A stretch of 64,000 nt of DNA from NCBI RefSeq assembly GCF_022026155.1, contig NZ_CP085041.1, positions 1,024,306-1,088,305 on the forward strand, written 5' to 3'. The DNA is from Dissulfurimicrobium hydrothermale (lineage in GTDB: Bacteria; Desulfobacterota; Dissulfuribacteria; Dissulfuribacterales; Sh68). This document shows positions 1 through 64,000 of the stretch, one piece after another (the stretch's first letter is position 1; each line of letters opens with the position of its first letter). The notes below the pieces were generated by a model, which saw only the letters and a list, made by a program, of their open reading frames with translations, was not told the origin of the DNA and searched no databases. The translations under genes and the position numbers were made by a program.

Positions 1-2
1 GC

Positions 3-1010
3 TTTTTTGACAGCGGTCTCGAACTAATCGTAGCTCAAAACGGCATCCCGGTCCATCTCCAGTTTGTTCCACCAGCCCCTGAAGGACGCTTTGGCGGGAC
101 TATGCTTGCAAATACATTTGATATCGTCCTCCAGACTGTCCGCCGTGTCCATGATGTCGATATAAAAAAGATTGTTATATTGGGGCCAAACAGTCATCTT
201 TGTCCGGAGACAATAGGGGAATATAGCATCTGGGTGCCTGATTGGGGCGCCTTTTTCAATGCCGGCGATCCATCTTTAATACCAAGATATCCAGAGTTGT
301 TTGGAGGTCTATTTATAGACAGGGTCTTTGATTTTGTCCCTGCATTGTGGCGTATTTCGTGGCATACCCAGACAGTATCGCAGTGGGCGGCTGCAGTCGC
401 CGCGGTCGGAGCCGCTGTCTTGTGGGCGGCTGGGCTGTATATTGATAAAGACATAAACGCAAGACTTAGGTTCGAGATGCAAGGGCGTAAAAGGATAGTT
501 GTCCAGGAGAGGGATGTCCTTCAAAAGATGTTGCCTCGGGAACAGGAGAGGGATGCCCTTCAAAGATTTATTAATCTCATGGCCGAATATGAGAGACAGC
601 CAAGACTTGATGCCATGGTGTCAGCGCTGACGCAGGCCATCCCGGAAGGCGTCAGCATCTCAGCACTTGAGATTGAGAGGATGCCGCTCCAGACCCAGGA
701 TGGTGTTCCGCGTCGGCCTCAAGTTACACAATCCGGCCCTGCACAGGCTCAAACCCAGGGCGGCGTCTTGCAGACTATGGTGGGGGCAGGTGAAGATGTG
801 CAAGATTTCTTTAAAAGGCCGTTTGATATCAAGATGAGCCTCGTTTCATCAGGAGATTACGGGCAGTGCAGGGATAGGTTCAATGGGATCGTCAGGGCCA
901 TCCAGTGCAGCGATCTGTTTGCAATCAGAGGTTCCCATTGGGAATACGACGAGCAGGAAGGCCTTGGTCGGCTTCATTGTCTGTTGTTATGGAAAGGTGG
1001 TAGGTCATGA
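3..1010 (+). CDS. PilM/PilN-like (MshI/GspL-like) pilus assembly protein, 5' truncated
   Basis: The frame is open from the left edge, so the N-terminus lies outside the window. The visible first part (to about base 330) resembles the end of an actin-like PilM/GspL cytoplasmic domain. It is followed by one membrane helix (bases ~380-440, rich in Ala, Val and Trp), a charged coiled coil, and a PilN-like periplasmic part with a Pro/Gln-rich linker. Such proteins form the inner-membrane alignment platform of type IV/MSHA pili or type II secretion. The gene overlaps the next one by ATGA. PilO-like, PilP-like and secretin genes follow in the order typical of MSHA loci (mshI, J, K, L). The fused PilM-PilN architecture is inferred; a GspL assignment is possible. 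Confidence 0.6.
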   Translation, partial: FFDSGLELIVAQNGIPVHLQFVPPAPEGRFGGTMLANTFDIVLQTVRRVHDVDIKKIVILGPNSHLCPETIGEYSIWVPDWGAFFNAGDPSLIPRYPELFGGLFIDRVFDFVPALWRISWHTQTVSQWAAAVAAVGAAVLWAAGLYIDKDINARLRFEMQGRKRIVVQERDVLQKMLPREQERDALQRFINLMAEYERQPRLDAMVSALTQAIPEGVSISALEIERMPLQTQDGVPRRPQVTQSGPAQAQTQGGVLQTMVGAGEDVQDFFKRPFDIKMSLVSSGDYGQCRDRFNGIVRAIQCSDLFAIRGSHWEYDEQEGLGRLHCLLLWKGGRS

Positions 1011-1504
1011 GACAGCATATTCCGACCCCATCTTTCATGACCGTTGTACTGGAGATGGCAGCGGTGATATTTTTTGCTGCATCGGTCTGGTTCATGACCG
1101 ATGCCATTGCAAAGAAGACAGGGCTTGAGAAGGCCATTCAGGTTATAGCGAATGAAGAGGCATCTATAAATACAATGAAAGGGCGCCTGCAGCTTTTCAA
1201 GGCCTTGAAGGCCAAATATATGCCTGCCGCCTCTGCAGGGAATGACACGCCTATCATCTGGGAGCGTGCCGATATTATATGGGATGACATAACTTTTGAA
1301 GAGCTCATGCGCAGACTATACGGTCTTTATCTTCACGATCGACCTTTTGTCCTTGAATCCTTTTTTGCTGGACATGAAGACAAAATAAACTATGATGAGT
1401 CAGGCGTGCAGGGCCGGCAGCCTACATCTGATGGGCCAAGTCAGGAAACCGGTGGGAAAATGACATTTCGTATAAAGGGATATTTTTTATGCCTGTGCCG
1501 TTAG
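1007..1504 (+). CDS. PilO/MshJ-like inner-membrane pilus assembly protein
   Basis: A 165-residue protein with a short cytoplasmic tail, one membrane helix near residues 10-32, and a predicted coiled coil followed by a small periplasmic domain. This is the layout of PilO/MshJ/GspM proteins, which dimerise with PilN-type partners in the inner membrane. No catalytic motif is visible and the family is too divergent to name from sequence alone. The call rests on topology and position between the PilN-like gene (4-base overlap) and the PilP-like gene (16-base overlap), which suggest translational coupling. The Cys-rich last residues (FLCLCR) lie within the overlap and may be constrained by the next gene's start. 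Confidence 0.5.
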   Translation: MRQHIPTPSFMTVVLEMAAVIFFAASVWFMTDAIAKKTGLEKAIQVIANEEASINTMKGRLQLFKALKAKYMPAASAGNDTPIIWERADIIWDDITFEELMRRLYGLYLHDRPFVLESFFAGHEDKINYDESGVQGRQPTSDGPSQETGGKMTFRIKGYFLCLCR

Positions 1505-2058
1505 ACAAGTTTAAGGACTGGTTGTTGGTTGCAGGGCCTTTGTCGTGTCTTGTAATGCTGAGTCTTTTCGCTATGTTGTCGGGTTATGAGTCAGGAGAGG
1601 GGAAAGGTCCCTTTGTCTCGTTTCCGCCGTTGCCTGACATATCCATCAAAGTGCCGCAGGCGGAATCTGTAAAGGGGCGATGCCCAAGTGTCTATGGTCT
1701 TGTCGCAGCCGGCCCGTTTGATCCATTTGGGAGACAGGCGCATATAATAGCAACCGGGGCCGGCAAACCCCAGCCCATGCTTGAAGAGCTTGTGCTGAGT
1801 CTCGTCGTGGTCACTGATCGTGGGCGTTACTGTCGGGTGAACGGCAGACTCCTCAGAGAGGGAGAGAAATGGGCTGGATTCACTGTTCAAAAGATTGAAC
1901 AGGGTGGGGCCTGGTTTGATACAGATGCCGGTCGTATATTTCTCAAACCAGGGCAGAAGGAAACCATTGCTCTGAGACCGGAAGATAGCAGTGACGGCAT
2001 CTCATCTGGCGATCGGCCTGGTGCCAGATCTAAGGCAAGGGGGAGAGGGAGCGCCTGA
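1489..2058 (+). CDS. PilP/GspC/MshK-like pilus protein linking to the secretin
   Basis: A 189-residue protein with one N-terminal membrane helix (about residues 10-32), a Pro-rich linker, a G-x-F-D-P-F-G segment near residue 76, and a small beta domain (residues ~98-155, including the stretch VVVTDRGRYCRVNGRLL). This pattern fits the PilP/GspC homology region, a periplasmic beta-sandwich that docks onto the N domains of the secretin. The C-terminus is basic and low complexity. The stop codon overlaps the secretin start by one base. The gene would bridge the inner-membrane PilN/PilO-like proteins and the outer-membrane pore. MshK, PilP and GspC cannot be separated here. Confidence 0.5.
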   Translation: MPVPLDKFKDWLLVAGPLSCLVMLSLFAMLSGYESGEGKGPFVSFPPLPDISIKVPQAESVKGRCPSVYGLVAAGPFDPFGRQAHIIATGAGKPQPMLEELVLSLVVVTDRGRYCRVNGRLLREGEKWAGFTVQKIEQGGAWFDTDAGRIFLKPGQKETIALRPEDSSDGISSGDRPGARSKARGRGSA

Positions 2059-3656
2059 TGAAGAGAAAGACAGTCTCTTTTTATTGCCCGTTGATTGTTT
2101 TGATAGCGGCCTTTATGCTTATCGGCGGTTGTGCACTTGGCCCCGGTCTCGAAAAGGGACAACCCGTTGCACATATTGTTCCGGCGACGCAGGATCTTTC
2201 CGCCCAGCCGAGCGTCGCTAATGATGTCGCTAATGATAAAGACGGGCCGATCGATCAAGCCCCTAGGTTTAAGTCCCTAAGTCCGCTTGATACGCAGATC
2301 GTGACACTTTCCTTTAATTCCGAGGATTACAAAAATATCTTGCAGGCCCTTGCGATGGCGGCCGGGCTTAATCTTGTTATCGATCCAGCTGTTGATGCAA
2401 TACTCAAGGACAACAGGACGCTTACGGCGGAATACCAAGAGAGGCCTGTCCGTGATGTCTTGGATTCAGTATGCAGGGCGCTGGATATATCGTGGCACGA
2501 GTCTGAGGGCACGATCTATGTAACTGCTACGGTTCAAAAGGTATTTAATCTTGATTTTTTGGCCTCTGTGCGTCAGTCAAAATTTACCGTAGGCGGCGAT
2601 GTCCTTGGCGGAGGTTATGGCAGTATCGGCGCAAGTGGTTCATCAAGCGGTTCGGCAGGGGGTGCCAATAACGCCAATAACGTCGTTACCCCGCTAACCG
2701 GAAGTTTTGAACTCACGGGTCAGACAGCTGATAAAGTTACGGATATCTACAAAAGTTTGGAGGACTCGCTTAAGGAGCGGATCGGTGATGGTGGATCTTT
2801 CTTTTTAAACCGTCAGACAGGGACGTTGCTTGTAAAGGCGAGACCGAGGATTGTCGACGAGATAGGCGTCTATCTCAGAGCGCTTCGTTCGAAATACAGG
2901 CGTCAGGTGCTTATAGAGGCGAATCTCCTAGAGGTGCAGCTTACGTCAGGGCATGAACTAGGCGTTGACTGGAGCAATCTTGAGGCGACGCTGAGCAGGA
3001 GTCCGCTCCAGACAACGGGTGCCAAATTCATAGTAAATAGTACTACGACTGCAAATGGCTTGTTGTATGGCCTCCATCTGTCCCAGCGTTATTATGATGT
3101 AAGTACGGTGCTCCACGCCCTTGAGCAGTATGGGAATGTCAAGACCCTCTCAAACCCCAGGCTGAAGGTTATGAATGGCCAGTCGGCCGTCATAAGCGTC
3201 GGCCAGTCGGTATCATACCTCAAAAGTCTTCAACAGAACCTGACATCTGGCGGCACCGGCGGCGGCATCACTACTTCAACCACTACGGCCGAGATCAGCT
3301 CCATCTTCGACGGCGTTCTTTTGGGTGTAACGCCGGTCATAGAAGGTGATGGTTTCGTGACACTTCATATAGTGCCGATAAAGAGCGATCTCATCTCGCT
3401 TGAAGAGCGGGAGTTCACCGGCGGGAACCGATATACCTTTCCTAAGGTGGATCTAAGGGAGGCCTCCACCGTACTCCGAGTCAGGTCCGGAGAGATGGTG
3501 ATTCTTGGCGGGCTTATTCAGGAGCGGAAGGAGGACAAGGGCTCTGGTGTGCCACTGTTAGACCGTCTACCATATGTCGGCAAGGCTTTCAAATACAATA
3601 TCGAGAGCAATAAACGTGTGGAACTCGTGATCCTTATGCAGGTAAAGATAATTTGA
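2058..3656 (+). CDS. mshL: Secretin of MSHA/type IV pilus type, lipoprotein
   Basis: A 532-residue outer-membrane secretin. A lipoprotein signal ends at a lipobox (IGGC, Cys near residue 25). An STN/secretin N-domain follows (residues ~75-130, containing ILQALAMAAGLNLVIDP). Then come a Gly/Ser-rich linker (residues ~180-215), a second N-domain, and the C-terminal secretin core (residues ~295-530) ending with the family signature VPLLDRLPYVGKAFK. The length is short for PilQ (usually about 700, with AMIN domains) and fits MshL/PulD-type proteins. The SD (GGAGAGGGAG) lies in the end of the upstream gene. The protein would form the pore through which the pilus emerges. MshL is favoured over GspD by size and neighbours. 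Confidence 0.8.
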   Translation: MKRKTVSFYCPLIVLIAAFMLIGGCALGPGLEKGQPVAHIVPATQDLSAQPSVANDVANDKDGPIDQAPRFKSLSPLDTQIVTLSFNSEDYKNILQALAMAAGLNLVIDPAVDAILKDNRTLTAEYQERPVRDVLDSVCRALDISWHESEGTIYVTATVQKVFNLDFLASVRQSKFTVGGDVLGGGYGSIGASGSSSGSAGGANNANNVVTPLTGSFELTGQTADKVTDIYKSLEDSLKERIGDGGSFFLNRQTGTLLVKARPRIVDEIGVYLRALRSKYRRQVLIEANLLEVQLTSGHELGVDWSNLEATLSRSPLQTTGAKFIVNSTTTANGLLYGLHLSQRYYDVSTVLHALEQYGNVKTLSNPRLKVMNGQSAVISVGQSVSYLKSLQQNLTSGGTGGGITTSTTTAEISSIFDGVLLGVTPVIEGDGFVTLHIVPIKSDLISLEEREFTGGNRYTFPKVDLREASTVLRVRSGEMVILGGLIQERKEDKGSGVPLLDRLPYVGKAFKYNIESNKRVELVILMQVKII

Positions 3657-3666
3657 TAATTAGGGA

Positions 3667-4554
3667 ATGAGCAGACTTTTTGATGCATTGAAGGAACTGG
3701 AGACGCGTGAAGGCGGAGGTCATGAGACACTTCACTATCTGGCGGAAAGGGACGATGGCGAAAGGCATGCCAAGAGACCCGTATGGGTAGCCCCACTCCT
3801 GGTAGTGTTGTTTTTTGTAGCAGTCGGTCTCGGCTTTATCGTCTCCATTAATCTGTGGTGGAGGGTAGGGGCGGCAGGGAAGACCGCTGTGACAGGTCTA
3901 AATAATATATCCCATGGCAAGGCCGCTAATGGCACGGACAATATGGCGCCGTCCGCACAGACCCAGATCCGACGGATCGGTAGGGATAAGGTCGCCCAAT
4001 CGTCTGCAGTGCAGACTGTCTCACCATCCATGCCCAGCGAAGACTTGAAAAATAAGGTCTCAATGCCAACAGCTGCGTTATATGGTTTTATGGCGACCAA
4101 GGCTGGAGATACCGCTTGTGAGCCGTATGTAGGTCAAATAGACCATAGCATCCAAAAGGATGCACGGAACAGGGTTTATGTTTCCAAAGAAGAAGATGCC
4201 GTGCCTGAAAATGGCGCAACAGGCGTCTCCCGGCAGCGTTTGCCAGTTGCACACATCTCACAGCCCGAGAATACGACGGACTTGATCCAGAAAAGTCTGA
4301 TCCAGCAGGCTGAAGAATATAGGCTGGCTGGGCGGATGGAAGATGCGGTTAGGTTGTATAGGACCATCTGGCGTAAAACCGGTGATGTAGATGTGGCCAA
4401 CAATCTGGGTGCAGCGCTTTTGGTGCTGGGCAGGACGAAAGAGGCGGAACAGGTCCTACAGGAGGCCTTAAAAAAGGCCCCTGCTGATATGGATATAAGA
4501 TTCAATCTCAATTTGGCCAGAGAAAAAGAAGGGGAGAATGGCAAGGTGCCGTAA
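3667..4554 (+). CDS. MshN-like membrane-anchored TPR protein
   Basis: A 295-residue protein beginning MSRLFDALKELETRE, an N-terminus typical of MshN/GspB-like proteins. A membrane helix lies at residues ~40-65. A long low-complexity periplasmic region follows, and two or so tetratricopeptide units occupy residues ~213-285 (A-E-Q-V-L-Q-E-A-L type helices). It begins 10 bases after the secretin and is probably the last gene of this pilus operon. MshN-like proteins are thought to help MSHA assembly, but the detailed role is unknown. The mshM-type ATPase that often sits between the secretin and mshN is absent at this position. The gene ends 6 bases before a convergent tRNA. Confidence 0.55.
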   Translation: MSRLFDALKELETREGGGHETLHYLAERDDGERHAKRPVWVAPLLVVLFFVAVGLGFIVSINLWWRVGAAGKTAVTGLNNISHGKAANGTDNMAPSAQTQIRRIGRDKVAQSSAVQTVSPSMPSEDLKNKVSMPTAALYGFMATKAGDTACEPYVGQIDHSIQKDARNRVYVSKEEDAVPENGATGVSRQRLPVAHISQPENTTDLIQKSLIQQAEEYRLAGRMEDAVRLYRTIWRKTGDVDVANNLGAALLVLGRTKEAEQVLQEALKKAPADMDIRFNLNLAREKEGENGKVP

Positions 4555-4560
4555 TGGAGA

Positions 4561-4638
4561 TGGCGTCCCCGACGGGATTTGAACCCGTGTTGCAAGCGTG
4601 AAAGGCTTGTGTCCTGGACCTGGCTAGACGACGGGGAC
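4561..4638 (-). tRNA. tRNA-Glu (anticodon TTC)
   Basis: The minus strand folds into a complete cloverleaf. A 7-bp acceptor stem starts GTCCCCG, the anticodon loop CTTTCAC gives anticodon TTC, the T-arm contains GGTTCAAATC, and the 3' CCA is encoded (TGG at 4561-4563). It closely resembles enterobacterial tRNA-Glu. It lies just upstream of the convergent pilus operon end and 26 bases from tRNA-Lys on the same strand, so the two are probably cotranscribed. Confidence 0.95.
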
Positions 4639-4664
4639 TCATTTTTTTGTCGCGGCGTTTGTTG

Positions 4665-4737
4665 TGGGCCGTGCTGGACTCGAACCAGCGACTCTCTGCT
4701 TAAAAGGCAGATACTCTACCTCCTGAGTTAACGGCCC
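4665..4737 (-). tRNA. tRNA-Lys (anticodon TTT)
   Basis: The minus strand reads as a 73-nt cloverleaf. A 7-bp acceptor stem GGGCCGT pairs with ACGGCCC, the anticodon loop CTTTTAA gives TTT, the T-arm contains GGTTCGAGTC, and the discriminator is A at 4665. The 3' CCA is not encoded, unlike the neighbouring tRNA-Glu, so CCA must be added after transcription. Confidence 0.95.
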
Positions 4738-4823
4738 AGCTCAAAGCCCTGTTAAATAGACCGCTATGGTTATCATGACAAACAGGTCTTGTCAAGCTCG
4801 ATCGGGCGCCTTGCTGGTACGCC

Positions 4824-5777
4824 TTATGAAACTTCCGGTGTGAAGGCGATGACGTCATCGATCCTTGATGTATTGGTAAGCAGCATCACAAGTCTGTCCA
4901 CTCCAAGAGACATCCCTGCGCATGGTTTAAGACTGTCGAGACAGGAAATAAACCTTTGCGGCCATGGATAATCTCTAAAACCAAGTCTTTTTCTTGCTAT
5001 CGTCCACTCTCTGAACCTCTCTTCCAATTCGTATCTGTCTGTTAGTTCCGAAAAGCCGTTCGCAAGTTCAATCCCGCCTATATAGAGCTCAACCCTCTCT
5101 GCAACAGATGGATTGCTGGGTTTAGGTCTTGCCATTGCAGCACACGAAGCTGGATAGTCCATAAGAAAGATAGGTCTGTCTTTAGGAAGGCCGGGCTCGA
5201 TCTTTGTCGCCATGTCTTCATTAAATCTGTTCGGATCAGGCCATGGGCCTGGACACCAACCTGCATATCTTATGAAGGCGTCTTCAACGGTAAGGCGGGT
5301 GAAAGGCGGCCTTATGTCTATGACATTTCGTCCGTAAACAACCCCTTCTCCGTCCAGACCGATTGCCTTGGCTGTAGTCTGTAATATGGCTTCGCAGTCA
5401 GCCATGAGATCTTTGTAATCAGCGTCTGTCCTGTACCATTCAAGCATAGTAAATTCCGGTAGGTGCCTGTCTCCGCGCTCGCCCCTTCGGAAGACAGGTC
5501 CAAGCTGATAGATGCGGTTTAGTCCTTCGCTCAAAAGGCGCTTGAGATTCAACTCAGGGGATGGAATGAGGTACATGGATCCGCTGCCATGGACGTCGGT
5601 CGTCCGAAATGTCTCGATATACGGTTCAGGGGCGAGTGTATTTACAAGGATTGGGGTGTGCACCTCCAGAAACCCTTCTCCTTCAAGCCATGAGCGTATG
5701 GCCGATATAATCTTTGAACGGATCTTGAGCCTTTCGTGTCTGGCTACTCGTCCGTTATTTCTTGACCCGCTCGACAT
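4824..5777 (-). CDS. epmA: EF-P--(R)-beta-lysine ligase EpmA (GenX/PoxA)
   Basis: A 317-residue class II lysyl-tRNA synthetase paralogue without the anticodon-binding domain. It attaches a lysine derivative to a conserved lysine of elongation factor P. Class II motif 2 is visible as FRRGERGDRHLPEFTMLEWY (residues ~91-110). Motif 3 is near the C-terminus as G-V-D-R-L-V-M-L-L. Length matches E. coli EpmA (325). The ATG at 5777 is preferred to an upstream TTG at 5798. Either start lies inside the 3' end of efp, so the two genes overlap and enzyme and substrate are probably translationally coupled. The lysine 2,3-aminomutase EpmB, which supplies beta-lysine in enterobacteria, is not in this window. 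Confidence 0.9.
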   Translation of the reverse strand: MSSGSRNNGRVARHERLKIRSKIISAIRSWLEGEGFLEVHTPILVNTLAPEPYIETFRTTDVHGSGSMYLIPSPELNLKRLLSEGLNRIYQLGPVFRRGERGDRHLPEFTMLEWYRTDADYKDLMADCEAILQTTAKAIGLDGEGVVYGRNVIDIRPPFTRLTVEDAFIRYAGWCPGPWPDPNRFNEDMATKIEPGLPKDRPIFLMDYPASCAAMARPKPSNPSVAERVELYIGGIELANGFSELTDRYELEERFREWTIARKRLGFRDYPWPQRFISCLDSLKPCAGMSLGVDRLVMLLTNTSRIDDVIAFTPEVS

Positions 5778-6318
5778 ATTGGCCCGTGCGGGTGTCAATC
5801 TTCAGAACCTCTCCCTCTTCGATAAAGAGGGGTACCTGTATTTCGTAGCCTGTCTCAAGGGTGGCCGGCTTCGTGGCGCCTGTGGCTGTATCGCCCCTTA
5901 CCCCGGGATCGGATTTTATAACCTGCAGCTCGACGAATATCGGAAGCGATACGTCTATGGGATTGCCCTCAAAGAAAAGGATGTCAACCTCTGTATTTTC
6001 TTTCAGGAAGTTTTTTGCCTCACCGACCTGGGATTCCGTCATGCTCACCTGATCGAACTTGACGGTATCCATGAAGTGGTAGCCATCCCCGTCTTTGTAG
6101 AGAAACTGCATATGTCTTTCTTCAAGGTTTGCAGGCTCAAATTTTTCGCCTGAGCGATAGGTGCGGTCTATGGTATATCCAGTTATCATATTTTTAAGTT
6201 TGCATCTGTAAAGCGCCTGGCCCTTGCCCGGTTTCGAGAATTGAAAATCGGTAATGAGATATGGGTTTCCATCGATTACTATCTTTAAACCCTTTCTCAA
6301 GTCTGAAGAATCATACAT
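5755..6318 (-). CDS. efp: Elongation factor P
   Basis: A 187-residue EF-P, which enters the ribosomal E site and relieves stalling at polyproline stretches. It starts MYDSSDLRKG, with GGAG 9 bases upstream. The KOW-like domain I has the modification loop SKPGKGQA, placing the modified lysine at K32. The two OB-fold domains follow, including the signature GYEIQVPLFIEEGE near the C-terminus. Lys at the loop tip is what EpmA modifies (Arg would imply EarP), and epmA overlaps this gene directly downstream. The set acyP, efp, epmA shares one strand and a promoter at 6725-6753. Confidence 0.97.
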   Translation of the reverse strand: MYDSSDLRKGLKIVIDGNPYLITDFQFSKPGKGQALYRCKLKNMITGYTIDRTYRSGEKFEPANLEERHMQFLYKDGDGYHFMDTVKFDQVSMTESQVGEAKNFLKENTEVDILFFEGNPIDVSLPIFVELQVIKSDPGVRGDTATGATKPATLETGYEIQVPLFIEEGEVLKIDTRTGQYVERVKK

Positions 6319-6406
6319 TGGCTTGTCTCCGGTTTTATTTTTTGCGAAAGCCATCAATAAAATAGAAATAGGGAAAATTCAAGTAGTGTAGCTGCCGATT
6401 CATCAA

Positions 6407-6688
6407 TCAATATCGCATCGAAAAACGGTCGAATTCCCCTGTAGCTTCCTGTTCCTGCACCTCGATGTTGGTCACGTGGGCATACGGCGGCCCTTTGCGG
6501 CACCATGATATGAACGCGTCTATGGCCTCGGACGATCCCTCGGCTACGAGTTCCACTCTGCCGTCGGCAAGATTTTTCACCCAGCCTGTAAGGTCCAACT
6601 GCATAGCCTTATCCATTGCGGATGCCCTGTAAAATACACCTTGCACCCTCCCGCTTATGAATGCGTGGATACGTCTCTGAATACCCAT
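6407..6688 (-). CDS. acyP: Acylphosphatase
   Basis: A 93-residue acylphosphatase that hydrolyses carboxyl-phosphate bonds such as acetyl phosphate. The catalytic arginine lies in the N-terminal loop GRVQGVFYR (R22) and the catalytic asparagine in GWVKNLADG (N39); both are present. Length is normal for the small alpha/beta family. A good SD (GGAGG, 7 bases before ATG) sets the start. It is the first gene of the acyP-efp-epmA set, 88 bases before efp. Confidence 0.93.
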   Translation of the reverse strand: MGIQRRIHAFISGRVQGVFYRASAMDKAMQLDLTGWVKNLADGRVELVAEGSSEAIDAFISWCRKGPPYAHVTNIEVQEQEATGEFDRFSMRY

Positions 6689-6724
6689 GATCGTGCCTCC
6701 GCATCATTATTATTTTATATTAAT

Positions 6725-6753
6725 TTTATAATTTCCGATTTTGAGAAGGGCAA
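6725..6753 (-). promoter_or_regulatory. Sigma-70-type promoter for acyP-efp-epmA
   Basis: On the minus strand, -35 TTGCCC (6753-6748) and -10 TATAAA (6730-6725) are separated by exactly 17 bases. They lie about 37 bases upstream of the acyP start in an AT-rich divergent intergenic region shared with the U32 gene. No equally good promoter was seen for the U32 gene. Confidence 0.55.
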
Positions 6754-6823
6754 GGTTTGTTTTTTTGAGGAATGATGATCCGGCATGTTTTTTTAGTTTT
6801 CCTTTGATGTAATCCTTGATATC

Positions 6824-8929
6824 ATGACGATCATGTCAAAAGAGATTGAATTGCTTGCGCCGGCTGGGACCAATGAGACCTTCTGGGCCGCGATTGAAAA
6901 CGGTGCGGACGCTGTATATCTAGGGCTTAAAGACCTTAATGCAAGGGCGCTTGCCAGGAATTTTTCTGTTGAAGAGGTGGCTGGCCTTACGGACGCTGCG
7001 CACTCAAGGGGCAGAAAGGTCTTTGTGGCCATGAATTCCCTTGTGAGAGAGGATGAGATCCCGAAGGCCGTTGGCGTGCTCTCGGCCCTTGAGGCAATCA
7101 AGGTGGATGCCCTGATCATTCAGGACCTTGGTCTCTGGCGGCTTGCGCGGAGGTATTTTCCAGGGCTTCGTCTTCATGCAAGTACCCTGATGGCCGTTCA
7201 CAATTCCTACGGCGTAAAGATGGCCAAACGGATGGATTTCAGTCGAGTGGTGCTCGCGAGAGAGATGACCCTCGATGAGATAAGTGCGGCTGCAGTCGCC
7301 GCAGCAATAGAGACAGAGGTTTTTGTCCACGGTGCCATGTGTTTCAGTTATTCTGGATTGTGTTTCTTCAGCAGCTATTTCGGTGGAAAATCGGGTCTAA
7401 GGGGCCGCTGTGTCCAGCCATGCCGTCGCCGTTATACATGGGAGGGAAAGACAGGCGCTTATTTCTCCATGGGGGATCTTTCCGGCCTCGACGTGGTGGA
7501 TGACCTGAGACGCATCGGGGTAAGATCATTGAAAATAGAAGGTAGGCTTCGGCCTCCTAGTTATGTGGCCTCGGTGGTCAAGGCATACAGGATGGTGATC
7601 GACCACCCAGGAGATGTCGATGTGCTTTCCGCAGCATGGGAGCTAGTCCAAGGTGCGTTCGGCCGTGCATATACAAAAGGGTATTTTCATAACGATACGC
7701 CAGGAGACGCGATCCTCCCCTGGCGTATGACAAATACCGGTGTATTTATTGGCAAGGTGCTTGACTATAAAAGGGGGCAGCTCCTTGTGGACGTTAGGCT
7801 CGATCTGGAACTTGGCGACCGCTTGCGCATAGTTTATCGGGATAGGAAAAGCCAGCAGAGTTTTTTGTGTACCGGTCTTATTGAGACAGAAGATGGCCAG
7901 GTCTGGATAAAGACCGGTGGATTGCTAAAAGACCCGAGAGGTGCGTTGATATTCCGCGCCGACACGGCGAGAGGCATTGGTTTTGAGAGATCTGCTGCCA
8001 GGGTCTACATGGTAAACAAGGCCTCGTTTACAGCCATTATGAAAAAGGCGCATATTGAGGCACAGGATGTCCTCATGAATATGCCTGCGGGACTCAGGTC
8101 GTCCGAGGCTGGTAGATTTGTTAAAAAACAGGCCTCAATAGATGTCTGGGTCAGAATTCCAGAACCGCGCGCCCTCACCCTTACAAAGGATTTTGATATT
8201 AAGGGGGCAATACTACCTATAACACCTTGGAATTTAAGGTCATTAAAGGGCAGGGTGCGGACATGGCTCAATGACATGGAAATCGTCTGGTCTCTCCCGG
8301 CCATCATCCATGAAGCCGAAATGGCCTTTTATAAAGAGGCATTGAAGCGTCTCGTCAGGCAGGGTTTCGGCAAGTTTGAAGTAGCCAATCTCGGTGCCCT
8401 TGCTGTCTTGGAAGAGGTCCTTTCTGACAAGGATCTGAAAAGACAGAGGCGTAAAGCCACTATATTCGGTTTCTATACCCTGAATTTGTTGAACTCACAG
8501 GCCCTTATAGGCGCCAAGGGACTTGGTGTGGACATCCCTCAATTTTCCATCGAGACGGATCAGGAAAATGCAAGATGTGCTACTAACTCGGCCCCTTTCG
8601 TACAGACTGCATTTACAGTCTTTTCATACATACCAGTTGTCACGAGTCGCATCGCCCTCAAGAACTTCAACTATCTCGGGCCTATAATCAGTCCCAAGGG
8701 GGAACGTTTTTATTGGCACAGGGAGGCAGGTAGAGGGGTTCTCTTGTCCGAAAAGCCGTTTTCGCTTCTCAACAAACAAGCCGAGCTGAAAGATGCCGGC
8801 TTTTCCATCTGGATTATAGATCTTTCATATCGGATTAAATCCAAACATATGCCGCGCGGCAGAACCGGCGGTCCTGCCCTGCTTCGTATCCCGGCAAAGG
8901 CCTTTAATTTCTTTGATAGATTGGAATAG
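6824..8929 (+). CDS. U32 family peptidase/hydroxylase-like protein
   Basis: A 701-residue U32-family protein. The N-terminal TIM-barrel-like domain starts with LLAPAG and A-D-A-V-Y-L-G-L (residues ~8-33). The family signature, with cysteines in HGAMC, SGLC and [11 protein letters not shown], lies at residues ~165-202 and is an expected iron-sulfur ligand set. A C-terminal extension (residues ~290-701) resembles long U32 members such as RlhA, which makes 5-hydroxycytidine in 23S rRNA in E. coli; other members hydroxylate ubiquinone or tRNA. The substrate here cannot be told. ATG at 6824 and ATG at 6833 are both possible; neither has a clear SD. It is convergent with lon, 18 bases apart. Confidence 0.85.
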
Positions 8930-8947
8930 TCAAGCGGCCTTAAGAAA

Positions 8948-11398
8948 TCAGTGGGTGTGCATCTCTTCCGGTTTTATACCCTGTATTACAAACCAGTCAG
9001 GGGCCTCAAGGACGTCATGCACGCTAAAGAGCTTGTCAGCGTCATTTACGGCCATTGCCTTGCTCAAGACCTCGTCCATATTTTCAACCATTTCTATTTT
9101 GAGCCCCTTAGTCACCTTGGCCGGGATTTCCTTCATGTCTTTTTCGTTTTCGCTTGGTATGAGAACGGTCTCTATGCCGCTTCGTTTGGCAGCAAGGAGT
9201 TTTTCTTTGAGCCCGCCTATAGGTAGCACCCGTCCCCTCAGGGTTATCTCGCCTGTCATTGCCACGCTGTGTCTGACCGGGATCTTGAGCAGTGCGGATA
9301 CGATAGCCGTGGCTATAGTTATACCGGCCGATGGACCGTCTTTAGGGATAGCCCCTTCAGGTACATGGACGTGGATGTCAACTTTTTGATAGAAGTCCCA
9401 AGGGAGCCTGAACTGGTGGGCCCGTGAACGGACATAGCTCATCGCAGCCTGCACGGATTCTTGCATCACATCGCCCAGCTTACCGGTTATTGTAAGGTTG
9501 CCTTTGCCCGGCATAATAACCGCCTCTATCTGGAGGAGGGCCCCTCCTGTCTCTGTCCAGGCAAGGCCGGCGGCAACGCCGGTCTGGTCTGTTTCTTCGG
9601 ATTGCCCGTGTCTATATCGCGCAACACCTAGATAGCGGGTAATTGATGAATATGCTACTTTTATTTGTTTTGTCTCTTCCCCGGTGTTTTTGACTATCTC
9701 CTTCGCCACCTTGCGGCAGATGGAGGCCAGGGCCCGTTCAAGGCCCCTTACGCCAGCTTCCCTCGTATAGGAATGGATGATCTCAAGTATTACCTTATCG
9801 GTTATCTGCAATTGCTCTGGATTGAGACCATGTGCCTCTAATTGGCGTGGGATCAGAAAGCCCTTGGCGATTTCTAGTTTTTCTTCTTCTGTATAGCCAG
9901 GCAGTTCTATGATCTCCATCCTGTCCTGGAGAGGGATGGGTATGGTGTGTAAGGTATTGGCCGTTGTGATGAAGAGTACGCTTGACAGATCATAGTCAAG
10001 GTCAAGATAGTGGTCGTTAAACGAGACATTTTGTTCAGGATCAAGCACCTCGAGGAGTGCTGCAGCCGGGTCCCCACGGAAGTCAGTGCTCATTTTGTCG
10101 ACCTCGTCTAGACAAAAGACCGGGTTTGAAGAGCCAGCTTTTTTGAGGGATTGGATAATCTTGCCTGGCAGGGCGCCTATATATGTCCTTCTGTGTCCCC
10201 TGATTTCAGCTTCGTCCCTTATTCCACCCAGCGAGAGGCGGACGAAGTTTCTTCCCATGGCCCTCGCTACGGACTTGGCTAAGGATGTCTTTCCAACCCC
10301 AGGCGGCCCGGCGAGACAAAGTATCGGACCCTTTATCTTCTTCGCCAGAGATTGGACAGCAAGGTGTTCAAGAATCCTCTCCTTCGGTTTTTCGAGGCCG
10401 AAGTGGTCCTCGTTAAGGATGTTTTCAGCCGCCTCTATGTCGTGTTTGTCTGTCGTCTTTTCAAACCACGGCAGGGATATAATCCAGTCTATATAGTTTC
10501 TTACGACTGTGGCCTCTGCAGACATGGGCGGCATCATCTTCAATTTTTTGAGTTCATGCCTTACTCTGGCAGAGGCCTCCTTTGGGAGCTTTTTTCGTCT
10601 TATCTTCTGTTCGAGTTCCCTGATATCGCCCTGAGTGTCGTCTTTTTGGCCTATTTCTTTTTGGATGGCGCGGATCTGCTCATTTAGATAGTAGTCTTTT
10701 TGATTCTTTTCCATCTGCTTTCTGACACGGTCTTTTATCCGTTGTTCAGTAAGCATTATTTGGATCTCGGTGCGCATGAGGGAGTAGAGCCGCTCAAGGC
10801 GTTTTTCAGGCTGTACCTGTTCAAGGATGGCCTGTTTATCAGCGACTTTTAAAGGTATATGGGCTGCGATGGTGTCTGAAAGCCTTGCTGGGTCGGTAAT
10901 GGACGAGATAGAGATGGCCACTTCTGGGGCTATTTTTTTGTTGAGTTTGACATATTCATCGAAGGCGCTCAGTACGAGCCTTGTGAGCGCTTCCGTTTCC
11001 GTGTGTTTGTTAATAGAGTGATGGAGTGGCTCCACCTCAACCATAAAATAACTGGCATTGGGTATAAAGCGTCTTATTACGGCCCGCTGATCGCCTTCTA
11101 TAAGTGCCTTTACCGTGCCGTCCGGCAGACGCAAAAGCTGGAGGATGGTGCCGAGCGTGCCGATCTTGTATATATCGTGTTCCTTTGGGTCGTCTATCTT
11201 TGCATCTTTTTGAGCGGCGAGAAATATCTGTTGCTTGGAGGCCATCGCGTCTTCAATGGCTTGAACGGATTTTTCTCTCCCTATAAACAGGGGGGTTACC
11301 ATGTGAGGAAAGAGGACTATGTCCCTCAAGGGTATGAGGGCGGCCTTGATGATTTCGGGGTCATCTTTTGAGATGGATTGTTTTGCGCTGGTCTGCAT
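8948..11398 (-). CDS. lon: ATP-dependent protease Lon
   Basis: An 816-residue LonA-type AAA+ protease that degrades damaged and regulatory proteins in the cytoplasm. The N-terminal substrate-binding domain ([17 protein letters not shown] at residues ~21-37) is followed by a coiled coil. The AAA+ module has Walker A GPPGVGKT (near residue 362) and sensor/arginine-finger segments. The C-terminal protease domain has the catalytic Ser in PKDGPSAG (near residue 687), followed by the Lys of the dyad. Length is normal. It is the last gene of the tig-clpP-clpX-lon group, 171 bases after clpX. That gap contains only a short GC-rich inverted repeat near 11423-11436 and no clear promoter. Confidence 0.98.
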
Positions 11399-11569
11399 AT
11401 GTCTTTTACCTTGCGTGTTTAAGGGCCCGCCAGCCCGTAGTTTTTATCCGAGGCGCATTTTGCACCCGATTCCGACAAGACCATCTCCTCGGCCTCGCTT
11501 CAAGCCGATGGCTTCGAGAATGAAACCCATGCGCTATAGTTGAGCGATGGCCTTGGAAATATATCTTTT

Positions 11570-12829
11570 TCAAGATGTCTGGGCCTTCGGTTCATAGAGT
11601 AGCACCGGTTCTGCTTTGTTGATGATTACGTCCTCGCTTACCACGCACTCCCTAATGCCTTCTCGTGAAGGAAGTTCATACATGACATTGAGCATGGCCT
11701 GTTCTAGGATCGCCCTGAGCCCTCTTGCACCAGTTTTTCGTTTTATTGCCTCCTGTGCAATGGCTTTTATCGCCCCATCGGTAAAATGGAGATCGATATT
11801 ATCCATTGCGAAGAGTTTTTGGAATTGTTTTATGAGGGCGTTTTTGGGTTCCTTGAGTATCCTTATCAGTGCATTTTCGTCTAATTCCTCAAGTGCAGCC
11901 ACTACAGGCATGCGGCCTACAAACTCGGGTATCAGACCGTATTTGATCAGGTCTTCGGGTTGAATATTTTGCAGTATTTCGCTCAACATAATATTTCTTG
12001 CACCGTGAACATCGGCGCCGAATCCTATTGATGCACTTCCCATGCGTGCCTTTGCTATGCTGTCAAGCCCGACGAATGCACCGCCGCAGATAAAGAGTAT
12101 GTTGGTGGTATCCACCTTTACAAAATCCTGCTGAGGGTGCTTTCTACCGCCTTTTGGCGGGACGTTGGCCATGGTACCCTCGATTATCTTTAGAAGGGCT
12201 TGTTGTACACCTTCTCCGGATACGTCCCTCGTAATGGATGGGCTATCGGTCTTCCTTGCCAGCTTGTCGATCTCGTCTATATAGACGATTCCCCTGCTTG
12301 CCAGCTCTACGTCATAGTCTGCGGCCTGAAGGAGATTGAGAATGATGTTTTCCACATCTTCGCCTACATAGCCAGCTTCCGTAAGTGTGGTGGCGTCGGC
12401 TATGGTAAACGGCACATTCAATATCTTGGCGAGCGTCTGGGCGAGCAGGGTCTTCCCACTCCCTGTAGGGCCTATCAGGAGTATATTGCTCTTTTGTAGT
12501 TCGACATCCCCTGTGTCTGCTTTTGAATCGATACGTTTATAGTGGTTGTGCACTGCAACGGACAATATCTTCTTGGCAGTCTCTTGCCCTATAACATATT
12601 CGTCCAATAGGGCCTTGATATCGGCCGGTTTAAGGGATTTCGAGGCCTTGTTCTCGGGGTCGTCTGCCTTGTCGTATTCCTCGGCGATTATGTCGTTGCA
12701 AAGCTCTATACATTCATCGCATATATATACGTTCGGGCCAGCAATAAGCCTTCTTACCTCGTCGTGACCCTTGCCGCAGAATGAACAACGCAGATCAGTT
12801 TGTACTTCAGTGTCTTTCTTTTTAGCCAT
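11570..12829 (-). CDS. clpX: Clp protease ATP-binding subunit ClpX
   Basis: A 419-residue AAA+ unfoldase that feeds proteins into ClpP. The N-terminal zinc-binding domain has the four cysteines of CSFCG and CDECIELC (residues ~15-43). Walker A is GPTGSGKT (near residue 118), and Walker B and the second-region helicase domain follow. The IGF-type loop used to dock on ClpP is present as I-G-F-G (near residue 270). AGGAGG lies 9 bases before the ATG. The start overlaps the clpP stop by 8 bases. Confidence 0.98.
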
Positions 12830-13433
12830 TTGACTTGTCCTCCTGAGGGGAGATGCGTTTCGTGATTACCTTGTCTATGAGGCCGTAATTTTTAGCCTCC
12901 TCCCCTCCCATGAAATAATCCCTCTCGGTGTCTTCCTGTATCTTTCCCAGGGGTTGACCTGTATGGACCGCCAGCAGCTCGTTCAATCTCTGGCGCAGCC
13001 TCAATATCTCTCTCGCATGTATGTCTATGTCGGTCGCCTGGCCTTGGAAGCCACCCATCGGCTGGTGGATGAGTATCCTGGCATTAGGGAGGCAATAACG
13101 CTTGCCTTTTGCGCCTGCGGCCAGAAGAAACGCACCCATGCTGGACGCTTGACCAAGACACAGTGTGCTTACGTCACATTTTATGTACTGCATAGTGTCA
13201 TAGATTGCGAGTCCGGCCGTCACGATACCGCCGGGAGAATTTATATAGAGTGTTATATCTCGTTTCGGGTCCTCGGCCTCCAGAAATAGGAGCTGAGCGA
13301 TTACTAGGTCAGCCATGTCATCGTCTATCGGGCCGCCCAGGAAGACTATCCGTTCCTTCAGGAGCCTCGAATAGATATCATAGGCCCTTTCACCCCTCGG
13401 GCTTTGTTCTATAACAATGGGTATTAAAGGCAT
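12822..13433 (-). CDS. clpP: ATP-dependent Clp protease proteolytic subunit
   Basis: A 203-residue serine peptidase forming the tetradecameric ClpP chamber. The catalytic Ser is in [14 protein letters not shown] (near residue 97), His in ILIHQPMGG (near residue 122), and Asp in the C-terminal third. The N-terminus ([20 protein letters not shown]) is typical, with a short or no propeptide. It sits between tig and clpX on one strand, as in most proteobacteria. Confidence 0.98.
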
Positions 13434-13472
13434 TTAAGTCAATCTTCTCCTTAGTCTTTTTTTTTCGATAAA

Positions 13473-14777
13473 TTAGTCTCTAGTCTGATCCATGGCATCG
13501 GCCTCGGAAGCCGCCTGTCTTATGACCGCGTGTTCAAGGAGGAGATCAAGGGTCTTTTTTGCACGCAGTTTGGGTAGTACATGCTGGACGAGCGCAGCCA
13601 GCAGCTCTTCCCTGTCTATCTGTGTTGAACTTTGGTCGATATGTCTTGCCAGTTCTTCATTTTCTACCTTGACATCCTCCTTGTCCGCTATCTTGTCTAG
13701 GATGAGCTCTGTCTTTACCTGTTTTATCGCGTCTTCGCGCATCTTTTCCTTGAGTCTGTCTTGAGATATGCCTGCCTTTTCTAGATCGACCCCCCGTTCA
13801 TGAAGATGGCCCGAGATATTGTCTATCATTTGATCAAGTTTTGCCTCGATGAGACGTTCCGGTACAGGGAAATCAACCCCTGATACGAGCTTGTCGAGTA
13901 TCTGGTTTCTAAGACTTGATCGTACGGCCTCTTCTTTGTCTGCCAAGATCTGTTTTTTGAGACGCTCCCTGAGGTCATCTATGGTTTTGTAGTCTGGGCT
14001 GAATTTTTGGGCGAATTCGTCGTTCAATTCGGGCAATATCCGTTTTTTTATGCCTTTTAAAACGACATTGTAATAGACCGTCTTGCCTGCAACCTTTTCG
14101 TTTATTGCATCATCGGGATATGTGATCTCTATTGTCCTTTCAGATCCTACTGCCATACCTATTATGGCTCTCTCGAATTCCTCATTGAAATAGCCCTTGC
14201 CTACCTCCAAATAATAATCCTTTTCATCCAGTCCTTCCACCGGCTCACCATCTATTTCGCCAGAATAGTCTATTATGGCGATGTCGTTCGTCTCAAGAGG
14301 GCGGTCTTCTTCGACTGCCTCTATGGCCCCGAAGTGCCGTCTCAGGGCCTCGAGCTGTTCCTCCACTTCTTGGTCGGTTACGGTGATTTCTGGTTTTTCG
14401 ATTTCGATCCCTTTATAATCAGTGACCTCAAATTCCGGCCAGAGATCTACAGTTACGGAGTAGGAAAAGGTCTCGCCAGCCTTTATTGGGGAGGCCGAAT
14501 CCAGTTGAGGGTGTAGAATAGGGATAAGCCTTGCATCTTCGATGGCCTTTGGCAGGGTCTTGCTGATAAGCGTATCTATAACTTCGCTTTTTACCTGATC
14601 GCTATAAAATTTTTCTATTATTTTGCGTGGCACCTTGCCGGGCCTAAATCCCTTTATCTTGACTTTTTTGTTGAGCTTGGCATAGGTCTCGTTAAGCTCC
14701 TTCAAAACTACATCAGACGATATTTCGACTGAAAGGCGTTTTTGAACAGGGCTTATCTCATCTATGGTTACCTTCAT
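13473..14777 (-). CDS. tig: Trigger factor chaperone
   Basis: A 434-residue ribosome-associated chaperone and prolyl isomerase that meets nascent chains at the exit tunnel. The N-terminal ribosome-binding domain has the signature GFRPGKVPRKIIEKFY (residues ~42-57). The middle FKBP-like domain (residues ~150-240) starts around D-I-A-I-I-D-Y-S-G. A long helical C-terminal domain follows. The start MKVTIDEI at 14777 is chosen from homology and an AAAGGGA SD; the frame stays open 32 codons further upstream without family similarity. It is first in the group with clpP, clpX and lon, and tRNA-Leu lies 140 bases upstream on the same strand. Confidence 0.97.
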   Translation of the reverse strand: MKVTIDEISPVQKRLSVEISSDVVLKELNETYAKLNKKVKIKGFRPGKVPRKIIEKFYSDQVKSEVIDTLISKTLPKAIEDARLIPILHPQLDSASPIKAGETFSYSVTVDLWPEFEVTDYKGIEIEKPEITVTDQEVEEQLEALRRHFGAIEAVEEDRPLETNDIAIIDYSGEIDGEPVEGLDEKDYYLEVGKGYFNEEFERAIIGMAVGSERTIEITYPDDAINEKVAGKTVYYNVVLKGIKKRILPELNDEFAQKFSPDYKTIDDLRERLKKQILADKEEAVRSSLRNQILDKLVSGVDFPVPERLIEAKLDQMIDNISGHLHERGVDLEKAGISQDRLKEKMREDAIKQVKTELILDKIADKEDVKVENEELARHIDQSSTQIDREELLAALVQHVLPKLRAKKTLDLLLEHAVIRQAASEADAMDQTRD

Positions 14778-14917
14778 CGATTTTGTTCCCTTTCTTAATT
14801 TTAATTTATACGGCCCGGTGTTATGTCTTTGTTCGATTTGGCGATACGGCTGAAGGCCTTGGTGCAACTGCAAAAGAGATCCGTAGCTCAGCCATTCATC
14901 TTGGATTTAAATCAAAA

Positions 14918-15002
14918 TGGTGCGAAAGGCGAGATTCGAACTCGCACAGGTTGCCCCGCTGGATCCTAAGTCCAGTGCGTCTACCAATTCCGCCACTCTC
15001 GC
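14918..15002 (-). tRNA. tRNA-Leu (anticodon TAG)
   Basis: The minus strand gives an 85-nt class II tRNA. The acceptor GCGAGAG pairs with CTTTCGC (with G-T pairs), the D-arm contains AATTGGTAGACGC, the anticodon loop ACTTAGG gives TAG, a long variable arm is present, and the T-arm is GAGTTCGAATCTC. A discriminator A and encoded CCA (TGG at 14918-14920) complete it. It lies just upstream of tig on the same strand. Confidence 0.96.
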
Positions 15003-15057
15003 ACTCGAACGCATAGTGCAATCTAATCCAGGCCAAAATTGAAGTCAAGAAATGTGC

Positions 15058-15085
15058 TTGCACAGATGGGTTTTTCAGGTATAAA
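15058..15085 (+). promoter_or_regulatory. Possible sigma-70-type promoter upstream of ndk
   Basis: -35 TTGCAC (15058-15063) and -10 TATAAA (15080-15085) are separated by 16 bases. It is the best match in the 260 bases between tRNA-Leu and ndk. The resulting leader of about 170 bases would be long, so a closer start site is possible. Confidence 0.35.
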
Positions 15086-15262
15086 AAATATCTTTTAACG
15101 ATTTATTTAAAATTTATCATGACCATGAAATTTCTGTTAACCGTCCGGTTGGGCCCGGCCTTTTCTTTCTGACAAGATGCCACGGCCGTCCTTGCAGGAA
15201 GATGCCGATTCAGTCGGACTATGATGGATAATGTGCGATAAATCAACGAGGAGAATACCGCA

Positions 15263-15676
15263 ATGGAACGTACGCTTTCAATCATCAAGCCGGATGGCGT
15301 ATCAAGGGGTCTTATTGGAGAAGTTATCAACCGCTTCGAAAAGGCGGGTATCAGGATCGTCGCCATGAAGATGCTTAAAATGACAAAAAAAGAGGCTGAA
15401 GGGTTTTATGAAGTTCACAAAAACAAACCATTTTTCGGGAGCCTTACAGACTTCATGTCGTCCGGCCCGGTCGTCGTCATGGTACTGGAAGGCGAGGATG
15501 TGATCAGGCGGAATCGTGAATTGATGGGGGCTACGAATTACAAAGAGGCGAAGCCTGGTACGATAAGGGCCGATTTTGCAAGCGACATAGAAAAGAACAT
15601 AGTCCATGGTTCAGATTCGCCTGGGAATGCGGCGAAGGAGATAGCATATTTCTTCAGCACCCTTGAACTAGTTTAA
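15263..15676 (+). CDS. ndk: Nucleoside diphosphate kinase
   Basis: A 137-residue kinase that balances nucleoside triphosphate pools through a phosphohistidine intermediate. The N-terminal signature [12 protein letters not shown] (residues 2-13) and the active-site histidine in NIVHGSDS (H115) are both present. Length is typical of the small family. A GAGGAG SD lies 10 bases before the ATG. The gene begins a plus-strand run with thiL, a methyltransferase, a phosphoesterase and a sensor kinase. Confidence 0.97.
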
Positions 15677-15677
15677 C

Positions 15678-15693
15678 GGGATTTTTTAATCCC
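15678..15693 (+). terminator. Small hairpin after ndk
   Basis: GGGATT (15678-15683) pairs with AATCCC (15688-15693) around a 4-base T loop, directly after the ndk stop. No T-run follows, so intrinsic termination is uncertain. It may only separate ndk from thiL in the message. Confidence 0.35.
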
Positions 15694-15715
15694 CTTGCTT
15701 AAAGGATACGATATC

Positions 15716-16753
15716 TTGAATCGGGGCTGTGAAATTGATTTTATATCGAGGCTGGCCCAAAAGGCTGCTGCCCATGGTTCTGATCCTGACCTGATGGCTG
15801 GCATAGGAGATGATTGTGCGCTCATACGGAAAGACGGCGGCCTACTTGTGGTAACCACTGATACCTTGGTAGAGGGGGTTCACTTTGATCTTGCCTATTT
15901 TGATCCGTGGCATCTGGGCAGAAAGGCCGCCGGAGTGAATTTGAGCGACATAGCCGCTATGGGCGCCAAACCCCGTTGGGCCTTTTTGAATATAGCCTCC
16001 CGTCCTGGCCTTCCATCAGGATTCTGGGATCGTTTTACAGATGGGTTGTTGTCCAAACTTTCTGCATTTGGTGCGGTTTTGGCCGGTGGAGATACAGTAA
16101 GCGCCCCGCATGACCTCTCAGTGACTTTGACTTTGATAGGAGAGCCGGTATCTGGCGGTCAGTCTGGCAATCGGTTGAGGCGTTCGGGCGCGCGTCCAGG
16201 AGACATAATCTATTGTTCAGGTTATTTAGGCGATGCTGCAGCCGGTCTTTATTATTTGAGGCGTTATGCCCATTGCGATGCAATGAAAGGCATCGTGAGA
16301 GGGCGATGCATAAGTCGGCTTGTCGAGAGGCATATTGACCCTGAACCTAGGGTCGGTTTGGGAATGGCCCTTGCTGCGAGCGGACTCGTTTGTTCGGCTA
16401 TTGATTTGTCAGACGGCGTGGCAACCGATCTCGCTCATATCTGCAGGGCCTCTGGGCTTGGGGCTGAACTGGACGCGTCGTTGCTCCCCATTTCGAGGGC
16501 CGTCAGGTCTGTTTCAAGGTTATTCGGTCTTTCGCCGATCGGTCTTGCCGTTTCGGGCGGGGAAGACTTTGAGCTTTTGTGGACCGTTTCAGCCGAGGAT
16601 GAGCAGGCGATGCTCAGGATTGCAGCCAGCGCGTTGGGCCATTATCCGTTCAGGATAGGACGCATGACCTTGACCGGCGGAAGCGGGGTAATCCTCCGTT
16701 TGAATGGACGTTTGATCGATATAACTTTTTGTGGTTATGGGCACGAGATCTAA
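15716..16753 (+). CDS. thiL: Thiamine-monophosphate kinase
   Basis: A 345-residue kinase that makes thiamine diphosphate, the last step of thiamine synthesis. It shows the PurM/ThiL-fold motifs GIGDDCAL (residues ~29-36), DTLVEGVHFDL, and VNLSDIAAMGAKPRW, with the Asp residues that bind Mg2+ and phosphates. The TTG at 15716 is preferred because AAAGGA lies 9 bases upstream and the product then aligns with the family start. Another in-frame TTG at 15695 lacks a useful SD. No thiamine riboswitch or other thiamine gene is visible nearby. The 3' end overlaps the next gene. Confidence 0.9.
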   Translation: MNRGCEIDFISRLAQKAAAHGSDPDLMAGIGDDCALIRKDGGLLVVTTDTLVEGVHFDLAYFDPWHLGRKAAGVNLSDIAAMGAKPRWAFLNIASRPGLPSGFWDRFTDGLLSKLSAFGAVLAGGDTVSAPHDLSVTLTLIGEPVSGGQSGNRLRRSGARPGDIIYCSGYLGDAAAGLYYLRRYAHCDAMKGIVRGRCISRLVERHIDPEPRVGLGMALAASGLVCSAIDLSDGVATDLAHICRASGLGAELDASLLPISRAVRSVSRLFGLSPIGLAVSGGEDFELLWTVSAEDEQAMLRIAASALGHYPFRIGRMTLTGGSGVILRLNGRLIDITFCGYGHEI

Positions 16754-17243
16754 GGTAGGGGGACGAGAGCTATTTTATCTTAAGCTTTTGGGTGAGGTCT
16801 TAGAGGTCGAGGCATATTGGAAAGACGGATATCTTATTAGGCTTGACTTGAGGATGCGCAGCCGCGAAAGGCCCGACGGTGAAATAGAGGGCATCCCTCC
16901 TTCAGGGTTGAAGGAGGGCCTTATGGCGGTCCTTGATGGTGCTGATCCACGCAATATTGTGCCTGCCGAGGTCAGGGGGAGTTTGTTCCAGATAAAGGTA
17001 TGGACGGCCCTCCTGACCGCTGCACCCTATGCCACTGTACTTACCTACGGCGGGTTTGCGGAGAGACTTGGATGCGGATCACCTAGGTCTGTAGGACAGG
17101 CGCTTAAGGCAAACCCATTGCCTCTACTTGTGCCGTGCCACAGAGTAGTGGGCAAGAACGGTTGGCTTGGCGGATATTCCTGCGGCATAGAGATCAAGAG
17201 ACTCCTTTTGAGATATGAATGTGAAATGGGTGGTTTAAGATGA
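16737..17243 (+). CDS. ogt: O6-methylguanine-DNA methyltransferase (Ogt type)
   Basis: A 168-residue suicide DNA repair protein that moves alkyl groups from O6-methylguanine to its own cysteine. The active-site motif is VPCHRVVG (Cys near residue 135). The DNA-binding arginine finger precedes it in GSPRSVGQALKANP. A degenerate N-terminal ribonuclease-like domain of about 85 residues completes the Ogt architecture; there is no Ada sensor domain. The start overlaps the end of thiL by 17 bases (ATG 16737; GTG 16731 is also possible). The next gene overlaps by ATGA. Confidence 0.88.
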   Translation: MGTRSKVGGRELFYLKLLGEVLEVEAYWKDGYLIRLDLRMRSRERPDGEIEGIPPSGLKEGLMAVLDGADPRNIVPAEVRGSLFQIKVWTALLTAAPYATVLTYGGFAERLGCGSPRSVGQALKANPLPLLVPCHRVVGKNGWLGGYSCGIEIKRLLLRYECEMGGLR

Positions 17244-17770
17244 GGTTAGCAGTTATAAGTGATAGTCACGACCATGTCTGGAATACGAGAAAGGCGATCG
17301 AGCAGGCGAACAGGCTTGGCGTCCAGCTGATGATCCATTGTGGCGACATGGTCTCACCGTTCATGCTTGAGGAGTTTGACAGGTTTAACGGCAGGCTCCA
17401 TTTGATCCTCGGCAACAATCCAGGGGATCAGATACTCTTGATGAAGAGTGTGCTTTCAAGGTCTGACCGTGTGGAGTTTCATGGGTGTTTTGGGCGGGTT
17501 GAGGTCTTGGGTATGTCTATAGCCTTTATCCATGACCCGTTGGAGGCCGGTCACATCGCGCGTTCGGGCGATTTTCGTCTGGTCTGTTTCGGCCATACTC
17601 ACAGATGGTTTATGGAAGACATGGGCGGCACGCTCCTTTTAAACCCAGGCGAGATATTGGGGAGAAAGGAGCAGCCCGGCTGGGCCTTGGTTGAGATTTC
17701 AGACGCCGGCAATGTCGATGACATAAGACCCTTCAGGATTGAGCGTATCTTCGTTGACGGTTCGGTGTAA
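17240..17770 (+). CDS. YfcE/MJ0936-family metallophosphoesterase
   Basis: A 176-residue calcineurin-like phosphoesterase. The metal-binding motifs run in order: SDSHDH (residues ~7-12), H-C-G-D-M, L-G-N-N, and F-G-H-T-H (near residue 117), then LLNPGE. This is the compact single-domain YfcE/MJ0936 family, which hydrolyses phosphodiesters in vitro; the natural substrate is generally unknown. ATGA overlap with the preceding repair gene suggests coupled translation but not necessarily linked function. Confidence 0.85.
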   Translation: MRLAVISDSHDHVWNTRKAIEQANRLGVQLMIHCGDMVSPFMLEEFDRFNGRLHLILGNNPGDQILLMKSVLSRSDRVEFHGCFGRVEVLGMSIAFIHDPLEAGHIARSGDFRLVCFGHTHRWFMEDMGGTLLLNPGEILGRKEQPGWALVEISDAGNVDDIRPFRIERIFVDGSV

Positions 17771-17795
17771 TAAGGAACCTTAAGGCGGTGCGGTA

Positions 17796-18899
17796 ATGAT
17801 ATCTGGTGCTGATTCAAGACTTATTTCCATGATCTTCGACAGCATAAACGGTGCGATAATCCTTGTGGATGAAGGCGGACTAATCTCATCTGCAAACAGG
17901 AGGGCCATCGAGATGTTTTCTGCAGATGATCGAGACCTTGTCGGTCTTCCTTTTAAGGCGCTGTTTATGCCTGAGGACAGGGACATATTGGCAGAGAATG
18001 TCATCAACATTACGCGGAGGGATGGTGAATTCGAGACTGAGGCTATGCTTCTGAAGAGGGATTCGGGTTTTTTCATGGGGCTCGTCTCCACATCTATGCT
18101 TGAGACAGGGGAAGGCAAGGCGGTTGTTGTCATCGTCCATGACATAACCAAGTTGAAGGGTCTGGAGCGCCTGCTGAGTAAGTCTGAGCGCATGATCTTT
18201 CTCGGCCATATGCTCGACGATATAAGCCATCAGATCAGAAACCCGATCTTGACCATAGGTGGGTTTGCAAGACGCCTTGCAAAGATAGATATGCCTAAAA
18301 GGGATTACGTTCAGGTCATTCTGGAGGAGTGTATGAGGCTTGAACTATTGCTTTCAACCCTGACGGAGTTCATTAGGCTTGCAAAACCCGATCCGAGGCC
18401 GATCCCTGTCGGCTCAGTCATAGATGAGCTGGCATCTATTGTAAAAGAGGCGGCGTTGGAGAACGGCCTCAAACATAATGTTTCAATGCAGGAAGGCCTT
18501 AACGGCACAGAGGAGATACTGGTGGATGTAGCCGCATTTAAAAAGGCGGTTATTGCCGGACTGTTGAATGCCTGCGAGTCATATTACGAAAAGTGCCGGT
18601 CAGATGGTTCCGGAGTGGTCGATTTGGAAGTCAGGCCGTCAGACCAGCCACCGTGGACGCTCATGTTTGTCATAAGTGATCAAGGGGATGGGATAAGGCC
18701 TAGTATCATGCCGCATGTCTTTGACCCGTTTTTTACCACCAAAACTGGGCATATAGGAATGGGACTTACTTTTGCAAAGCGTATCCAGGAGGAGCAGGGC
18801 GGACATATCGAGATACGCTCTGAATTCGGTAAGGGGAGTAGTCTCTATTTGTATCTGCTCAGCGAGAGGAGGAGGGCGGTAAGGACGCAGCTTCTTTAA
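17796..18899 (+). CDS. PAS-domain sensor histidine kinase (no membrane segment)
   Basis: A 367-residue kinase with no visible transmembrane helix, so probably cytoplasmic. An N-terminal PAS domain (residues ~8-125) is followed by a HisKA-like helix pair with the phospho-acceptor in DDISHQIRNPI (His near residue 147). The HATPase_c domain shows the N box (LLNACESYY), G1 (DQGDGI), F box (FDPFFTTK) and G2 (GHIGMGLTF). No response regulator is adjacent, so it is an orphan at this locus. The closely spaced flagellar block starts 2.7 kb downstream, but a link is only a guess. The last 41 bases overlap the 3' end of aroB on the other strand. Confidence 0.88.
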   Translation: MISGADSRLISMIFDSINGAIILVDEGGLISSANRRAIEMFSADDRDLVGLPFKALFMPEDRDILAENVINITRRDGEFETEAMLLKRDSGFFMGLVSTSMLETGEGKAVVVIVHDITKLKGLERLLSKSERMIFLGHMLDDISHQIRNPILTIGGFARRLAKIDMPKRDYVQVILEECMRLELLLSTLTEFIRLAKPDPRPIPVGSVIDELASIVKEAALENGLKHNVSMQEGLNGTEEILVDVAAFKKAVIAGLLNACESYYEKCRSDGSGVVDLEVRPSDQPPWTLMFVISDQGDGIRPSIMPHVFDPFFTTKTGHIGMGLTFAKRIQEEQGGHIEIRSEFGKGSSLYLYLLSERRRAVRTQLL

Positions 18900-20043
18900 G
18901 CGTTTCAGGCCCTTTTGACGCCTCTATGGCGTTAAAGAACTCCTCTCTGCTTACGTCATCAGTTATAACGGCCCTGCCCGGGCCACCTGAGAGCACAAAG
19001 TGTATTCTGCCGCCCCTTGATTTCTTGTCGCTCGCTGTTAGTGTTATGATCTCGTCGATTTGAAACTGAGACGGGATACGGGTAGGGAGCCCAAGCGATC
19101 TCAAAAGCCTTTCAAGCCGTTTCAGCACGGCGTCGTTCGTGAGGCCCTTTGCCACAGAGAGTCGCATCGCAACAATCATGCCGATTGCAACGGCCTCACC
19201 GTGCGGCATCTCATATTTGGAAGCGGCCTCTATCGCATGGCCTGCCGTGTGCCCAAAGTTCAAGATACGTCTAAGCCCACCCTCCCGTTCATCCGCACAG
19301 ACGACCTTGGCCTTTATCCTACAAGAGGTCCGAACTATGTGAGATATAAGCTCGGGCTCAAGATTCAAGGCGTCCGATGGCCTTGCCTCAAGCAGATCAA
19401 AGAGGGCAGGGTCTTTGATCATTGCATATTTGACCACCTCGGCCAGACCATTTCTGATCTCCTGCTGGTTAAGGGTGGCAAGGGTTGCAATGTCCGCGAT
19501 TACAAGCCTGGGCTGGTAAAATGTCCCAAGGAGATTTTTGCCCTCCGGAAGATCTACTCCGGTCTTTCCGCCGACAGAGCTGTCAACCTGGGCAAGAAGT
19601 GTGGTCGGCGCCTGCACGAACGCAATCCCCCTCATGTAGATGGAGGCGAGAAACCCCGCTACGTCTCCAACCACCCCGCCGCCAAGGGCGATCAAGACCG
19701 TATCCCTGTCCGCCTTTAATGCGACCATCTTTCGCGCGAGCTCAACCACCGTGTCCATGCGTTTCGAGGCCTCTCCAGCCTCAAATGAGATCAACTCGGC
19801 ATCAAGCCCGGCCTGTCTAAGGAGGTGCGTCAGGTCGCGCCCAAGGTATCCCTCGATATTTGTATCTGTCACGATTATGCAGCGTCCGGATTGGACATAC
19901 GGTTTTAAAAGTCCTGCAGCGTCGGACAGGAGTCCTGGTCCTATCAGGATCTTGTAGGCCCTTTCTCCAAGCGGCACATTGACCTTGTATCGGATAAAAT
20001 TAAAATCAGACCTGGCGCCTGTTTCGTCTGGTTCACCCATCAT
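18859..20043 (-). CDS. aroB: 3-dehydroquinate synthase
   Basis: A 394-residue enzyme of the shikimate pathway, converting DAHP to 3-dehydroquinate with NAD and a divalent metal. The NAD-binding stretch GGGVVGDVAGF (near residue 110), the segment QVDSSVGGKTGVD, and metal ligands in N-F-G-H-T-A-G-H-A-I-E (near residue 260) and H-G-E-A-V-A-I-G-M are all present. There is an extra ~20-residue N-terminal tail and a ~20-residue Ser/Pro-rich C-terminal tail. The start overlaps the upstream unknown gene by ATGA, so the two are likely coupled. The 3' end is convergent with the histidine kinase and overlaps it by 41 bases. Confidence 0.95.
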   Translation of the reverse strand: MMGEPDETGARSDFNFIRYKVNVPLGERAYKILIGPGLLSDAAGLLKPYVQSGRCIIVTDTNIEGYLGRDLTHLLRQAGLDAELISFEAGEASKRMDTVVELARKMVALKADRDTVLIALGGGVVGDVAGFLASIYMRGIAFVQAPTTLLAQVDSSVGGKTGVDLPEGKNLLGTFYQPRLVIADIATLATLNQQEIRNGLAEVVKYAMIKDPALFDLLEARPSDALNLEPELISHIVRTSCRIKAKVVCADEREGGLRRILNFGHTAGHAIEAASKYEMPHGEAVAIGMIVAMRLSVAKGLTNDAVLKRLERLLRSLGLPTRIPSQFQIDEIITLTASDKKSRGGRIHFVLSGGPGRAVITDDVSREEFFNAIEASKGPETLKEAASLPPSSSR

Positions 20044-20744
20044 AACGGATCGTTCCCCATATTTTTATTATTATAGACCTGTTGGACAAGTTCTTTAAGA
20101 ATCCCTTTTATCTTATCTGGGGCCGGCAGGTCAAGCGCCTTCTCGAGGGCCTCTTCGGGCTCCGGCGGGCCCTGTATGTAAAGATTGGCGTTGAGGGCCT
20201 CGATCTCGTCGCCGCGTAGGTTCTCGCCCAAGACATTCGAAAGCTCATCCCTGTCCAGGGCATTTATGAACCCTATTATCTCATCAAGGGCGAACTTATC
20301 TTGAAATCCCTTGATCTCTTCCTTTATCACCAGCGCCTCGTCTTTAAGGTCGTTTAGCATGTCCTGATATCTCATCATGTCCCTGTGGAGCCAGAGATAG
20401 CTGTCTTTGAGGCGGTTTAGGAGTCGGGAAAAGACCGTCCATCCCCTTTCCTGAGGCCATTCTTTTATTTGCAGTCCGCCTGATTTATATTCCGGGTAAA
20501 ACGGTATCCTACCGCTGAGACCTATTGCCCTAGCGAACAGATCTACAAGCGACCTCTCTGAGAGGATGTCATATATCCTTGCAAAGTCGGCACCGATCTT
20601 TTCGTTGTAAAACGCATCGGCCTTGGCAAGTGCATTTTTGAATGCCTCTATATCGCCTTCGATGGCCTTTCTCGTGCCAAAGTACTTGGCGGCAATCTCT
20701 CTTTTTACTTGATAGGCTAAGGCCTTTGCTATGTCATCCGGCAT
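20040..20744 (-). CDS. Unrecognised helical protein coupled to aroB
   Basis: A 234-residue protein I do not recognise. It is mostly charged helical sequence with no signal peptide, membrane segment or cysteine. The middle contains a Trp/Tyr-rich patch (residues ~93-127, including KDSYLWLHRDMMRYQDM), and the C-terminal third has short acidic linkers before a final helix. Codon use looks like its neighbours. The 4-base ATGA overlap with aroB suggests co-expression; nothing in the sequence links it to aromatic amino acid synthesis. Confidence 0.7.
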   Translation of the reverse strand: MPDDIAKALAYQVKREIAAKYFGTRKAIEGDIEAFKNALAKADAFYNEKIGADFARIYDILSERSLVDLFARAIGLSGRIPFYPEYKSGGLQIKEWPQERGWTVFSRLLNRLKDSYLWLHRDMMRYQDMLNDLKDEALVIKEEIKGFQDKFALDEIIGFINALDRDELSNVLGENLRGDEIEALNANLYIQGPPEPEEALEKALDLPAPDKIKGILKELVQQVYNNKNMGNDPL

Positions 20745-20824
20745 GTCTTGCCCTTTTTATGAATTTATTGAGATTATATGAGATTATATCTTAACCTGCG
20801 GGTTTTGGGCAACAGACATAGCTT

Positions 20825-20853
20825 TTGACAATGCCGCCCCTTTTTGTTAGACA
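20825..20853 (+). promoter_or_regulatory. Weak promoter candidate for the coiled-coil gene
   Basis: A consensus -35 TTGACA (20825-20830) is followed after 17 bases by TAGACA (20848-20853), a poor -10. It lies 34 bases before the small gene at 20887. The strong -35 is the only reason for listing it. Confidence 0.3.
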
Positions 20854-20886
20854 TTTTAGATAAAGCATCCTGCGGGAGAAGCCATC

Positions 20887-21213
20887 ATGGATATGACAGA
20901 CACCATGAAAAAGGTCATTCAGGAGCTGATCGTCCCTGAAATAAGTCTCATAAAGGCCGACAATTCAGAGATCAAGGCGATCCTCCAACTTACCAATAAA
21001 AGGCTTGACGATATAAATATCCAGCTTTCAGATATCAACCGCCGTGTTGATGAGACCAACAAATGCATAGATGAAGTCAGAGCTGAGCGTTACGAAAGGA
21101 TAGAGATGGCAAGGTCTGAGCTTTTAAACGGTTTAGGCGGGGCCAGGTTTGCAATAGAAAATTTAAATATGAGGCTCGACCGTCTCTATGATGCGGTGGT
21201 TAGACGTGATTAG
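20887..21213 (+). CDS. Small coiled-coil protein of unknown function
   Basis: A 108-residue soluble protein, almost entirely predicted coiled coil. Leu, Ile and Val recur at heptad spacing through residues ~10-75 (for example KRLDDINIQLSDINRRVDE), and a second helix ends at the C-terminus. No enzyme motif is visible. The start ATG lies 13 bases after GGGAG. It stands alone between the divergent aroB pair and the flagellin promoter, so a filament-related role is possible but unsupported. Confidence 0.6.
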   Translation: MDMTDTMKKVIQELIVPEISLIKADNSEIKAILQLTNKRLDDINIQLSDINRRVDETNKCIDEVRAERYERIEMARSELLNGLGGARFAIENLNMRLDRLYDAVVRRD

Positions 21214-21403
21214 CAGAAAGAGGCGCATCGAGTGCCTTGAAACCAGGATGGAGATGAAGTCCACGGTTTGATCTTATGGCTCCATAGTATATGCCTTCCT
21301 TAACCCCTTCCTGCCAATAAAAGGAAAAGAACTAAAAACTGCCTTTCCGGCCAAGGGAAGGGAAAGGACAGGGAAATTCCAGTCAATTTAAAATAGGTAT
21401 TTT

Positions 21404-21431
21404 TAAAGTCTGTGGGACTATCTGCCGAATA
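21404..21431 (+). promoter_or_regulatory. Sigma-28 (FliA) promoter of flagellin
   Basis: TAAAGTCT (21404-21411), 12 bases, then GCCGAATA (21424-21431) closely matches the sigma-28 pattern TAAAGTTT-N11-GCCGATAA. It is placed for a leader of about 145 bases before the flagellin ATG. The rest of the 369-base gap before flagellin (21214-21403) shows no gene or other clear signal. Confidence 0.75.
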
Positions 21432-21526
21432 GAGAAATAAAAGGCAAAACAGGGCGGAAAGGAGGTTGAAGATTTAAGTCCGATGCCTTGAAAGACAAGA
21501 TAAGGTTTAAAGATCTACTAAAAGAT

Positions 21527-21553
21527 CCGGCGGGCAAGGACGCCCGGTCCCGG
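21527..21553 (+). promoter_or_regulatory. Flagellin leader hairpin with AAGGAC loop (possible CsrA site)
   Basis: CGGGC (21531-21535) pairs with GCCCG (21542-21546), with loop AAGGAC, and outer CCGG pairs extend the stem. GGA displayed in a hairpin loop is the classic CsrA recognition element. A second A-GGA lies in the Shine-Dalgarno AGGAGG at 21571-21576, 25 bases downstream. This two-site layout matches the known FliW-CsrA control of flagellin mRNA in Bacillus and Campylobacter. CsrA control here is inferred. Confidence 0.45.
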
Positions 21554-21582
21554 GAAGAAAGACAAAAACAAGGAGGTTTCTT

Positions 21583-24009
21583 ATGTCGCTCAGTATCAAC
21601 ACTAACATCGCTGCGCTTTATGCGCACAATAATCTCCAGAAGACAAGTGATTCACTGCAGACGTCACTGGAGAGGCTCTCAACAGGTTTGAGGATAAACA
21701 AATCAGCAGACGATGCGTCAGGTATGTCCATCGCCAATGTCATGCATGCCCAGGCCCTTAGCCTAGGACAGGCCATTAGAAATGCAAATGACGGTATAAG
21801 CGTCGTTCAGATCGCAGATGGCGCGCTTGACGAGGCGGTGCATATCATCAACACCATCAAAACCAAGGCCACGCAGGCCGCGGCAGACAGCCAGACAACC
21901 ACGTCCAGGAATGCCCTCCAGTCCGACATATCGAAGTTGATGGCCGAATTGGACGCCATTGCCAGGACTACATCATTTAACGGCATGAAGCTGCTTACAG
22001 GTAACTTCGCGAACAAGAAGTTCCAGGTAGGCGCCTTCACTGGCGAGACAGTCGAGGTCAACATAGGTTCCAGCGAATCCAACAAGATAGGGCAGGTCGT
22101 GACCGGTCAGCTCCAACTAACGAACGCTTCGGGCGGCAATGTACAGCTCAGTATCCACAGCAATATCCTAAATACAGATGTCGCCATCAACTCGGTGGAT
22201 CTCCAGTACAACAACTCGGCGGCAAACGGCATGCGTGCCTTGGCAGATGCCATCAACAAGGTCTCCGACACCACCGGTATAACCGCTCAGGCTGTTGTAA
22301 AGAGTACCAGTGCAGCCCCTGTGGCCGCCGGTTCCACCGGCAGCGACTTCGCCATAAACGGCATCGTTATCGGTGCTGTAACAGTGCAAGCAAATGATGC
22401 TGACGGCTCCCTTGTAAATGCCATCAATGCAAAGACTGCACAGCACGGCATCGTGGCAAGCGTAGACGGCGCAGGGATGCTTACCCTGAGTTCAACTGAT
22501 GGCAGGGCCATTCAGGTTACAGGTGATACGGGCACGGTCCTTGCCGGAAGCAATATGAGCACGTTCGGTTACATAAAGCTCTTTCAGTCGGGCGCAAATG
22601 ACATGAAGATCACAGACCTTGCGGGTGGTGCGGCGCTTGCTATAACGTCAAATCTTCAGGTCAAAGGCGCCACTACAACGACTATCGACTCAACCCTTAC
22701 AGCAGGATCTGTACTGGGGTCGGCTTCATCGTTCAAAGCCGGGAGCACCTTGGGCTTTACCTTAACAAGTACAAATAATTCAGCTGACATAACAACAACC
22801 CAAGACAGTACCATAAAGGCTGGATCTGTGCTGGCCTCGGCTACCGTGATCAAGCAAGGTTCGGTCCTTGGCGGGACAGTTACCGCAAATGCCGTATCCA
22901 CTACAAACGACAGTACGTTGAAGGCTGGAAGTCTGCTTAAATCAGGTACACTGCTCAAGGCCGGGACGCTCGTCACCACGGCCATCCAGACCGCCGGCGG
23001 CACAATAGCCGCAGGTACCGTATTGAACGCTGATGCAACCTTGACGGCAGACGTCACCCTCCAGGCCGATATGATTGCAAAGGGCGGTTCGTCGTTTGCG
23101 GCGAACAGTTCATTTACGTCTGGTTCATCCATAGGCGGTGACGTCACAACAGCCAGTATCACCAATGTCAATAACGACATGATTTTGAAGGCAGGCTCTA
23201 CTATTAAAAACGCTGCTGGCCTGAGTATAGTTGCAGGTTCCACCATAGGTGGAAACTTTGCATTGGCTGCCACCCAGAGTGCGACGCTTACCTCTTCCAT
23301 GTTGGTAAAGGCAGGTTCAACCCTAACTGATACCTCTAGTATCGCCACCGGCTCAACGCTTGGAGCGAATACGACAGTAAGCAGTGCTCTAACCTTGAAC
23401 GGTGATATGACACTTGCTGCCGGCTCGACCCTTGCCTCCATGTCAACTATGGCTGCAGGTACGGTGCTCACTAATAATATGGTCGTATTCGTATCTGGCA
23501 GTAGTGGCGCAACCAAGACGCTTACAGCGGGTACGGTGCTTGAAAAACAGTACACTACATACGGAACCAACTACCTCAACAACACGATGACCCTGAAGTA
23601 CAATGCAACGTACAACTCGACCATCGCGGCCAATTCCATACTTGCCGCCAACCCAGGTGGTGTATCTGGGACACAGGTGACTGGTATAGTTAAGGAGGCC
23701 TTGAGCGATATAAACGTCACCACCCAGGATGGCGCGCAGCTTGGTATGGCCATAGCCGATTCGGCGCTCCAAAACATAAACGCCATTAAGGCCGGACTTG
23801 GTTCCGTACAGAATCAACTCACCAGCACTATAGCGAACCTGACCGCCACCCAGGTGAACGTACAGTCGGCGGAGAGCCAGATAAGAGATGTGGACTTCGC
23901 AGCTGAGTCTTCAAATTTCTCAAAGATGCAGATACTCTCCCAGGCCGGCACGTTCGCTTTGGCTCAGGCCAATGCAACCGCGCAAGGCGTGCTGAAACTC
24001 CTGCAGTAG
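21583..24009 (+). CDS. fliC: Flagellin with large repetitive surface insert
   Basis: An 808-residue flagellin, much longer than the usual 270-500. The conserved N-terminal D0/D1 region (residues 1-~170, including LERLSTGLRINKSADDASGM) and C-terminal D1/D0 region (residues ~720-808, including ESQIRDVDFAAESSNF) are intact, so it should polymerise and be exported. Between them, residues ~175-350 look like an ordinary D2-type domain. Residues ~366-690 are a Ser/Thr/Gly/Ala-rich run of 6- and 12-residue repeats around the motif L-x-A-G-S-x. No cysteine is seen. AGGAGG lies 6 bases before ATG. The Ser/Thr-rich surface is a natural target for the Maf and pseudaminic acid system further right in the window. 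Confidence 0.95.
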   Translation: MSLSINTNIAALYAHNNLQKTSDSLQTSLERLSTGLRINKSADDASGMSIANVMHAQALSLGQAIRNANDGISVVQIADGALDEAVHIINTIKTKATQAAADSQTTTSRNALQSDISKLMAELDAIARTTSFNGMKLLTGNFANKKFQVGAFTGETVEVNIGSSESNKIGQVVTGQLQLTNASGGNVQLSIHSNILNTDVAINSVDLQYNNSAANGMRALADAINKVSDTTGITAQAVVKSTSAAPVAAGSTGSDFAINGIVIGAVTVQANDADGSLVNAINAKTAQHGIVASVDGAGMLTLSSTDGRAIQVTGDTGTVLAGSNMSTFGYIKLFQSGANDMKITDLAGGAALAITSNLQVKGATTTTIDSTLTAGSVLGSASSFKAGSTLGFTLTSTNNSADITTTQDSTIKAGSVLASATVIKQGSVLGGTVTANAVSTTNDSTLKAGSLLKSGTLLKAGTLVTTAIQTAGGTIAAGTVLNADATLTADVTLQADMIAKGGSSFAANSSFTSGSSIGGDVTTASITNVNNDMILKAGSTIKNAAGLSIVAGSTIGGNFALAATQSATLTSSMLVKAGSTLTDTSSIATGSTLGANTTVSSALTLNGDMTLAAGSTLASMSTMAAGTVLTNNMVVFVSGSSGATKTLTAGTVLEKQYTTYGTNYLNNTMTLKYNATYNSTIAANSILAANPGGVSGTQVTGIVKEALSDINVTTQDGAQLGMAIADSALQNINAIKAGLGSVQNQLTSTIANLTATQVNVQSAESQIRDVDFAAESSNFSKMQILSQAGTFALAQANATAQGVLKLLQ
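22678..23652 (+). repeat. Coding hexapeptide-like repeat region in flagellin
   Basis: The stretch encodes imperfect repeats such as LKAGSLLKSGTLLKAGTL and TIAAGTVL. AGS/AGT motifs recur at 12-residue spacing (for example after residues 374, 412, 448, 577 and 613), and a 6-residue sub-period is visible. Small aliphatic residues occupy one position and Gly-Ser/Thr follow, as in left-handed beta-helix hexapeptide proteins. The DNA copies have diverged, so the period is clearer in protein than in DNA. Confidence 0.7.
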
Positions 24010-24026
24010 TTACTGGTTGACAACAA

Positions 24027-24046
24027 GGGCGGCCTCCGGGCCGCCC
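24027..24046 (+). terminator. Strong GC hairpin between flagellin and fliD
   Basis: GGGCGGCC (24027-24034), loop TCCG, GGCCGCCC (24039-24046) form a perfect 8-bp stem 18 bases after the flagellin stop. No T-run follows. It probably stabilises or partly terminates the abundant flagellin message before fliD. Confidence 0.65.
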
Positions 24047-24074
24047 GATAATTAGGCCATAATGAGGTAAGATT

Positions 24075-25457
24075 ATGACGGGCATCATTACATCTCTTGG
24101 AGTGGGTTCAGGGCTTCAGCTCCAAAATATCCTCGATCAGATGCGTCAGGCCGACGAGGCGCCCATAAACAATCTAAAGGCAGAGGAGTCTAGGGTCCAA
24201 GATCAATACAATGCATTCAATGCCATCGATCAGGGCCTCTTAGGCATAAAGTCCCAGGCCTTGAGTTTGAGTCTGCAGTCCACGTTCATCAAACGCGATA
24301 TCTCTGTTGGGCCTGAGGGCGTGCTATCGGCAAGCGTTTCCGACGGCGCCGATATAGGGACACATCAGATAACGGTGAACAGCATCGCCACAGCAAGTCT
24401 ATGGCAGGGCGTGGGGGTTGGCGCCCCGACGACGGTGATCAACAGTTCCGGTGCTAGCCAGACCTTTGCCTATCATGTAGGGACAGGTGCAACCATCAGC
24501 CTTACCGTGCCTAATGGGACCACGCTTCAGGGCCTTGCCGATCTCATAAACAACGACCAGCGTAATCCAGGGGTGACGGCCTCTGTGATAAACGATGGGG
24601 GTGCAACAAACCCATATCACTTGGTGCTTAAGGCCAATACTACAGGCGAGACGTCAAGGATATACATAGACACCCAGCTATCAGGTTATGCTATGACAGA
24701 GATACAGGGTGCATTGGGGGCCTCGCTTAATGCACAGATAGTTGTAGATGGGGCGACGTATCAGAGAGGTACAAATACAGGCATTACAGACATTATAAAC
24801 GGAGTAACGTTAAACATCCTTAAACCGGGGACGAGCTCCATATCGATAAGCTCGAGCACAGCCGATCTCAGAAGCGCTATCATCAATCTGGTAAACGGAT
24901 TTAACAGCAGTATAAAATCCATCAGGGATCAGACAGGTTATACAAACGGTCCAAATGGTCCGACCCCCGGTCTTTTAACTGATAATGGTACGATGCGGGC
25001 CCTATCGGGTCAGTTGACGGATCTCCTTAGCACCCAAGTGGATACCGGTGGTTCCATAAAATCGATGTATGATCTCGGCCTGAACATAACGAGGGACGGG
25101 ACGATCAGTATTGACGAATCCACACTGGATAATGCGCTCGCTACGCATTTCAATGAGGTGCAGACCTTTTTTCTTGGCAAGACAGGCGTTACGGGTTTTG
25201 CGAGTCTGGTAAACGACAGGCTCGGCAGCATCACTGAAGCGGGCAGCGGTGTCCTGGCTACGGAACAAGCGGCCTCGCAGACACGTATAAATCAGATCAA
25301 TCAGCAGATAAGCGACGCAACCGATAGGCTTAACAAGAAATACGATATTTTGACCAAACAGTTTACCCAATTGGATTCATTCATGAGCAGTATGAATTCG
25401 ATCAGCTCCTTTTTGACCTCACAATTCGATGCTATCACAGGGGTCAAGAAGACGTAA
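24075..25457 (+). CDS. fliD: Flagellar filament cap FliD
   Basis: A 460-residue hook-associated protein 2, the cap that folds and inserts flagellin at the filament tip. The N-terminal domain begins GITSLGVGSGLQLQNILDQM, which is typical. A beta-rich middle with a flagellin_IN-type motif follows, and the C-terminal coiled coil (residues ~390-450) ends in the FliD_C domain. Length is normal. It lies 65 bases after flagellin, beyond a GC hairpin, and 26 bases before fliS; flagellin, fliD, fliS is the usual order. Confidence 0.95.
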   Translation: MTGIITSLGVGSGLQLQNILDQMRQADEAPINNLKAEESRVQDQYNAFNAIDQGLLGIKSQALSLSLQSTFIKRDISVGPEGVLSASVSDGADIGTHQITVNSIATASLWQGVGVGAPTTVINSSGASQTFAYHVGTGATISLTVPNGTTLQGLADLINNDQRNPGVTASVINDGGATNPYHLVLKANTTGETSRIYIDTQLSGYAMTEIQGALGASLNAQIVVDGATYQRGTNTGITDIINGVTLNILKPGTSSISISSSTADLRSAIINLVNGFNSSIKSIRDQTGYTNGPNGPTPGLLTDNGTMRALSGQLTDLLSTQVDTGGSIKSMYDLGLNITRDGTISIDESTLDNALATHFNEVQTFFLGKTGVTGFASLVNDRLGSITEAGSGVLATEQAASQTRINQINQQISDATDRLNKKYDILTKQFTQLDSFMSSMNSISSFLTSQFDAITGVKKT

Positions 25458-25483
25458 ACGATAAATTTTTTGAGGGCATAGAT

Positions 25484-26020
25484 ATGAAAACTGTATATAC
25501 TCAGGCTTATGAAAAGACAGACATACTCACAACCGATCCATATAAATTGATCCTCATGTTGTATGATGCTGGGCTTAAAGGCCTCTACATGGCCAGAGAA
25601 GGTATAAGGACTGGGGATATAGCAATGAGGGGCGAGGCATTGGGCAGGGTGATTGCCGTTGTTTCGGAGCTGATGGGTGCGGTCCGGGGCGAAAATGAGG
25701 CCGCTGGTTTTCTGAGGGGGCTTTATGCTGCCATGCTGGTCGAACTTCCGAAGGTGAACCTCACTAATGATGAAAAGACCTTGAATACGGCCATAAAATA
25801 TCTCGCACAGTTAAGGCATATCTGGCAGACCGAGGTGATGCCAAGCATCCAGACCCTGCGCGCCATACCCGATGAAGGCCGCGATTTTGTGCGTGATGAC
25901 AGGGCTGTTGGGCCGAACCGTATTAGAACAGGTGATGCCGTTGATAGGGCAATTGCAGGAGGGCATCAGGGCCAGGCTGGTGTAGCTGCGTATGCGTGCG
26001 GTTTTTCGTGCAAGGGCTGA
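25484..26020 (+). CDS. fliS: Flagellin export chaperone FliS, with anomalous C-terminal extension
   Basis: The first ~130 residues match FliS, a helical cytoplasmic chaperone that binds the flagellin C-terminus (YEKTDILTTDPYKLILMLYDAG near residues 8-29). Family members usually end soon after the segment corresponding to LRHIWQTEVM (residue ~121). Here the frame runs about 50 residues more through Arg/Asp/Gly-rich sequence that does not look like FliS. In the same stretch a different frame (ATG 25872 to TAG 25983-25985) is open for 37 codons, is hydrophobic/helical, and has stronger G/C at third positions. A frameshift near 25870 or a small overlapping gene is possible. Confidence 0.8.
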   Translation: MKTVYTQAYEKTDILTTDPYKLILMLYDAGLKGLYMAREGIRTGDIAMRGEALGRVIAVVSELMGAVRGENEAAGFLRGLYAAMLVELPKVNLTNDEKTLNTAIKYLAQLRHIWQTEVMPSIQTLRAIPDEGRDFVRDDRAVGPNRIRTGDAVDRAIAGGHQGQAGVAAYACGFSCKG

Positions 26021-26031
26021 AGGAGTTTCTT

Positions 26032-26442
26032 ATGGATCAAGACGAATATGTGCCGGAAGTTGGGGGAGACGGCCTTTTTAAGAGACTTGAGGAGGCGTTT
26101 TGTGCCTTTGAAGACCTTCAAGACGGATTCCTTGCAGGTCTCAAGGAAAGGCCGCTTGAGATGTTTAATGAAATGCACTGGTGGGAGGACGAGCGCGGTA
26201 AGGGATGCATGCTCATAAAGGATCTGCTGAGTGTATTCAATAATGGCTTGAAATGTGGTATCTATCCGCTTGACACTGCTGAGTCGTGGAGGACACGCAT
26301 CGGACGTTTGATTGAAAAGGAGAGTATGCTTTATCAGGCCCTGTCGCTCGAGAAGGTGAGGATCGTCGGTGAGCTAGAGAGGTTAAGCAAAGGCAGGGAC
26401 GCCCTTAAAGGCTATCAGAGGTTCGGTCTTGGCGGGCGTTGA
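26032..26442 (+). CDS. Probable flagellar export chaperone (FliT/FlgN-like by position)
   Basis: A 136-residue acidic helical protein with heptad-like helices and no membrane segment. The ATG at 26032 is set by AAGGAG 6 bases upstream; the frame continues upstream to 25996 without a good SD. I do not recognise a defining motif. Its position between fliS and flaG is where many bacteria keep fliT, whose product chaperones FliD, and its size fits. It contains an unusual MHWWEDERG segment near residue 50. Function is inferred from context only. Confidence 0.6.
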   Translation: MDQDEYVPEVGGDGLFKRLEEAFCAFEDLQDGFLAGLKERPLEMFNEMHWWEDERGKGCMLIKDLLSVFNNGLKCGIYPLDTAESWRTRIGRLIEKESMLYQALSLEKVRIVGELERLSKGRDALKGYQRFGLGGR

Positions 26443-26452
26443 GGGAACGGCT

Positions 26453-26881
26453 ATGGAACTGACTGTAAATGGCATAACGAAAATAGGTGTTGAAAATCAA
26501 ACGGGTCAAGAGATGCACGTCGAAGGCCGCCCACTCAACAAAGATCAGCAGGCAGCCAAGGGTGTAGAGACGTCCAATAATAATATAGCCAGCATGGGCG
26601 TCGGAAGGTCGGGCGTTTCGGCCAAGACGGGTGGCGGCGATAAGAAGGCCATCGGCAAGAGCGATATAGAGGCGGCTGTAAAGGAGATACAGTCGCAGCT
26701 GGATTTAATGAACACTAAGTTGATATTCAAGATAGATCCCAAATACGGTGAGCCTGTGGTGCAGGTCATAAAAAAAGACAACGGCGAGGTGTTGCGGCAG
26801 TTTCCGCCCGAACAATTATTGGAGATCAGGGCGGCATTCAAAGACCTTGCAAAGGGTGTCTTTCTGAACGAGAAGGCTTGA
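26453..26881 (+). CDS. flaG: FlaG family protein
   Basis: A 142-residue protein whose C-terminal half carries the FlaG domain: a helix (EIQSQLDLMNTKLIFKID) followed by the strand-rich GEPVVQVIKKDNGEVLRQFP. FlaG influences filament length in several bacteria; its mechanism is unclear. The N-terminal half is low complexity. ATG 26453, with GAGGGA 6 bases upstream, is preferred over an in-frame TTG at 26429 inside the previous gene. It is the last gene of the filament block. Confidence 0.85.
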   Translation: MELTVNGITKIGVENQTGQEMHVEGRPLNKDQQAAKGVETSNNNIASMGVGRSGVSAKTGGGDKKAIGKSDIEAAVKEIQSQLDLMNTKLIFKIDPKYGEPVVQVIKKDNGEVLRQFPPEQLLEIRAAFKDLAKGVFLNEKA

Positions 26882-27151
26882 CATAAAGTAAGGAAGCGAA
26901 AGGGGTTTCAAATCCACCGGGCAATTACCTTGTTAGAAAAGTCGGCGTGATCTGCCTGTACTGCTTACCTATACCCTCCTGTATAAAAATTTTATTTTTT
27001 TCTTATTTCACCTCCCTAGACAAAACTTCCTAAATCTTAAAGCAATCCGGACCATTTGCTAGATGAATACGGCTTATTGAGGCTATTGTTTCGTTTAAAT
27101 GTCCATATTCGCTCATTTGTACGCTAATTACTTTTTTTCTCCAAAAAAAGC
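26882..27151. other. Intergenic region between flaG and the mraZ promoter
   Basis: About 270 bases without a convincing gene on either strand. An AT-rich stretch near 26980-27005 ends in a long T-run but lacks a GC stem, so it is at most a weak terminator for the flagellar block. A second T-rich run lies at 27130-27140. Nothing else stands out. Confidence 0.6.
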
Positions 27152-27181
27152 TTGACAGGTGGGTTGTTGTTTCAATATAGT
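27152..27181 (+). promoter_or_regulatory. Sigma-70 promoter of the division and cell wall cluster
   Basis: A perfect -35 TTGACA (27152-27157), an 18-base spacer and -10 TATAGT (27176-27181) lie just upstream of the MraZ repeats and 40 bases before the mraZ start. This is the strongest vegetative promoter in the window and presumably drives mraZ through much of the cluster. Confidence 0.8.
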
Positions 27182-27189
27182 GGATCAAA

Positions 27190-27215
27190 GTGGGATGAAG
27201 TGGGAAGAAGGGGGT
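27190..27215 (+). promoter_or_regulatory. MraZ operator: three direct boxes at 10-bp spacing
   Basis: GTGGGA at 27190-27195, GTGGGA at 27200-27205 and GGGGGT at 27210-27215 are spaced exactly 10 bases apart, one helical turn. They match the GTGGG repeats bound by MraZ in E. coli and Mycoplasma. They lie directly downstream of the -10 box, so binding should block transcription. The third box also serves as the Shine-Dalgarno of mraZ. Confidence 0.85.
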
Positions 27216-27220
27216 AACTG

Positions 27221-27670
27221 GTGTTTAGAGGCCGTTCAGTTCACACACTAGATGAAAAAGGCCGCCTGAGCATACCAGCAAGACTCAGAGATGTCTTGAA
27301 GACCAAATACGACGGCCGGTTGATCGTCACAAACCTTCCCAACTGTCTTGCAGCCTATCCGCTTGATGAATGGCGAGAGCTTGAAGAGAGCTTTAGTAAT
27401 TTCAAACTTGCGCCGCCTGAGGTCGTTTCTTTTCAAAGGTATTTTTTGGCTGGCGGCATAGAGTGCAACATGGATTCGCACGGCAGGATACTTATACCGG
27501 CAACACTCCGGGAGGATGCAGGGATAGGTAAGGAGGTGGTCCTTTCGGGTATGCTCAAATACTTTGAGATATGGAGCAAGGAACGCCTGGATGAAGAGTT
27601 GCGTAGGGCAAAGGAAAACTTTGACCAGTACAGCCGCCTCATCTCAACCATTGGGACCAACAAGACGTGA
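27221..27670 (+). CDS. mraZ: Transcriptional regulator MraZ
   Basis: A 149-residue DNA-binding protein with two tandem SpoVT/AbrB-like halves (GRLSIPARLR near residues 15-24, GRILIPATLREDA near residues 87-99). MraZ oligomerises into rings and represses its own dcw operon. The start is GTG, with the G-rich third operator box acting as SD. It heads the cluster, 7 bases before rsmH. Confidence 0.95.
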   Translation: MFRGRSVHTLDEKGRLSIPARLRDVLKTKYDGRLIVTNLPNCLAAYPLDEWRELEESFSNFKLAPPEVVSFQRYFLAGGIECNMDSHGRILIPATLREDAGIGKEVVLSGMLKYFEIWSKERLDEELRRAKENFDQYSRLISTIGTNKT

Positions 27671-27677
27671 TACGGCC

Positions 27678-28589
27678 ATGGATCATATACCGGTATTGGT
27701 CGATGAGGTAATCGATGGGCTATGCATCAAGAATGGAGGCATTTATGTGGACGGTACGGTCGGAATGGGGGGGCATGCCGAGGCCATCCTTGAGAGGCAT
27801 GGCGAGATAGGGCTGCTCATAGGCCTTGATCTCGACGCCGACGCCGTATTGAGGGCCAGTGAACGTCTCGCTCGTTTTGGTGAGAAGATACATCTCGTGT
27901 GCGGAAACTTTTCCGTACTTTCAGACATCTTGGTTGATATGGGCATAGACAAGGTGGATGGAATGCTGCTTGACCTAGGCATGTCCTCATACCAGCTCGA
28001 AAAGAGCGGCAAGGGGTTCAGTTTTATGAAAGACGAGCCTTTGGATATGAGGATGGACAATTCCTTTACTATTACGGCCGCCGATATGGTCAACGAGCTG
28101 CCTGCTTGTGAGCTTGAGACACTCATACGCACATATGGTGAAGAGCGTTGGGCCAAGAGGATAGCGGAGGCTATTGTTGAGCGGCGGAGATCAGCACCAG
28201 TCGTTACTTCTTTAGATCTGGCCAGGATAGTGGCTGGGGTGGTACCCCGAAGGGTACAGGGTGCAAAGATGCATCCTGCCACAAGGACGTTTCAGGCCCT
28301 TCGCATAGCTGTAAACAGGGAACTTGAGAATTTGAAAGAGGCGCTTGATCTTCTCCCTTCATGTCTCAAGATCGGTGGGCGTCTCTGCGTAATTTCGTTT
28401 CATTCGCTCGAAGACCGTATGGTGAAGGATGCGTTTAGGAGCGACAGTCGCCTAATTCGGGTGACAAAGAGGCCGATTGTCGCCAGCCCAGTTGAGTTGG
28501 CTGTCAATCCAAGGGCAAGGAGTGCGAGGCTTCGCATAGCCGAGAGGGTTGATTCACAGTTTTTGACCAATTCATGCAAAAAATTGTAA
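27678..28589 (+). CDS. rsmH: 16S rRNA (cytosine-1402-N4)-methyltransferase RsmH
   Basis: A 303-residue SAM-dependent methyltransferase acting on C1402 of 16S rRNA in the decoding centre. The start MDHIPVLVDEVIDGL is typical. The SAM-binding segment DGTVGMGGHAEAIL (residues ~31-44), LLDLGMSSYQLE, and the C-terminal CVISFHSLEDRMVK (near residue 240) are all present. It keeps its standard place between mraZ and ftsL. Confidence 0.97.
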   Translation: MDHIPVLVDEVIDGLCIKNGGIYVDGTVGMGGHAEAILERHGEIGLLIGLDLDADAVLRASERLARFGEKIHLVCGNFSVLSDILVDMGIDKVDGMLLDLGMSSYQLEKSGKGFSFMKDEPLDMRMDNSFTITAADMVNELPACELETLIRTYGEERWAKRIAEAIVERRRSAPVVTSLDLARIVAGVVPRRVQGAKMHPATRTFQALRIAVNRELENLKEALDLLPSCLKIGGRLCVISFHSLEDRMVKDAFRSDSRLIRVTKRPIVASPVELAVNPRARSARLRIAERVDSQFLTNSCKKL

Positions 28590-28605
28590 AGAGAGGAGAA
28601 AGATC

Positions 28606-28968
28606 ATGACTTACCGTGCATCTGTCCTTCGGGTGTCGTCTCACAGACAGACCTATGTGGCTTTTGGAAGAAGGGATATATTGACCGGTCTTGCGGTCAG
28701 GGATCTGAGGTTTTCCTTAAAGGAGATATTGGCCGCCGTTTTCGCCCTTTTTATATTTTCGCTGAGCCTCTGGTCTGGTTATGAGATACGTAGTGTCTCA
28801 AACGACCTTGCCATGCTCGAGAGGGAATCAGCGCAGCTTGACGCCAGATTCAAGACATTGAAAGAGGCTGAAGAGCGGCTTATGGCACCCGAAAGGTTGG
28901 CTCTTGCGGCACAGAGACTTGGACTCCATAAACCGGAAGGCAGTCAGATCGTAAGGTTGGAAGATTAG
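28606..28968 (+). CDS. ftsL: FtsL-like division protein
   Basis: A 120-residue bitopic membrane protein with a basic ~38-residue cytoplasmic tail, one membrane helix (residues ~40-60, AAVFALFIFSLSLW) and a periplasmic leucine-zipper-like coiled coil with family end motif RLGLHKPEGSQIVRLE. FtsL normally pairs with FtsB and helps recruit and activate FtsW-FtsI. Its sequence is poorly conserved; topology, size and position after rsmH support the call. It is retained although its usual partners are altered or missing from the cluster. SD GAGGAG precedes ATG. Confidence 0.8.
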   Translation: MTYRASVLRVSSHRQTYVAFGRRDILTGLAVRDLRFSLKEILAAVFALFIFSLSLWSGYEIRSVSNDLAMLERESAQLDARFKTLKEAEERLMAPERLALAAQRLGLHKPEGSQIVRLED

Positions 28969-29228
28969 CCGGACAGGTCGCTATATCAGTAAGCGCCTCT
29001 ACATATGGATCGCCCGTTTTGCAGACGGATCAACTTTTTCTGGTTCCTGAATGAAGAGGATGGGGTAATAAACGGCTGTCTTTAATCGGCCGTTGCTATG
29101 GCTGCTGTGAACAATATAGAACCCGCTCCGCAACTTCGGATTCCGGTTTGATTGATGGATGTTGGTTTATCTATCTCGTCTTCCAGCTTACCTAAAGACC
29201 AATTACCGTTGTTTTGTAGTGGGTTCAT

Positions 29229-30836
29229 ATGGCTACCGTCAGAAGAAAAAAAAGAAAACGTCGTACGGTCCTCCCATTGGTTGTGATGGTTTGCGTAGCG
29301 GCCGTGTTGGTAACGGCCTATTTTGTCTGGCCTGTATTGAGCGAGCTCGGCATGGAATGCTTTTTTGCCCCAAAAGGACGCAGAGCAGGGGGTGGCGGTA
29401 TCTATATCGACAGCGGAGCAGAGCGCGGCTGGATCTTTGACAGGAGTGGAGTAGTCCTCGCCGCCAATGCCATGACGATGTCGGCTTATGTAAAACCTGC
29501 TCTTGTTCCGTCAGGGGATGACTGGATTGCGAAGGTTTCGGGCATACTTGGCATCCCTGAAGGCGAGATAAAGGACAGGGTATTTTCCACACGCAACTTT
29601 GTTTGGTTGAAGAGCGGGCTTAGTGAGGCGGAGGTGCAGGGATTGAAGGCCGCCGATATCTCAGGCATAGGCGTCGCCGGGGAATACAGACGTTTTTATC
29701 CTTATGGAGGTCTTGCCGTCCAGATCCTTGGTTTTACTGACCATGATGGAAACGGCCTTGAGGGCGTGGAGGCCTTCTATGACAAGAGACTCGGTGCTAT
29801 GGAGTGTAAAGATCCCGAAGCACCAGGTTGCAGCCTGCATCTTACCATCGAAAGAGGTGTACAGTCCATGGCAGAGGAGGAGCTTGGTTCGGAGCTGACC
29901 AGAATGAAAGGTGAAAAGGGTTGTATGATTGTCATGGGTGTGAATACAGGTCAGATATTGGCCATGGCCGTAAGACCCGTATGGGAGCAGGGAAAATGCT
30001 GGCAAAATGATCAAGATGGGGGCGGATTCAGCAATTATGCAATAAAGGCCGAGGTGGATCCATCGATGTTTTTTGTCTTTGTCAACTGGATTTCCAAAGA
30101 AAGATCCTCGCAGGAACTGCAGGGCGGTTCAGATCAAGGTGGTCAGGTTCAACCGTCTGTGTCGACCGTTCGAACCGAAAGGTTTAATTTGGTCAACATA
30201 AGTGATAAATTCGGCATATTTGGACCATGGACGAGCAACGAGATCAAATCGGTCGGTTTCGACGCCAGTGCGCTTAACGACATGTGGAGACTTGGCTTCG
30301 GACAGCTTACTGGTATTGATCTGCCTGATGAGGAGATGGGGCGCCTGCCGTCGAGTCCTCCGTATTCATGGGACGACCTTTTGCTCCAAGGTATGGCCGC
30401 AAGCCCTGTGCAGATGCTCCGCGCCTTTTGCGCCCTCATAAACGGCGGCAAGCTTGTTTGGCCTCATGTCGCCTTTGAATATGTCGGGAAGGGCCAGAAG
30501 ACCCACCTTGAAAGTGGCATCTTGTCCGGCGGTCGTTCCATACAGTCTGCTGAGGCGTTGGCGTCTGGGTTCAGAGAGAAGCTGGGACGCCTTGACGGCG
30601 ATCCGGTTTTTAGCATCAGGCTACACGACGAGCCTGGCAGCACCAAGGGAATCGCACAGATCGTTGCGCTCGGTTTCTGGCCTGTCGATAATCCTGTTGT
30701 ATGTTATATAGTCGTCCTTGACAATGTGAGGGGGGACCCAGCCATGTATAAAGAGGTCTTTGGAGGTATAAAAAGGGTAGCTATGGCTGCGGCCAAATTG
30801 CCGTTAGAGATGAATATCCAAAAAAATGAGAGATAA
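29229..30836 (+). CDS. FtsI/PBP3-like protein lacking transpeptidase active-site motifs
   Basis: A 535-residue protein in the ftsI position with FtsI/PBP2-like architecture: basic tail, one membrane helix (residues ~13-35), a dimerisation-type region with RGWIFDRSGVVLAAN (residues ~66-80), then the transpeptidase-like domain (from ~200). The catalytic motifs are gone. Where family members read EPGSTFKP, this has DPSMFFVF (residues 277-284), so there is no SxxK; no SxN is visible near 310-330; KTGTAQ is replaced by STKGIAQ (471-477). Structural landmarks such as GFGQLTGIDLP (356-366) remain. The frame is intact with no stops, so it looks like a maintained, probably non-catalytic division protein. 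A 260-base gap (28969-29228) without a gene precedes it; SD is weak. Confidence 0.85.
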   Translation: MATVRRKKRKRRTVLPLVVMVCVAAVLVTAYFVWPVLSELGMECFFAPKGRRAGGGGIYIDSGAERGWIFDRSGVVLAANAMTMSAYVKPALVPSGDDWIAKVSGILGIPEGEIKDRVFSTRNFVWLKSGLSEAEVQGLKAADISGIGVAGEYRRFYPYGGLAVQILGFTDHDGNGLEGVEAFYDKRLGAMECKDPEAPGCSLHLTIERGVQSMAEEELGSELTRMKGEKGCMIVMGVNTGQILAMAVRPVWEQGKCWQNDQDGGGFSNYAIKAEVDPSMFFVFVNWISKERSSQELQGGSDQGGQVQPSVSTVRTERFNLVNISDKFGIFGPWTSNEIKSVGFDASALNDMWRLGFGQLTGIDLPDEEMGRLPSSPPYSWDDLLLQGMAASPVQMLRAFCALINGGKLVWPHVAFEYVGKGQKTHLESGILSGGRSIQSAEALASGFREKLGRLDGDPVFSIRLHDEPGSTKGIAQIVALGFWPVDNPVVCYIVVLDNVRGDPAMYKEVFGGIKRVAMAAAKLPLEMNIQKNER

Positions 30837-33762
30837 AGAGATCTTAGCCATCCTGGACGATGCGGCAGGTGTCACTTGCAATTCGAAAAAGGTGCGGCCT
30901 GGATTTGTATTCGTGGCCATGCCTGGCACAAAGAGAGATGGTTTGAATTTTGTAGCTGATGCAATAAAGAACGGGGCCGGGGTGGTTGTGACTTCCCATG
31001 AGGGTGCCTGTCGATTGAAGGGTCTGAATAGGGGTGGGGTTAAGATATTCGGTGTTGATGATCCAAGGGGTGTATTCGCCAGATTAGCCAGTATTTTTTA
31101 TGGAGAGCCATCCAAACGGCTTATAGTGGTAGGGGTTACAGGAACCAATGGAAAGACTACGGTTACTTATCTTCTGGAGTCGATATTCAGAGAGGCCGAT
31201 CTGAATCCAGGTGTTATAGGGACTATAAGCATGAGATATGCTGGAATGGAGACCGCCTCGGAGCTCACTACGCCCGATTCTGCGGCGATCCAGGCCTGTC
31301 TTGCAGAGATGTTGAGGGGCGGGGTAAAGGCTGTGGCAATGGAGGTCTCTTCCCACGCCATAGACCAGAAGAGGGTAGAAGGGTGTGAGTTTAAGGTGGC
31401 AGTATTTACTAATCTAACACGGGATCACCTGGACTATCACCATGATATGGAGGCCTATTTTCTTACAAAGGCCAGGCTTTTTACCGAATATAAGGTGGGT
31501 CTGTCTGTGATAAACCTGGATGATCCTTATGGATTGAGGCTCTGGGCTATGATCGATGGATCCGGCAACCGGAGGATCAGTTATGGTTTCGACCGTAGTG
31601 CTGATATATGGCCCGAATCTTTTGAATCGAGTCTTGCAGGGCTTAAGGCAAGGATCTCAACCCCCTTTGGTGAAATTGATATCAAATCAAGGCTTATAGG
31701 CAGACATAATCTATCAAATATCCTCGGTGCGATCGGTGCAGCCGCCGGTCTTGGCATTGATCTTAATATTGTCAGACGCGGAATAGAATGTCTTGATAAA
31801 GTCCCAGGGAGGCTTGAGCCGGTGGCCATCCACCAAAGAGACATCACGGCATTGGTTGATTATGCCCATACCCCAGATGCATTGGAGAATGTCTTAAAGA
31901 CCCTGTCCAATCTCGCTATAGGGCGGATCATATGTGTGGTCGGATGCGGAGGTGACAGAGATCAGGGCAAGAGGCCGATTATGGCCAGGATTGCGGCGAG
32001 ATACTCCGATATTGCTGTCTTTACTTCTGACAACCCGCGAGGTGAGGATCCGGCCTTCATATTGAATCAGATGCTTCAGGGTCTGGCGGAGATCCCTGCC
32101 GGAGAGAGAGATGGCTATTCGGCGCATGTGGAGGTTATTCCAGACAGGCGTGAGGCTATTTTTTGGGCGGCTGCCAGAGCCGAGACCGGCGATTGCGTCT
32201 TGGTTGCAGGAAAGGGGCATGAGACATATCAGATCATAGGGGATGAAAGGATTTATTTTGATGACAGAGAGGTCTTGAGGGAGGCCTTCGGGCCACGGAT
32301 TTCTTTGTGTCAGGTTGCAAGCGCTATAGGAGCCGAGGTCGTATATGGCAAGGGATCGAATGGGGTCAGTGTGCAGCTGGAAAAGGTGCTGATCGGTGGT
32401 ATATCCACAGACACGAGATCCATCTTGCCTAAGGATCTATTTTGGGCGTTTAAAGGTGGGCGTTTTGATGGAAGGGACTTTGTGTGTGAGGCAATTAAGA
32501 AAGGTGCCTGTGGTGCGATTGTATCGCATGAAGACATGTCGCTTTTAAAGGACGTTTCGACCGATGCTCCGCTTCTCGCCGTCCATGACGTCCTGAATGC
32601 CTTTGGAGACCTGGCTTCGTGGTACAGGAAGCGCCTTGGACTGGGTGTGTTTGCGATAACTGGGAGCTGCGGTAAGACCACTACAAAGGAGGCCATAGCA
32701 TCTATCTTTCAGAAGAGATGGAGGGTTGTAAAGACAAAGGGCAACTTCAACAACTTGATAGGCCTTCCATTGAGTCTTTTTGAGGCCAGGGAAGGGGACG
32801 ACTGGGCGGTCCTTGAGATGGGTATGAACCGGCCTGGTGAGATTGCAAGACTTGTAGAGATTGCAGGTCCTGATGCGGCGCTCATAACAAACATCAGACC
32901 TGTACACCTCGAAGGGCTCGGCGATCTTGAAGGCGTGGCAAGGGAGAAGGGTGAGGTTTTCAAGGCCTTGGGTAAAGACGGAACGGCCGTCGTCAACCTT
33001 GATGACCCGCTTGTTTTGGAGGTTTCCCGTGCCATCGACTGCAGAAAGGTCTTCTATTCCGTAACGGGTGGGTCAAGAGGGGGGGGTCGCCCAGATGTCT
33101 TTCTAGTCTCGTGGTCGCCTCTGGATGCCGCTTTCTATATCGAGATCGATATCGCAGGTCATTTGGTGAGGTCCGATATCCCGCTCATAGGCACAGCCAA
33201 TGTTCAAAACGTTGTTGCCGCAGCTGCGGCGGCATATGCCATAGGCCTCACAGACGACGAGATAACGGCAGGTCTGCAAGAAATGAAAGGGCTGCATGGG
33301 CGCATGGGGCTTGAAGATCTAGGCTGTGATTTTTATCTGATCGACGATAGCTACAATGCCAATCCAGCATCGATGGCCATGGCCCTTGAGACGCTGTCAG
33401 TTTGGGGCAGGGGTAAAAAGATAGCGATTTTGGGCGATATGCTGGAGCTCGGCAAGAGATCTGTGTCTTTTCATCAGGATCTGGGTAGAAAGGCAGGTCT
33501 TTCAGGGGTTGATCTGCTAGTTTCCATGGGTGAGTTTTCAACCGTCGTTGCAGAGGAGGCAAGGAAGGCCGGGGTTGAGGCGTTTGCCTTTGATGACATG
33601 GATGCATTGATGCATTGGCTTAGCAGTTGTCTTGACCGTAGAGGAGCCGGTATATTTTCATGTCCATGCACCATACTCGTAAAGGGGTCTAGAGGGGTCA
33701 GATGCGATAGGGTCTCTGGGGTTATAAGGGCTGCCTTTGCAAAAGAAAGAGGTGTGTCGTGA
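30826..33762 (+). CDS. Fused MurE-MurF Mur ligase
   Basis: A 978-residue in-frame fusion of two Mur ligases. Residues ~1-490 are MurE, adding diaminopimelate to UDP-MurNAc-L-Ala-D-Glu: ATP loop [11 protein letters not shown] (near residue 101), TTPDS, and the meso-diaminopimelate specificity motif DNPR (near residue 402). Residues ~500-978 are MurF, adding D-Ala-D-Ala: ATP loop [11 protein letters not shown] (near residue 611), M-N-R-P-G-E-I and DDSYNANP (near residue 842). Both halves look active. The start overlaps the ftsI-like gene by 11 bases, and a GTGA overlap leads to mraY. Fusion could channel the tripeptide intermediate. Confidence 0.95.
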
Positions 33763-34838
33763 TCTTTTATCTGCTTTACCCCCTTCATGAATTCTGGCCC
33801 GTTTTCAATGTCTTTCGCTATATAACATTCCGTACTATCTATGCGACGGTTATGGCATTTCTCGTGGTCTTTCTTTTGGGCGATTGGTTCATTAAGAGGC
33901 TCAGGGCGATGCAGATGGGGCAGGTGATAAGGCAAGACGGTCCTAAGGCCCATCTTTCAAAGGCCGGGACGCCAAGTACTGGCGGTGTCCTTATAGTAGG
34001 GGCGATAGCCTTTTCCACGCTTTTGTGGGCCGATCTCAAAGAGATATATATTTGGATATGTCTTATAGTCCTTTTGGGGTTCGGGGCAATAGGTCTGGCC
34101 GACGACATCTTGAAGATCAAAAGGCGCAATTCCAGAGGATTGCCAGGGCGATGGAAGCTTGTCTGCCAGGCCTTTTTCTGCGCTGTTGCTGGCTATATCC
34201 TCTTTGTTGATGGGTATTGGGGCTCGTATCTGAGCATCCCATTCTTCAAAAACATACGACCCGATATTGGGATGTTCTATTTTTTTTTCGCCATGCTGGT
34301 GGTGATTGGTGCATCTAATGCCGTGAATCTGACGGATGGGCTGGACGGTCTCGCCACCGGGCCATTCGTAGTGGCTGCCGCAGTCTATACTCTTTTCAGC
34401 TATCTTGCCGGCCATGTTGTTATAGCCGAATATCTTCAGATCCCTTACGTTCCAGGGGCGGGCGAGCTTGCGGTTTTCTGTGGGGCGATGGTTGGGGCCG
34501 GGCTCGGGTTTTTATGGTATAATTCCTATCCGGCAAGCATCTTTATGGGGGATTCAGGTTCCTTGGCCATGGGAGGCGCGTTGGGTACAGTGGCGGTCTT
34601 GATAAAACAGGAGCTCCTGTTGGTTATTGTGGGGGGTATCTTTGTAGTGGAGGCCTTGTCGGTGATAATCCAGGTGGGATATTACAAGGCTACGGGCGGC
34701 AGGAGGGTATTTAAGATGGCGCCGCTTCATCACCATTTTGAGCTCTTGGGGGTCAATGAGCCCAAGGTCATAGTGAGGTTCTGGATAGTAGCCATAATCC
34801 TCGGCCTTTTGGCCATAAGTACCCTGAAATTGCGGTAA
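33759..34838 (+). CDS. mraY: Phospho-MurNAc-pentapeptide transferase MraY
   Basis: A 359-residue polytopic enzyme (about ten membrane helices) that makes lipid I from UDP-MurNAc-pentapeptide and undecaprenyl phosphate. Conserved cytoplasmic motifs are present: [15 protein letters not shown] (the Asp pair), [21 protein letters not shown] and the histidine triad [10 protein letters not shown]. The start is GTG at 33759, overlapping the murE-murF stop, with an AGAGG SD. Normal length and position. Confidence 0.98.
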
Positions 34839-34849
34839 ATCATATACAG

Positions 34850-36271
34850 ATGATGGATCTGAGGGGCAAAAAGATAGTGGTTTTGGGGATAGGGGCATCC
34901 GGTGAGGCCGCTGCAAAGTGGGCTGAATCCCGCGGGGCCATGGTGGTTGTAAGTGATCTTAAACCTATTGGGCGTTGGCCATCTGATTTTATCGAATGGG
35001 CAAGGGCAAGAGGGGTGGGCATAGAGGCGGGCAAAAATGATCCCAAGACCTGCCTTTCAGCTGATATGGTTATTGTGAGTCCAGGGATACCGCTTGATGC
35101 CCATGTCGTAAGATCGACGCTGGAGTATGGGATACCCATTACTGGAGAGCTTGCGCTGGCTGTTTCGTTATGGCGTGGGCCATTGATTGCGATTACAGGG
35201 ACAAATGGCAAAACCACTACCACGAGCCTGGTGGGGGAGATGTTTAAGACTGCTGGACTGCCCCATGTTACGGCTGGCAATATTGGGGTGCCGTTATTGG
35301 GTTTTTTGCAACACGATGAATACAATAGCGGCGAGGCGGCTGTTTTGGAGGTCAGTAGTTTTCAGCTTGACGCCTTTTCCTTGAATCGCGGTTGGTTTAG
35401 GCCGCCAAGATTTAATATAGCTGCATTTTTGAACTTGTCGCCCGATCACCTGGATCGTTACCCTGGCCTTGCGGCATACGGGGAAAGCAAGGCGAGTCTG
35501 TTCAAATTCCAGACCGGTTCCGATTGGGCCGTCATGAACGGCGACGACCCCAACCTTTTGCCTTTTAGGGACAGGGGTATGGCAAAGCGGCTCATTTTCG
35601 GTCGTTGCGATCACGGTCTTCACGGGGCGCTGATAAGACGCGAAAGCGGACAAATCATATTAAGGTTGCCCGAATCGATCGGTGGGTCTGATGAGGTCTA
35701 TTCGCTTAAAAATTGGGGGCTTAAGGGTATCCACAATCTTGAGAATCTCGCCGCAGCTATTCTAATCGCAAGGGTGTCTGGTATCGGGCCCGCTGTCGTG
35801 CAGGAGGTTATTTCAACATTCAAGGCCCCGCCCCACAGGATAGAATGGGTAGCTACAAAGAATGGGATAAATTATTATGATGACTCGAAAGGGACGAATG
35901 TTGTCTCTGTGATCAAGGCCATTGAGTCAATAGACGGGCCTGTTGTACTAATAGCCGGCGGAAGGGGTAAGGGCGAAGATTACAGCCCACTTCGCCACTA
36001 TGCAGAGTCGGGTCGGGTCAGCGCCTTTGTGCTTATGGGCGAGGAGGCGTCGGTTATCAAAGATGCCGTGGGCGTGGCCGTTCCTGTATTTGAGATCGTC
36101 GAGACAGACGGATGGCAGGCTATGCGGGAGGCCGTAAGGCTGGCCGCACTCAATGCGGAGGATGGCGGCGCAGTGCTCCTCTCCCCAGCCTGTGCAAGTT
36201 TCGATATGTTTGAAGATTATAGGGAACGCGGGCTTGCCTTTAAAAAGGCGGTTCTTGAGCTCGAGGTATAA
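34850..36271 (+). CDS. murD: UDP-MurNAc-L-alanine--D-glutamate ligase
   Basis: A 473-residue cytoplasmic Mur ligase adding D-Glu. It has an N-terminal UDP-binding Rossmann part (VVLGIGASGEAAAKWAESRG), ATP loop GTNGKTTTTSLV (near residue 118), N-L-S-P-D-H-L-D-R-Y, and DDSKGTNV (near residue 345). Alternative ATG codons at 34850 and 34853 are adjacent. In most relatives ftsW follows; here only 79 bases separate the stop from the murG start. Confidence 0.97.
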   Translation: MMDLRGKKIVVLGIGASGEAAAKWAESRGAMVVVSDLKPIGRWPSDFIEWARARGVGIEAGKNDPKTCLSADMVIVSPGIPLDAHVVRSTLEYGIPITGELALAVSLWRGPLIAITGTNGKTTTTSLVGEMFKTAGLPHVTAGNIGVPLLGFLQHDEYNSGEAAVLEVSSFQLDAFSLNRGWFRPPRFNIAAFLNLSPDHLDRYPGLAAYGESKASLFKFQTGSDWAVMNGDDPNLLPFRDRGMAKRLIFGRCDHGLHGALIRRESGQIILRLPESIGGSDEVYSLKNWGLKGIHNLENLAAAILIARVSGIGPAVVQEVISTFKAPPHRIEWVATKNGINYYDDSKGTNVVSVIKAIESIDGPVVLIAGGRGKGEDYSPLRHYAESGRVSAFVLMGEEASVIKDAVGVAVPVFEIVETDGWQAMREAVRLAALNAEDGGAVLLSPACASFDMFEDYRERGLAFKKAVLELEV

Positions 36272-36350
36272 ATGACACCAGCGATGCGTTGCGGACTATA
36301 AAGGTCTGGCTGGACAGCGGGTCTTTGTGTCGGTCATTGGTGGGGAGTAT

Positions 36351-37466
36351 ATGGAAAGGCAGGTTGATGGGAGGGGTGCTCCTTTGAGGCTTGTTGTAGC
36401 AGGCGGCGGCACAGGCGGTCATGTCTTTCCTGGAATTGCGGTGGTTGAGGCGCTTTCGGAGGTGTCTCCCGTAGAGGTCATGTGGATAGGTGCAGGACGT
36501 CCGGTTGAGAAAGAGGTCTTGAAGGATCGGCCTTGGCGTTATCGTGTGCTTGAAGTTAGGCCCCTTCTTGGAGTAGGCGGGTTCGGCATGGCCAGATCCA
36601 TTTTGGGTCTACCGTATCATATATCAAGGTCATTTGTGTGGCTCAGGGATTTCAGACCCGATATAGTATTCGGTGTAGGAGGCTATGTCTCAGGGCCTGT
36701 ACTGCTGGCTGCAAGGATCTTGGGGATGCCCACCGTACTGCATGAGCAGAATCTGGTACCCGGCCTTGCCAACCGAATTGCAGCTAGATTTGTAAATGCC
36801 GTCCTCTTGAGCTTTGAACAGGCGGAAATGGCTTTTCCGAAGGCCAAGACTGTTGTTACGGGGAACCCTGTCCGTCCATCATTGTTGTTTAATTATAAAG
36901 AAGAGGCAAGGGCGGCTGGTGCTCCTTTGAGGCTTTTGATAATAGGAGGGAGCCAGGGTGCAAGGGGTTTGAACAGGCTTGCAAGTTCAGCCGTTGCGTT
37001 GCTTTCAAAATCAGGCGTCAGGCTTGAGATAATGCACCAGACAGGTCCTGTCGACCTCGAGGCGGTGAGGTCTTTATATGATGAGGTCGGGGTCAAGGCT
37101 GTGGTCTATCCGTTCATAAATGACATGGCCATGGCATATTCATGGGCCGATCTCGTTGTCTGCAGGGCCGGGGCCGGTACTATTGCAGAGCTTACGGCCC
37201 TTGGCAAGCCATCTGTTCTTATTCCCTATCCAGCTGCAGCGGATAGACATCAAGATGCCAATGCAAAGGCGCTTGCGGATGCCGGCGGGGCCATATATTT
37301 TTGTGAAGAAGATATCGGGGCCGTAAAGATGGCCTCGGAGATACAGGCCTTGCTGGAAGATCAAACCAGTCTTAAAAAGATGGCCGAGAAGGCCAAGGAG
37401 ATGGGCAGGCCTGATGCAGCAAAGGCCATAGCCTCGATTCTTGTGGATATGGCGGTTAAAAGATAA
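36351..37466 (+). CDS. murG: MurG N-acetylglucosamine transferase
   Basis: A 371-residue GT28 glycosyltransferase that converts lipid I to lipid II on the inner face of the membrane. The N-terminal Gly-rich loop GGGTGGHVFPGIAV (near residues 17-30) and the C-terminal UDP-GlcNAc site (CRAGAGTIAEL and PYPAAADRHQDANA) are present. ATG 36351, after a G-rich SD, is preferred to an in-frame GTG at 36327. It follows murD directly; ftsW is absent between them. Confidence 0.97.
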   Translation: MERQVDGRGAPLRLVVAGGGTGGHVFPGIAVVEALSEVSPVEVMWIGAGRPVEKEVLKDRPWRYRVLEVRPLLGVGGFGMARSILGLPYHISRSFVWLRDFRPDIVFGVGGYVSGPVLLAARILGMPTVLHEQNLVPGLANRIAARFVNAVLLSFEQAEMAFPKAKTVVTGNPVRPSLLFNYKEEARAAGAPLRLLIIGGSQGARGLNRLASSAVALLSKSGVRLEIMHQTGPVDLEAVRSLYDEVGVKAVVYPFINDMAMAYSWADLVVCRAGAGTIAELTALGKPSVLIPYPAAADRHQDANAKALADAGGAIYFCEEDIGAVKMASEIQALLEDQTSLKKMAEKAKEMGRPDAAKAIASILVDMAVKR

Positions 37467-37481
37467 CAATCACGGTGGATC

Positions 37482-38876
37482 ATGTATAAGAAACAGCATA
37501 TACATTTTGTTGGTATAGGCGGGATAGGCATGAGTGGACTTGCAAGGCTCCTTTTGGGCCTTGGATATGATGTCTCGGGGTCGGACCTGCGAGAGACCGA
37601 GATAACTAGGTCCCTTGTCCAGATGGGCGGCGTTGTATACAAGGGTCATGAGGCCAAAAATGTCGAAGGGGCGGATGTAGTGGTCTATTCTTCTGCTGTA
37701 AAGGAGTCGAACCCAGAGATCAGGGCAGCCATGGCAAAGGGAGTACCTGTCATTCCCAGGGCAGAGATGCTGGCGGAGATCATGCGGTTGAAAAAATTCG
37801 GCATAGCTGTTGCCGGCGCGCATGGGAAGACAAGCACTACATCTATGGTGGCATCGGTGTTGAATTCAGGCGGTCTTGATCCTACAGTTGTGATCGGAGG
37901 CAAGGTAAAGAGTCTTGGCGCGAACGCCTGCTGGGGACAGGGTGAATTTGTGGTGGCCGAGGCCGATGAGAGCGATGGAAGCTTTCTGCACCTCACGCCG
38001 AGTATCGCCGTGGTGACCAATATAGACATGGAGCATTTGGATTACTATTCATGCAAGGATGATATATTGGATGCCTTTACGGCCTTTCTCGGACGAGTGC
38101 CGTTTTATGGACTGGCCATACTTTGTAATGATGATGCCATGAGCCGGCTGATACTTCCCAGGATAAAGAAGCGTGTCATGACATATGGCATAGGAAATGG
38201 CGCCGAACTTGAGGCGAGGGATATATCCTTTGGCGGTATGGGGGTGTCTTATATCGCATTTTGGCGTGGGTCCAGATTGGGCCGCATAGATATGAAGGTC
38301 CCAGGTCTTCATTATCTGCGCAATTCGCTTGCCGCCATGGCTGTAGGACTTGAACTTGAAATACCATTTGAGTGTATAAAAAATGGGCTGAACGCCTATG
38401 AAGGTGTAGGCAGGCGCTTTGAGGTTCTTGGTGATATTGATGGCATAACGGTGGTGGATGATTATGCCCATCACCCGACTGAGATTGAGGCTACTCTCAA
38501 GGCGGCCAGGTCGTGTTGGCCTGACAGGAGGTTCGTCGTACTCTTTGAGCCGCATCGTTATTCCAGGACCAAGGCCCTTATGGACGAATTTGCCGTGGCC
38601 TTTAAAGAGGCGGACGAGGTCTGGATAACCGAGATATACCCGGCGAGTGAGACCCCCATAGTTGGCGTAAGCGGCGAGCGTCTTTCAAGGGTTATAAAAG
38701 ACAGGTCGGCGATGTCTGTGCATTTTGTCAAGGCGTGTAGCGATCTTCCGGATGCAGTGACTGGTTCGCTTCGTCCAGGAGATGTGGTTTTTACCCTTGG
38801 GGCCGGTTCAATAGGACAGATCGGTCGGATGATATTGAGCAAATTAGGGTCAAAGGAGATGGCGGTTGCCCTTTAG
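37482..38876 (+). CDS. murC: UDP-N-acetylmuramate--L-alanine ligase
   Basis: A 464-residue Mur ligase adding the first L-Ala. An N-terminal UDP-binding region (HFVGIGGIGMSGLARLLL, residues ~7-24), ATP loop GAHGKTSTTSMV (near residue 111), and DDYAHHPTEIEATL (near residue 327) are clear. No C-terminal Ddl fusion is present, which matters because ddl is also absent from this cluster. The 3' end overlaps murB. Confidence 0.97.
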   Translation: MYKKQHIHFVGIGGIGMSGLARLLLGLGYDVSGSDLRETEITRSLVQMGGVVYKGHEAKNVEGADVVVYSSAVKESNPEIRAAMAKGVPVIPRAEMLAEIMRLKKFGIAVAGAHGKTSTTSMVASVLNSGGLDPTVVIGGKVKSLGANACWGQGEFVVAEADESDGSFLHLTPSIAVVTNIDMEHLDYYSCKDDILDAFTAFLGRVPFYGLAILCNDDAMSRLILPRIKKRVMTYGIGNGAELEARDISFGGMGVSYIAFWRGSRLGRIDMKVPGLHYLRNSLAAMAVGLELEIPFECIKNGLNAYEGVGRRFEVLGDIDGITVVDDYAHHPTEIEATLKAARSCWPDRRFVVLFEPHRYSRTKALMDEFAVAFKEADEVWITEIYPASETPIVGVSGERLSRVIKDRSAMSVHFVKACSDLPDAVTGSLRPGDVVFTLGAGSIGQIGRMILSKLGSKEMAVAL

Positions 38877-39774
38877 AGATCTTGCAAAAATAGACGGCAT
38901 CGAGCTCTTCAGAGACCTGCCCCTTGCGCCTCTTACCACCTTTCGTATAGGCGGCAGGGCAAAGATCTTCGTGAGGCCGAGGCGGATAGCTGCGCTTGAA
39001 GCGGCGTTGGCCTGTCTTCAAGATAAGGGCGTCGCCTACAAGATACTCGGTCGTGGGAGCAATCTCCTGATCGACGACAAGGGCGTTGAGGCGGTGATTT
39101 CCCTTGCGGCCCTTAATGCATTAAGGGATCTTGTCCCGGATGAAAGTGGCGGGTCCATCCTGACCGTAGAGGCTGGCCACGGGCTTGGCAGACTTATCTC
39201 GTGGACATCAGCCAGGGGGCTTTCTGGCCTTGAGGGTCTCTGCGGCATTCCGGGGAGCGTTGGCGGTGCGGTTAAGATGAATGCAGGGGCCGGGACATGG
39301 TGTATTGCACATATACTCCATTCAGTATGTTTCACAGGACCAGGCGGGAGTTGCTGGGTGTCTGGTGACAGGCTCGAATACGGCTATCGGAGTCTTGAAG
39401 TGCCTAGTGGTGCTGTTGTGTCGATGGTGAGGCTGCGTCTTTTTCAGAAGGAGCGGTCAAGCATCTATTCGGAGATAAGGGCCTTGATGAAAAAGAGGAC
39501 CAAAACCCAGCCCTTAGGAAGGCCTAGTGCAGGGTGTATTTTTAAAAATCCTCCAGGTGATTCGGCTGGGAGGCTGATAGACCTATGCGGACTTAAGGGT
39601 CTTGCGGTGGGAGGCGCAGAGGTTTCGTTCATCCATGCAAACTTTATCATCAACAGGGGTGGCGCAAGTTCTGCTGATGTGATCGGACTCATGGATATCG
39701 TTAAAGACACGGTCAGGTCAATTACAGGTATAGAACTTGCGCCTGAGGTTGCAATTTGGGGTATGAGACAATGA
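38866..39774 (+). CDS. murB: UDP-N-acetylenolpyruvoylglucosamine reductase
   Basis: A 302-residue FAD enzyme (short type II MurB) reducing enolpyruvyl-UDP-GlcNAc. FAD-binding segments FRIGGRAK, LGRGSNLLID and GIPGSVGGAVKMNAGA are present, as is the late catalytic Glu region. In the motif usually written AGSxFKNP the Ser proton donor is replaced by Cys: PSAGCIFKNP (Cys near residue 224). The start is TTG at 38866, set by AAGGAG 7 bases upstream and inside the end of murC. ATGA overlap links it to ftsQ; ddl, often found here, is missing. Confidence 0.95.
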   Translation: MPFRDLAKIDGIELFRDLPLAPLTTFRIGGRAKIFVRPRRIAALEAALACLQDKGVAYKILGRGSNLLIDDKGVEAVISLAALNALRDLVPDESGGSILTVEAGHGLGRLISWTSARGLSGLEGLCGIPGSVGGAVKMNAGAGTWCIAHILHSVCFTGPGGSCWVSGDRLEYGYRSLEVPSGAVVSMVRLRLFQKERSSIYSEIRALMKKRTKTQPLGRPSAGCIFKNPPGDSAGRLIDLCGLKGLAVGGAEVSFIHANFIINRGGASSADVIGLMDIVKDTVRSITGIELAPEVAIWGMRQ

Positions 39775-40598
39775 ATGTCAGGACTTCTTACAGGGGTGGC
39801 AAGGGCATACATCAAAGGCTGGCTGATAGAAAGATCCACGGGGTATCGATCTTTTTTAAGACTAACTTCCTGCTGTTAAAAAGATCTTTTTTTATCTTTT
39901 TGGTATTGGCGGTCGGTTATGGTTCATGGCATTGGATGTGTCATAGCCGGTATTTTTGTCTAAATAAGATACTGGTTGAGGGTGGACCGCACATGAGCCA
40001 TGAAGATCTTCTCAGACTGACTGGCCTAACCTCCAGGACCAATATCTTGGCCGTCAATTTGGATTCAATCAAAAGCGCTATAGAAAGGTATCCTTGGGTC
40101 AAGAAGGCAGAGGTCAGGCGCAGGCTGCCTGACCGGCTGATTATTATGATTAAGGAGCGTGTTCCGGTTGCCGCTATGGAATCAGGCGGTAAGATGTATC
40201 TAGTGGACGGTACCGGGGCCGTTTTCAAAGAGGCTGCGCCAGCAGAGGTCGGATCTCTGCCTGTGATAACCGGCGCTGATCATATGGATGCCAAGAGGGG
40301 CATCCTTTCAGGGTTTGCAATGAAGGCCTCGGAGCTCATAACAATGGCTGGACAAGGTACGAGGACCTTGGGTGCTGGCAACATCAAGAAGATAATAATT
40401 ACAAACAACGGTGATCTAATGCTCTATACGGTGGATCACGATACCCTCATTCATTTTAAGGCACATAACATCAAGACACAATTTGCAAGGGCTGAAAAGA
40501 TACTTTTCCAGCTTTATAGATCTGGCAAATATGAAAGGGTCGCAAGTATTGACCTTGATTACGGCCAGGATATGGCAGTGGCAAGACTTAAAGACTAG
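39771..40598 (+). CDS. ftsQ: Cell division protein FtsQ
   Basis: A 275-residue bitopic membrane protein. A basic cytoplasmic tail and one membrane helix (residues ~38-58) lead to a periplasmic POTRA domain (residues ~65-130, KILVEGG...ERYPWVKKAEVRRRLPDRL) and the FtsQ/DivIB beta domain. It bridges early and late divisome parts through FtsB-FtsL. ATG 39771 overlaps the murB stop (ATGA); an in-frame TTG at 39756 is less likely. Confidence 0.92.
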   Translation: MNVRTSYRGGKGIHQRLADRKIHGVSIFFKTNFLLLKRSFFIFLVLAVGYGSWHWMCHSRYFCLNKILVEGGPHMSHEDLLRLTGLTSRTNILAVNLDSIKSAIERYPWVKKAEVRRRLPDRLIIMIKERVPVAAMESGGKMYLVDGTGAVFKEAAPAEVGSLPVITGADHMDAKRGILSGFAMKASELITMAGQGTRTLGAGNIKKIIITNNGDLMLYTVDHDTLIHFKAHNIKTQFARAEKILFQLYRSGKYERVASIDLDYGQDMAVARLKD

Positions 40599-40606
40599 GA
40601 GACCAA

Positions 40607-41830
40607 ATGGCCGAAAGACCTTGTGATATATTGGTTGGCCTTGATATCGGCACTACGAAGATATGCGCTGTGGTAGGAGAGGTCAGAGAGGATGGCATAG
40701 AGATAATCGGGGTGGGCTTTCATCCATCAATCGGCCTTAAAAAAGGTGTGGTAATAAATGTGGAAAGTACGGTGAAGTCCATAAGAAAAGCGGTTGAAGA
40801 CGCAGAGCGTATGGCCGGGATGGAGATAGATTCCGTTTGTATAGGCATAGCAGGTAGCCACATAAAAGGTATTAACAGCCATGGTGTAATAGCCATAAAG
40901 GGCCAGGAAGTCAGTCAGGAAGATATAGAAAGGGTCCTAGATGCGGCAAAGGCGGTTGCCATCCCGCTTGACAGGGATATACTTCATGTGCTTCCCCAGG
41001 AATATATTGTGGATGATCAGGGCGGTATCATGGATCCTGTGGGCATGACAGGCGTGAGGCTTGAGGCTAGGGTACACATAGTCACAGGGGCTGTAACGGC
41101 CGTCCAGAACCTTGTTAAGTGCACCAACCGGGCAGGTCTTGATGTATCGGATATAGTTCTTCAACCCCTGGCCTCTGCCTCAGCTGTGCTTACACAGGAG
41201 GAAAAGGATCTCGGGGTTGGGCTTATTGATTTTGGTGGAGGTACTACTGACGTGGCGTTGTTCGTCGATGGTACCATCAGACATTCTTCCATCCTTGGGC
41301 TTGGCGGCAATAATCTTACCAATGACATTGCCGTCGGCCTCAAGACGCCGATGGCCGACGCTGAGAAGATCAAGGTCCTTCACGGTTGCTGTTTGAGTTC
41401 GTTAGTATCTAGAGATGAAAATATAGAGGTTCCGAGTGTCGGCGGACGTAAGCCAAGACTCCTTTCCAGACAGGTGCTCGCTGAGATACTTGAGCCCCGT
41501 GTCGAAGAGATATTCGGCCTACTGGATCAGGAAATCCAACGCACCGGGCTAAAGGATTCATTGACTTCGGGGCTGGTGATTACAGGCGGTTCAGCCTTGG
41601 TGGCCGGACTCAGCGAGATGGCAGATCAGATTTTCCAGCTACCCACTAGGATCGGCTATCCGAGGCGCATATCGGGTCTGGTTGATATGGTTAATTCACC
41701 GATGTTTGCGACAGCTGTAGGTCTTGTGCTCTATGAGTTGGACAACAAGCCAGACAAGAAGTTCCACATAAGGGACGGCAATATCTTCAATAGGGTAACC
41801 GGACGTATGAGGTCATGGTTCAAGATTTAA
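40607..41830 (+). CDS. ftsA: Cell division protein FtsA
   Basis: A 407-residue actin-like protein that ties FtsZ to the membrane. The phosphate-1 motif GLDIGTTKICAVVGE (residues ~9-23), the 1C subdomain, phosphate-2 LIDFGGGTTDVALF (near residue 206) and adenosine motif ITGGSALVAGL are present. The C-terminal amphipathic membrane helix is visible as NRVTGRMRSWFKI. SD AGGAG precedes ATG. Normal length and position before ftsZ. Confidence 0.97.
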   Translation: MAERPCDILVGLDIGTTKICAVVGEVREDGIEIIGVGFHPSIGLKKGVVINVESTVKSIRKAVEDAERMAGMEIDSVCIGIAGSHIKGINSHGVIAIKGQEVSQEDIERVLDAAKAVAIPLDRDILHVLPQEYIVDDQGGIMDPVGMTGVRLEARVHIVTGAVTAVQNLVKCTNRAGLDVSDIVLQPLASASAVLTQEEKDLGVGLIDFGGGTTDVALFVDGTIRHSSILGLGGNNLTNDIAVGLKTPMADAEKIKVLHGCCLSSLVSRDENIEVPSVGGRKPRLLSRQVLAEILEPRVEEIFGLLDQEIQRTGLKDSLTSGLVITGGSALVAGLSEMADQIFQLPTRIGYPRRISGLVDMVNSPMFATAVGLVLYELDNKPDKKFHIRDGNIFNRVTGRMRSWFKI

Positions 41831-41842
41831 ATGTTTTGGTAT

Positions 41843-41864
41843 TTATTTGGATCAAACCAAATAA
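41843..41864. promoter_or_regulatory. Perfect 8-bp inverted repeat between ftsA and ftsZ
   Basis: TTATTTGG (41843-41850), ATCAAA, CCAAATAA (41857-41864) is a perfect inverted repeat in the 77-base ftsA-ftsZ gap, 43 bases before the ftsZ ATG. It could be an operator or an RNA hairpin that sets the FtsA to FtsZ ratio; no known box is recognised. Confidence 0.5.
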
Positions 41865-41907
41865 GGCAGTTTGTCGGAGTTTTTAAGGACATTAGAGGGG
41901 GTCTAAA

Positions 41908-43095
41908 ATGGCTTTTGAATTTGTTGATATGGAACATACCGCTAAGATCAAGGTAGTGGGGGTCGGCGGCGGAGGCGGTAATGCCGTTAACAATATGATA
42001 GCATCTGAGTTGAAAGGCGTAGAGTTTATAGCAGCCAACACCGACAGTCAGGCCCTTGAGATGTCCAGGGCTGGGATAAAGATACAGCTCGGCAAGAATT
42101 TGACAAAAGGGTTGGGTGCCGGGGCTAAGCCTGAGATCGGCAGGGACGCAGCTGAAGAGAGTATAGACGAGATAAGGGCTGCACTTGAAGGAAGTGACAT
42201 GGTCTTTATCACTGCCGGCATGGGCGGCGGTACCGGTACAGGGGCCGCTCCGGTCATAGCAGAAGTTAGCAAGGAGGTCGGGGCACTCACGGTCGGGGTG
42301 GTTACAAAACCCTTTAGCTTTGAAGGCAAACGCCGCATGAAGCAGGCGGAGGAGGGGCTTGAGCGCCTAAGGGGCGTTGTTGATACCATAATCACCATTC
42401 CAAACGATAGGTTAAGGCGTTTGGCGCAACCAAATACATTGTTGAAGGAATTGTTCGCCAAGGCTGATGATGTCCTCTATTATGCGGTGAGGGGTATTTC
42501 AGATCTTATAGTGGTCCAGGGCTATATAAATGTTGATTTTGCGGATGTGCGCACTGTAATGGCCGAGATGGGTATGGCGTTGATGGGCACGGGCGTGGCT
42601 AGGGGGGAGAGGAGGGCTATGGAGGCGGTCCAGATGGCCATAGCAAACCCGCTCCTTGAAGACATCTCGATCAGCGGCGCCCGTGGGATACTCATGAACA
42701 TAACGGCTAGCAGCGAGACCCTTAGTATGGAAGAGGTGGATCAGGCGTCAACGATGATTCATGATGAGGCCCATGAAGATGCCAATATTATATGGGGTGC
42801 CGTATTTGACGATGACGCCGGGGATGAGATCAGGGTTACAGTGATTGCGACAGGTATCGGTGCCGATTCCGTCGGCGAGGAAACAATCGTCACACCCATA
42901 ACAGATCTCGTCAGAAAAAGGCAGGATTCAGGCAGAGATGAGCAGGATCAGGTGGTGCAAACCGCCTATCGCGATAGGCAGCGCGCCGGGAATACGAAAA
43001 GGCCTGAAAAGCAAGGCCTTGTTCACAGAGGGTTTGATGAGATAGACTGGAACAGATATGAGATCCCGACTTTTATACGCAAAAAGGCTGATTGA
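41908..43095 (+). CDS. ftsZ: Cell division GTPase FtsZ
   Basis: A 395-residue tubulin homologue that forms the division ring. The N-terminal GTP-binding part has [14 protein letters not shown] and the tubulin signature [10 protein letters not shown] (near residue 109). The T7 synergy loop Asn-Val-Asp-Phe-Ala-Asp is near residue 209. A variable linker (residues ~330-380) leads to the conserved tail [12 protein letters not shown], which binds FtsA and other partners. SD GAGGGGG precedes ATG. It ends the dcw cluster. Confidence 0.98.
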
Positions 43096-43121
43096 TCGCT
43101 GTCCGGATGCATCGATCAATC
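43090..43121. terminator. Inverted repeat overlapping the ftsZ stop
   Basis: GATTGATCG (43090-43098) and CGATCAATC (43113-43121) are perfect 9-bp arms around a 14-base loop, with the ftsZ stop inside the first arm. There is no T-run. It lies between convergent ftsZ and glmM and may act as a bidirectional terminator or stabilising hairpin. Confidence 0.5.
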
Positions 43122-43227
43122 GGATTAGGTGCAGGTTGAACCTTAAGATCGTAGGGCTAAATTAATAAAATAAAGAGCTGGCAACCAAAAATGGACTAGA
43201 GAGGTGGGGGGTAGGCGTGGGTGGTCG

Positions 43228-44592
43228 CTACGGCTGTGGCGAACCGCATTTTATTTTGATGTATTCTATAATGCCCTGAGCAGCGGCGTGTATGTAGTCT
43301 CTGTCCTCCCCTTCAACCATTATCCTGATCAGGGGTTCGGTGCCTGAGGGTCTGATCAATATCCGGCCCCTGCCCTTCATTTTGCTCAGGAATTCCATTT
43401 GCAGTTTGTCCAGTCCGGCAATCTCATCAGGCGACCTCTTCTCTTTGATTTTTATATTGTATAAGACCTGCGGAAATGATTCCATGACCTTCGCCAGTTC
43501 GGACAAGGGCAAACCTGTGATCTGCATGATGGCAAGGAGCTGAAGGGCAGCCAGTATGCCGTCTCCCGTGGTCATATAGTCCATGAATATCAAGTGGCCT
43601 GATTGTTCGCCGCCGAAGTTGTACCCGCCGGCCCTCATGGCCTCTACTACATAGCGGTCCCCGACCTTTGTTCGGACAAGCCGTCCGCCCATTTCCTGAA
43701 CGGCTACCTCTAGTCCCATGTTGCTCATGACCGTTGCAACAAGGGTATTGTGCTTCAGTCTATTTTCCTGGATAAGGTGTTTGGCGCAGATCGCCATGAT
43801 ATGGTCTCCATCTACCACCTTGCCCTTTTCATCTGCGACGATGACCCTGTCTCCATCGCCGTCAAAGGCTATCCCCATGTCCGCGTTGTGTTTGAGTACG
43901 GCGTCACGCATAGACTCAGGGTATAACGCCCCACAATTTTCGTTGATGTTTGTGCCATTGGGTGTTACCCCAAGCTTAATTACATCCGCACCGAGCTCCT
44001 CAAATACGGCCGGAGCAACTTTATACGTAGCGCCGTTTGCACAGTCAACAACTATTTTGAGCCCGTCGAGGGTAAGGGTCTTTGGGAATGTATGTTTGAG
44101 AAATACTACATATCTGCCCTGGGCGTCATCTATCCTGAAGGCCTTTCCTACGTGTTCGCCGGTTGGCTGTTCGTATACAAGTATCGATGACTCCATGAGT
44201 TCTTCTATGTGGCCTTCGAGTTCGTCAGGTAGTTTGAAACCATCCCCCGAGAAGATTTTAATGCCGTTGTCCTGAAATGGGTTGTGAGATGCCGATATGA
44301 CAACTCCGGCATCGGCCCTCATGTTGGACGTGAGGAAGGCTATGGCCGGCGTCGGCATTGGTCCTACCAACAGCACATCCGCCCCCATGGAGCATATGCC
44401 AGCGGCCAAGGCGTTTTCCAGCATATAGCACGACAGCCTGGTGTCCTTGCCTATCAGTATCCTGTGGCGTCTGCCTTGTTGATTTTTAAAGATATATGCC
44501 ACGGCCTTTCCGATTTTCATGGCCGTATCGATGGTCATTGGATATATATTTGCGATACCTCTGATGCCGTCTGTTCCAAAAAGTCTGCGCAT
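43228..44592 (-). CDS. glmM: Phosphoglucosamine mutase
   Basis: A 454-residue alpha-phosphohexomutase converting glucosamine-6-phosphate to glucosamine-1-phosphate for UDP-GlcNAc synthesis. The N-terminal FGTDGIRG, the phosphoserine loop [13 protein letters not shown] (Ser near residue 102), the metal loop D-G-D-G-D-R and the C-terminal [15 protein letters not shown] are present. The ATG follows the cdaR stop directly (TAAATG). Clustering with cdaA-cdaR is widely conserved, and GlmM inhibits CdaA in Gram-positive bacteria. Confidence 0.98.
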
Positions 44593-45510
44593 TTATTTTT
44601 TTGCTTTATAGACCTTTATTTTTTGTGGAATGATATTCAGCAGCGATATTCCTTCAGGGACTATACATTTAGGTTCGATTACATGTATGCCCTTTGTTAA
44701 ATCTTGTGTCTCTATCATTACAGTTATATCATTTGCAGTTATGTTGTTTAATTCAGTTAATGGCCCTTTGAGTGTTATGCTTACCTCTTTAGGCCAAAAG
44801 GATATTTTGCCTATAGGTGGATATAATTTTACTGGAACACGTTGTATTTTTTTTATGCCTTCAATAGGTTTTATATAGACAGTTACTGTAACTTCACTGA
44901 TATTTGTTTCAGTATTAGTAATGTCTTTCATATTTAATCCTGAGCGTACTTTAATGATCTCTGTTGCTCCATCTATGTTAATAGGTAGTGTTTTTATTTC
45001 CCTCAACTTGTTGAGCTCTCTCGGTAGGCCGGAAGCAATGACCCTATCTGGTATGGTTTCAATCTTCTCGATCTTATATCCCTTAGCCGGGGTTCCGATG
45101 ATTTCTGGTTTGACCATCAGCTCTTTACGCATCATCGGTTCAAGAATTATATTGAATTCCGAAGGCTGGAATCTCGTGATTTTTACGCCTGTTGGTATAG
45201 GCAGTGTCTCAGGGTCTATATGTATCGTTATCTTGCCGGGCGAGGTGTTTTTGAGGTCGATTATTTTTGGTAGCCTTTGAATAGCTACATCTCTTATGAG
45301 ACTGCGTGGTCCGAATATCCTGACGTTTATTGCGGTTGGTATATCGTTGGCTATGATTAGGTCTTTCGGCAGATTTATGACCTCTACGGGCAGAGAGACG
45401 GTGATTTCGGCCTTTTCTTCCCCCACTACAAAAAACCACAGGAAGATGGCGAAACCGAGAGACAGCGCCTTTAAGACCCAGTTGTTGGAAAATATACCCC
45501 CTAGGCGCAT
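44593..45510 (-). CDS. cdaR: YbbR-domain protein (CdaR-like)
   Basis: A 305-residue protein with one N-terminal membrane helix (residues ~12-28, KALSLGFAIFLWFFVVG) and an extracytoplasmic region of about three YbbR repeats, each with a V-x-I-x-G-P type strand pair. CdaR-like proteins bind and modulate the diadenylate cyclase CdaA in Firmicutes. Here the gene lies 3 bases after cdaA and abuts glmM. It is more AT-rich than its neighbours. Confidence 0.88.
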   Translation of the reverse strand: MRLGGIFSNNWVLKALSLGFAIFLWFFVVGEEKAEITVSLPVEVINLPKDLIIANDIPTAINVRIFGPRSLIRDVAIQRLPKIIDLKNTSPGKITIHIDPETLPIPTGVKITRFQPSEFNIILEPMMRKELMVKPEIIGTPAKGYKIEKIETIPDRVIASGLPRELNKLREIKTLPINIDGATEIIKVRSGLNMKDITNTETNISEVTVTVYIKPIEGIKKIQRVPVKLYPPIGKISFWPKEVSITLKGPLTELNNITANDITVMIETQDLTKGIHVIEPKCIVPEGISLLNIIPQKIKVYKAKK

Positions 45511-45513
45511 TTG

Positions 45514-46311
45514 TCAGATGATTCTCCTTTTCCACCAAGGTTTCTCGACATCTTCTGGAGCGAATGTGTTGTGCAGGATTCGTCTCAATGTACCGGTGTC
45601 TATGTCTCTTGTTATCTTGCCCGCTATGGCCACTGATATACCGCCTGTTTCTTCAGACACGACGATTGCCACCGCATCGGTCTGTTCGGTTATGCCGATG
45701 GCGGCCCTGTGCCTGGTGCCGAGCCTTCTGCTTATGTCAGGACTTGATGTAAGCGGCAGTACACATCCGCCTGCGGCTATCCTGCCGTTTTGTATTATTA
45801 CGGCCCCGTCGTGCAGTGGTGAGCCCTTATAAAATATAGTGCACAACAGGTCTCTTGTAACCCGTGCATCCAAAGCCGTCCCGCTGCTTATATAGTCCCC
45901 TAGTCCTACTCCTCTTTCAAGCACCATTATTGCGCCTGTCTTGGTCTCGGACAAAGCAGCGGTGGCCTTTGCGAGTTCCTCGATAGCCTGAAAATTCTTC
46001 ACTTGGTTTTTGAGGAACGGACTCTGTCCCATCTGGATGAGGACCCGACGTATGTCATCCTGGAACACGATGACTATCAAGAGGAAGAGGGAACTCAGGA
46101 CCGTTCCCAGCAGCCAGTGCAGGGTCATGAGGTCAAGGGATTTGGCTGCGAAATATATGACTATGATTACCGCCAGGCCGGCGGCCATCTGAACCGCCCG
46201 CGTCCCCTTTATTAGCAATATGATCTGGTAGATTATATAGGCCACGACAAGGATATCCAAGATATCCTGCCAACGGATAGTTATGAGGTATTGATTTATA
46301 AAATAGTCCAT
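45514..46311 (-). CDS. cdaA: Diadenylate cyclase CdaA
   Basis: A 265-residue enzyme that makes cyclic di-AMP. About three N-terminal membrane helices (residues ~12-80) precede the DisA_N cyclase domain. The nucleotide-binding DGA motif (LHDGAVIIQNG, near residue 173) and the RHR motif (GTRHRAAIG, near residue 205) are intact, so it should be active. It stands between folP and cdaR in the operon that also carries ftsH and glmM, an arrangement common in Desulfobacterota. Confidence 0.96.
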   Translation of the reverse strand: MDYFINQYLITIRWQDILDILVVAYIIYQIILLIKGTRAVQMAAGLAVIIVIYFAAKSLDLMTLHWLLGTVLSSLFLLIVIVFQDDIRRVLIQMGQSPFLKNQVKNFQAIEELAKATAALSETKTGAIMVLERGVGLGDYISSGTALDARVTRDLLCTIFYKGSPLHDGAVIIQNGRIAAGGCVLPLTSSPDISRRLGTRHRAAIGITEQTDAVAIVVSEETGGISVAIAGKITRDIDTGTLRRILHNTFAPEDVEKPWWKRRII

Positions 46312-46324
46312 ATGATTAGCCGAC

Positions 46325-47206
46325 TCACTGACAGCCGTCCGTCGGTTTTTCTTGGTATATGGCGTTTACAACGCTCAGGACTTGTCTGGCGTTTTTTACA
46401 TTGTGTACTCTTAATATATGCGCCCCCCTGACGGCTGCAACTGCAACCGCTCCCAATGTCGGGATATCGCGCTCATAAGGGGTTTTTATACCTGTTATTG
46501 CGCCCAAAAAGGCCTTTCTTGAGGGGCCAACGACGATCGGGGCTGAGAGTTCCTCAAATTCCTGAAGGCGGTTTATTAGTGTCAGATTATGGGCGACATC
46601 TTTGCCGAATCCTATGCCTGGGTCTATGAGGATATCTTCTTTCGGAATACCGTGAAGTACAGCCCATGATATGCGTTTTTCCAAAAAAGACCTCACTTCG
46701 CCTATTACATCGTCATAACAGGGTTTGACCTGCATGTCCTTGGGGGTGCCTTTCATGTGCATAAGGATGACCTTGGCCTTAAAGGACGAGGCGATCTCTG
46801 CCATTACTGGCTCGAAACGTAGCGCGCTTATGTCGTTGATGATATCTGCCCCGTGTTCCAGTGCTGCCTTCGCCACCAAGGCCTTGGTGGTATCTATGGA
46901 GATGGGGCGATCTGTAGCCTGTCTCACCGCCTTTATTACAGGGATCACCCTCCTTATCTCTTCTTCCGCGCTGACTGGTTCAGAAAACGGCCGTGTGGAC
47001 TCACCGCCTATGTCAAGGATGTCTGCCCCTTCTTCGATAAGCCTCTCGGCCTGCATGATGGCGTCATCAAGCTCCAGAAAGTGCCCGCCATCGGAAAAGG
47101 AATCAGGGGTCACATTGATGATCCCCATTATATACGGCCCGTTGTCCCAGCAAAAAACATGTCCTCTGATGACCATGTCTTTCAAGGTCATCTTTTTATG
47201 CGCCAT
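46325..47206 (-). CDS. folP: Dihydropteroate synthase
   Basis: A 293-residue TIM-barrel enzyme joining p-aminobenzoate to the pterin in folate synthesis. Signature segments are present: [16 protein letters not shown] (near residues 26-41), [24 protein letters not shown] and DPGIGFGKD. The start overlaps the ftsH stop by 11 bases. This ftsH-folP coupling is common in proteobacteria. Confidence 0.97.
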
Positions 47207-49031
47207 AGTCCTTGCTGTCTTTAGCAGGAGGCGTTTTTTGCCGGCATTGTTCCATTAGGGTGTTTACGGCTTTCGCATCAAGGGATTCCTGTTCAAGGAG
47301 GGCGTGCGCTATGGCGTGCAGACACTCGATATGTTCCATGATTAGTTCTTTTGTCCTGTTGTAGGAAGATGTAACGATCTTCATAACCTCTTCGTCGATC
47401 TTTTTGGCGGTGTCTTCGCTGTAGTCTTTTACCTGGCCGAAGTCCCTGCCGAGAAAGATGTGCTCTTCCTTCTTGCCGAATACTACTGGGCCGAGCTTTT
47501 CGTTCATGCCCCATTCGCAGACCATTTTTCTTGCAAGATCGGATGCCCTCTCTATGTCATTGCCTGATCCTGTGGTGAATTCGTTTAGGACGAGCTCTTC
47601 GGCCACCCTACCCCCAAGCAGTATCGAAAGATTGTTCATGAGATACGACTTCGGGTAGGTATGGCGTTCATCTTCGGGCAGTTGTTGTGTGAGCCCTAGC
47701 GCGCGGCCCCTTGGGATAATGGTTACCTTGTGGATCGGATCGCTGCCGGGCAGGAGTTTGGCTACAAGGGTATGTCCTGCTTCGTGATAGGCAGTTATTC
47801 TTTTTTCTTCATCCGACAAGATAAGGCTCTTACGTTCAGCCCCCATCAGCACCTTGTCTTTGGCCTTTTCGAAGTCGTCCATTTCCACCACTTCTTTGTT
47901 ACTTCTTGCCGCCAAGAGGGCCGCTTCGTTTACGAGGTTTTCAAGGTCGGCGCCTGAAAAACCGGGCGTCGCCTTTGCTATTACAGAGAGTTCTATTTTG
48001 GGATCAAGCGGTATTTTTTTTGCATGTACATTTAGAATAGCTTCGCGCCCCCTTACGTCAGGCACAGGCACCATAACCTGGCGATCAAATCTGCCCGGCC
48101 TTAAAAGTGCAGGGTCAAGGACGTCTGGTCTGTTTGTGGCGGCTATCACTATCACCGCCTCGGATGTCTCAAAGCCATCCATCTCGACCAGGAGTTGGTT
48201 GAGGGTCTGTTCCCTCTCGTCATGGCCTCCGCCGAGACCGGCACCCCTGTGCCTGCCTACGGCGTCGATTTCGTCAATAAATATGATGCATGGAGCGTTT
48301 TTTTTGGCCTGGATGAAGAGGTCTCTTACCCTTGATGCGCCTACACCCACGAACATCTCGACGAAGTCCGATCCGCTTATGCTGAAAAAGGGGACCCCAG
48401 CCTCTCCTGCTATCGCCTTGGCAAGGAGGGTCTTTCCTGTGCCTGGAGGTCCGACGAGCAATACGCCTTTGGGGATCCTGCCTCCCAATCGGGTAAATTT
48501 TTGGGGATCTTTAAGGAAGGAGACTATCTCTCCAAGCTCTTCTTTGGCCTCTTCTATGCCGGCGACATCTGCAAAGGTGGTCTTTATGCTTTGATTTGTA
48601 AGTAGTTTGGCCCTACTCCTTCCGAACGACATAGCCCTGCCCCCACCATTTTGCATCTGCCGCATAAAAAATATCCATACGCCTATCAAGAGGAGCATCG
48701 GAAACCATGAGATGAGAAGCGTAAGATACCATGGCGTCTCCTCTACAGGTCTTACTTGAATCTCCACGTCTTTTTCCTTAAGGAGTTTCAGGAGATCAGG
48801 GTCGTTCGCCGGTATAGCCGTGCGGAAGGCAACTTGATTCGTGAAAAAGCCTTTTACCCTTTCATTTTCAATTAATACCTTTAAGACCTGGCCTTTTTCA
48901 ACGTAATTTATAAAATCACTGTATGTGATCTCCTTGACAGGCTCTTGCGGTTTGTTAAAGAGATTGAACAGGAATATCATGACAAGGCCTATGACCAGCC
49001 AGAGACTTAGGTTTTTATAAAATGCATTCAA
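47196..49031 (-). CDS. ftsH: ATP-dependent zinc metalloprotease FtsH
   Basis: A 611-residue membrane-bound AAA+ protease. Two membrane helices (residues ~8-24 and ~100-122) flank a periplasmic domain. Walker A GPPGTGKT (near residue 196), second region of homology, and zinc site HEAGH (near residue 417) follow. The start is taken as TTG at 49031, because GGAGG lies 6 bases upstream and the protein then begins [12 protein letters not shown] as in relatives. An in-frame ATG at 49046 has no SD and would lie only about 13 bases after the predicted transcription start. Confidence 0.95.
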
Positions 49032-49065
49032 TGCAGTCCTCCACATCTGGACAATATAATTCAGT

Positions 49066-49094
49066 ATAATAATAAATTATGGTATCGTTGTCAG
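49066..49094 (-). promoter_or_regulatory. Sigma-70-type promoter for ftsH operon
   Basis: On the minus strand, CTGACA (49094-49089), a 17-base spacer and TATTAT (49071-49066) lie about 35 bases before the TTG start of ftsH. The region is AT-rich. It would separate ftsH-folP-cdaA-cdaR-glmM from tilS transcription. Confidence 0.5.
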
Positions 49095-49185
49095 TATGAA
49101 TAGCGGTTTTTTTATCTTTCAAAGGTCTTTCGTATACAAAATAAACCGGATAGTTGTCCCTGTGCAACTGTTAAGTTTTAAGACC

Positions 49186-50688
49186 TTATGCCGTGGTAAA
49201 ACAGTCTTCGGGGTTAAAATTGCACCGGTCATGCCTGTGCCAGATTATGCGCAATGTCCGTCGACTTGATGCGTTGATCCTGTAAGGATGTGCGATTTCT
49301 ACGCCGGCGACCGCAATTATGTCTGACCTAGAGATGAGAAGCGGCAAGTCGTCCCTCAATACGCGAGGCACTTTTCTTGCGATCAAGAAATCCTTGAGCT
49401 TTACAAGGCGGTTTGAGCCGAATGGAACAAAGCGGTCACCAGGTTTTCTTGCCCTGATCTCGAGGGGAAAGGCCACGGTATCGGCATCTACAAAGAACGC
49501 CGGCGTCTTACCAGATCCATGCCGTCTGAGGCTGTCGAGTGCATCCTTTAAGTCCGTAATCGTCAGCTCTATCAGGCCGTTGCCGGAAGGGGTCTTCCAA
49601 AGCCCTGGGCCGTTGACTAGTACCGACTTTTGTCGAGGATTGGGTAGCGGTGACATCTTACAAGGCCTGGACTTTTTTGTAAAGATAAGCCTGTCGTAAC
49701 GTCGGGCCACTGCTGAACCTCCGGGCAATGGGCAATTCCCGCCTGGATCGATCCCCATGACGATTGAGTCTATGGTTTGGAGGTGGATACTCCTTATGGC
49801 GCCGTTTAGACCTTCAAGTCTTTTGAGCGCAGATTGATAAACTCTTCGCCTGATTGGTGCTGGCTCGAGGCGTAATTTTAGGACATCGAATACCATATGA
49901 CAGCCGCCGTTTGACATCAAGGCCCTACCGAATGCGGAGGCGGCCATGTCTTCAAGGAGCTGGTGTTCCTCGGAGAGGAGACTTGTCATACGGTTTAACG
50001 TATTTACTATGGCCGGATTGAATTTCATTGCGAGAAACGGTATAAGGTCTTTTCGGATTCGGTTTCGTAGATATTTCGGGTTATCGTTGGAGCTATCTTT
50101 TATAAACTCGAGGCCGAAGGCTGCAAGATGCCTGAGCACACCCTCTTTTGAGACCTTAAGGAGCGGACGTATGATTCCATCTTGTCTCTGCAGCGGAATA
50201 CCGCTCAGGCCGGCGAGTCCAGAACCTCTCAAGAGGCGCATAAGAACCTCTTCGGCCTGATCGTCGGCTGTGTGTCCGGTAGCTATGTAGGTGCAACCTG
50301 TTTTTTCTCTTACGTGTTTAAAAAATCCGTATCTCAACGCCCGTGCGGCGTCTTGGATGCATAGGGCATTTTGTCTCGCATATGCCTTCACGTCTCCCGT
50401 CCCGAGGTGGAAAGGGAGCATGAAACGTCCGGCCATTTCTTCCACGAAACGCGCATCCCTTTTTGATTCCTCGCCTCTCAAATTGTGGTCGAAGTGTGCA
50501 ACCTCGATCTTTATATCCCATGTACCACTAAGGAGATATAATATGTGAAGGAGACATATAGAATCAGGTCCACCTGATACCCCTACAAGTATCCTGGCCC
50601 CTGGTTCAAAGAGCCTGTGTCTTGTTATTGTCTCCCTGACCGTGTCCAGGATGGGGGATCTGACAGCCTCACGGGCCGTCTTTAGCAT
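49186..50688 (-). CDS. tilS: tRNA(Ile)-lysidine synthetase
   Basis: A 500-residue enzyme that converts C34 of the CAU-anticodon tRNA-Ile to lysidine so that it reads AUA. The PP-loop motif GVSGGPDS (near residues 36-43) and the HFDHNLRGEES and ATGHTADDQAEE segments are clear. The C-terminal substrate-binding domains extend to the end (RKPGDRFVPFG near residue 418). Length is on the long side of normal. It follows the FKBP gene by 2 bases and lies 139 bases before ftsH. Confidence 0.95.
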   Translation of the reverse strand: MLKTAREAVRSPILDTVRETITRHRLFEPGARILVGVSGGPDSICLLHILYLLSGTWDIKIEVAHFDHNLRGEESKRDARFVEEMAGRFMLPFHLGTGDVKAYARQNALCIQDAARALRYGFFKHVREKTGCTYIATGHTADDQAEEVLMRLLRGSGLAGLSGIPLQRQDGIIRPLLKVSKEGVLRHLAAFGLEFIKDSSNDNPKYLRNRIRKDLIPFLAMKFNPAIVNTLNRMTSLLSEEHQLLEDMAASAFGRALMSNGGCHMVFDVLKLRLEPAPIRRRVYQSALKRLEGLNGAIRSIHLQTIDSIVMGIDPGGNCPLPGGSAVARRYDRLIFTKKSRPCKMSPLPNPRQKSVLVNGPGLWKTPSGNGLIELTITDLKDALDSLRRHGSGKTPAFFVDADTVAFPLEIRARKPGDRFVPFGSNRLVKLKDFLIARKVPRVLRDDLPLLISRSDIIAVAGVEIAHPYRINASSRRTLRIIWHRHDRCNFNPEDCFTTA

Positions 50689-50690
50689 GC

Positions 50691-51176
50691 TCAGCCCTTT
50701 CCTTTCGGCATGGACGGACCCATGGCGGCGATGAGTTCCATGTATGACGCAGGACGTGCCTCGGTTACAGTCACCTTCATCATCATGTCTTTTCCAGCCG
50801 CCGGATGGTTGAAATCTGCAATCACCGAGTCCTTGCGGATTTCTTTTACGGTAAAGCCGAACCGTTTGCCGTCATGCCCTGTTTCTTCGTAATATGCTCC
50901 CTCTCTCAATTTCTCCGGATGGTTTATATTTGAGATGTCTATCTCACTTACGAGATCTGGATTATATGGTCCGTAGGCCTGTTCGTGTGGTATCGTAACC
51001 TCAAATTCGTCTCCTTCTTCATGGCCAGCGAGGGCAGATTCAAGTGCCGCCGGTATCCTCTCTCTACCATAGATGAATTTGGCGGTAAACGGCCGCTTTA
51101 GACGTTCAGGTAGCTCACCATTCCTTAAGCTTAATGAATAATTTATTTGTACTACGGTGTTCTCTTCGATTTTCAT
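50691..51176 (-). CDS. FKBP-type peptidyl-prolyl isomerase (SlyD-like)
   Basis: A 161-residue FKBP-fold isomerase with an insert-in-flap domain (residues ~70-120), as in SlyD/FkpB. Core segments are VVQINYSLSLRNGE, R-E-R-I-P-A-A-L-E-S-A-L-A-G-H and E-F-E-V-T-I-P-H-E-Q-A-Y-G. No His-rich metal tail is present, so nickel handling is unlikely. The start MKIEENT at 51176 is set by AGAGGA 8 bases upstream; the frame extends 8 codons further. It heads the tilS pair on this strand. Confidence 0.85.
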   Translation of the reverse strand: MKIEENTVVQINYSLSLRNGELPERLKRPFTAKFIYGRERIPAALESALAGHEEGDEFEVTIPHEQAYGPYNPDLVSEIDISNINHPEKLREGAYYEETGHDGKRFGFTVKEIRKDSVIADFNHPAAGKDMMMKVTVTEARPASYMELIAAMGPSMPKGKG

Positions 51177-51219
51177 AATAGATATCCTCTTGTTCAGCAA
51201 ATAAAAGCTTTTTGTATTA

Positions 51220-51385
51220 TTAAAATTGATGATCTTGTAAAAAGTCGTTATATACTATGGCTAAGTAAAAATCGTCAAATGCAAGACGCGCAGATCCTGA
51301 GGAATGAGGCGTACTTCCTGTGCGCCGCAGTGACGAAGGCTGTAGCGCAGCATTTGGCGACTTTCTGCGACGTCATCAAAATTAA
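51220..51385 (+). repeat. Intergenic repeat, copy A (left of maf gene)
   Basis: About 165 bases. The ends are imperfect inverted repeats (around TTGATGATC at the left and GACGTCATCAA at the right). The core contains TAAAAATCGTCAAATGCAAG, GAGGCGTACTTCCTGT and GCAGTGACGAAGG. An inverted copy lies at 54361-54520. Non-coding and MITE-like in form. Confidence 0.8.
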
Positions 51386-51474
51386 ATAAAATTATAAATC
51401 AATAATAAGATAAGTGAAAGTCTTTGATGGCCTATTCCTTCGGCTAGGGAGGATGAATTGGATCAGGGGGTGAT

Positions 51475-54324
51475 ATGAATAAAACGTTTGAATTAAACCT
51501 CAAGGCCTTGGAACAGGTCTTTCCCAAGCTTTATAACTTAGTAAAATTACATAATTATATGCCACCAGGAGAGCTCGTGCAAGGGAAGACGGGTGTCTTG
51601 ACCTTAAAGTATGATCTCCCATCAGGTACCCTCCTTGCCTACGGCATAGACGACCCTATGAGAGATGCGGCGGTGCATCTACAGACCGTGCCGCCAGCCT
51701 CTACCGGTGTTGCGGTGTTCATCGGCATGGGACTTGGATATGGCCCGCTCATAGTCTTAAGGGAGCGGCCCCATCTCGCCAAGATAGTGATTATTGAGCC
51801 GTCCATTGACATATTTATGACTGCTTTGATGGCAAGCGATCTCACCGACCTCATCTCTTCAAAAAAGGTTGATATGAAGGTGGGTGTGATAGACCTTAAG
51901 AGCATGGAGATTGAGCTGAGCCGCGACGTGGCTGTCTCGGATACCCACATCCTGCGTCATACCCCTAGTTTTTGTTGGAAGAAAGGTCTGTATGGGCAGA
52001 CAGATGCGGATGTGTACACCATACTCAATAAGATCAACACCATGGGCAGTACCACTATATACTTCGGCGAGCTGTTTTTCAAAAATCGTCTCTCCAATAT
52101 TACCATGCTCCCCCATCTCCACAATGCGGACGTTCTGAAAGACCTGTTTAAGGGTAGACCGGCCCTGCTGGTCGCGGCTGGTCCGTCTCTTGACTTGTGT
52201 CTTGAAGATATCAGGCGCGCCAGAGACAGGTGCGTATTGATTACTGCTGATGCTGCATTGAATACCCTTTTAGGTGCGGGTATCGTTCCAGACTTTGTGA
52301 CCTCGGTTGATATGCAGGCGATAAATTTTGAAAAGCTTTCAGACCATATCTGTAGGCCGTGGCCTTTTGCGCTTGCTGTGCCACCAAAGGCCTGCCCAAT
52401 GATACTAAAGCGGTTTCAGGCCAAGTATAGATTTCTCACATTTGAGGAAGACCTGCCTCAACTATGGCTGACAAGGCTCCTTGGCGTGAGATATTTCATG
52501 CCTCCTATGTTGTCAGTGGCGCATCTTTCGCTTGGCCTTGCTATACACATGGGCGCCGATCCAATGATCTTTGTCGGTCAGGACCTTGCTTATACATCGC
52601 CTGGCGGTTCTGATCATGCAAGGGGCACGGTATTTCAGGGGACAGGGTTGCCTAAAGGCAGAGAGATCCTCTATACAGATGCTGTTGACGGTTCAAAGGT
52701 ACCTACAGACAGGGCTTTTTTAAGCATGAAGACGCAGTTTGAAGAGATCATCAGGGGACACAAGGGATTGTTTATAAATGCAACCGCAAGGGGTGCGGAT
52801 ATCAAGGGGACAACGTCTATGCCCTTGTCCGAGGTGGTCAATTTATATATGACAGAGCCTTTTGACGCCGGGGCGTTGCTTGATGAGGCGGTGCAGAGAG
52901 AGAAGATGTGGAGGCCGGCGAGGTTTGTCGATCAGGTCCAGAAGACCGTTTCAATTATAAAAGAGATCTTGAAGAAGATCGACAGGGGTTCCTGGATTGC
53001 CGCCCGAGTTTTAAGGGGTATCGATGAGCTCAGGCGGTTTGGCGTGGACGCCGGGTCCATTGAGGACCTTCCGTCCGATTTGTCCGCCGAGGTCAAAAGG
53101 TTTGATGCCATCACAAAAGAAATTGATGCCTGTAAGGGCCTTCACGATCAGGTGTCGGAGTTGACCTATGGGGTGCTCAAAGATAACGACGTCAGGATTG
53201 CTAAAAACACGGCCCTTAGAAACGATGAAGGCTACCTTCTCTGGTTAAGAGCTGAGATCGAGAGGATAGAATGGGTTGAATCGGTTAGGAGAGAGGCATT
53301 TATTAAATATAGCGCCGTCTTGAACGGTCTCATCCATCGGTTGGCTGGCGAAGAGCGCCTTAAGAAGGCCTTCGGCGTCAGGCCTTCTGAGACGATGTTT
53401 ACAGAACTCGCGGAATTATATAAAGATTCTGGAGACTTTATATTGCTTAAGGGGCTTGCTGAGACATATATTTCTTCATATCCTGAAAGTGCTTATGCAA
53501 ATGCCTTTATGGGTCTCGCCCTGGCTGGGTTACTTGATATGGATGGTGCCAATGAATATTGGGATAGAGCTGTTTCCATTGATCAAAGGCTCGCCGGTGA
53601 GATAAGCAGGATGAAGAAGGATGCGGCTGAACCTTGGATCTCATTGTTGCAAAAAGAAGACCGCGTCTCGGACGGGAGTTATTTCAGGTGGGGTGAGGTC
53701 TTCCCGGGCCTTCTCGCCAAGTGGCTTTTCAGGATAAAGGGTGCGCTGAAGGGAGAAAGACGGGCTGTAGGAGAGATGATTAGCCGCGCATGGCCTGATT
53801 ATGCCTTACGTATTGAGAGGTCTATTAATAACGGTGAGGTTCAGAAGGCGGAGGCATTGCTCGAGGCGTGGTCTTTGTTTGAAGATGAAGGCCTTGCTGG
53901 TTTTTATTATTTATGTGCAAGGCTTAGTTACCTTAAAAACGATCTTAAAAACGCAGCCGTTAGGCTTGAAAGGGATATTTCTTATTGTGAAGGGTCGGCG
54001 GACAGGCTCTCCTTTGCAGCCAGAGTCTGTCTTGAAGCCGGGAGATTTGACGAGGGTATAGGGTTTTTAAAAAAGGCGGTCGTGTTTGACGGTAATGCCG
54101 CCATCTTATGGAAAGAGCTTGGCGACCTCCTTATGTCTTTAAATAACTATGAGGATGCGATTTCGGCCTTTGAGCAGTATCTTCTGGTCTTCAAGGACTC
54201 CGCCGATGGTTTTAAAAAGCTTGGGGATTGCTACATGGCACTGGGCAGGCTTGAGGCCGCAAAGGCTGCATATGAGGCTGCCGTGCAAAAGATGAAAAAA
54301 GATCCAGCATTGTCCCCGGCATAA
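51475..54324 (+). CDS. maf: Maf-type (DUF115) flagellin glycosyltransferase with TPR tail
   Basis: A 949-residue motility accessory factor. An N-terminal Maf domain is followed by the DUF115 region (residues ~222-400, including LLVAAGPSLDLCLEDI and P-D-F-V-T-S-V-D). A long helical middle leads to a C-terminal TPR array (residues ~640-940, for example YEDAISAFEQYLLVFKD). Maf proteins transfer nonulosonic acids such as pseudaminic acid from the CMP sugar to flagellin Ser/Thr in the cytoplasm. The pse operon lies convergently to the right and flagellin is 27 kb to the left. TPR fusion is larger than the usual ~600-residue Maf. The gene stands alone between two inverted repeat copies. SD is AGGGGG. 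Confidence 0.85.
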   Translation: MNKTFELNLKALEQVFPKLYNLVKLHNYMPPGELVQGKTGVLTLKYDLPSGTLLAYGIDDPMRDAAVHLQTVPPASTGVAVFIGMGLGYGPLIVLRERPHLAKIVIIEPSIDIFMTALMASDLTDLISSKKVDMKVGVIDLKSMEIELSRDVAVSDTHILRHTPSFCWKKGLYGQTDADVYTILNKINTMGSTTIYFGELFFKNRLSNITMLPHLHNADVLKDLFKGRPALLVAAGPSLDLCLEDIRRARDRCVLITADAALNTLLGAGIVPDFVTSVDMQAINFEKLSDHICRPWPFALAVPPKACPMILKRFQAKYRFLTFEEDLPQLWLTRLLGVRYFMPPMLSVAHLSLGLAIHMGADPMIFVGQDLAYTSPGGSDHARGTVFQGTGLPKGREILYTDAVDGSKVPTDRAFLSMKTQFEEIIRGHKGLFINATARGADIKGTTSMPLSEVVNLYMTEPFDAGALLDEAVQREKMWRPARFVDQVQKTVSIIKEILKKIDRGSWIAARVLRGIDELRRFGVDAGSIEDLPSDLSAEVKRFDAITKEIDACKGLHDQVSELTYGVLKDNDVRIAKNTALRNDEGYLLWLRAEIERIEWVESVRREAFIKYSAVLNGLIHRLAGEERLKKAFGVRPSETMFTELAELYKDSGDFILLKGLAETYISSYPESAYANAFMGLALAGLLDMDGANEYWDRAVSIDQRLAGEISRMKKDAAEPWISLLQKEDRVSDGSYFRWGEVFPGLLAKWLFRIKGALKGERRAVGEMISRAWPDYALRIERSINNGEVQKAEALLEAWSLFEDEGLAGFYYLCARLSYLKNDLKNAAVRLERDISYCEGSADRLSFAARVCLEAGRFDEGIGFLKKAVVFDGNAAILWKELGDLLMSLNNYEDAISAFEQYLLVFKDSADGFKKLGDCYMALGRLEAAKAAYEAAVQKMKKDPALSPA

Positions 54325-54360
54325 AGGCTAATTTAGAGACCCCAATATAATTTTTCTCAG

Positions 54361-54520
54361 CACTTCTTGATGGCGTCGCAAAGGGTCGTCGACCGCTGTA
54401 TTGCGCTGCATCCTTCGTCACTGCGGTGACAGGAAGTACGCCTCGCTCCTCAGGGTTTGCGCGCCTTGCATTTGACGATTTTTACTTAGCCGTTATATAT
54501 AATAACTTTTTACGAGACTC
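54361..54520 (-). repeat. Intergenic repeat, copy B (right of maf gene, inverted)
   Basis: Read on the minus strand it matches copy A closely over the core (GGCTAAGTAAAAATCGTCAA, then GAGGCGTACTTCCTGT and CGCAGTGACGAAGG) and diverges more at the end nearer maf. The rest of the maf-GH57 gap (54325-54360 and 54521-54613) shows no gene or clear terminator. Confidence 0.8.
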
Positions 54521-54613
54521 TTTTTTGAATCGCCTGTTTACATGCAATAAGGGGCTTGGAAGATCTTAAATGCCCTGCTCCCATGGAATCTGAATCAAAA
54601 ACAGCTTGCTCAC

Positions 54614-56611
54614 TCAGGACCTGGAATTGGTGGTCATGGAGCCAGAACTTCTAAGGCACAGGCTTACCTCTCTGTTTTTAAAGCAGCTGCGGGTTTGCAC
54701 ATGACAAGAGGTGTCATCCATCTCCATTGCCGAAAAGATCAGACGATATAGGTAATGATCATCTACCGGGGCGTATAGGATATGGCCGGTGACGGCGGAT
54801 GCGGTTTTGTCCACCTCTACTATTAGACGGTGTGTCGCATCACCCACTATCACAATCCCTGAAGTTACTCCAAGCCCATGGCTGGCTGACACCAGAGCGG
54901 ACACAGGGGCAAGGTGGTTTATCGGCTTGTCATGGATAAAGAAGGTTTCTGTCGCATCTCCGCCGTTGTGGGTGCTGAAGAAAAGGGAGTCACGTGCAAA
55001 AAGTTCCGGATTGAGGGTAATATGGCCCAATCGCAAGGTGCCGTTAGGGCAGCGTGGCCAATAGAAATGATATGCGATTCCAAGTTTCGGCTGATCGGCA
55101 TTAATGGTGATCTCTTTGCATACAGGCCCAAGGCTGGTTGTGATCTCAGCATGTACCACAAGTTGCCCATTTGTTATTTCCCAGTGCGGATCAACGGCCG
55201 AAAGGTCAGTAAGTTTGGGTTGACCCGGTAATTCGAGCACAAAATGACCGGTATAGAAGTCGGCGCCGTAATGGATATCATCGAAATAGCCATGAGGGAG
55301 CGTTCTTATAAGTGGTTTGTCTGATATGGTCTTGTCCCACCAGCCGTTCACCGCCAGACCCCGATGCAGGTTGAGGCGTAACCGCTGGCACATGGTTTCG
55401 ATCTCAAGGAAGGCGCCTTCAAGCCGCACACGGAAGGCATTCTGGCTTGCCGGGTTGTGATGGACGACCACTTCTTTAGGGACTGTGGGCAAAAGGCGTT
55501 GCTGCATGGCGGCCAGGCGTTGCTGTACCCCCTGCCAGCGTTTGGCTGTAATATGGGTACGGAAATCGCTACTCCACAGGTAGCACAGCTCCTTCCAATC
55601 GCTCTCCGTCGGGTCGGAACAGGCTGCGAGCGCCTCGAACAACCGCCAGCATGAGGTATTAAGTCCAAGGCTATCACGTCCGGCCAAGGCCCAGCGCATG
55701 AGGTTGTACTTGGCCTGTTTTTTTACGGGCACAGGTTGTTCCGCTGATTCGAGGCGCAGGCGGTGGCCGGCGCCGGGGTGGCCGAGGAAGTCGATCACCT
55801 GACTGGGCCTGATCATGGTAAAGCCGCCATCAGTCTTGATCGCCTCGAAGAGGCGAGAAATACGCGTCCACTCGCTCTCATCCCCCATGACCGCCTCGGC
55901 ATGAAAACGCCCGGGCCGGAAATCAAATATCTCGGCATCATTGCCATAAATGGCAAGGGTCCGCTCGCCAACGCCTCGTTTTTGATTGAGAAATTCAATA
56001 TATTCAGGCAATTCTATCTCGCCGTGGGCATAACGCTGAAATTTTTGGAATGCAATCGACTTGTTCCAGATCACCGGTAAGGTCGTGCCTTCCGACCCAC
56101 AGGCAAGTTGGGGGAGATAACGCCATTCGGGATTCCATTCAGGGTGGCTGCTCGCGGGATTGTCCCACTCCATGATTATGGCTTGATAGCCGGTCTCTTT
56201 ATATATCGACACAATTCCTGCGGAATAGGCCTGTTCGTTTACGAGTGCCAGCTGAGGGCGAAGGCCGAGGATGCCTTCATAGACCTGTAGGCCGATGCGC
56301 TGATTGGCGCGGTTGACCGCCGCCGGAACCAGCGGTCCGATAATCTGGACGTAGCCGCTGCCAATGAATTCCGTCAGGCCTTCGCGGCAGAGGCGGCGTA
56401 GTTCTTCTATCCATGCCGGGTCGAGGGTCTTGATTGTCTCCAGCGTGTATCCAGAGACTTCGATTCCCATCGGCAGGCGCTGCTCGCGGACAAGGCGCAG
56501 CAAGGGCCAATAGCAGCGGTTGATCACCTCGGGGCGTTGCTCTTCCTCGATGGAGGAGAAGGCGAGATTGAGATGAAAGAAGGAGAAGAGATATAACGGT
56601 TCAACGATCAT
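54614..56611 (-). CDS. GH57-like glycoside hydrolase family protein
   Basis: A 665-residue protein with a GH57-type N-terminal barrel. It starts EPLYLFSFFHLN (His near residue 14, as in the family start). The NEQAYS segment (near residue 122) aligns with the family PE-x-x-Y motif, and YGNDAEIFDF (near residue 222) carries the likely acid Asp of motif 4. The C-terminal half is a beta-rich domain like those following GH57/alpha-mannosidase-like barrels. ATG 56611 lies one base after the upstream stop and is preferred over ATG 56641 by homology. GH57 enzymes act on alpha-glucans, so its place at the end of a pseudaminic acid operon is unusual. Confidence 0.65.
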   Translation of the reverse strand: MIVEPLYLFSFFHLNLAFSSIEEEQRPEVINRCYWPLLRLVREQRLPMGIEVSGYTLETIKTLDPAWIEELRRLCREGLTEFIGSGYVQIIGPLVPAAVNRANQRIGLQVYEGILGLRPQLALVNEQAYSAGIVSIYKETGYQAIIMEWDNPASSHPEWNPEWRYLPQLACGSEGTTLPVIWNKSIAFQKFQRYAHGEIELPEYIEFLNQKRGVGERTLAIYGNDAEIFDFRPGRFHAEAVMGDESEWTRISRLFEAIKTDGGFTMIRPSQVIDFLGHPGAGHRLRLESAEQPVPVKKQAKYNLMRWALAGRDSLGLNTSCWRLFEALAACSDPTESDWKELCYLWSSDFRTHITAKRWQGVQQRLAAMQQRLLPTVPKEVVVHHNPASQNAFRVRLEGAFLEIETMCQRLRLNLHRGLAVNGWWDKTISDKPLIRTLPHGYFDDIHYGADFYTGHFVLELPGQPKLTDLSAVDPHWEITNGQLVVHAEITTSLGPVCKEITINADQPKLGIAYHFYWPRCPNGTLRLGHITLNPELFARDSLFFSTHNGGDATETFFIHDKPINHLAPVSALVSASHGLGVTSGIVIVGDATHRLIVEVDKTASAVTGHILYAPVDDHYLYRLIFSAMEMDDTSCHVQTRSCFKNREVSLCLRSSGSMTTNSRS

Positions 56612-56612
56612 A

Positions 56613-57776
56613 TCAGGAGATTGGTTTTCTTGTATGAACATGAATGGCATCGCGGGCATGTTCCACTGTCCCATAGAAGCCGCGGCAAACCCCCCAGATA
56701 CGCTCAATTTCAAAACCGGCGGCACGTAGCATATCTAAAAAATCCCGATGATTATATTCACGCAGATGATACGGGTTGATGGGTACCCCAAGCGGCCGCG
56801 GCATCAGTAAAGGGACTTCTGCAACAAGGACCCCGCCGGGCTTCAAGTTTCTAAAAAGATTTGCCAGCATTAGCCGGTCATTTGGGACATGCTCCAGGGT
56901 ATGGAGGGAGATCACCATATCGAACCAGGCCTTGCGTCCTTCAAAATCAAAGGTCTGCCCGTCCCCTACCATAAACGCCAGCCGATCGTTTTCAGAGAAT
57001 CTGGATCGTGCCTTATTCACATATGCCTCGAGATAATCCACCCCAAGAACGAATTCGGCCTTTTGACTTAATAGATGGCTGCCTGTTCCGGCACCGCAGG
57101 CGATATCAAGTATGCGTAATCCCGGCGGTATCATAGAGGCTAAAAAATGATATCGCGAGCCTGCGTAATCACGCCCGAAAAATTCGTTTTCCGGATGACA
57201 GCGGCGGGTCGCCAGCAGTTCTTCGCGTTGCGCTGCAATATAAACTGGAGCGGGCTCCAGGTACTCCAAACTGAATTCATCAGGGTGCATGTCCATATAT
57301 CCCCAAGGGTTGAACTTCGCGCGCATCGCCTCTTGAGAATCGCCAGATAAGGAACCAATCTTCTCCAAGGCACTTAAGGTTGACACATCGGCTGCAAATG
57401 TTACATCGAAATCGCGTGGCGCCAGCACAGCGTCACATTTGTTTTGACGTATGCAGTGCACCATCCTGTCGATATATGAAAGATCCAAATGTTTCCAAAT
57501 GGCGAGTACCCGTACTGCAAATTTCTCTCCTCCAACACATTGCTGCGCAGCACAAGTCCTACGACAGACATTATACGGATCCCCGACAAAACTCTGAAAA
57601 CCCCAAGTGTTGAGCTTTTCGACAGCCTTATCCACCCCTTCGAGTTCGGGAAGCATGATCAATATTTGATTAATGTGAGGCCATTTCCTCAATTGCGCAA
57701 GATTCAAATCCTCTGGACTGGATGCATATAAAATTTCTTCTGGACCGGCCTGCACCAATACCGTGTAAGGCTCCAT
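56613..57776 (-). CDS. SpsF-like domain fused to SAM methyltransferase
   Basis: A 387-residue two-domain protein. The C-terminal half (residues ~185-387) is a class I methyltransferase: ILDIACGAGTGSHLL (motif I), D-G-Q-T-F-D-F-E-G, V-I-S-L-H-T-L-E-H-V. The N-terminal ~180 residues resemble a divergent SpsF-type cytidylyltransferase (a G-D-P-x-N-V-x-R-R segment followed by S-Y-I-D-R-M-V and D-A-V-L-A-P-R-D-F), though the nucleotide loop is not clear, so activity is doubtful. The start is ATG 57776 (AGGA 6 bases upstream) or ATG 57791, overlapping the upstream stop. A role in modifying the flagellar sugar is inferred from context. Confidence 0.7.
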   Translation of the reverse strand: MEPYTVLVQAGPEEILYASSPEDLNLAQLRKWPHINQILIMLPELEGVDKAVEKLNTWGFQSFVGDPYNVCRRTCAAQQCVGGEKFAVRVLAIWKHLDLSYIDRMVHCIRQNKCDAVLAPRDFDVTFAADVSTLSALEKIGSLSGDSQEAMRAKFNPWGYMDMHPDEFSLEYLEPAPVYIAAQREELLATRRCHPENEFFGRDYAGSRYHFLASMIPPGLRILDIACGAGTGSHLLSQKAEFVLGVDYLEAYVNKARSRFSENDRLAFMVGDGQTFDFEGRKAWFDMVISLHTLEHVPNDRLMLANLFRNLKPGGVLVAEVPLLMPRPLGVPINPYHLREYNHRDFLDMLRAAGFEIERIWGVCRGFYGTVEHARDAIHVHTRKPIS

Positions 57777-57787
57777 ATTTCTTCCTG

Positions 57788-59017
57788 TCATATGGTTTGG
57801 ATATTCAGTAAGTCGACGCCGCGTTCGGCGTTTGCAATCGCCTCCTCGGTCGTCTCGCCGCTTGCGATGACAAAGGCCGGACGATCTGCTGAATTCAGGT
57901 AAGGCCCAACATGGTCGCCAACCTTGCACCAGACGAAGACCTCGGCCACCCCAGGCGAGGCCTTGGCCTCCTCTACCCCGTTGATGGCCACAACCTTGCC
58001 AGGTTTTGGAAAGACAGCACGCACAGCGGAACCCTTTTCGTACTTATGCCGAATATCCCCCACATCAAGGGGCATACCGACCGCCAGCTTTAAAGCGGCA
58101 AGGATGTCATTGCTGCCGAAGGCCAGCGGCGAGGCATACTGGCAATGAAAGCCGCCAGACAGACGCGCAGTCAACTCAATGAGTTTGATCGACCCGTCTG
58201 GAGCAATGTTGACGTCCACCTTGTGTGCATTGAAATCGATGCCGATGAGTCGGGCGACGTTTGAAGCGAACATAAACATCTTTTTTTGCGTGGCCAGGGG
58301 CTGTTGCGTGGTATTTAAACCTGTCTCGCATGGCCATCTTGGAGATATGTAATGGGTATCGATAATAGAAAGCAGGTGCCACTGCCCATGCCAAGCGATC
58401 ATTTCGATAGTATGTTTTGTTCCCTGTAAACATTCCTCTATCAGCACCCTGCCATCTTTTGAGGTATTGAAAGAGGCAGCTAGATCATAAGCCTCAGGCA
58501 AGAGATCTGGTGCATCGACACGCTGGACGCCCCTCGATGCACAATTGTCAAGCGGCTTAATGACACAAGGAAAGCCGATAATTGGCGCTGATCGCATGGC
58601 CTCTTTCTTAGTTTGGACAATACAATAGCGGGCCTTGTCCGTAAACCCCAAGGTGTCTAAATGGCGATGCATCATGAGTTTGTCATTGCAACGTCTAGCT
58701 ACATCTAACGGAATGCCGGGGAGCGAAAGCGCTTTTGCGATAGCAGCTACAGTGATTTCAACATCTGCGCCACAGGTAAAAACACCTTTGATTCTATATC
58801 GTTTAGCGAGATCTTGAGCATAAGAAACAGCTGCTGCCATATCTTTAGTACTCACTGGTATAGCGACATCGGCATATTTCATCCCAGGGGCATTGGAGTT
58901 ATAATCGAATGCGATAATGCCTAACCCTAAATTGTTACGGGCTAAACGATAGGCTGGCATAACCAGATCACTTGCACCGACGATGATCACGTAATCATGG
59001 CCACTAAATTGCTTCAT
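57788..59017 (-). CDS. ATP-grasp carboxylate-amine ligase-like protein
   Basis: A 409-residue ATP-grasp protein. An N-terminal pre-ATP-grasp domain (YVIIVGASDLVMPAYRLA) precedes the ATP-binding part (G-F-P-C-V-I-K-P-L-D-N, then V-L-I-E-E-C-L-Q-G). Mg2+ ligands are in L-I-E-L-T-A-R-L-S-G-G, and the C-terminal domain is like L-amino acid ligases. Such enzymes join a carboxylate to an amine. ATG 59017, preceded by GGGAG, is preferred; ATG 59029 is in frame. In this operon it may attach an amino acid or acyl group to the nonulosonic acid, which is inference. Confidence 0.7.
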   Translation of the reverse strand: MKQFSGHDYVIIVGASDLVMPAYRLARNNLGLGIIAFDYNSNAPGMKYADVAIPVSTKDMAAAVSYAQDLAKRYRIKGVFTCGADVEITVAAIAKALSLPGIPLDVARRCNDKLMMHRHLDTLGFTDKARYCIVQTKKEAMRSAPIIGFPCVIKPLDNCASRGVQRVDAPDLLPEAYDLAASFNTSKDGRVLIEECLQGTKHTIEMIAWHGQWHLLSIIDTHYISPRWPCETGLNTTQQPLATQKKMFMFASNVARLIGIDFNAHKVDVNIAPDGSIKLIELTARLSGGFHCQYASPLAFGSNDILAALKLAVGMPLDVGDIRHKYEKGSAVRAVFPKPGKVVAINGVEEAKASPGVAEVFVWCKVGDHVGPYLNSADRPAFVIASGETTEEAIANAERGVDLLNIQTI

Positions 59018-59036
59018 ATCCACTCCCATTTTTTAT

Positions 59037-60233
59037 TCACTTCAAGTGTGGTGCTAGATCACGATATACACCTACAAGTTTAATACCGGTTCTTAGGCAT
59101 TGTCCCAGTTTTTGTAAAATGATTTCTTCCGACGCCAGTGAAGATACCAGAATAACATCAGGCTTGCGCGATAAGGCATTATCCAGGTTGATTACTTGGA
59201 TATCGTTTATTTCCAGTCCCCATTTTTTTGGGTCATCATCAATGATGAATTTGATATATTTTCTTTCTATATCACTTAGCTCCAATAGTGCAGTAGTATG
59301 TATGCCTGCACCGTAGATGTAGATGGTCAATCCTTGGTGATGCCATTCGTCAAATGCTTGCCTGATAGAATGAATGCATCGATCCAGTATGTTATGAAAA
59401 TCGGCCAGTGCCTGTACCGAGTCTTGGATGTTTATGGATGAAACAAATTGCACCGGACTTATAGTCTGTTTGCGTGCCAATACTATGAAGCTGTTTCGAA
59501 GCATTGTGGTCGGTGGCTCAACTTCCCAGTGAAGGGTCTCGAAGCCAAATTGGGCAAGAAGTCTAGAAAGTGATGAAGGACTAAATATATTAAGATGCCA
59601 ATTCTTAAACAAAAAGAAATATTCTATAATATCAGGAGAAAGAGCAAACAGGTTTGGTGCAGCAAGGCATATATAGCCATTTGGTTTTAACATCCGACGC
59701 GCAAAAGCAAGCAAGCGGCTAGGATTCTTGACATGTTCTATGACATGATAAGAACAAAAGAGGTCAAAACCATGCCCTGGCCATTCTTTTGGTTTTTTAT
59801 CTATCAATTCATATGGACTGTTGATAATCTCCGAGAGGTTGAAATGCTTCTTTGCAAAAGCAGCTTGATCCATTGATGGCTCTATTCCTGCGCGGATCAC
59901 CTTTGGCGAAAACAGAGAAAGAAAATGGCCGTATGCACATCCGACCTCCAAAACGCTGTTTATGGCCTCGGCAGTGGGTATATTTTGCGCCAAGAATTCA
60001 TAACGCCAACGGGCTCGTTCAAACAGGTCATTTTTTGTATCTGCTAAGTATGCTTCGGGATAAGCCTGTCTGAAATTTTTGTAGCTCGCAATAATTTCTT
60101 TTTCAGTTTTTTGCCGGGTAAGATAGGCATGTCCGCAGTTTAGGCAAACTCCATCGGCGATCCCGCTGACATGGGACCATATTTCAGTTGCTTGATTACT
60201 ACCGCATACAGGGCAATCTACTTTTTCAACCAT
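59037..60233 (-). CDS. Zinc-ribbon SAM methyltransferase (sugar C-methyltransferase-like)
   Basis: A 398-residue protein. The N-terminal four-cysteine zinc site (CPVCGS and CLNCGH, residues ~8-34) precedes the SAM fold (SVLEVGCAYGHFLSLF, near residue 89; S-Y-H-V-I-E-H-V). A C-terminal Rossmann-like domain (YGAGIHTTALLEL, near residue 303) is as in the sugar C-methyltransferase family (TylC3/NovU type). Those enzymes methylate dNDP-sugars on carbon, but the full catalytic set cannot be confirmed by eye. It overlaps pseG by 8 bases. The sequence is AT-richer than the core genes, which suggests transfer. Confidence 0.75.
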   Translation of the reverse strand: MVEKVDCPVCGSNQATEIWSHVSGIADGVCLNCGHAYLTRQKTEKEIIASYKNFRQAYPEAYLADTKNDLFERARWRYEFLAQNIPTAEAINSVLEVGCAYGHFLSLFSPKVIRAGIEPSMDQAAFAKKHFNLSEIINSPYELIDKKPKEWPGHGFDLFCSYHVIEHVKNPSRLLAFARRMLKPNGYICLAAPNLFALSPDIIEYFFLFKNWHLNIFSPSSLSRLLAQFGFETLHWEVEPPTTMLRNSFIVLARKQTISPVQFVSSINIQDSVQALADFHNILDRCIHSIRQAFDEWHHQGLTIYIYGAGIHTTALLELSDIERKYIKFIIDDDPKKWGLEINDIQVINLDNALSRKPDVILVSSLASEEIILQKLGQCLRTGIKLVGVYRDLAPHLK

Positions 60234-61257
60234 CGTTATTGCCTTTCTTGGAATTCACTCGGTCACTAAGTCCTTGAAGCAAGGCCTCAATAATGCGTTC
60301 CGCACCCTTGCCATCCACTAATTGGCAGGCCAGTCGTCCTTTCTCTATTCTCTGTTTTTGATTCAGCAATCTATCTATTGTCTCCCTTGCAGCAATATCA
60401 AATGTATCGTCGTCGACCGCCAATCCACATTCGCAAACAGGCCAATTATTGTATTCTTCTTGCAGTGCTTGCTGTAAATCCAAATGTGCTTGGGTTGGCT
60501 CTATGACGACACAATCACGCCCTACACAAAAGGCCTCCAATTGGGTCAAGCCGAGTTTGGTTACAACTAAATCGGCGTCTGCCATTCTTCTGGCCATGTC
60601 CCGTGCTCCGCATACAATTTTGCTGTCTAGCCATTCAGCAATAATGGAATGGAGTTCGTCATTATTGTTCGACTCTCGGCCTATGATGATCTCTGCAGGT
60701 CCTCGAAAACCCAGTTTGCTTAGCGCTGTAAGAAATTTGATATTGCTGTGTAACATATCGCCGCCTCCAAAGGCGACAAGTAGTTTCGGCCTATCTCGAT
60801 TAGTCTGTATTGGCATTGCATGATATTGCCTGAATTGCTCGTCAAGACAGGCATATTTGAGGCCATAGAGATATTTAGTCTTATTAGAATGCTGTAGTTT
60901 TTTGGCGCGCTGCTGTGTCATCATGGCATCACATACCATATCTGCCTCCATCCGCGCCTCGGTCAAGACATCTATCATTAATACAAAGGCCGAGCGTGCA
61001 TGAAGCTTCCTGACAATGCTCACAGGAATCGTTCTTGGTGTATCGATTATAACTATAGGTGTATCGAAGTTGTTTGCTAATGATTGAAGGACGGTCGTCT
61101 CGCCTAGACCATAGAGAATTTCTGCCGTATATTGGTTGAGCGCTTGAAAGTAGACATCAAGCCCCCTACTTCGAGCGGCCTGGGCCAAATAGAAACTTCG
61201 CATGATATGTCCATGTCCGAGTTGAGATGATCCTTCAGTTTGAATTAGAATTTTCAT
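60226..61257 (-). CDS. pseG: PseG-like UDP-sugar hydrolase
   Basis: A 343-residue GT-B-fold protein like PseG, which removes UDP from UDP-2,4-diacetamido-trideoxy-altrose to free the sugar for condensation. The N-terminal G-H-G-H-I-M-R loop (residues ~14-20, with the catalytic His region), G-G-G-D in the middle, and the C-terminal V-T-K-L-G-L-T-Q-L-E-A-F region fit the family. It is between pseI (58-base gap) and a methyltransferase gene (8-base overlap). Substrate stereochemistry is inferred from the neighbouring pseC and pseF. Confidence 0.82.
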   Translation of the reverse strand: MKILIQTEGSSQLGHGHIMRSFYLAQAARSRGLDVYFQALNQYTAEILYGLGETTVLQSLANNFDTPIVIIDTPRTIPVSIVRKLHARSAFVLMIDVLTEARMEADMVCDAMMTQQRAKKLQHSNKTKYLYGLKYACLDEQFRQYHAMPIQTNRDRPKLLVAFGGGDMLHSNIKFLTALSKLGFRGPAEIIIGRESNNNDELHSIIAEWLDSKIVCGARDMARRMADADLVVTKLGLTQLEAFCVGRDCVVIEPTQAHLDLQQALQEEYNNWPVCECGLAVDDDTFDIAARETIDRLLNQKQRIEKGRLACQLVDGKGAERIIEALLQGLSDRVNSKKGNNDG

Positions 61258-61315
61258 TCAGTACATTTTTATAAGTTATTGTCGGATTTTGTAAGATATA
61301 AGATAATATATTCAG

Positions 61316-62356
61316 TCACCAGTCAAGGTGACGCCAAGCCAATGGGGCGCCTTGAGATACATCAACTCGAAGTATCCGGCCAATGAGCATCTTCAAATGG
61401 CGAGGCTTGATTTCTCCGATATTTGGACGGACGACAGCAAGGTCATCGCGTGTCAAAGTCATACCTGCTTTTAGATCGCGTGCGGCGAATATGCAGCGAC
61501 GGCCGCCTGTCAAGCCCTCCTTTTCACTCGGCATGCAACGTTTTTGCCCGTCTCCCATAGCCGCCTCCAGACGACGAACGGCTTGGACCATCAATGCCAA
61601 CTCATTGACTGTCAATGCAAAAAAACTATCCGGCGTATCGTCTTCTCTGGAAAATGTTACATGTTTTTCGATGACACATGCCCCCAAGGCTGTCGCCGCC
61701 AGAACCATTTCATGACCTGGAAGATGGTCTGAAAAACCGACAGGGAGACCAAATGCCTTTCTCAAAGTGTGGATAGCACGCAAATTGACATCTTTATAGA
61801 TCGGGGGATAGGCTGCAATACAGTGCAGCAGTACAGTTCTGTCACGAGCTGGCCCGAGACACTCCAGTGCATGTTCGATTTCGCCAAGATTTGCCATGCC
61901 TACGGAAAGCAAGACGGGAAGCGAATATGTCGATATCTCTTCAAGCAATTCGTCATAGACAAGATCCGATGAAGAAATCTTTATCGCGGGTACCCCGATA
62001 TCCCGAAGCAGACGCGCATGTTTCAGATCAAATGGCGTGGAAAGAAAATGGATATTCAATGAGTTGCAGTATGCCGCTAGTTCGACGTGCCATTCATTAG
62101 GGAGCTCATATTTTCTTAAAATCGGAATTGCCTTGGAATCCATCAATCGTCCATCTGTACCGACCTCTTTGACATTATTAAGTAGTTCCGCCGTCCAAGA
62201 TTGGAATTTGACGGCATCCGCTCCGGCTTCGGCACAGGCATTGATCAGCCCTTTAGCCCGCTCAAGACTGCCGCCGTGGTTGGTTCCGATCTCTGCAATA
62301 ATGAAAGTAGGATGGTCGGCCCCGATGGCTGTGTCACCGATTGTTATTCCCCTCAT
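61316..62356 (-). CDS. pseI: Nonulosonic acid synthase (PseI/NeuB family)
   Basis: A 346-residue synthase that condenses a six-carbon sugar with phosphoenolpyruvate. An N-terminal TIM barrel has FIIAEIGTNHGGS, A-D-A-V-K-F-Q, F-S-D-H-L-P-G and A-C-V-I-E-K-H-V-T-F. A C-terminal SAF antifreeze-like domain (residues ~285-346) is present. ATG 62356 has AGGAAG 6 bases upstream and overlaps pseF by 23 bases. The sequence alone does not separate pseudaminic from legionaminic or neuraminic synthases; PseI is favoured by pseF, pseG and pseC next to it. Confidence 0.85.
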   Translation of the reverse strand: MRGITIGDTAIGADHPTFIIAEIGTNHGGSLERAKGLINACAEAGADAVKFQSWTAELLNNVKEVGTDGRLMDSKAIPILRKYELPNEWHVELAAYCNSLNIHFLSTPFDLKHARLLRDIGVPAIKISSSDLVYDELLEEISTYSLPVLLSVGMANLGEIEHALECLGPARDRTVLLHCIAAYPPIYKDVNLRAIHTLRKAFGLPVGFSDHLPGHEMVLAATALGACVIEKHVTFSREDDTPDSFFALTVNELALMVQAVRRLEAAMGDGQKRCMPSEKEGLTGGRRCIFAARDLKAGMTLTRDDLAVVRPNIGEIKPRHLKMLIGRILRVDVSQGAPLAWRHLDW

Positions 62357-63071
62357 ATTTTTCTTCCTCTGATAGTTGCAATGCCTTAAAAATAAGTTCC
62401 GCTCTTTGCCAGTCTTCAAGTGTGTCAATATCCTGCACCCTGTATCTCGGAAGAATTATCGGTATTGCGTCCTCAGGAAAGCCTGATGGTGAATTTAAGA
62501 TCGAGGTACTTCTAGCCCAATAAAACTGGCCTGCGTCGTGATAGGCCGGCTCCAAATCCTGCGATCGGGCCTGATAATTCTCTGGATGAAACATTGTTAC
62601 CCTACCGCTTGATGTAATCCTGAGGGCCCGTTGTATGGGAGACGGGAATGTGGTTACGGTAAATGCCTGTTCGCTGCCGCTGGATAATAACATATCCAGC
62701 CCCTTACATATATCGGACGACCGTATGAACGGCGCCGTGGCGTAGATGGTGCAAACGAACCCCGGCATCCCTACGTGTTCAGCGAACCATTCGACGGCAT
62801 GTTTGACGACGGCCCCCGTACCTACATAGTCATCGGCGAGTTCTGCAGGCCGTATAAAAGGCACTTCAGCGCCCCATGTCTTTGCAACCTCGGCGATCTC
62901 TGCGTCATCCGTTGTCACAATGATATGGTCGAACAATCCGGATGCCTTCGCCGCCTCAATCGACCAGGCGATCATGGGTCTGCCGCAGAAGTCCTTGATG
63001 TTTTTGCGCGGGATGCGTTTACTGCCGCCGCGGGCAGGGATCACGGCAATGATCATCGTTGGCTCTTTCAT
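62334..63071 (-). CDS. pseF: Pseudaminic acid cytidylyltransferase PseF
   Basis: A 245-residue enzyme that activates the nonulosonic acid as its CMP sugar. The nucleotide loop IPARGGSKRIPRKNIKDFCG (near residues 11-30) is intact. CTIYATAPFI and YHDAGQFYWA (near residue 170) are characteristic of PseF rather than NeuA. Two starts are possible (63071 and 63056); the first keeps a GGAG about 10 bases upstream. It lies between pseC (7-base gap) and pseI (overlap). Confidence 0.88.
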   Translation of the reverse strand: MKEPTMIIAVIPARGGSKRIPRKNIKDFCGRPMIAWSIEAAKASGLFDHIIVTTDDAEIAEVAKTWGAEVPFIRPAELADDYVGTGAVVKHAVEWFAEHVGMPGFVCTIYATAPFIRSSDICKGLDMLLSSGSEQAFTVTTFPSPIQRALRITSSGRVTMFHPENYQARSQDLEPAYHDAGQFYWARSTSILNSPSGFPEDAIPIILPRYRVQDIDTLEDWQRAELIFKALQLSEEEKYEGNNNR

Positions 63072-63078
63072 ATCTTCT

Positions 63079-64000
63079 CTACTCCATTATCTCATGGATT
63101 GTCTGAACAACCCTTTCCATATCACCCTGATCCATGGAAGGGAAGAGTGGGAGACTCAGGGCGTTTCGGGCGAATTCAAGGGCGTTCGGGGCCTTTGAAG
63201 GGCCGTAGTCGTATTCCATGGCATAGTAGGGCTGAAGGTGTATGGGCCAGTAGTGAACCTGGCAGCCAATGGATATATCCTTCAGCCTTAAATAGAGGTC
63301 ATCCCTGTCAATGGGAGAGGTCTTTGTAAGGAGCAGGACGTAGAGATGCGGGCATGGGTCATGCCTCTCTTGCCATGTTGGGAGTTTAACCAATCCCTTT
63401 GACTCGAGATCCCTCAATGCACTGTTATAAAATGCAAAAATTTCCTGTCTCTTCTGCTTGATACCAGGGAGCCTTTTTATCTGACTCAGCCCGAGCGCGG
63501 CATGGATGTCGCTCAGGCGGAAGTTCAAAGAGAGCTCCTGCATCTCGTAGGCCCAGGGCATCCTGGGGATGTCCGTAACAAAATTTTCATGCCTTCTTTC
63601 TATCCCGTGTGTTGCAAGCATCTTCACACGTTCGGCCAGGCCATCGTCATTTGTAAGCACGACCCCGCCCTCGCCGCAGGTTATGGTCTTTACAGGGTGA
63701 AAGGAGAATATCGCAAGGTCGGAGTGGATGCACTCCCCGCAGTTGATCCATCTTTCATCGCAGAGGTATCTGGAGCCGATGGCATGGGCCGCATCTTCAA
63801 TCACATGAAAACCAAAGCGCCCTGCCAGGTCCCAAATGGTCGGGAGAGCGGCCGGTATGCCTGCAAAATCCACCGCGACCACGACCTTTGGCGGTCCGGA
63901 TTTAAGGCAGAACCTCTCCAGGGCCTCGGGGTCCATGCAGTATGCGCCCATTTCGATATCAACGAAATCCACCCTTGCGCCACAAATGGCCATGCAGTTT
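63079..64000 (-). CDS. pseC: PseC-like UDP-sugar aminotransferase, 5' truncated
   Basis: About 307 residues of a DegT/DnrJ/EryC1-family PLP aminotransferase; the frame is open to the right edge, so about 70-80 N-terminal residues are missing. The PLP lysine is in FSFHPVKTITCGEGG, and the cofactor Asp in V-I-E-D-A-A-H-A-I-G-S. C-terminal W-P-I-H-L-Q-P-Y fits PseC, which aminates the 4-keto sugar in pseudaminic acid synthesis. It is upstream of pseF, I and G. PseB (dehydratase) may lie beyond the edge; no PseH acetyltransferase is seen among the genes shown. Confidence 0.85.
   Translation of the reverse strand, partial: NCMAICGARVDFVDIEMGAYCMDPEALERFCLKSGPPKVVVAVDFAGIPAALPTIWDLAGRFGFHVIEDAAHAIGSRYLCDERWINCGECIHSDLAIFSFHPVKTITCGEGGVVLTNDDGLAERVKMLATHGIERRHENFVTDIPRMPWAYEMQELSLNFRLSDIHAALGLSQIKRLPGIKQKRQEIFAFYNSALRDLESKGLVKLPTWQERHDPCPHLYVLLLTKTSPIDRDDLYLRLKDISIGCQVHYWPIHLQPYYAMEYDYGPSKAPNALEFARNALSLPLFPSMDQGDMERVVQTIHEIME

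Follow-up and report, generated by a model that had tools for sequence, protein, structure and literature searches.

The window, by which we mean the whole stretch of 64,000 nucleotides analysed (G+C, 49.7%), comes from Dissulfurimicrobium hydrothermale Sh68. This sulfur disproportionator, a short rod, belongs to the class Dissulfuribacteria of the Desulfobacterota; its published G+C content is 49.66% (PMC8780430), and its complete genome consists of a single contig of 2,025,450 bp. The window carries a complete-looking dcw cluster in the order mraZ-rsmH-ftsL-ftsI-murEF-mraY-murD-murG-murC-murB-ftsQ-ftsA-ftsZ, the relevant features of which are the following:

28606..28968, + strand: ftsL (weak matches to NCBIfam FtsL models; position)
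29229..30836, + strand: FtsI orthologue of 535 aa (P0001), predicted to be transpeptidase-dead (Pfam PBP_dimer, 49.7 bits; partial Transpeptidase, 38.9 bits; AF2 model)
29262..29336, + strand: N-terminal membrane helix of FtsI, approximately residues 12-36 (AF2 helix 3-39; hydrophobic stretch)
29415..29828, + strand: pedestal or PBP_dimer domain of FtsI, approximately residues 63-200 (Pfam PF03717 at 63-171; RGxIxDRxG and RxYP...GxEGxE boxes conserved)
29829..30809, + strand: transpeptidase-fold domain of FtsI without catalytic motifs, approximately residues 201-527 (Pfam, AF2, structure and profile comparison)
30060..30077, + strand: SxxK position of FtsI, P278-S-M280-F-F-V283, with Met at the nucleophile and Val at the general-base position (alignments)
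30294..30326, + strand: conserved FtsI landmark GFGQLTGIDLP (alignment)
30606..30638, + strand: KTG-strand position of FtsI, VFSIRLHDEPG, residues 460-470 (alignments)
30826..33762, + strand: murE-murF fusion, 978 aa (ORF, synteny)
34850..36271, + strand: murD, on the upstream side of the missing ftsW (ORF, synteny)
36272..36326, + strand: murD-murG junction of 55 bp, the expected ftsW site, too small for any gene (ORF, synteny)
36327..37466, + strand: murG (ORF, synteny)
39756..40598, + strand: ftsQ (NCBIfam FtsQ, 54.4 bits)
40607..41830, + strand: ftsA (ORF sequence; synteny)
41908..43095, + strand: ftsZ (ORF sequence; synteny)

The murE-murF fusion is shared with most of the class and with families f22 and f100, murE and murF being two genes elsewhere. 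The window also holds a flagellin-like ORF of 808 aa (21583-24009) with a long repetitive middle rich in AGS-L repeats.

Structure and active site of the FtsI protein

The ftsI ORF is intact over 535 codons and lies between ftsL and the murE-murF fusion. A preliminary description of this DNA had noted that the FtsI topology and dcw position are kept, which our analysis bears out, and had called the protein a paralogue, which it is not, since it sits at the FtsI locus itself and is the orthologue. Like canonical FtsI/PBP3, exemplified by the P. aeruginosa protein, it combines the dcw position with one transmembrane helix, a pedestal, a transpeptidase fold and the GFGxxTGIDLPGE landmark, the conservation of which had been pointed out earlier. 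Pfam recognizes PBP_dimer at residues 63-171 and Transpeptidase only as a fragment at residues 353-420. The AF2 model (pLDDT, 80.4; pTM, 0.78) matched SpoVD with a Z score of 34.7, P. aeruginosa PBP3 with 33.5 and FtsI within FtsWIQBL with 32.1, and the comparison with solved PBP3, PBP2 and SpoVD (Z, 31 to 35 across 332 to 420 residues) confirmed the penicillin-binding transpeptidase fold. Among class B PBP features, the Sh68 protein thus keeps the ftsL-murE slot, the N-terminal helix, the pedestal and the fold, and differs from canonical FtsI in missing all three catalytic motifs (SxxK, SxN and KTG) as well as a cognate FtsW partner.

The SxxK site was placed by MAFFT alignment with 20 PBP2 sequences, by HH-suite comparison with 13 canonical FtsI (E, 2.8e-80) and by HMM comparison with solved PBP3, and it is hydrophobic in all three. 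The MAFFT and HH-suite alignments agree that Ser279 takes the place of the Gly before the nucleophile, Met280 that of the nucleophile and Val283 that of the Lys; the loss of SxxK reported earlier therefore stands, while the reading of the site as SMFF was one residue out of register. Similarly, KTG is lost as described, but STKG-I-A-Q (residues 471-477), previously taken for the KTG site, probably lies after the KTG strand; VFSIRLHDEPG probably aligns there instead and also lacks KTG. The absence of SxN was confirmed. A motif set displaced elsewhere in the protein, named beforehand as the observation that would speak against the loss, was searched for and rejected: by regular expression, S..K and S.N have zero matches anywhere in P0001, and [KHR][TS]G matches in the pedestal domain only, at RSG72 and KSG128. 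By alignment and predicted structure, the Sh68 dcw protein is an FtsI fold without the FtsI active site.

Related proteins in this state, termed pseudo-FtsI, show the same pattern. An 18-sequence alignment contains no invariant Ser, Cys, Lys or His. At the nucleophile position, pseudo-FtsI has V, P, I, L, M, G, A or F, and S just once. Loose motif matches in 14 other pseudo-sequences are scattered, those to SxxK mostly outside the usual protein region, and in the family alignment they do not occupy the catalytic columns. Most pseudo-FtsI relatives outside family f1 carry a C-terminal PASTA domain, another feature in common with canonical FtsI/PBP3.

Remaining wall-synthesis and division proteins

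FtsW was not found in the Sh68 genome, in which the SEDS model PF01098 detected RodA alone, although a strongly degenerate FtsW could escape detection; its loss is a point that the preliminary description had not raised. The lone SEDS scores over the cut-off of the RodA model (438 bits) and under that of the FtsW model, and its gene adjoins an intact PBP2 in the order mreB-mreC-mreD-PBP2-rodA, so that MreBCD is present. A tree built from 57 SEDS proteins places all 27 lone SEDS with RodA (SH-aLRT, 98). PF00905 matches in the genome are PBP2, PBP1a, the dcw FtsI and one D-Ala-D-Ala carboxypeptidase. The search for another intact class B PBP, proposed earlier, thus returned PBP2 beside RodA, and a second intact FtsI was rejected. 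PBP1a is the single intact bifunctional class A PBP, and with PBP2 it makes up the other D,D-transpeptidases; three YkuD L,D-transpeptidases are also encoded. Within the class, PBP2 retains SxxK and SxC/D in all 20 sequences checked and KTG in 19, with KTA in the remaining one. The genome also encodes FtsB, RlpA and an FtsN-like membrane protein with a SPOR domain. The FtsN-like protein (L217:787-1743:+), made of a membrane helix, a long linker and a SPOR domain, is encoded directly downstream of an argS-like ORF.

Distribution in Desulfobacterota

Of the 46 genomes of the class, 45 have a single SEDS and one, a draft, has none. In those with retrieved loci, the dcw stretch read contains no ftsW, and PBP2, wherever it was recognized in the stretch, lies next to the lone SEDS. 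The catalytic motifs are missing from 37/37 dcw FtsI sequences examined in the class. Among 394 genomes of the phylum, most have two SEDS and several families have one. From the dcw and SEDS loci of about 60 phylum genomes, we found an apparently dead FtsI in all 35 sampled genomes without dcw ftsW, which belong to ten further families (f22, f25, f32, f36, f60, f68, f69, f78, f92 and f100) including Desulfobulbaceae, and FtsI with SxxK and KTGT motifs in all 15 genomes with dcw ftsW. The presence of FtsW and the motif state of FtsI therefore match in nearly all sampled genomes of the phylum. The sole exception is a one-contig genome (G233; L116, L157) in which dcw FtsI and RodA-PBP2 are intact and FtsW was not found. 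A scan of GTDB contigs added 47 Desulfobulbia-type loci, all without the motifs; three loci of Cloacimonadota and Neomarinimicrobiota from the same scan keep all of them.

A mirror case occurs in four genomes (G060, G248, G382 and G107), where RodA was lost instead and FtsI is intact; at the loci L153, L154, L155 and L156, the lone SEDS is the dcw FtsW, RodA was not found and FtsI is fully intact. In family f22, RodA is frameshifted in a complete genome (G056; L221:5656-6788:+) and a draft that is 99% complete and carries pseudo-FtsI (G144) has zero detectable SEDS, making a further loss possible in these two genomes.

Selection on the FtsI gene

Pairwise dN/dS of FtsI among close relatives ranges from 0.23 to 0.40. 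For one genome pair (G002-G012), the values are 0.25 for FtsI, 0.25 for murG, 0.23 for murD, 0.23 for ftsQ, 0.10 for PBP2 and 0.08 for RodA. FtsI is thus on par with the neighbouring mur genes and is not decaying, as the intact frame had led the preliminary description to propose. In this same single pair, the dead transpeptidase-like part has a dN/dS of 0.19 and the pedestal one of 0.46. Furthermore, about 65 residues of the pedestal are deleted from pseudo-FtsI of several f9-family genomes (L055, L056, L059, L046 and L051), and the domain is missing in families f32 and f60. With the pedestal less constrained, trimmed or lost, the conserved role of the protein seems, on sequence grounds, to reside in the transpeptidase-fold part, and activation of a SEDS partner through the pedestal cannot be its universal role.

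Two probable origins

A first tree of five dcw genes left deep nodes unresolved, and eight genes performed better. In the eight-gene tree of 37 genomes, 23 pseudo-FtsI genomes form one group (SH-aLRT, 97) separate from f32/f60, and the well-supported branches require at least two changes, which implies two independent losses of active FtsI in Desulfobacterota, a number that is provisional since the tree was a quick search without bootstrap.

In f32/f60, FtsI has shrunk to 248 to 345 aa, comprising the membrane helix, a remnant of the transpeptidase domain (hhalign probability, 97%; E, 6e-11) and a PASTA domain, with no pedestal. The ftsW position in all seven aligned f32/f60 genomes is occupied by a ten-helix protein of about 262 aa without informative Pfam match (for example, L091:5692-6483:-, L093:8306-9094:+ and L082:6085-6879:-). 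Its model (pLDDT, 84) has the SEDS fold, with a Z score of 19.5 to FtsW 8p1u_A over 257 of 263 residues against 12.9 for the best non-SEDS match, WaaL; profile comparison with FtsW did not reveal homology (probability, 4.6%). Both the YGG motif and the TD[F/L/S/A] motif with the catalytic ECL4 Asp, which is D297 in the TDF motif of E. coli FtsW (PMC8765783), are absent from 7/7 of these proteins. The protein is therefore a probable pseudo-FtsW standing beside a shrunken pseudo-FtsI; judging from the SEDS fold without its catalytic loop and the remnant FtsI, this lineage appears to have retained the two halves of its septal synthase as dead proteins. Two f60 genomes, G213 (L138) and G321 (C91:2009-2971), encode a second, very divergent SEDS, the L138 copy of which adjoins a PBP2-like protein.

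Discussion

FtsW and the catalytic centre of FtsI have been lost, while FtsL, FtsB, FtsQ, FtsA, FtsZ and the FtsI fold have been kept. We propose, with a probability of about 0.75, that the FtsI orthologue is a pseudoenzyme, a putative membrane-anchored, noncatalytic divisome scaffold that would be unable to cross-link peptidoglycan. The earlier suggestion that a noncatalytic FtsI is kept as a structural or regulatory part of the divisome is supported by the class-wide motif loss, by the dN/dS range and by the loss of FtsW. With FtsI apparently dead and FtsW missing, yet FtsI under selection, the division wall must come from other enzymes; septal cross-linking by another enzyme, also raised earlier, gains support from the intact PBP2 and PBP1a encoded elsewhere in the genome.

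From the co-occurrence of the two losses, we infer that, once FtsW disappeared, FtsI would have had no glycan strands left to cross-link and its active site would have been free to drift. The FtsQLB-FtsI assembly would still form at the Z ring and would bring in a peptidoglycan synthase with its own transpeptidase, presumably RodA-PBP2 or PBP1a. We tentatively and slightly favour RodA-PBP2, since the genome encodes no other SEDS-class B pair, some probability being left to both or to another enzyme. A precedent exists in Bacillus subtilis, where catalytically dead PBP2B (S309A) supports division when PBP3 supplies the activity (PMC5656894), so that a division class B PBP is structural and another PBP active, as we propose here; there it is a laboratory mutant, whereas here it would be a natural, clade-wide state.

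Somewhat less probable, though a serious contender, is that the dead FtsI serves as a scaffold while the septum is made by the single class A PBP1a under the direct control of FtsQLB and the FtsN-like protein. The intact bifunctional enzyme is available for this, PBP1b is a direct target of regulation by FtsBLQ and FtsN in vitro (PMC6325244), and FtsW, PBP3 and PBP1b copurify (PMC5324115). Moreover, the G144 and G056 genomes, with no intact SEDS detected, favour PBP1a in those organisms; against it as the general solution stands the conservation of RodA-PBP2 almost throughout the clade. Vegetative Clostridioides difficile employs a class A PBP for division, keeps FtsQLB homologues and divides independently of the dcw SEDS and class B PBP (PMC10693644), an independence that we infer for Sh68. 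The C. difficile dcw pair SpoVE/SpoVD, however, has sporulation-specific roles in peptidoglycan synthesis, whereas in Sh68 a dcw pair of this kind does not exist, FtsI being apparently dead and the dcw SEDS absent.

That FtsI is an active transpeptidase through other residues, or a ligand sensor still binding stem peptides, appears improbable. The retained and constrained fold would suit such a role, as would the PASTA domain of most relatives, PASTA being a domain type able to bind peptidoglycan, but the alignment offers no invariant Ser, Cys, Lys or His and the nucleophile column is almost devoid of Ser. Even harder to sustain is the view of the gene as a decaying relic without function: the stepwise shrinkage among families from 715 aa to 248 aa could be read in this way, yet the frame is intact in every genome checked, the slot between ftsL and murE is constant, and the dN/dS values point to constraint, strongest in the transpeptidase-like part. 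A sequencing or assembly error can be dismissed, given that the same state recurs in 37 genomes of the class, in 35 others and at 47 named loci, and that the Sh68 assembly combines short and long reads at 131x (PMC8780430).

Extending the scaffold reading to both Desulfobacterota lineages, it is conceivable, if rather speculative, that FtsWI became a noncatalytic platform (pseudo-FtsI alone, or pseudo-FtsW with pseudo-FtsI) and that a single RodA-PBP2 pair serves elongation and division. If true, free-living rod-shaped bacteria would break the rule that each process has one SEDS-PBP pair of its own. In the C. difficile study, FtsW and FtsI are called universally essential for making the septal wall (PMC10693644). 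In the open-access literature, to which our search was confined with subscription papers outside its scope, we found no report of a natural inactive or pseudoenzyme FtsI.

What was already known is the absence of FtsW from Desulfobulbaceae. A division survey of Desulfobulbaceae and cable bacteria, in its available sections, reports ftsW and ftsN to be absent from four Desulfobulbaceae genomes, lists FtsI as recruited and assigns septal synthesis to FtsI activity as in E. coli (PMC7873302); those sections do not mention a loss of catalytic residues in FtsI. The model of cable bacterium division built there on an active FtsI would need correction, as would the annotation of genes at the pseudo-FtsI locus, currently read as active FtsI. 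The clade would offer a natural test of the roles of FtsI beyond cross-linking and of septum formation by RodA-PBP2 or class A PBPs. In these bacteria, most of them free-living and among them the cultured Desulfobulbus, Desulfogranum and Desulfurivibrio, evolution appears to have split the structure of FtsI from its catalysis and kept the structure alone. Pseudo-FtsI loci with named hosts include those of Desulfobulbus elongatus DSM 2908 (L191), Desulfogranum mediterraneum DSM 13871 (L213), Desulfurivibrio sp. AMeS2 (L164), Desulforhopalus sp. (L208) and a MAG labelled Desulfocapsa sulfexigens (L184).
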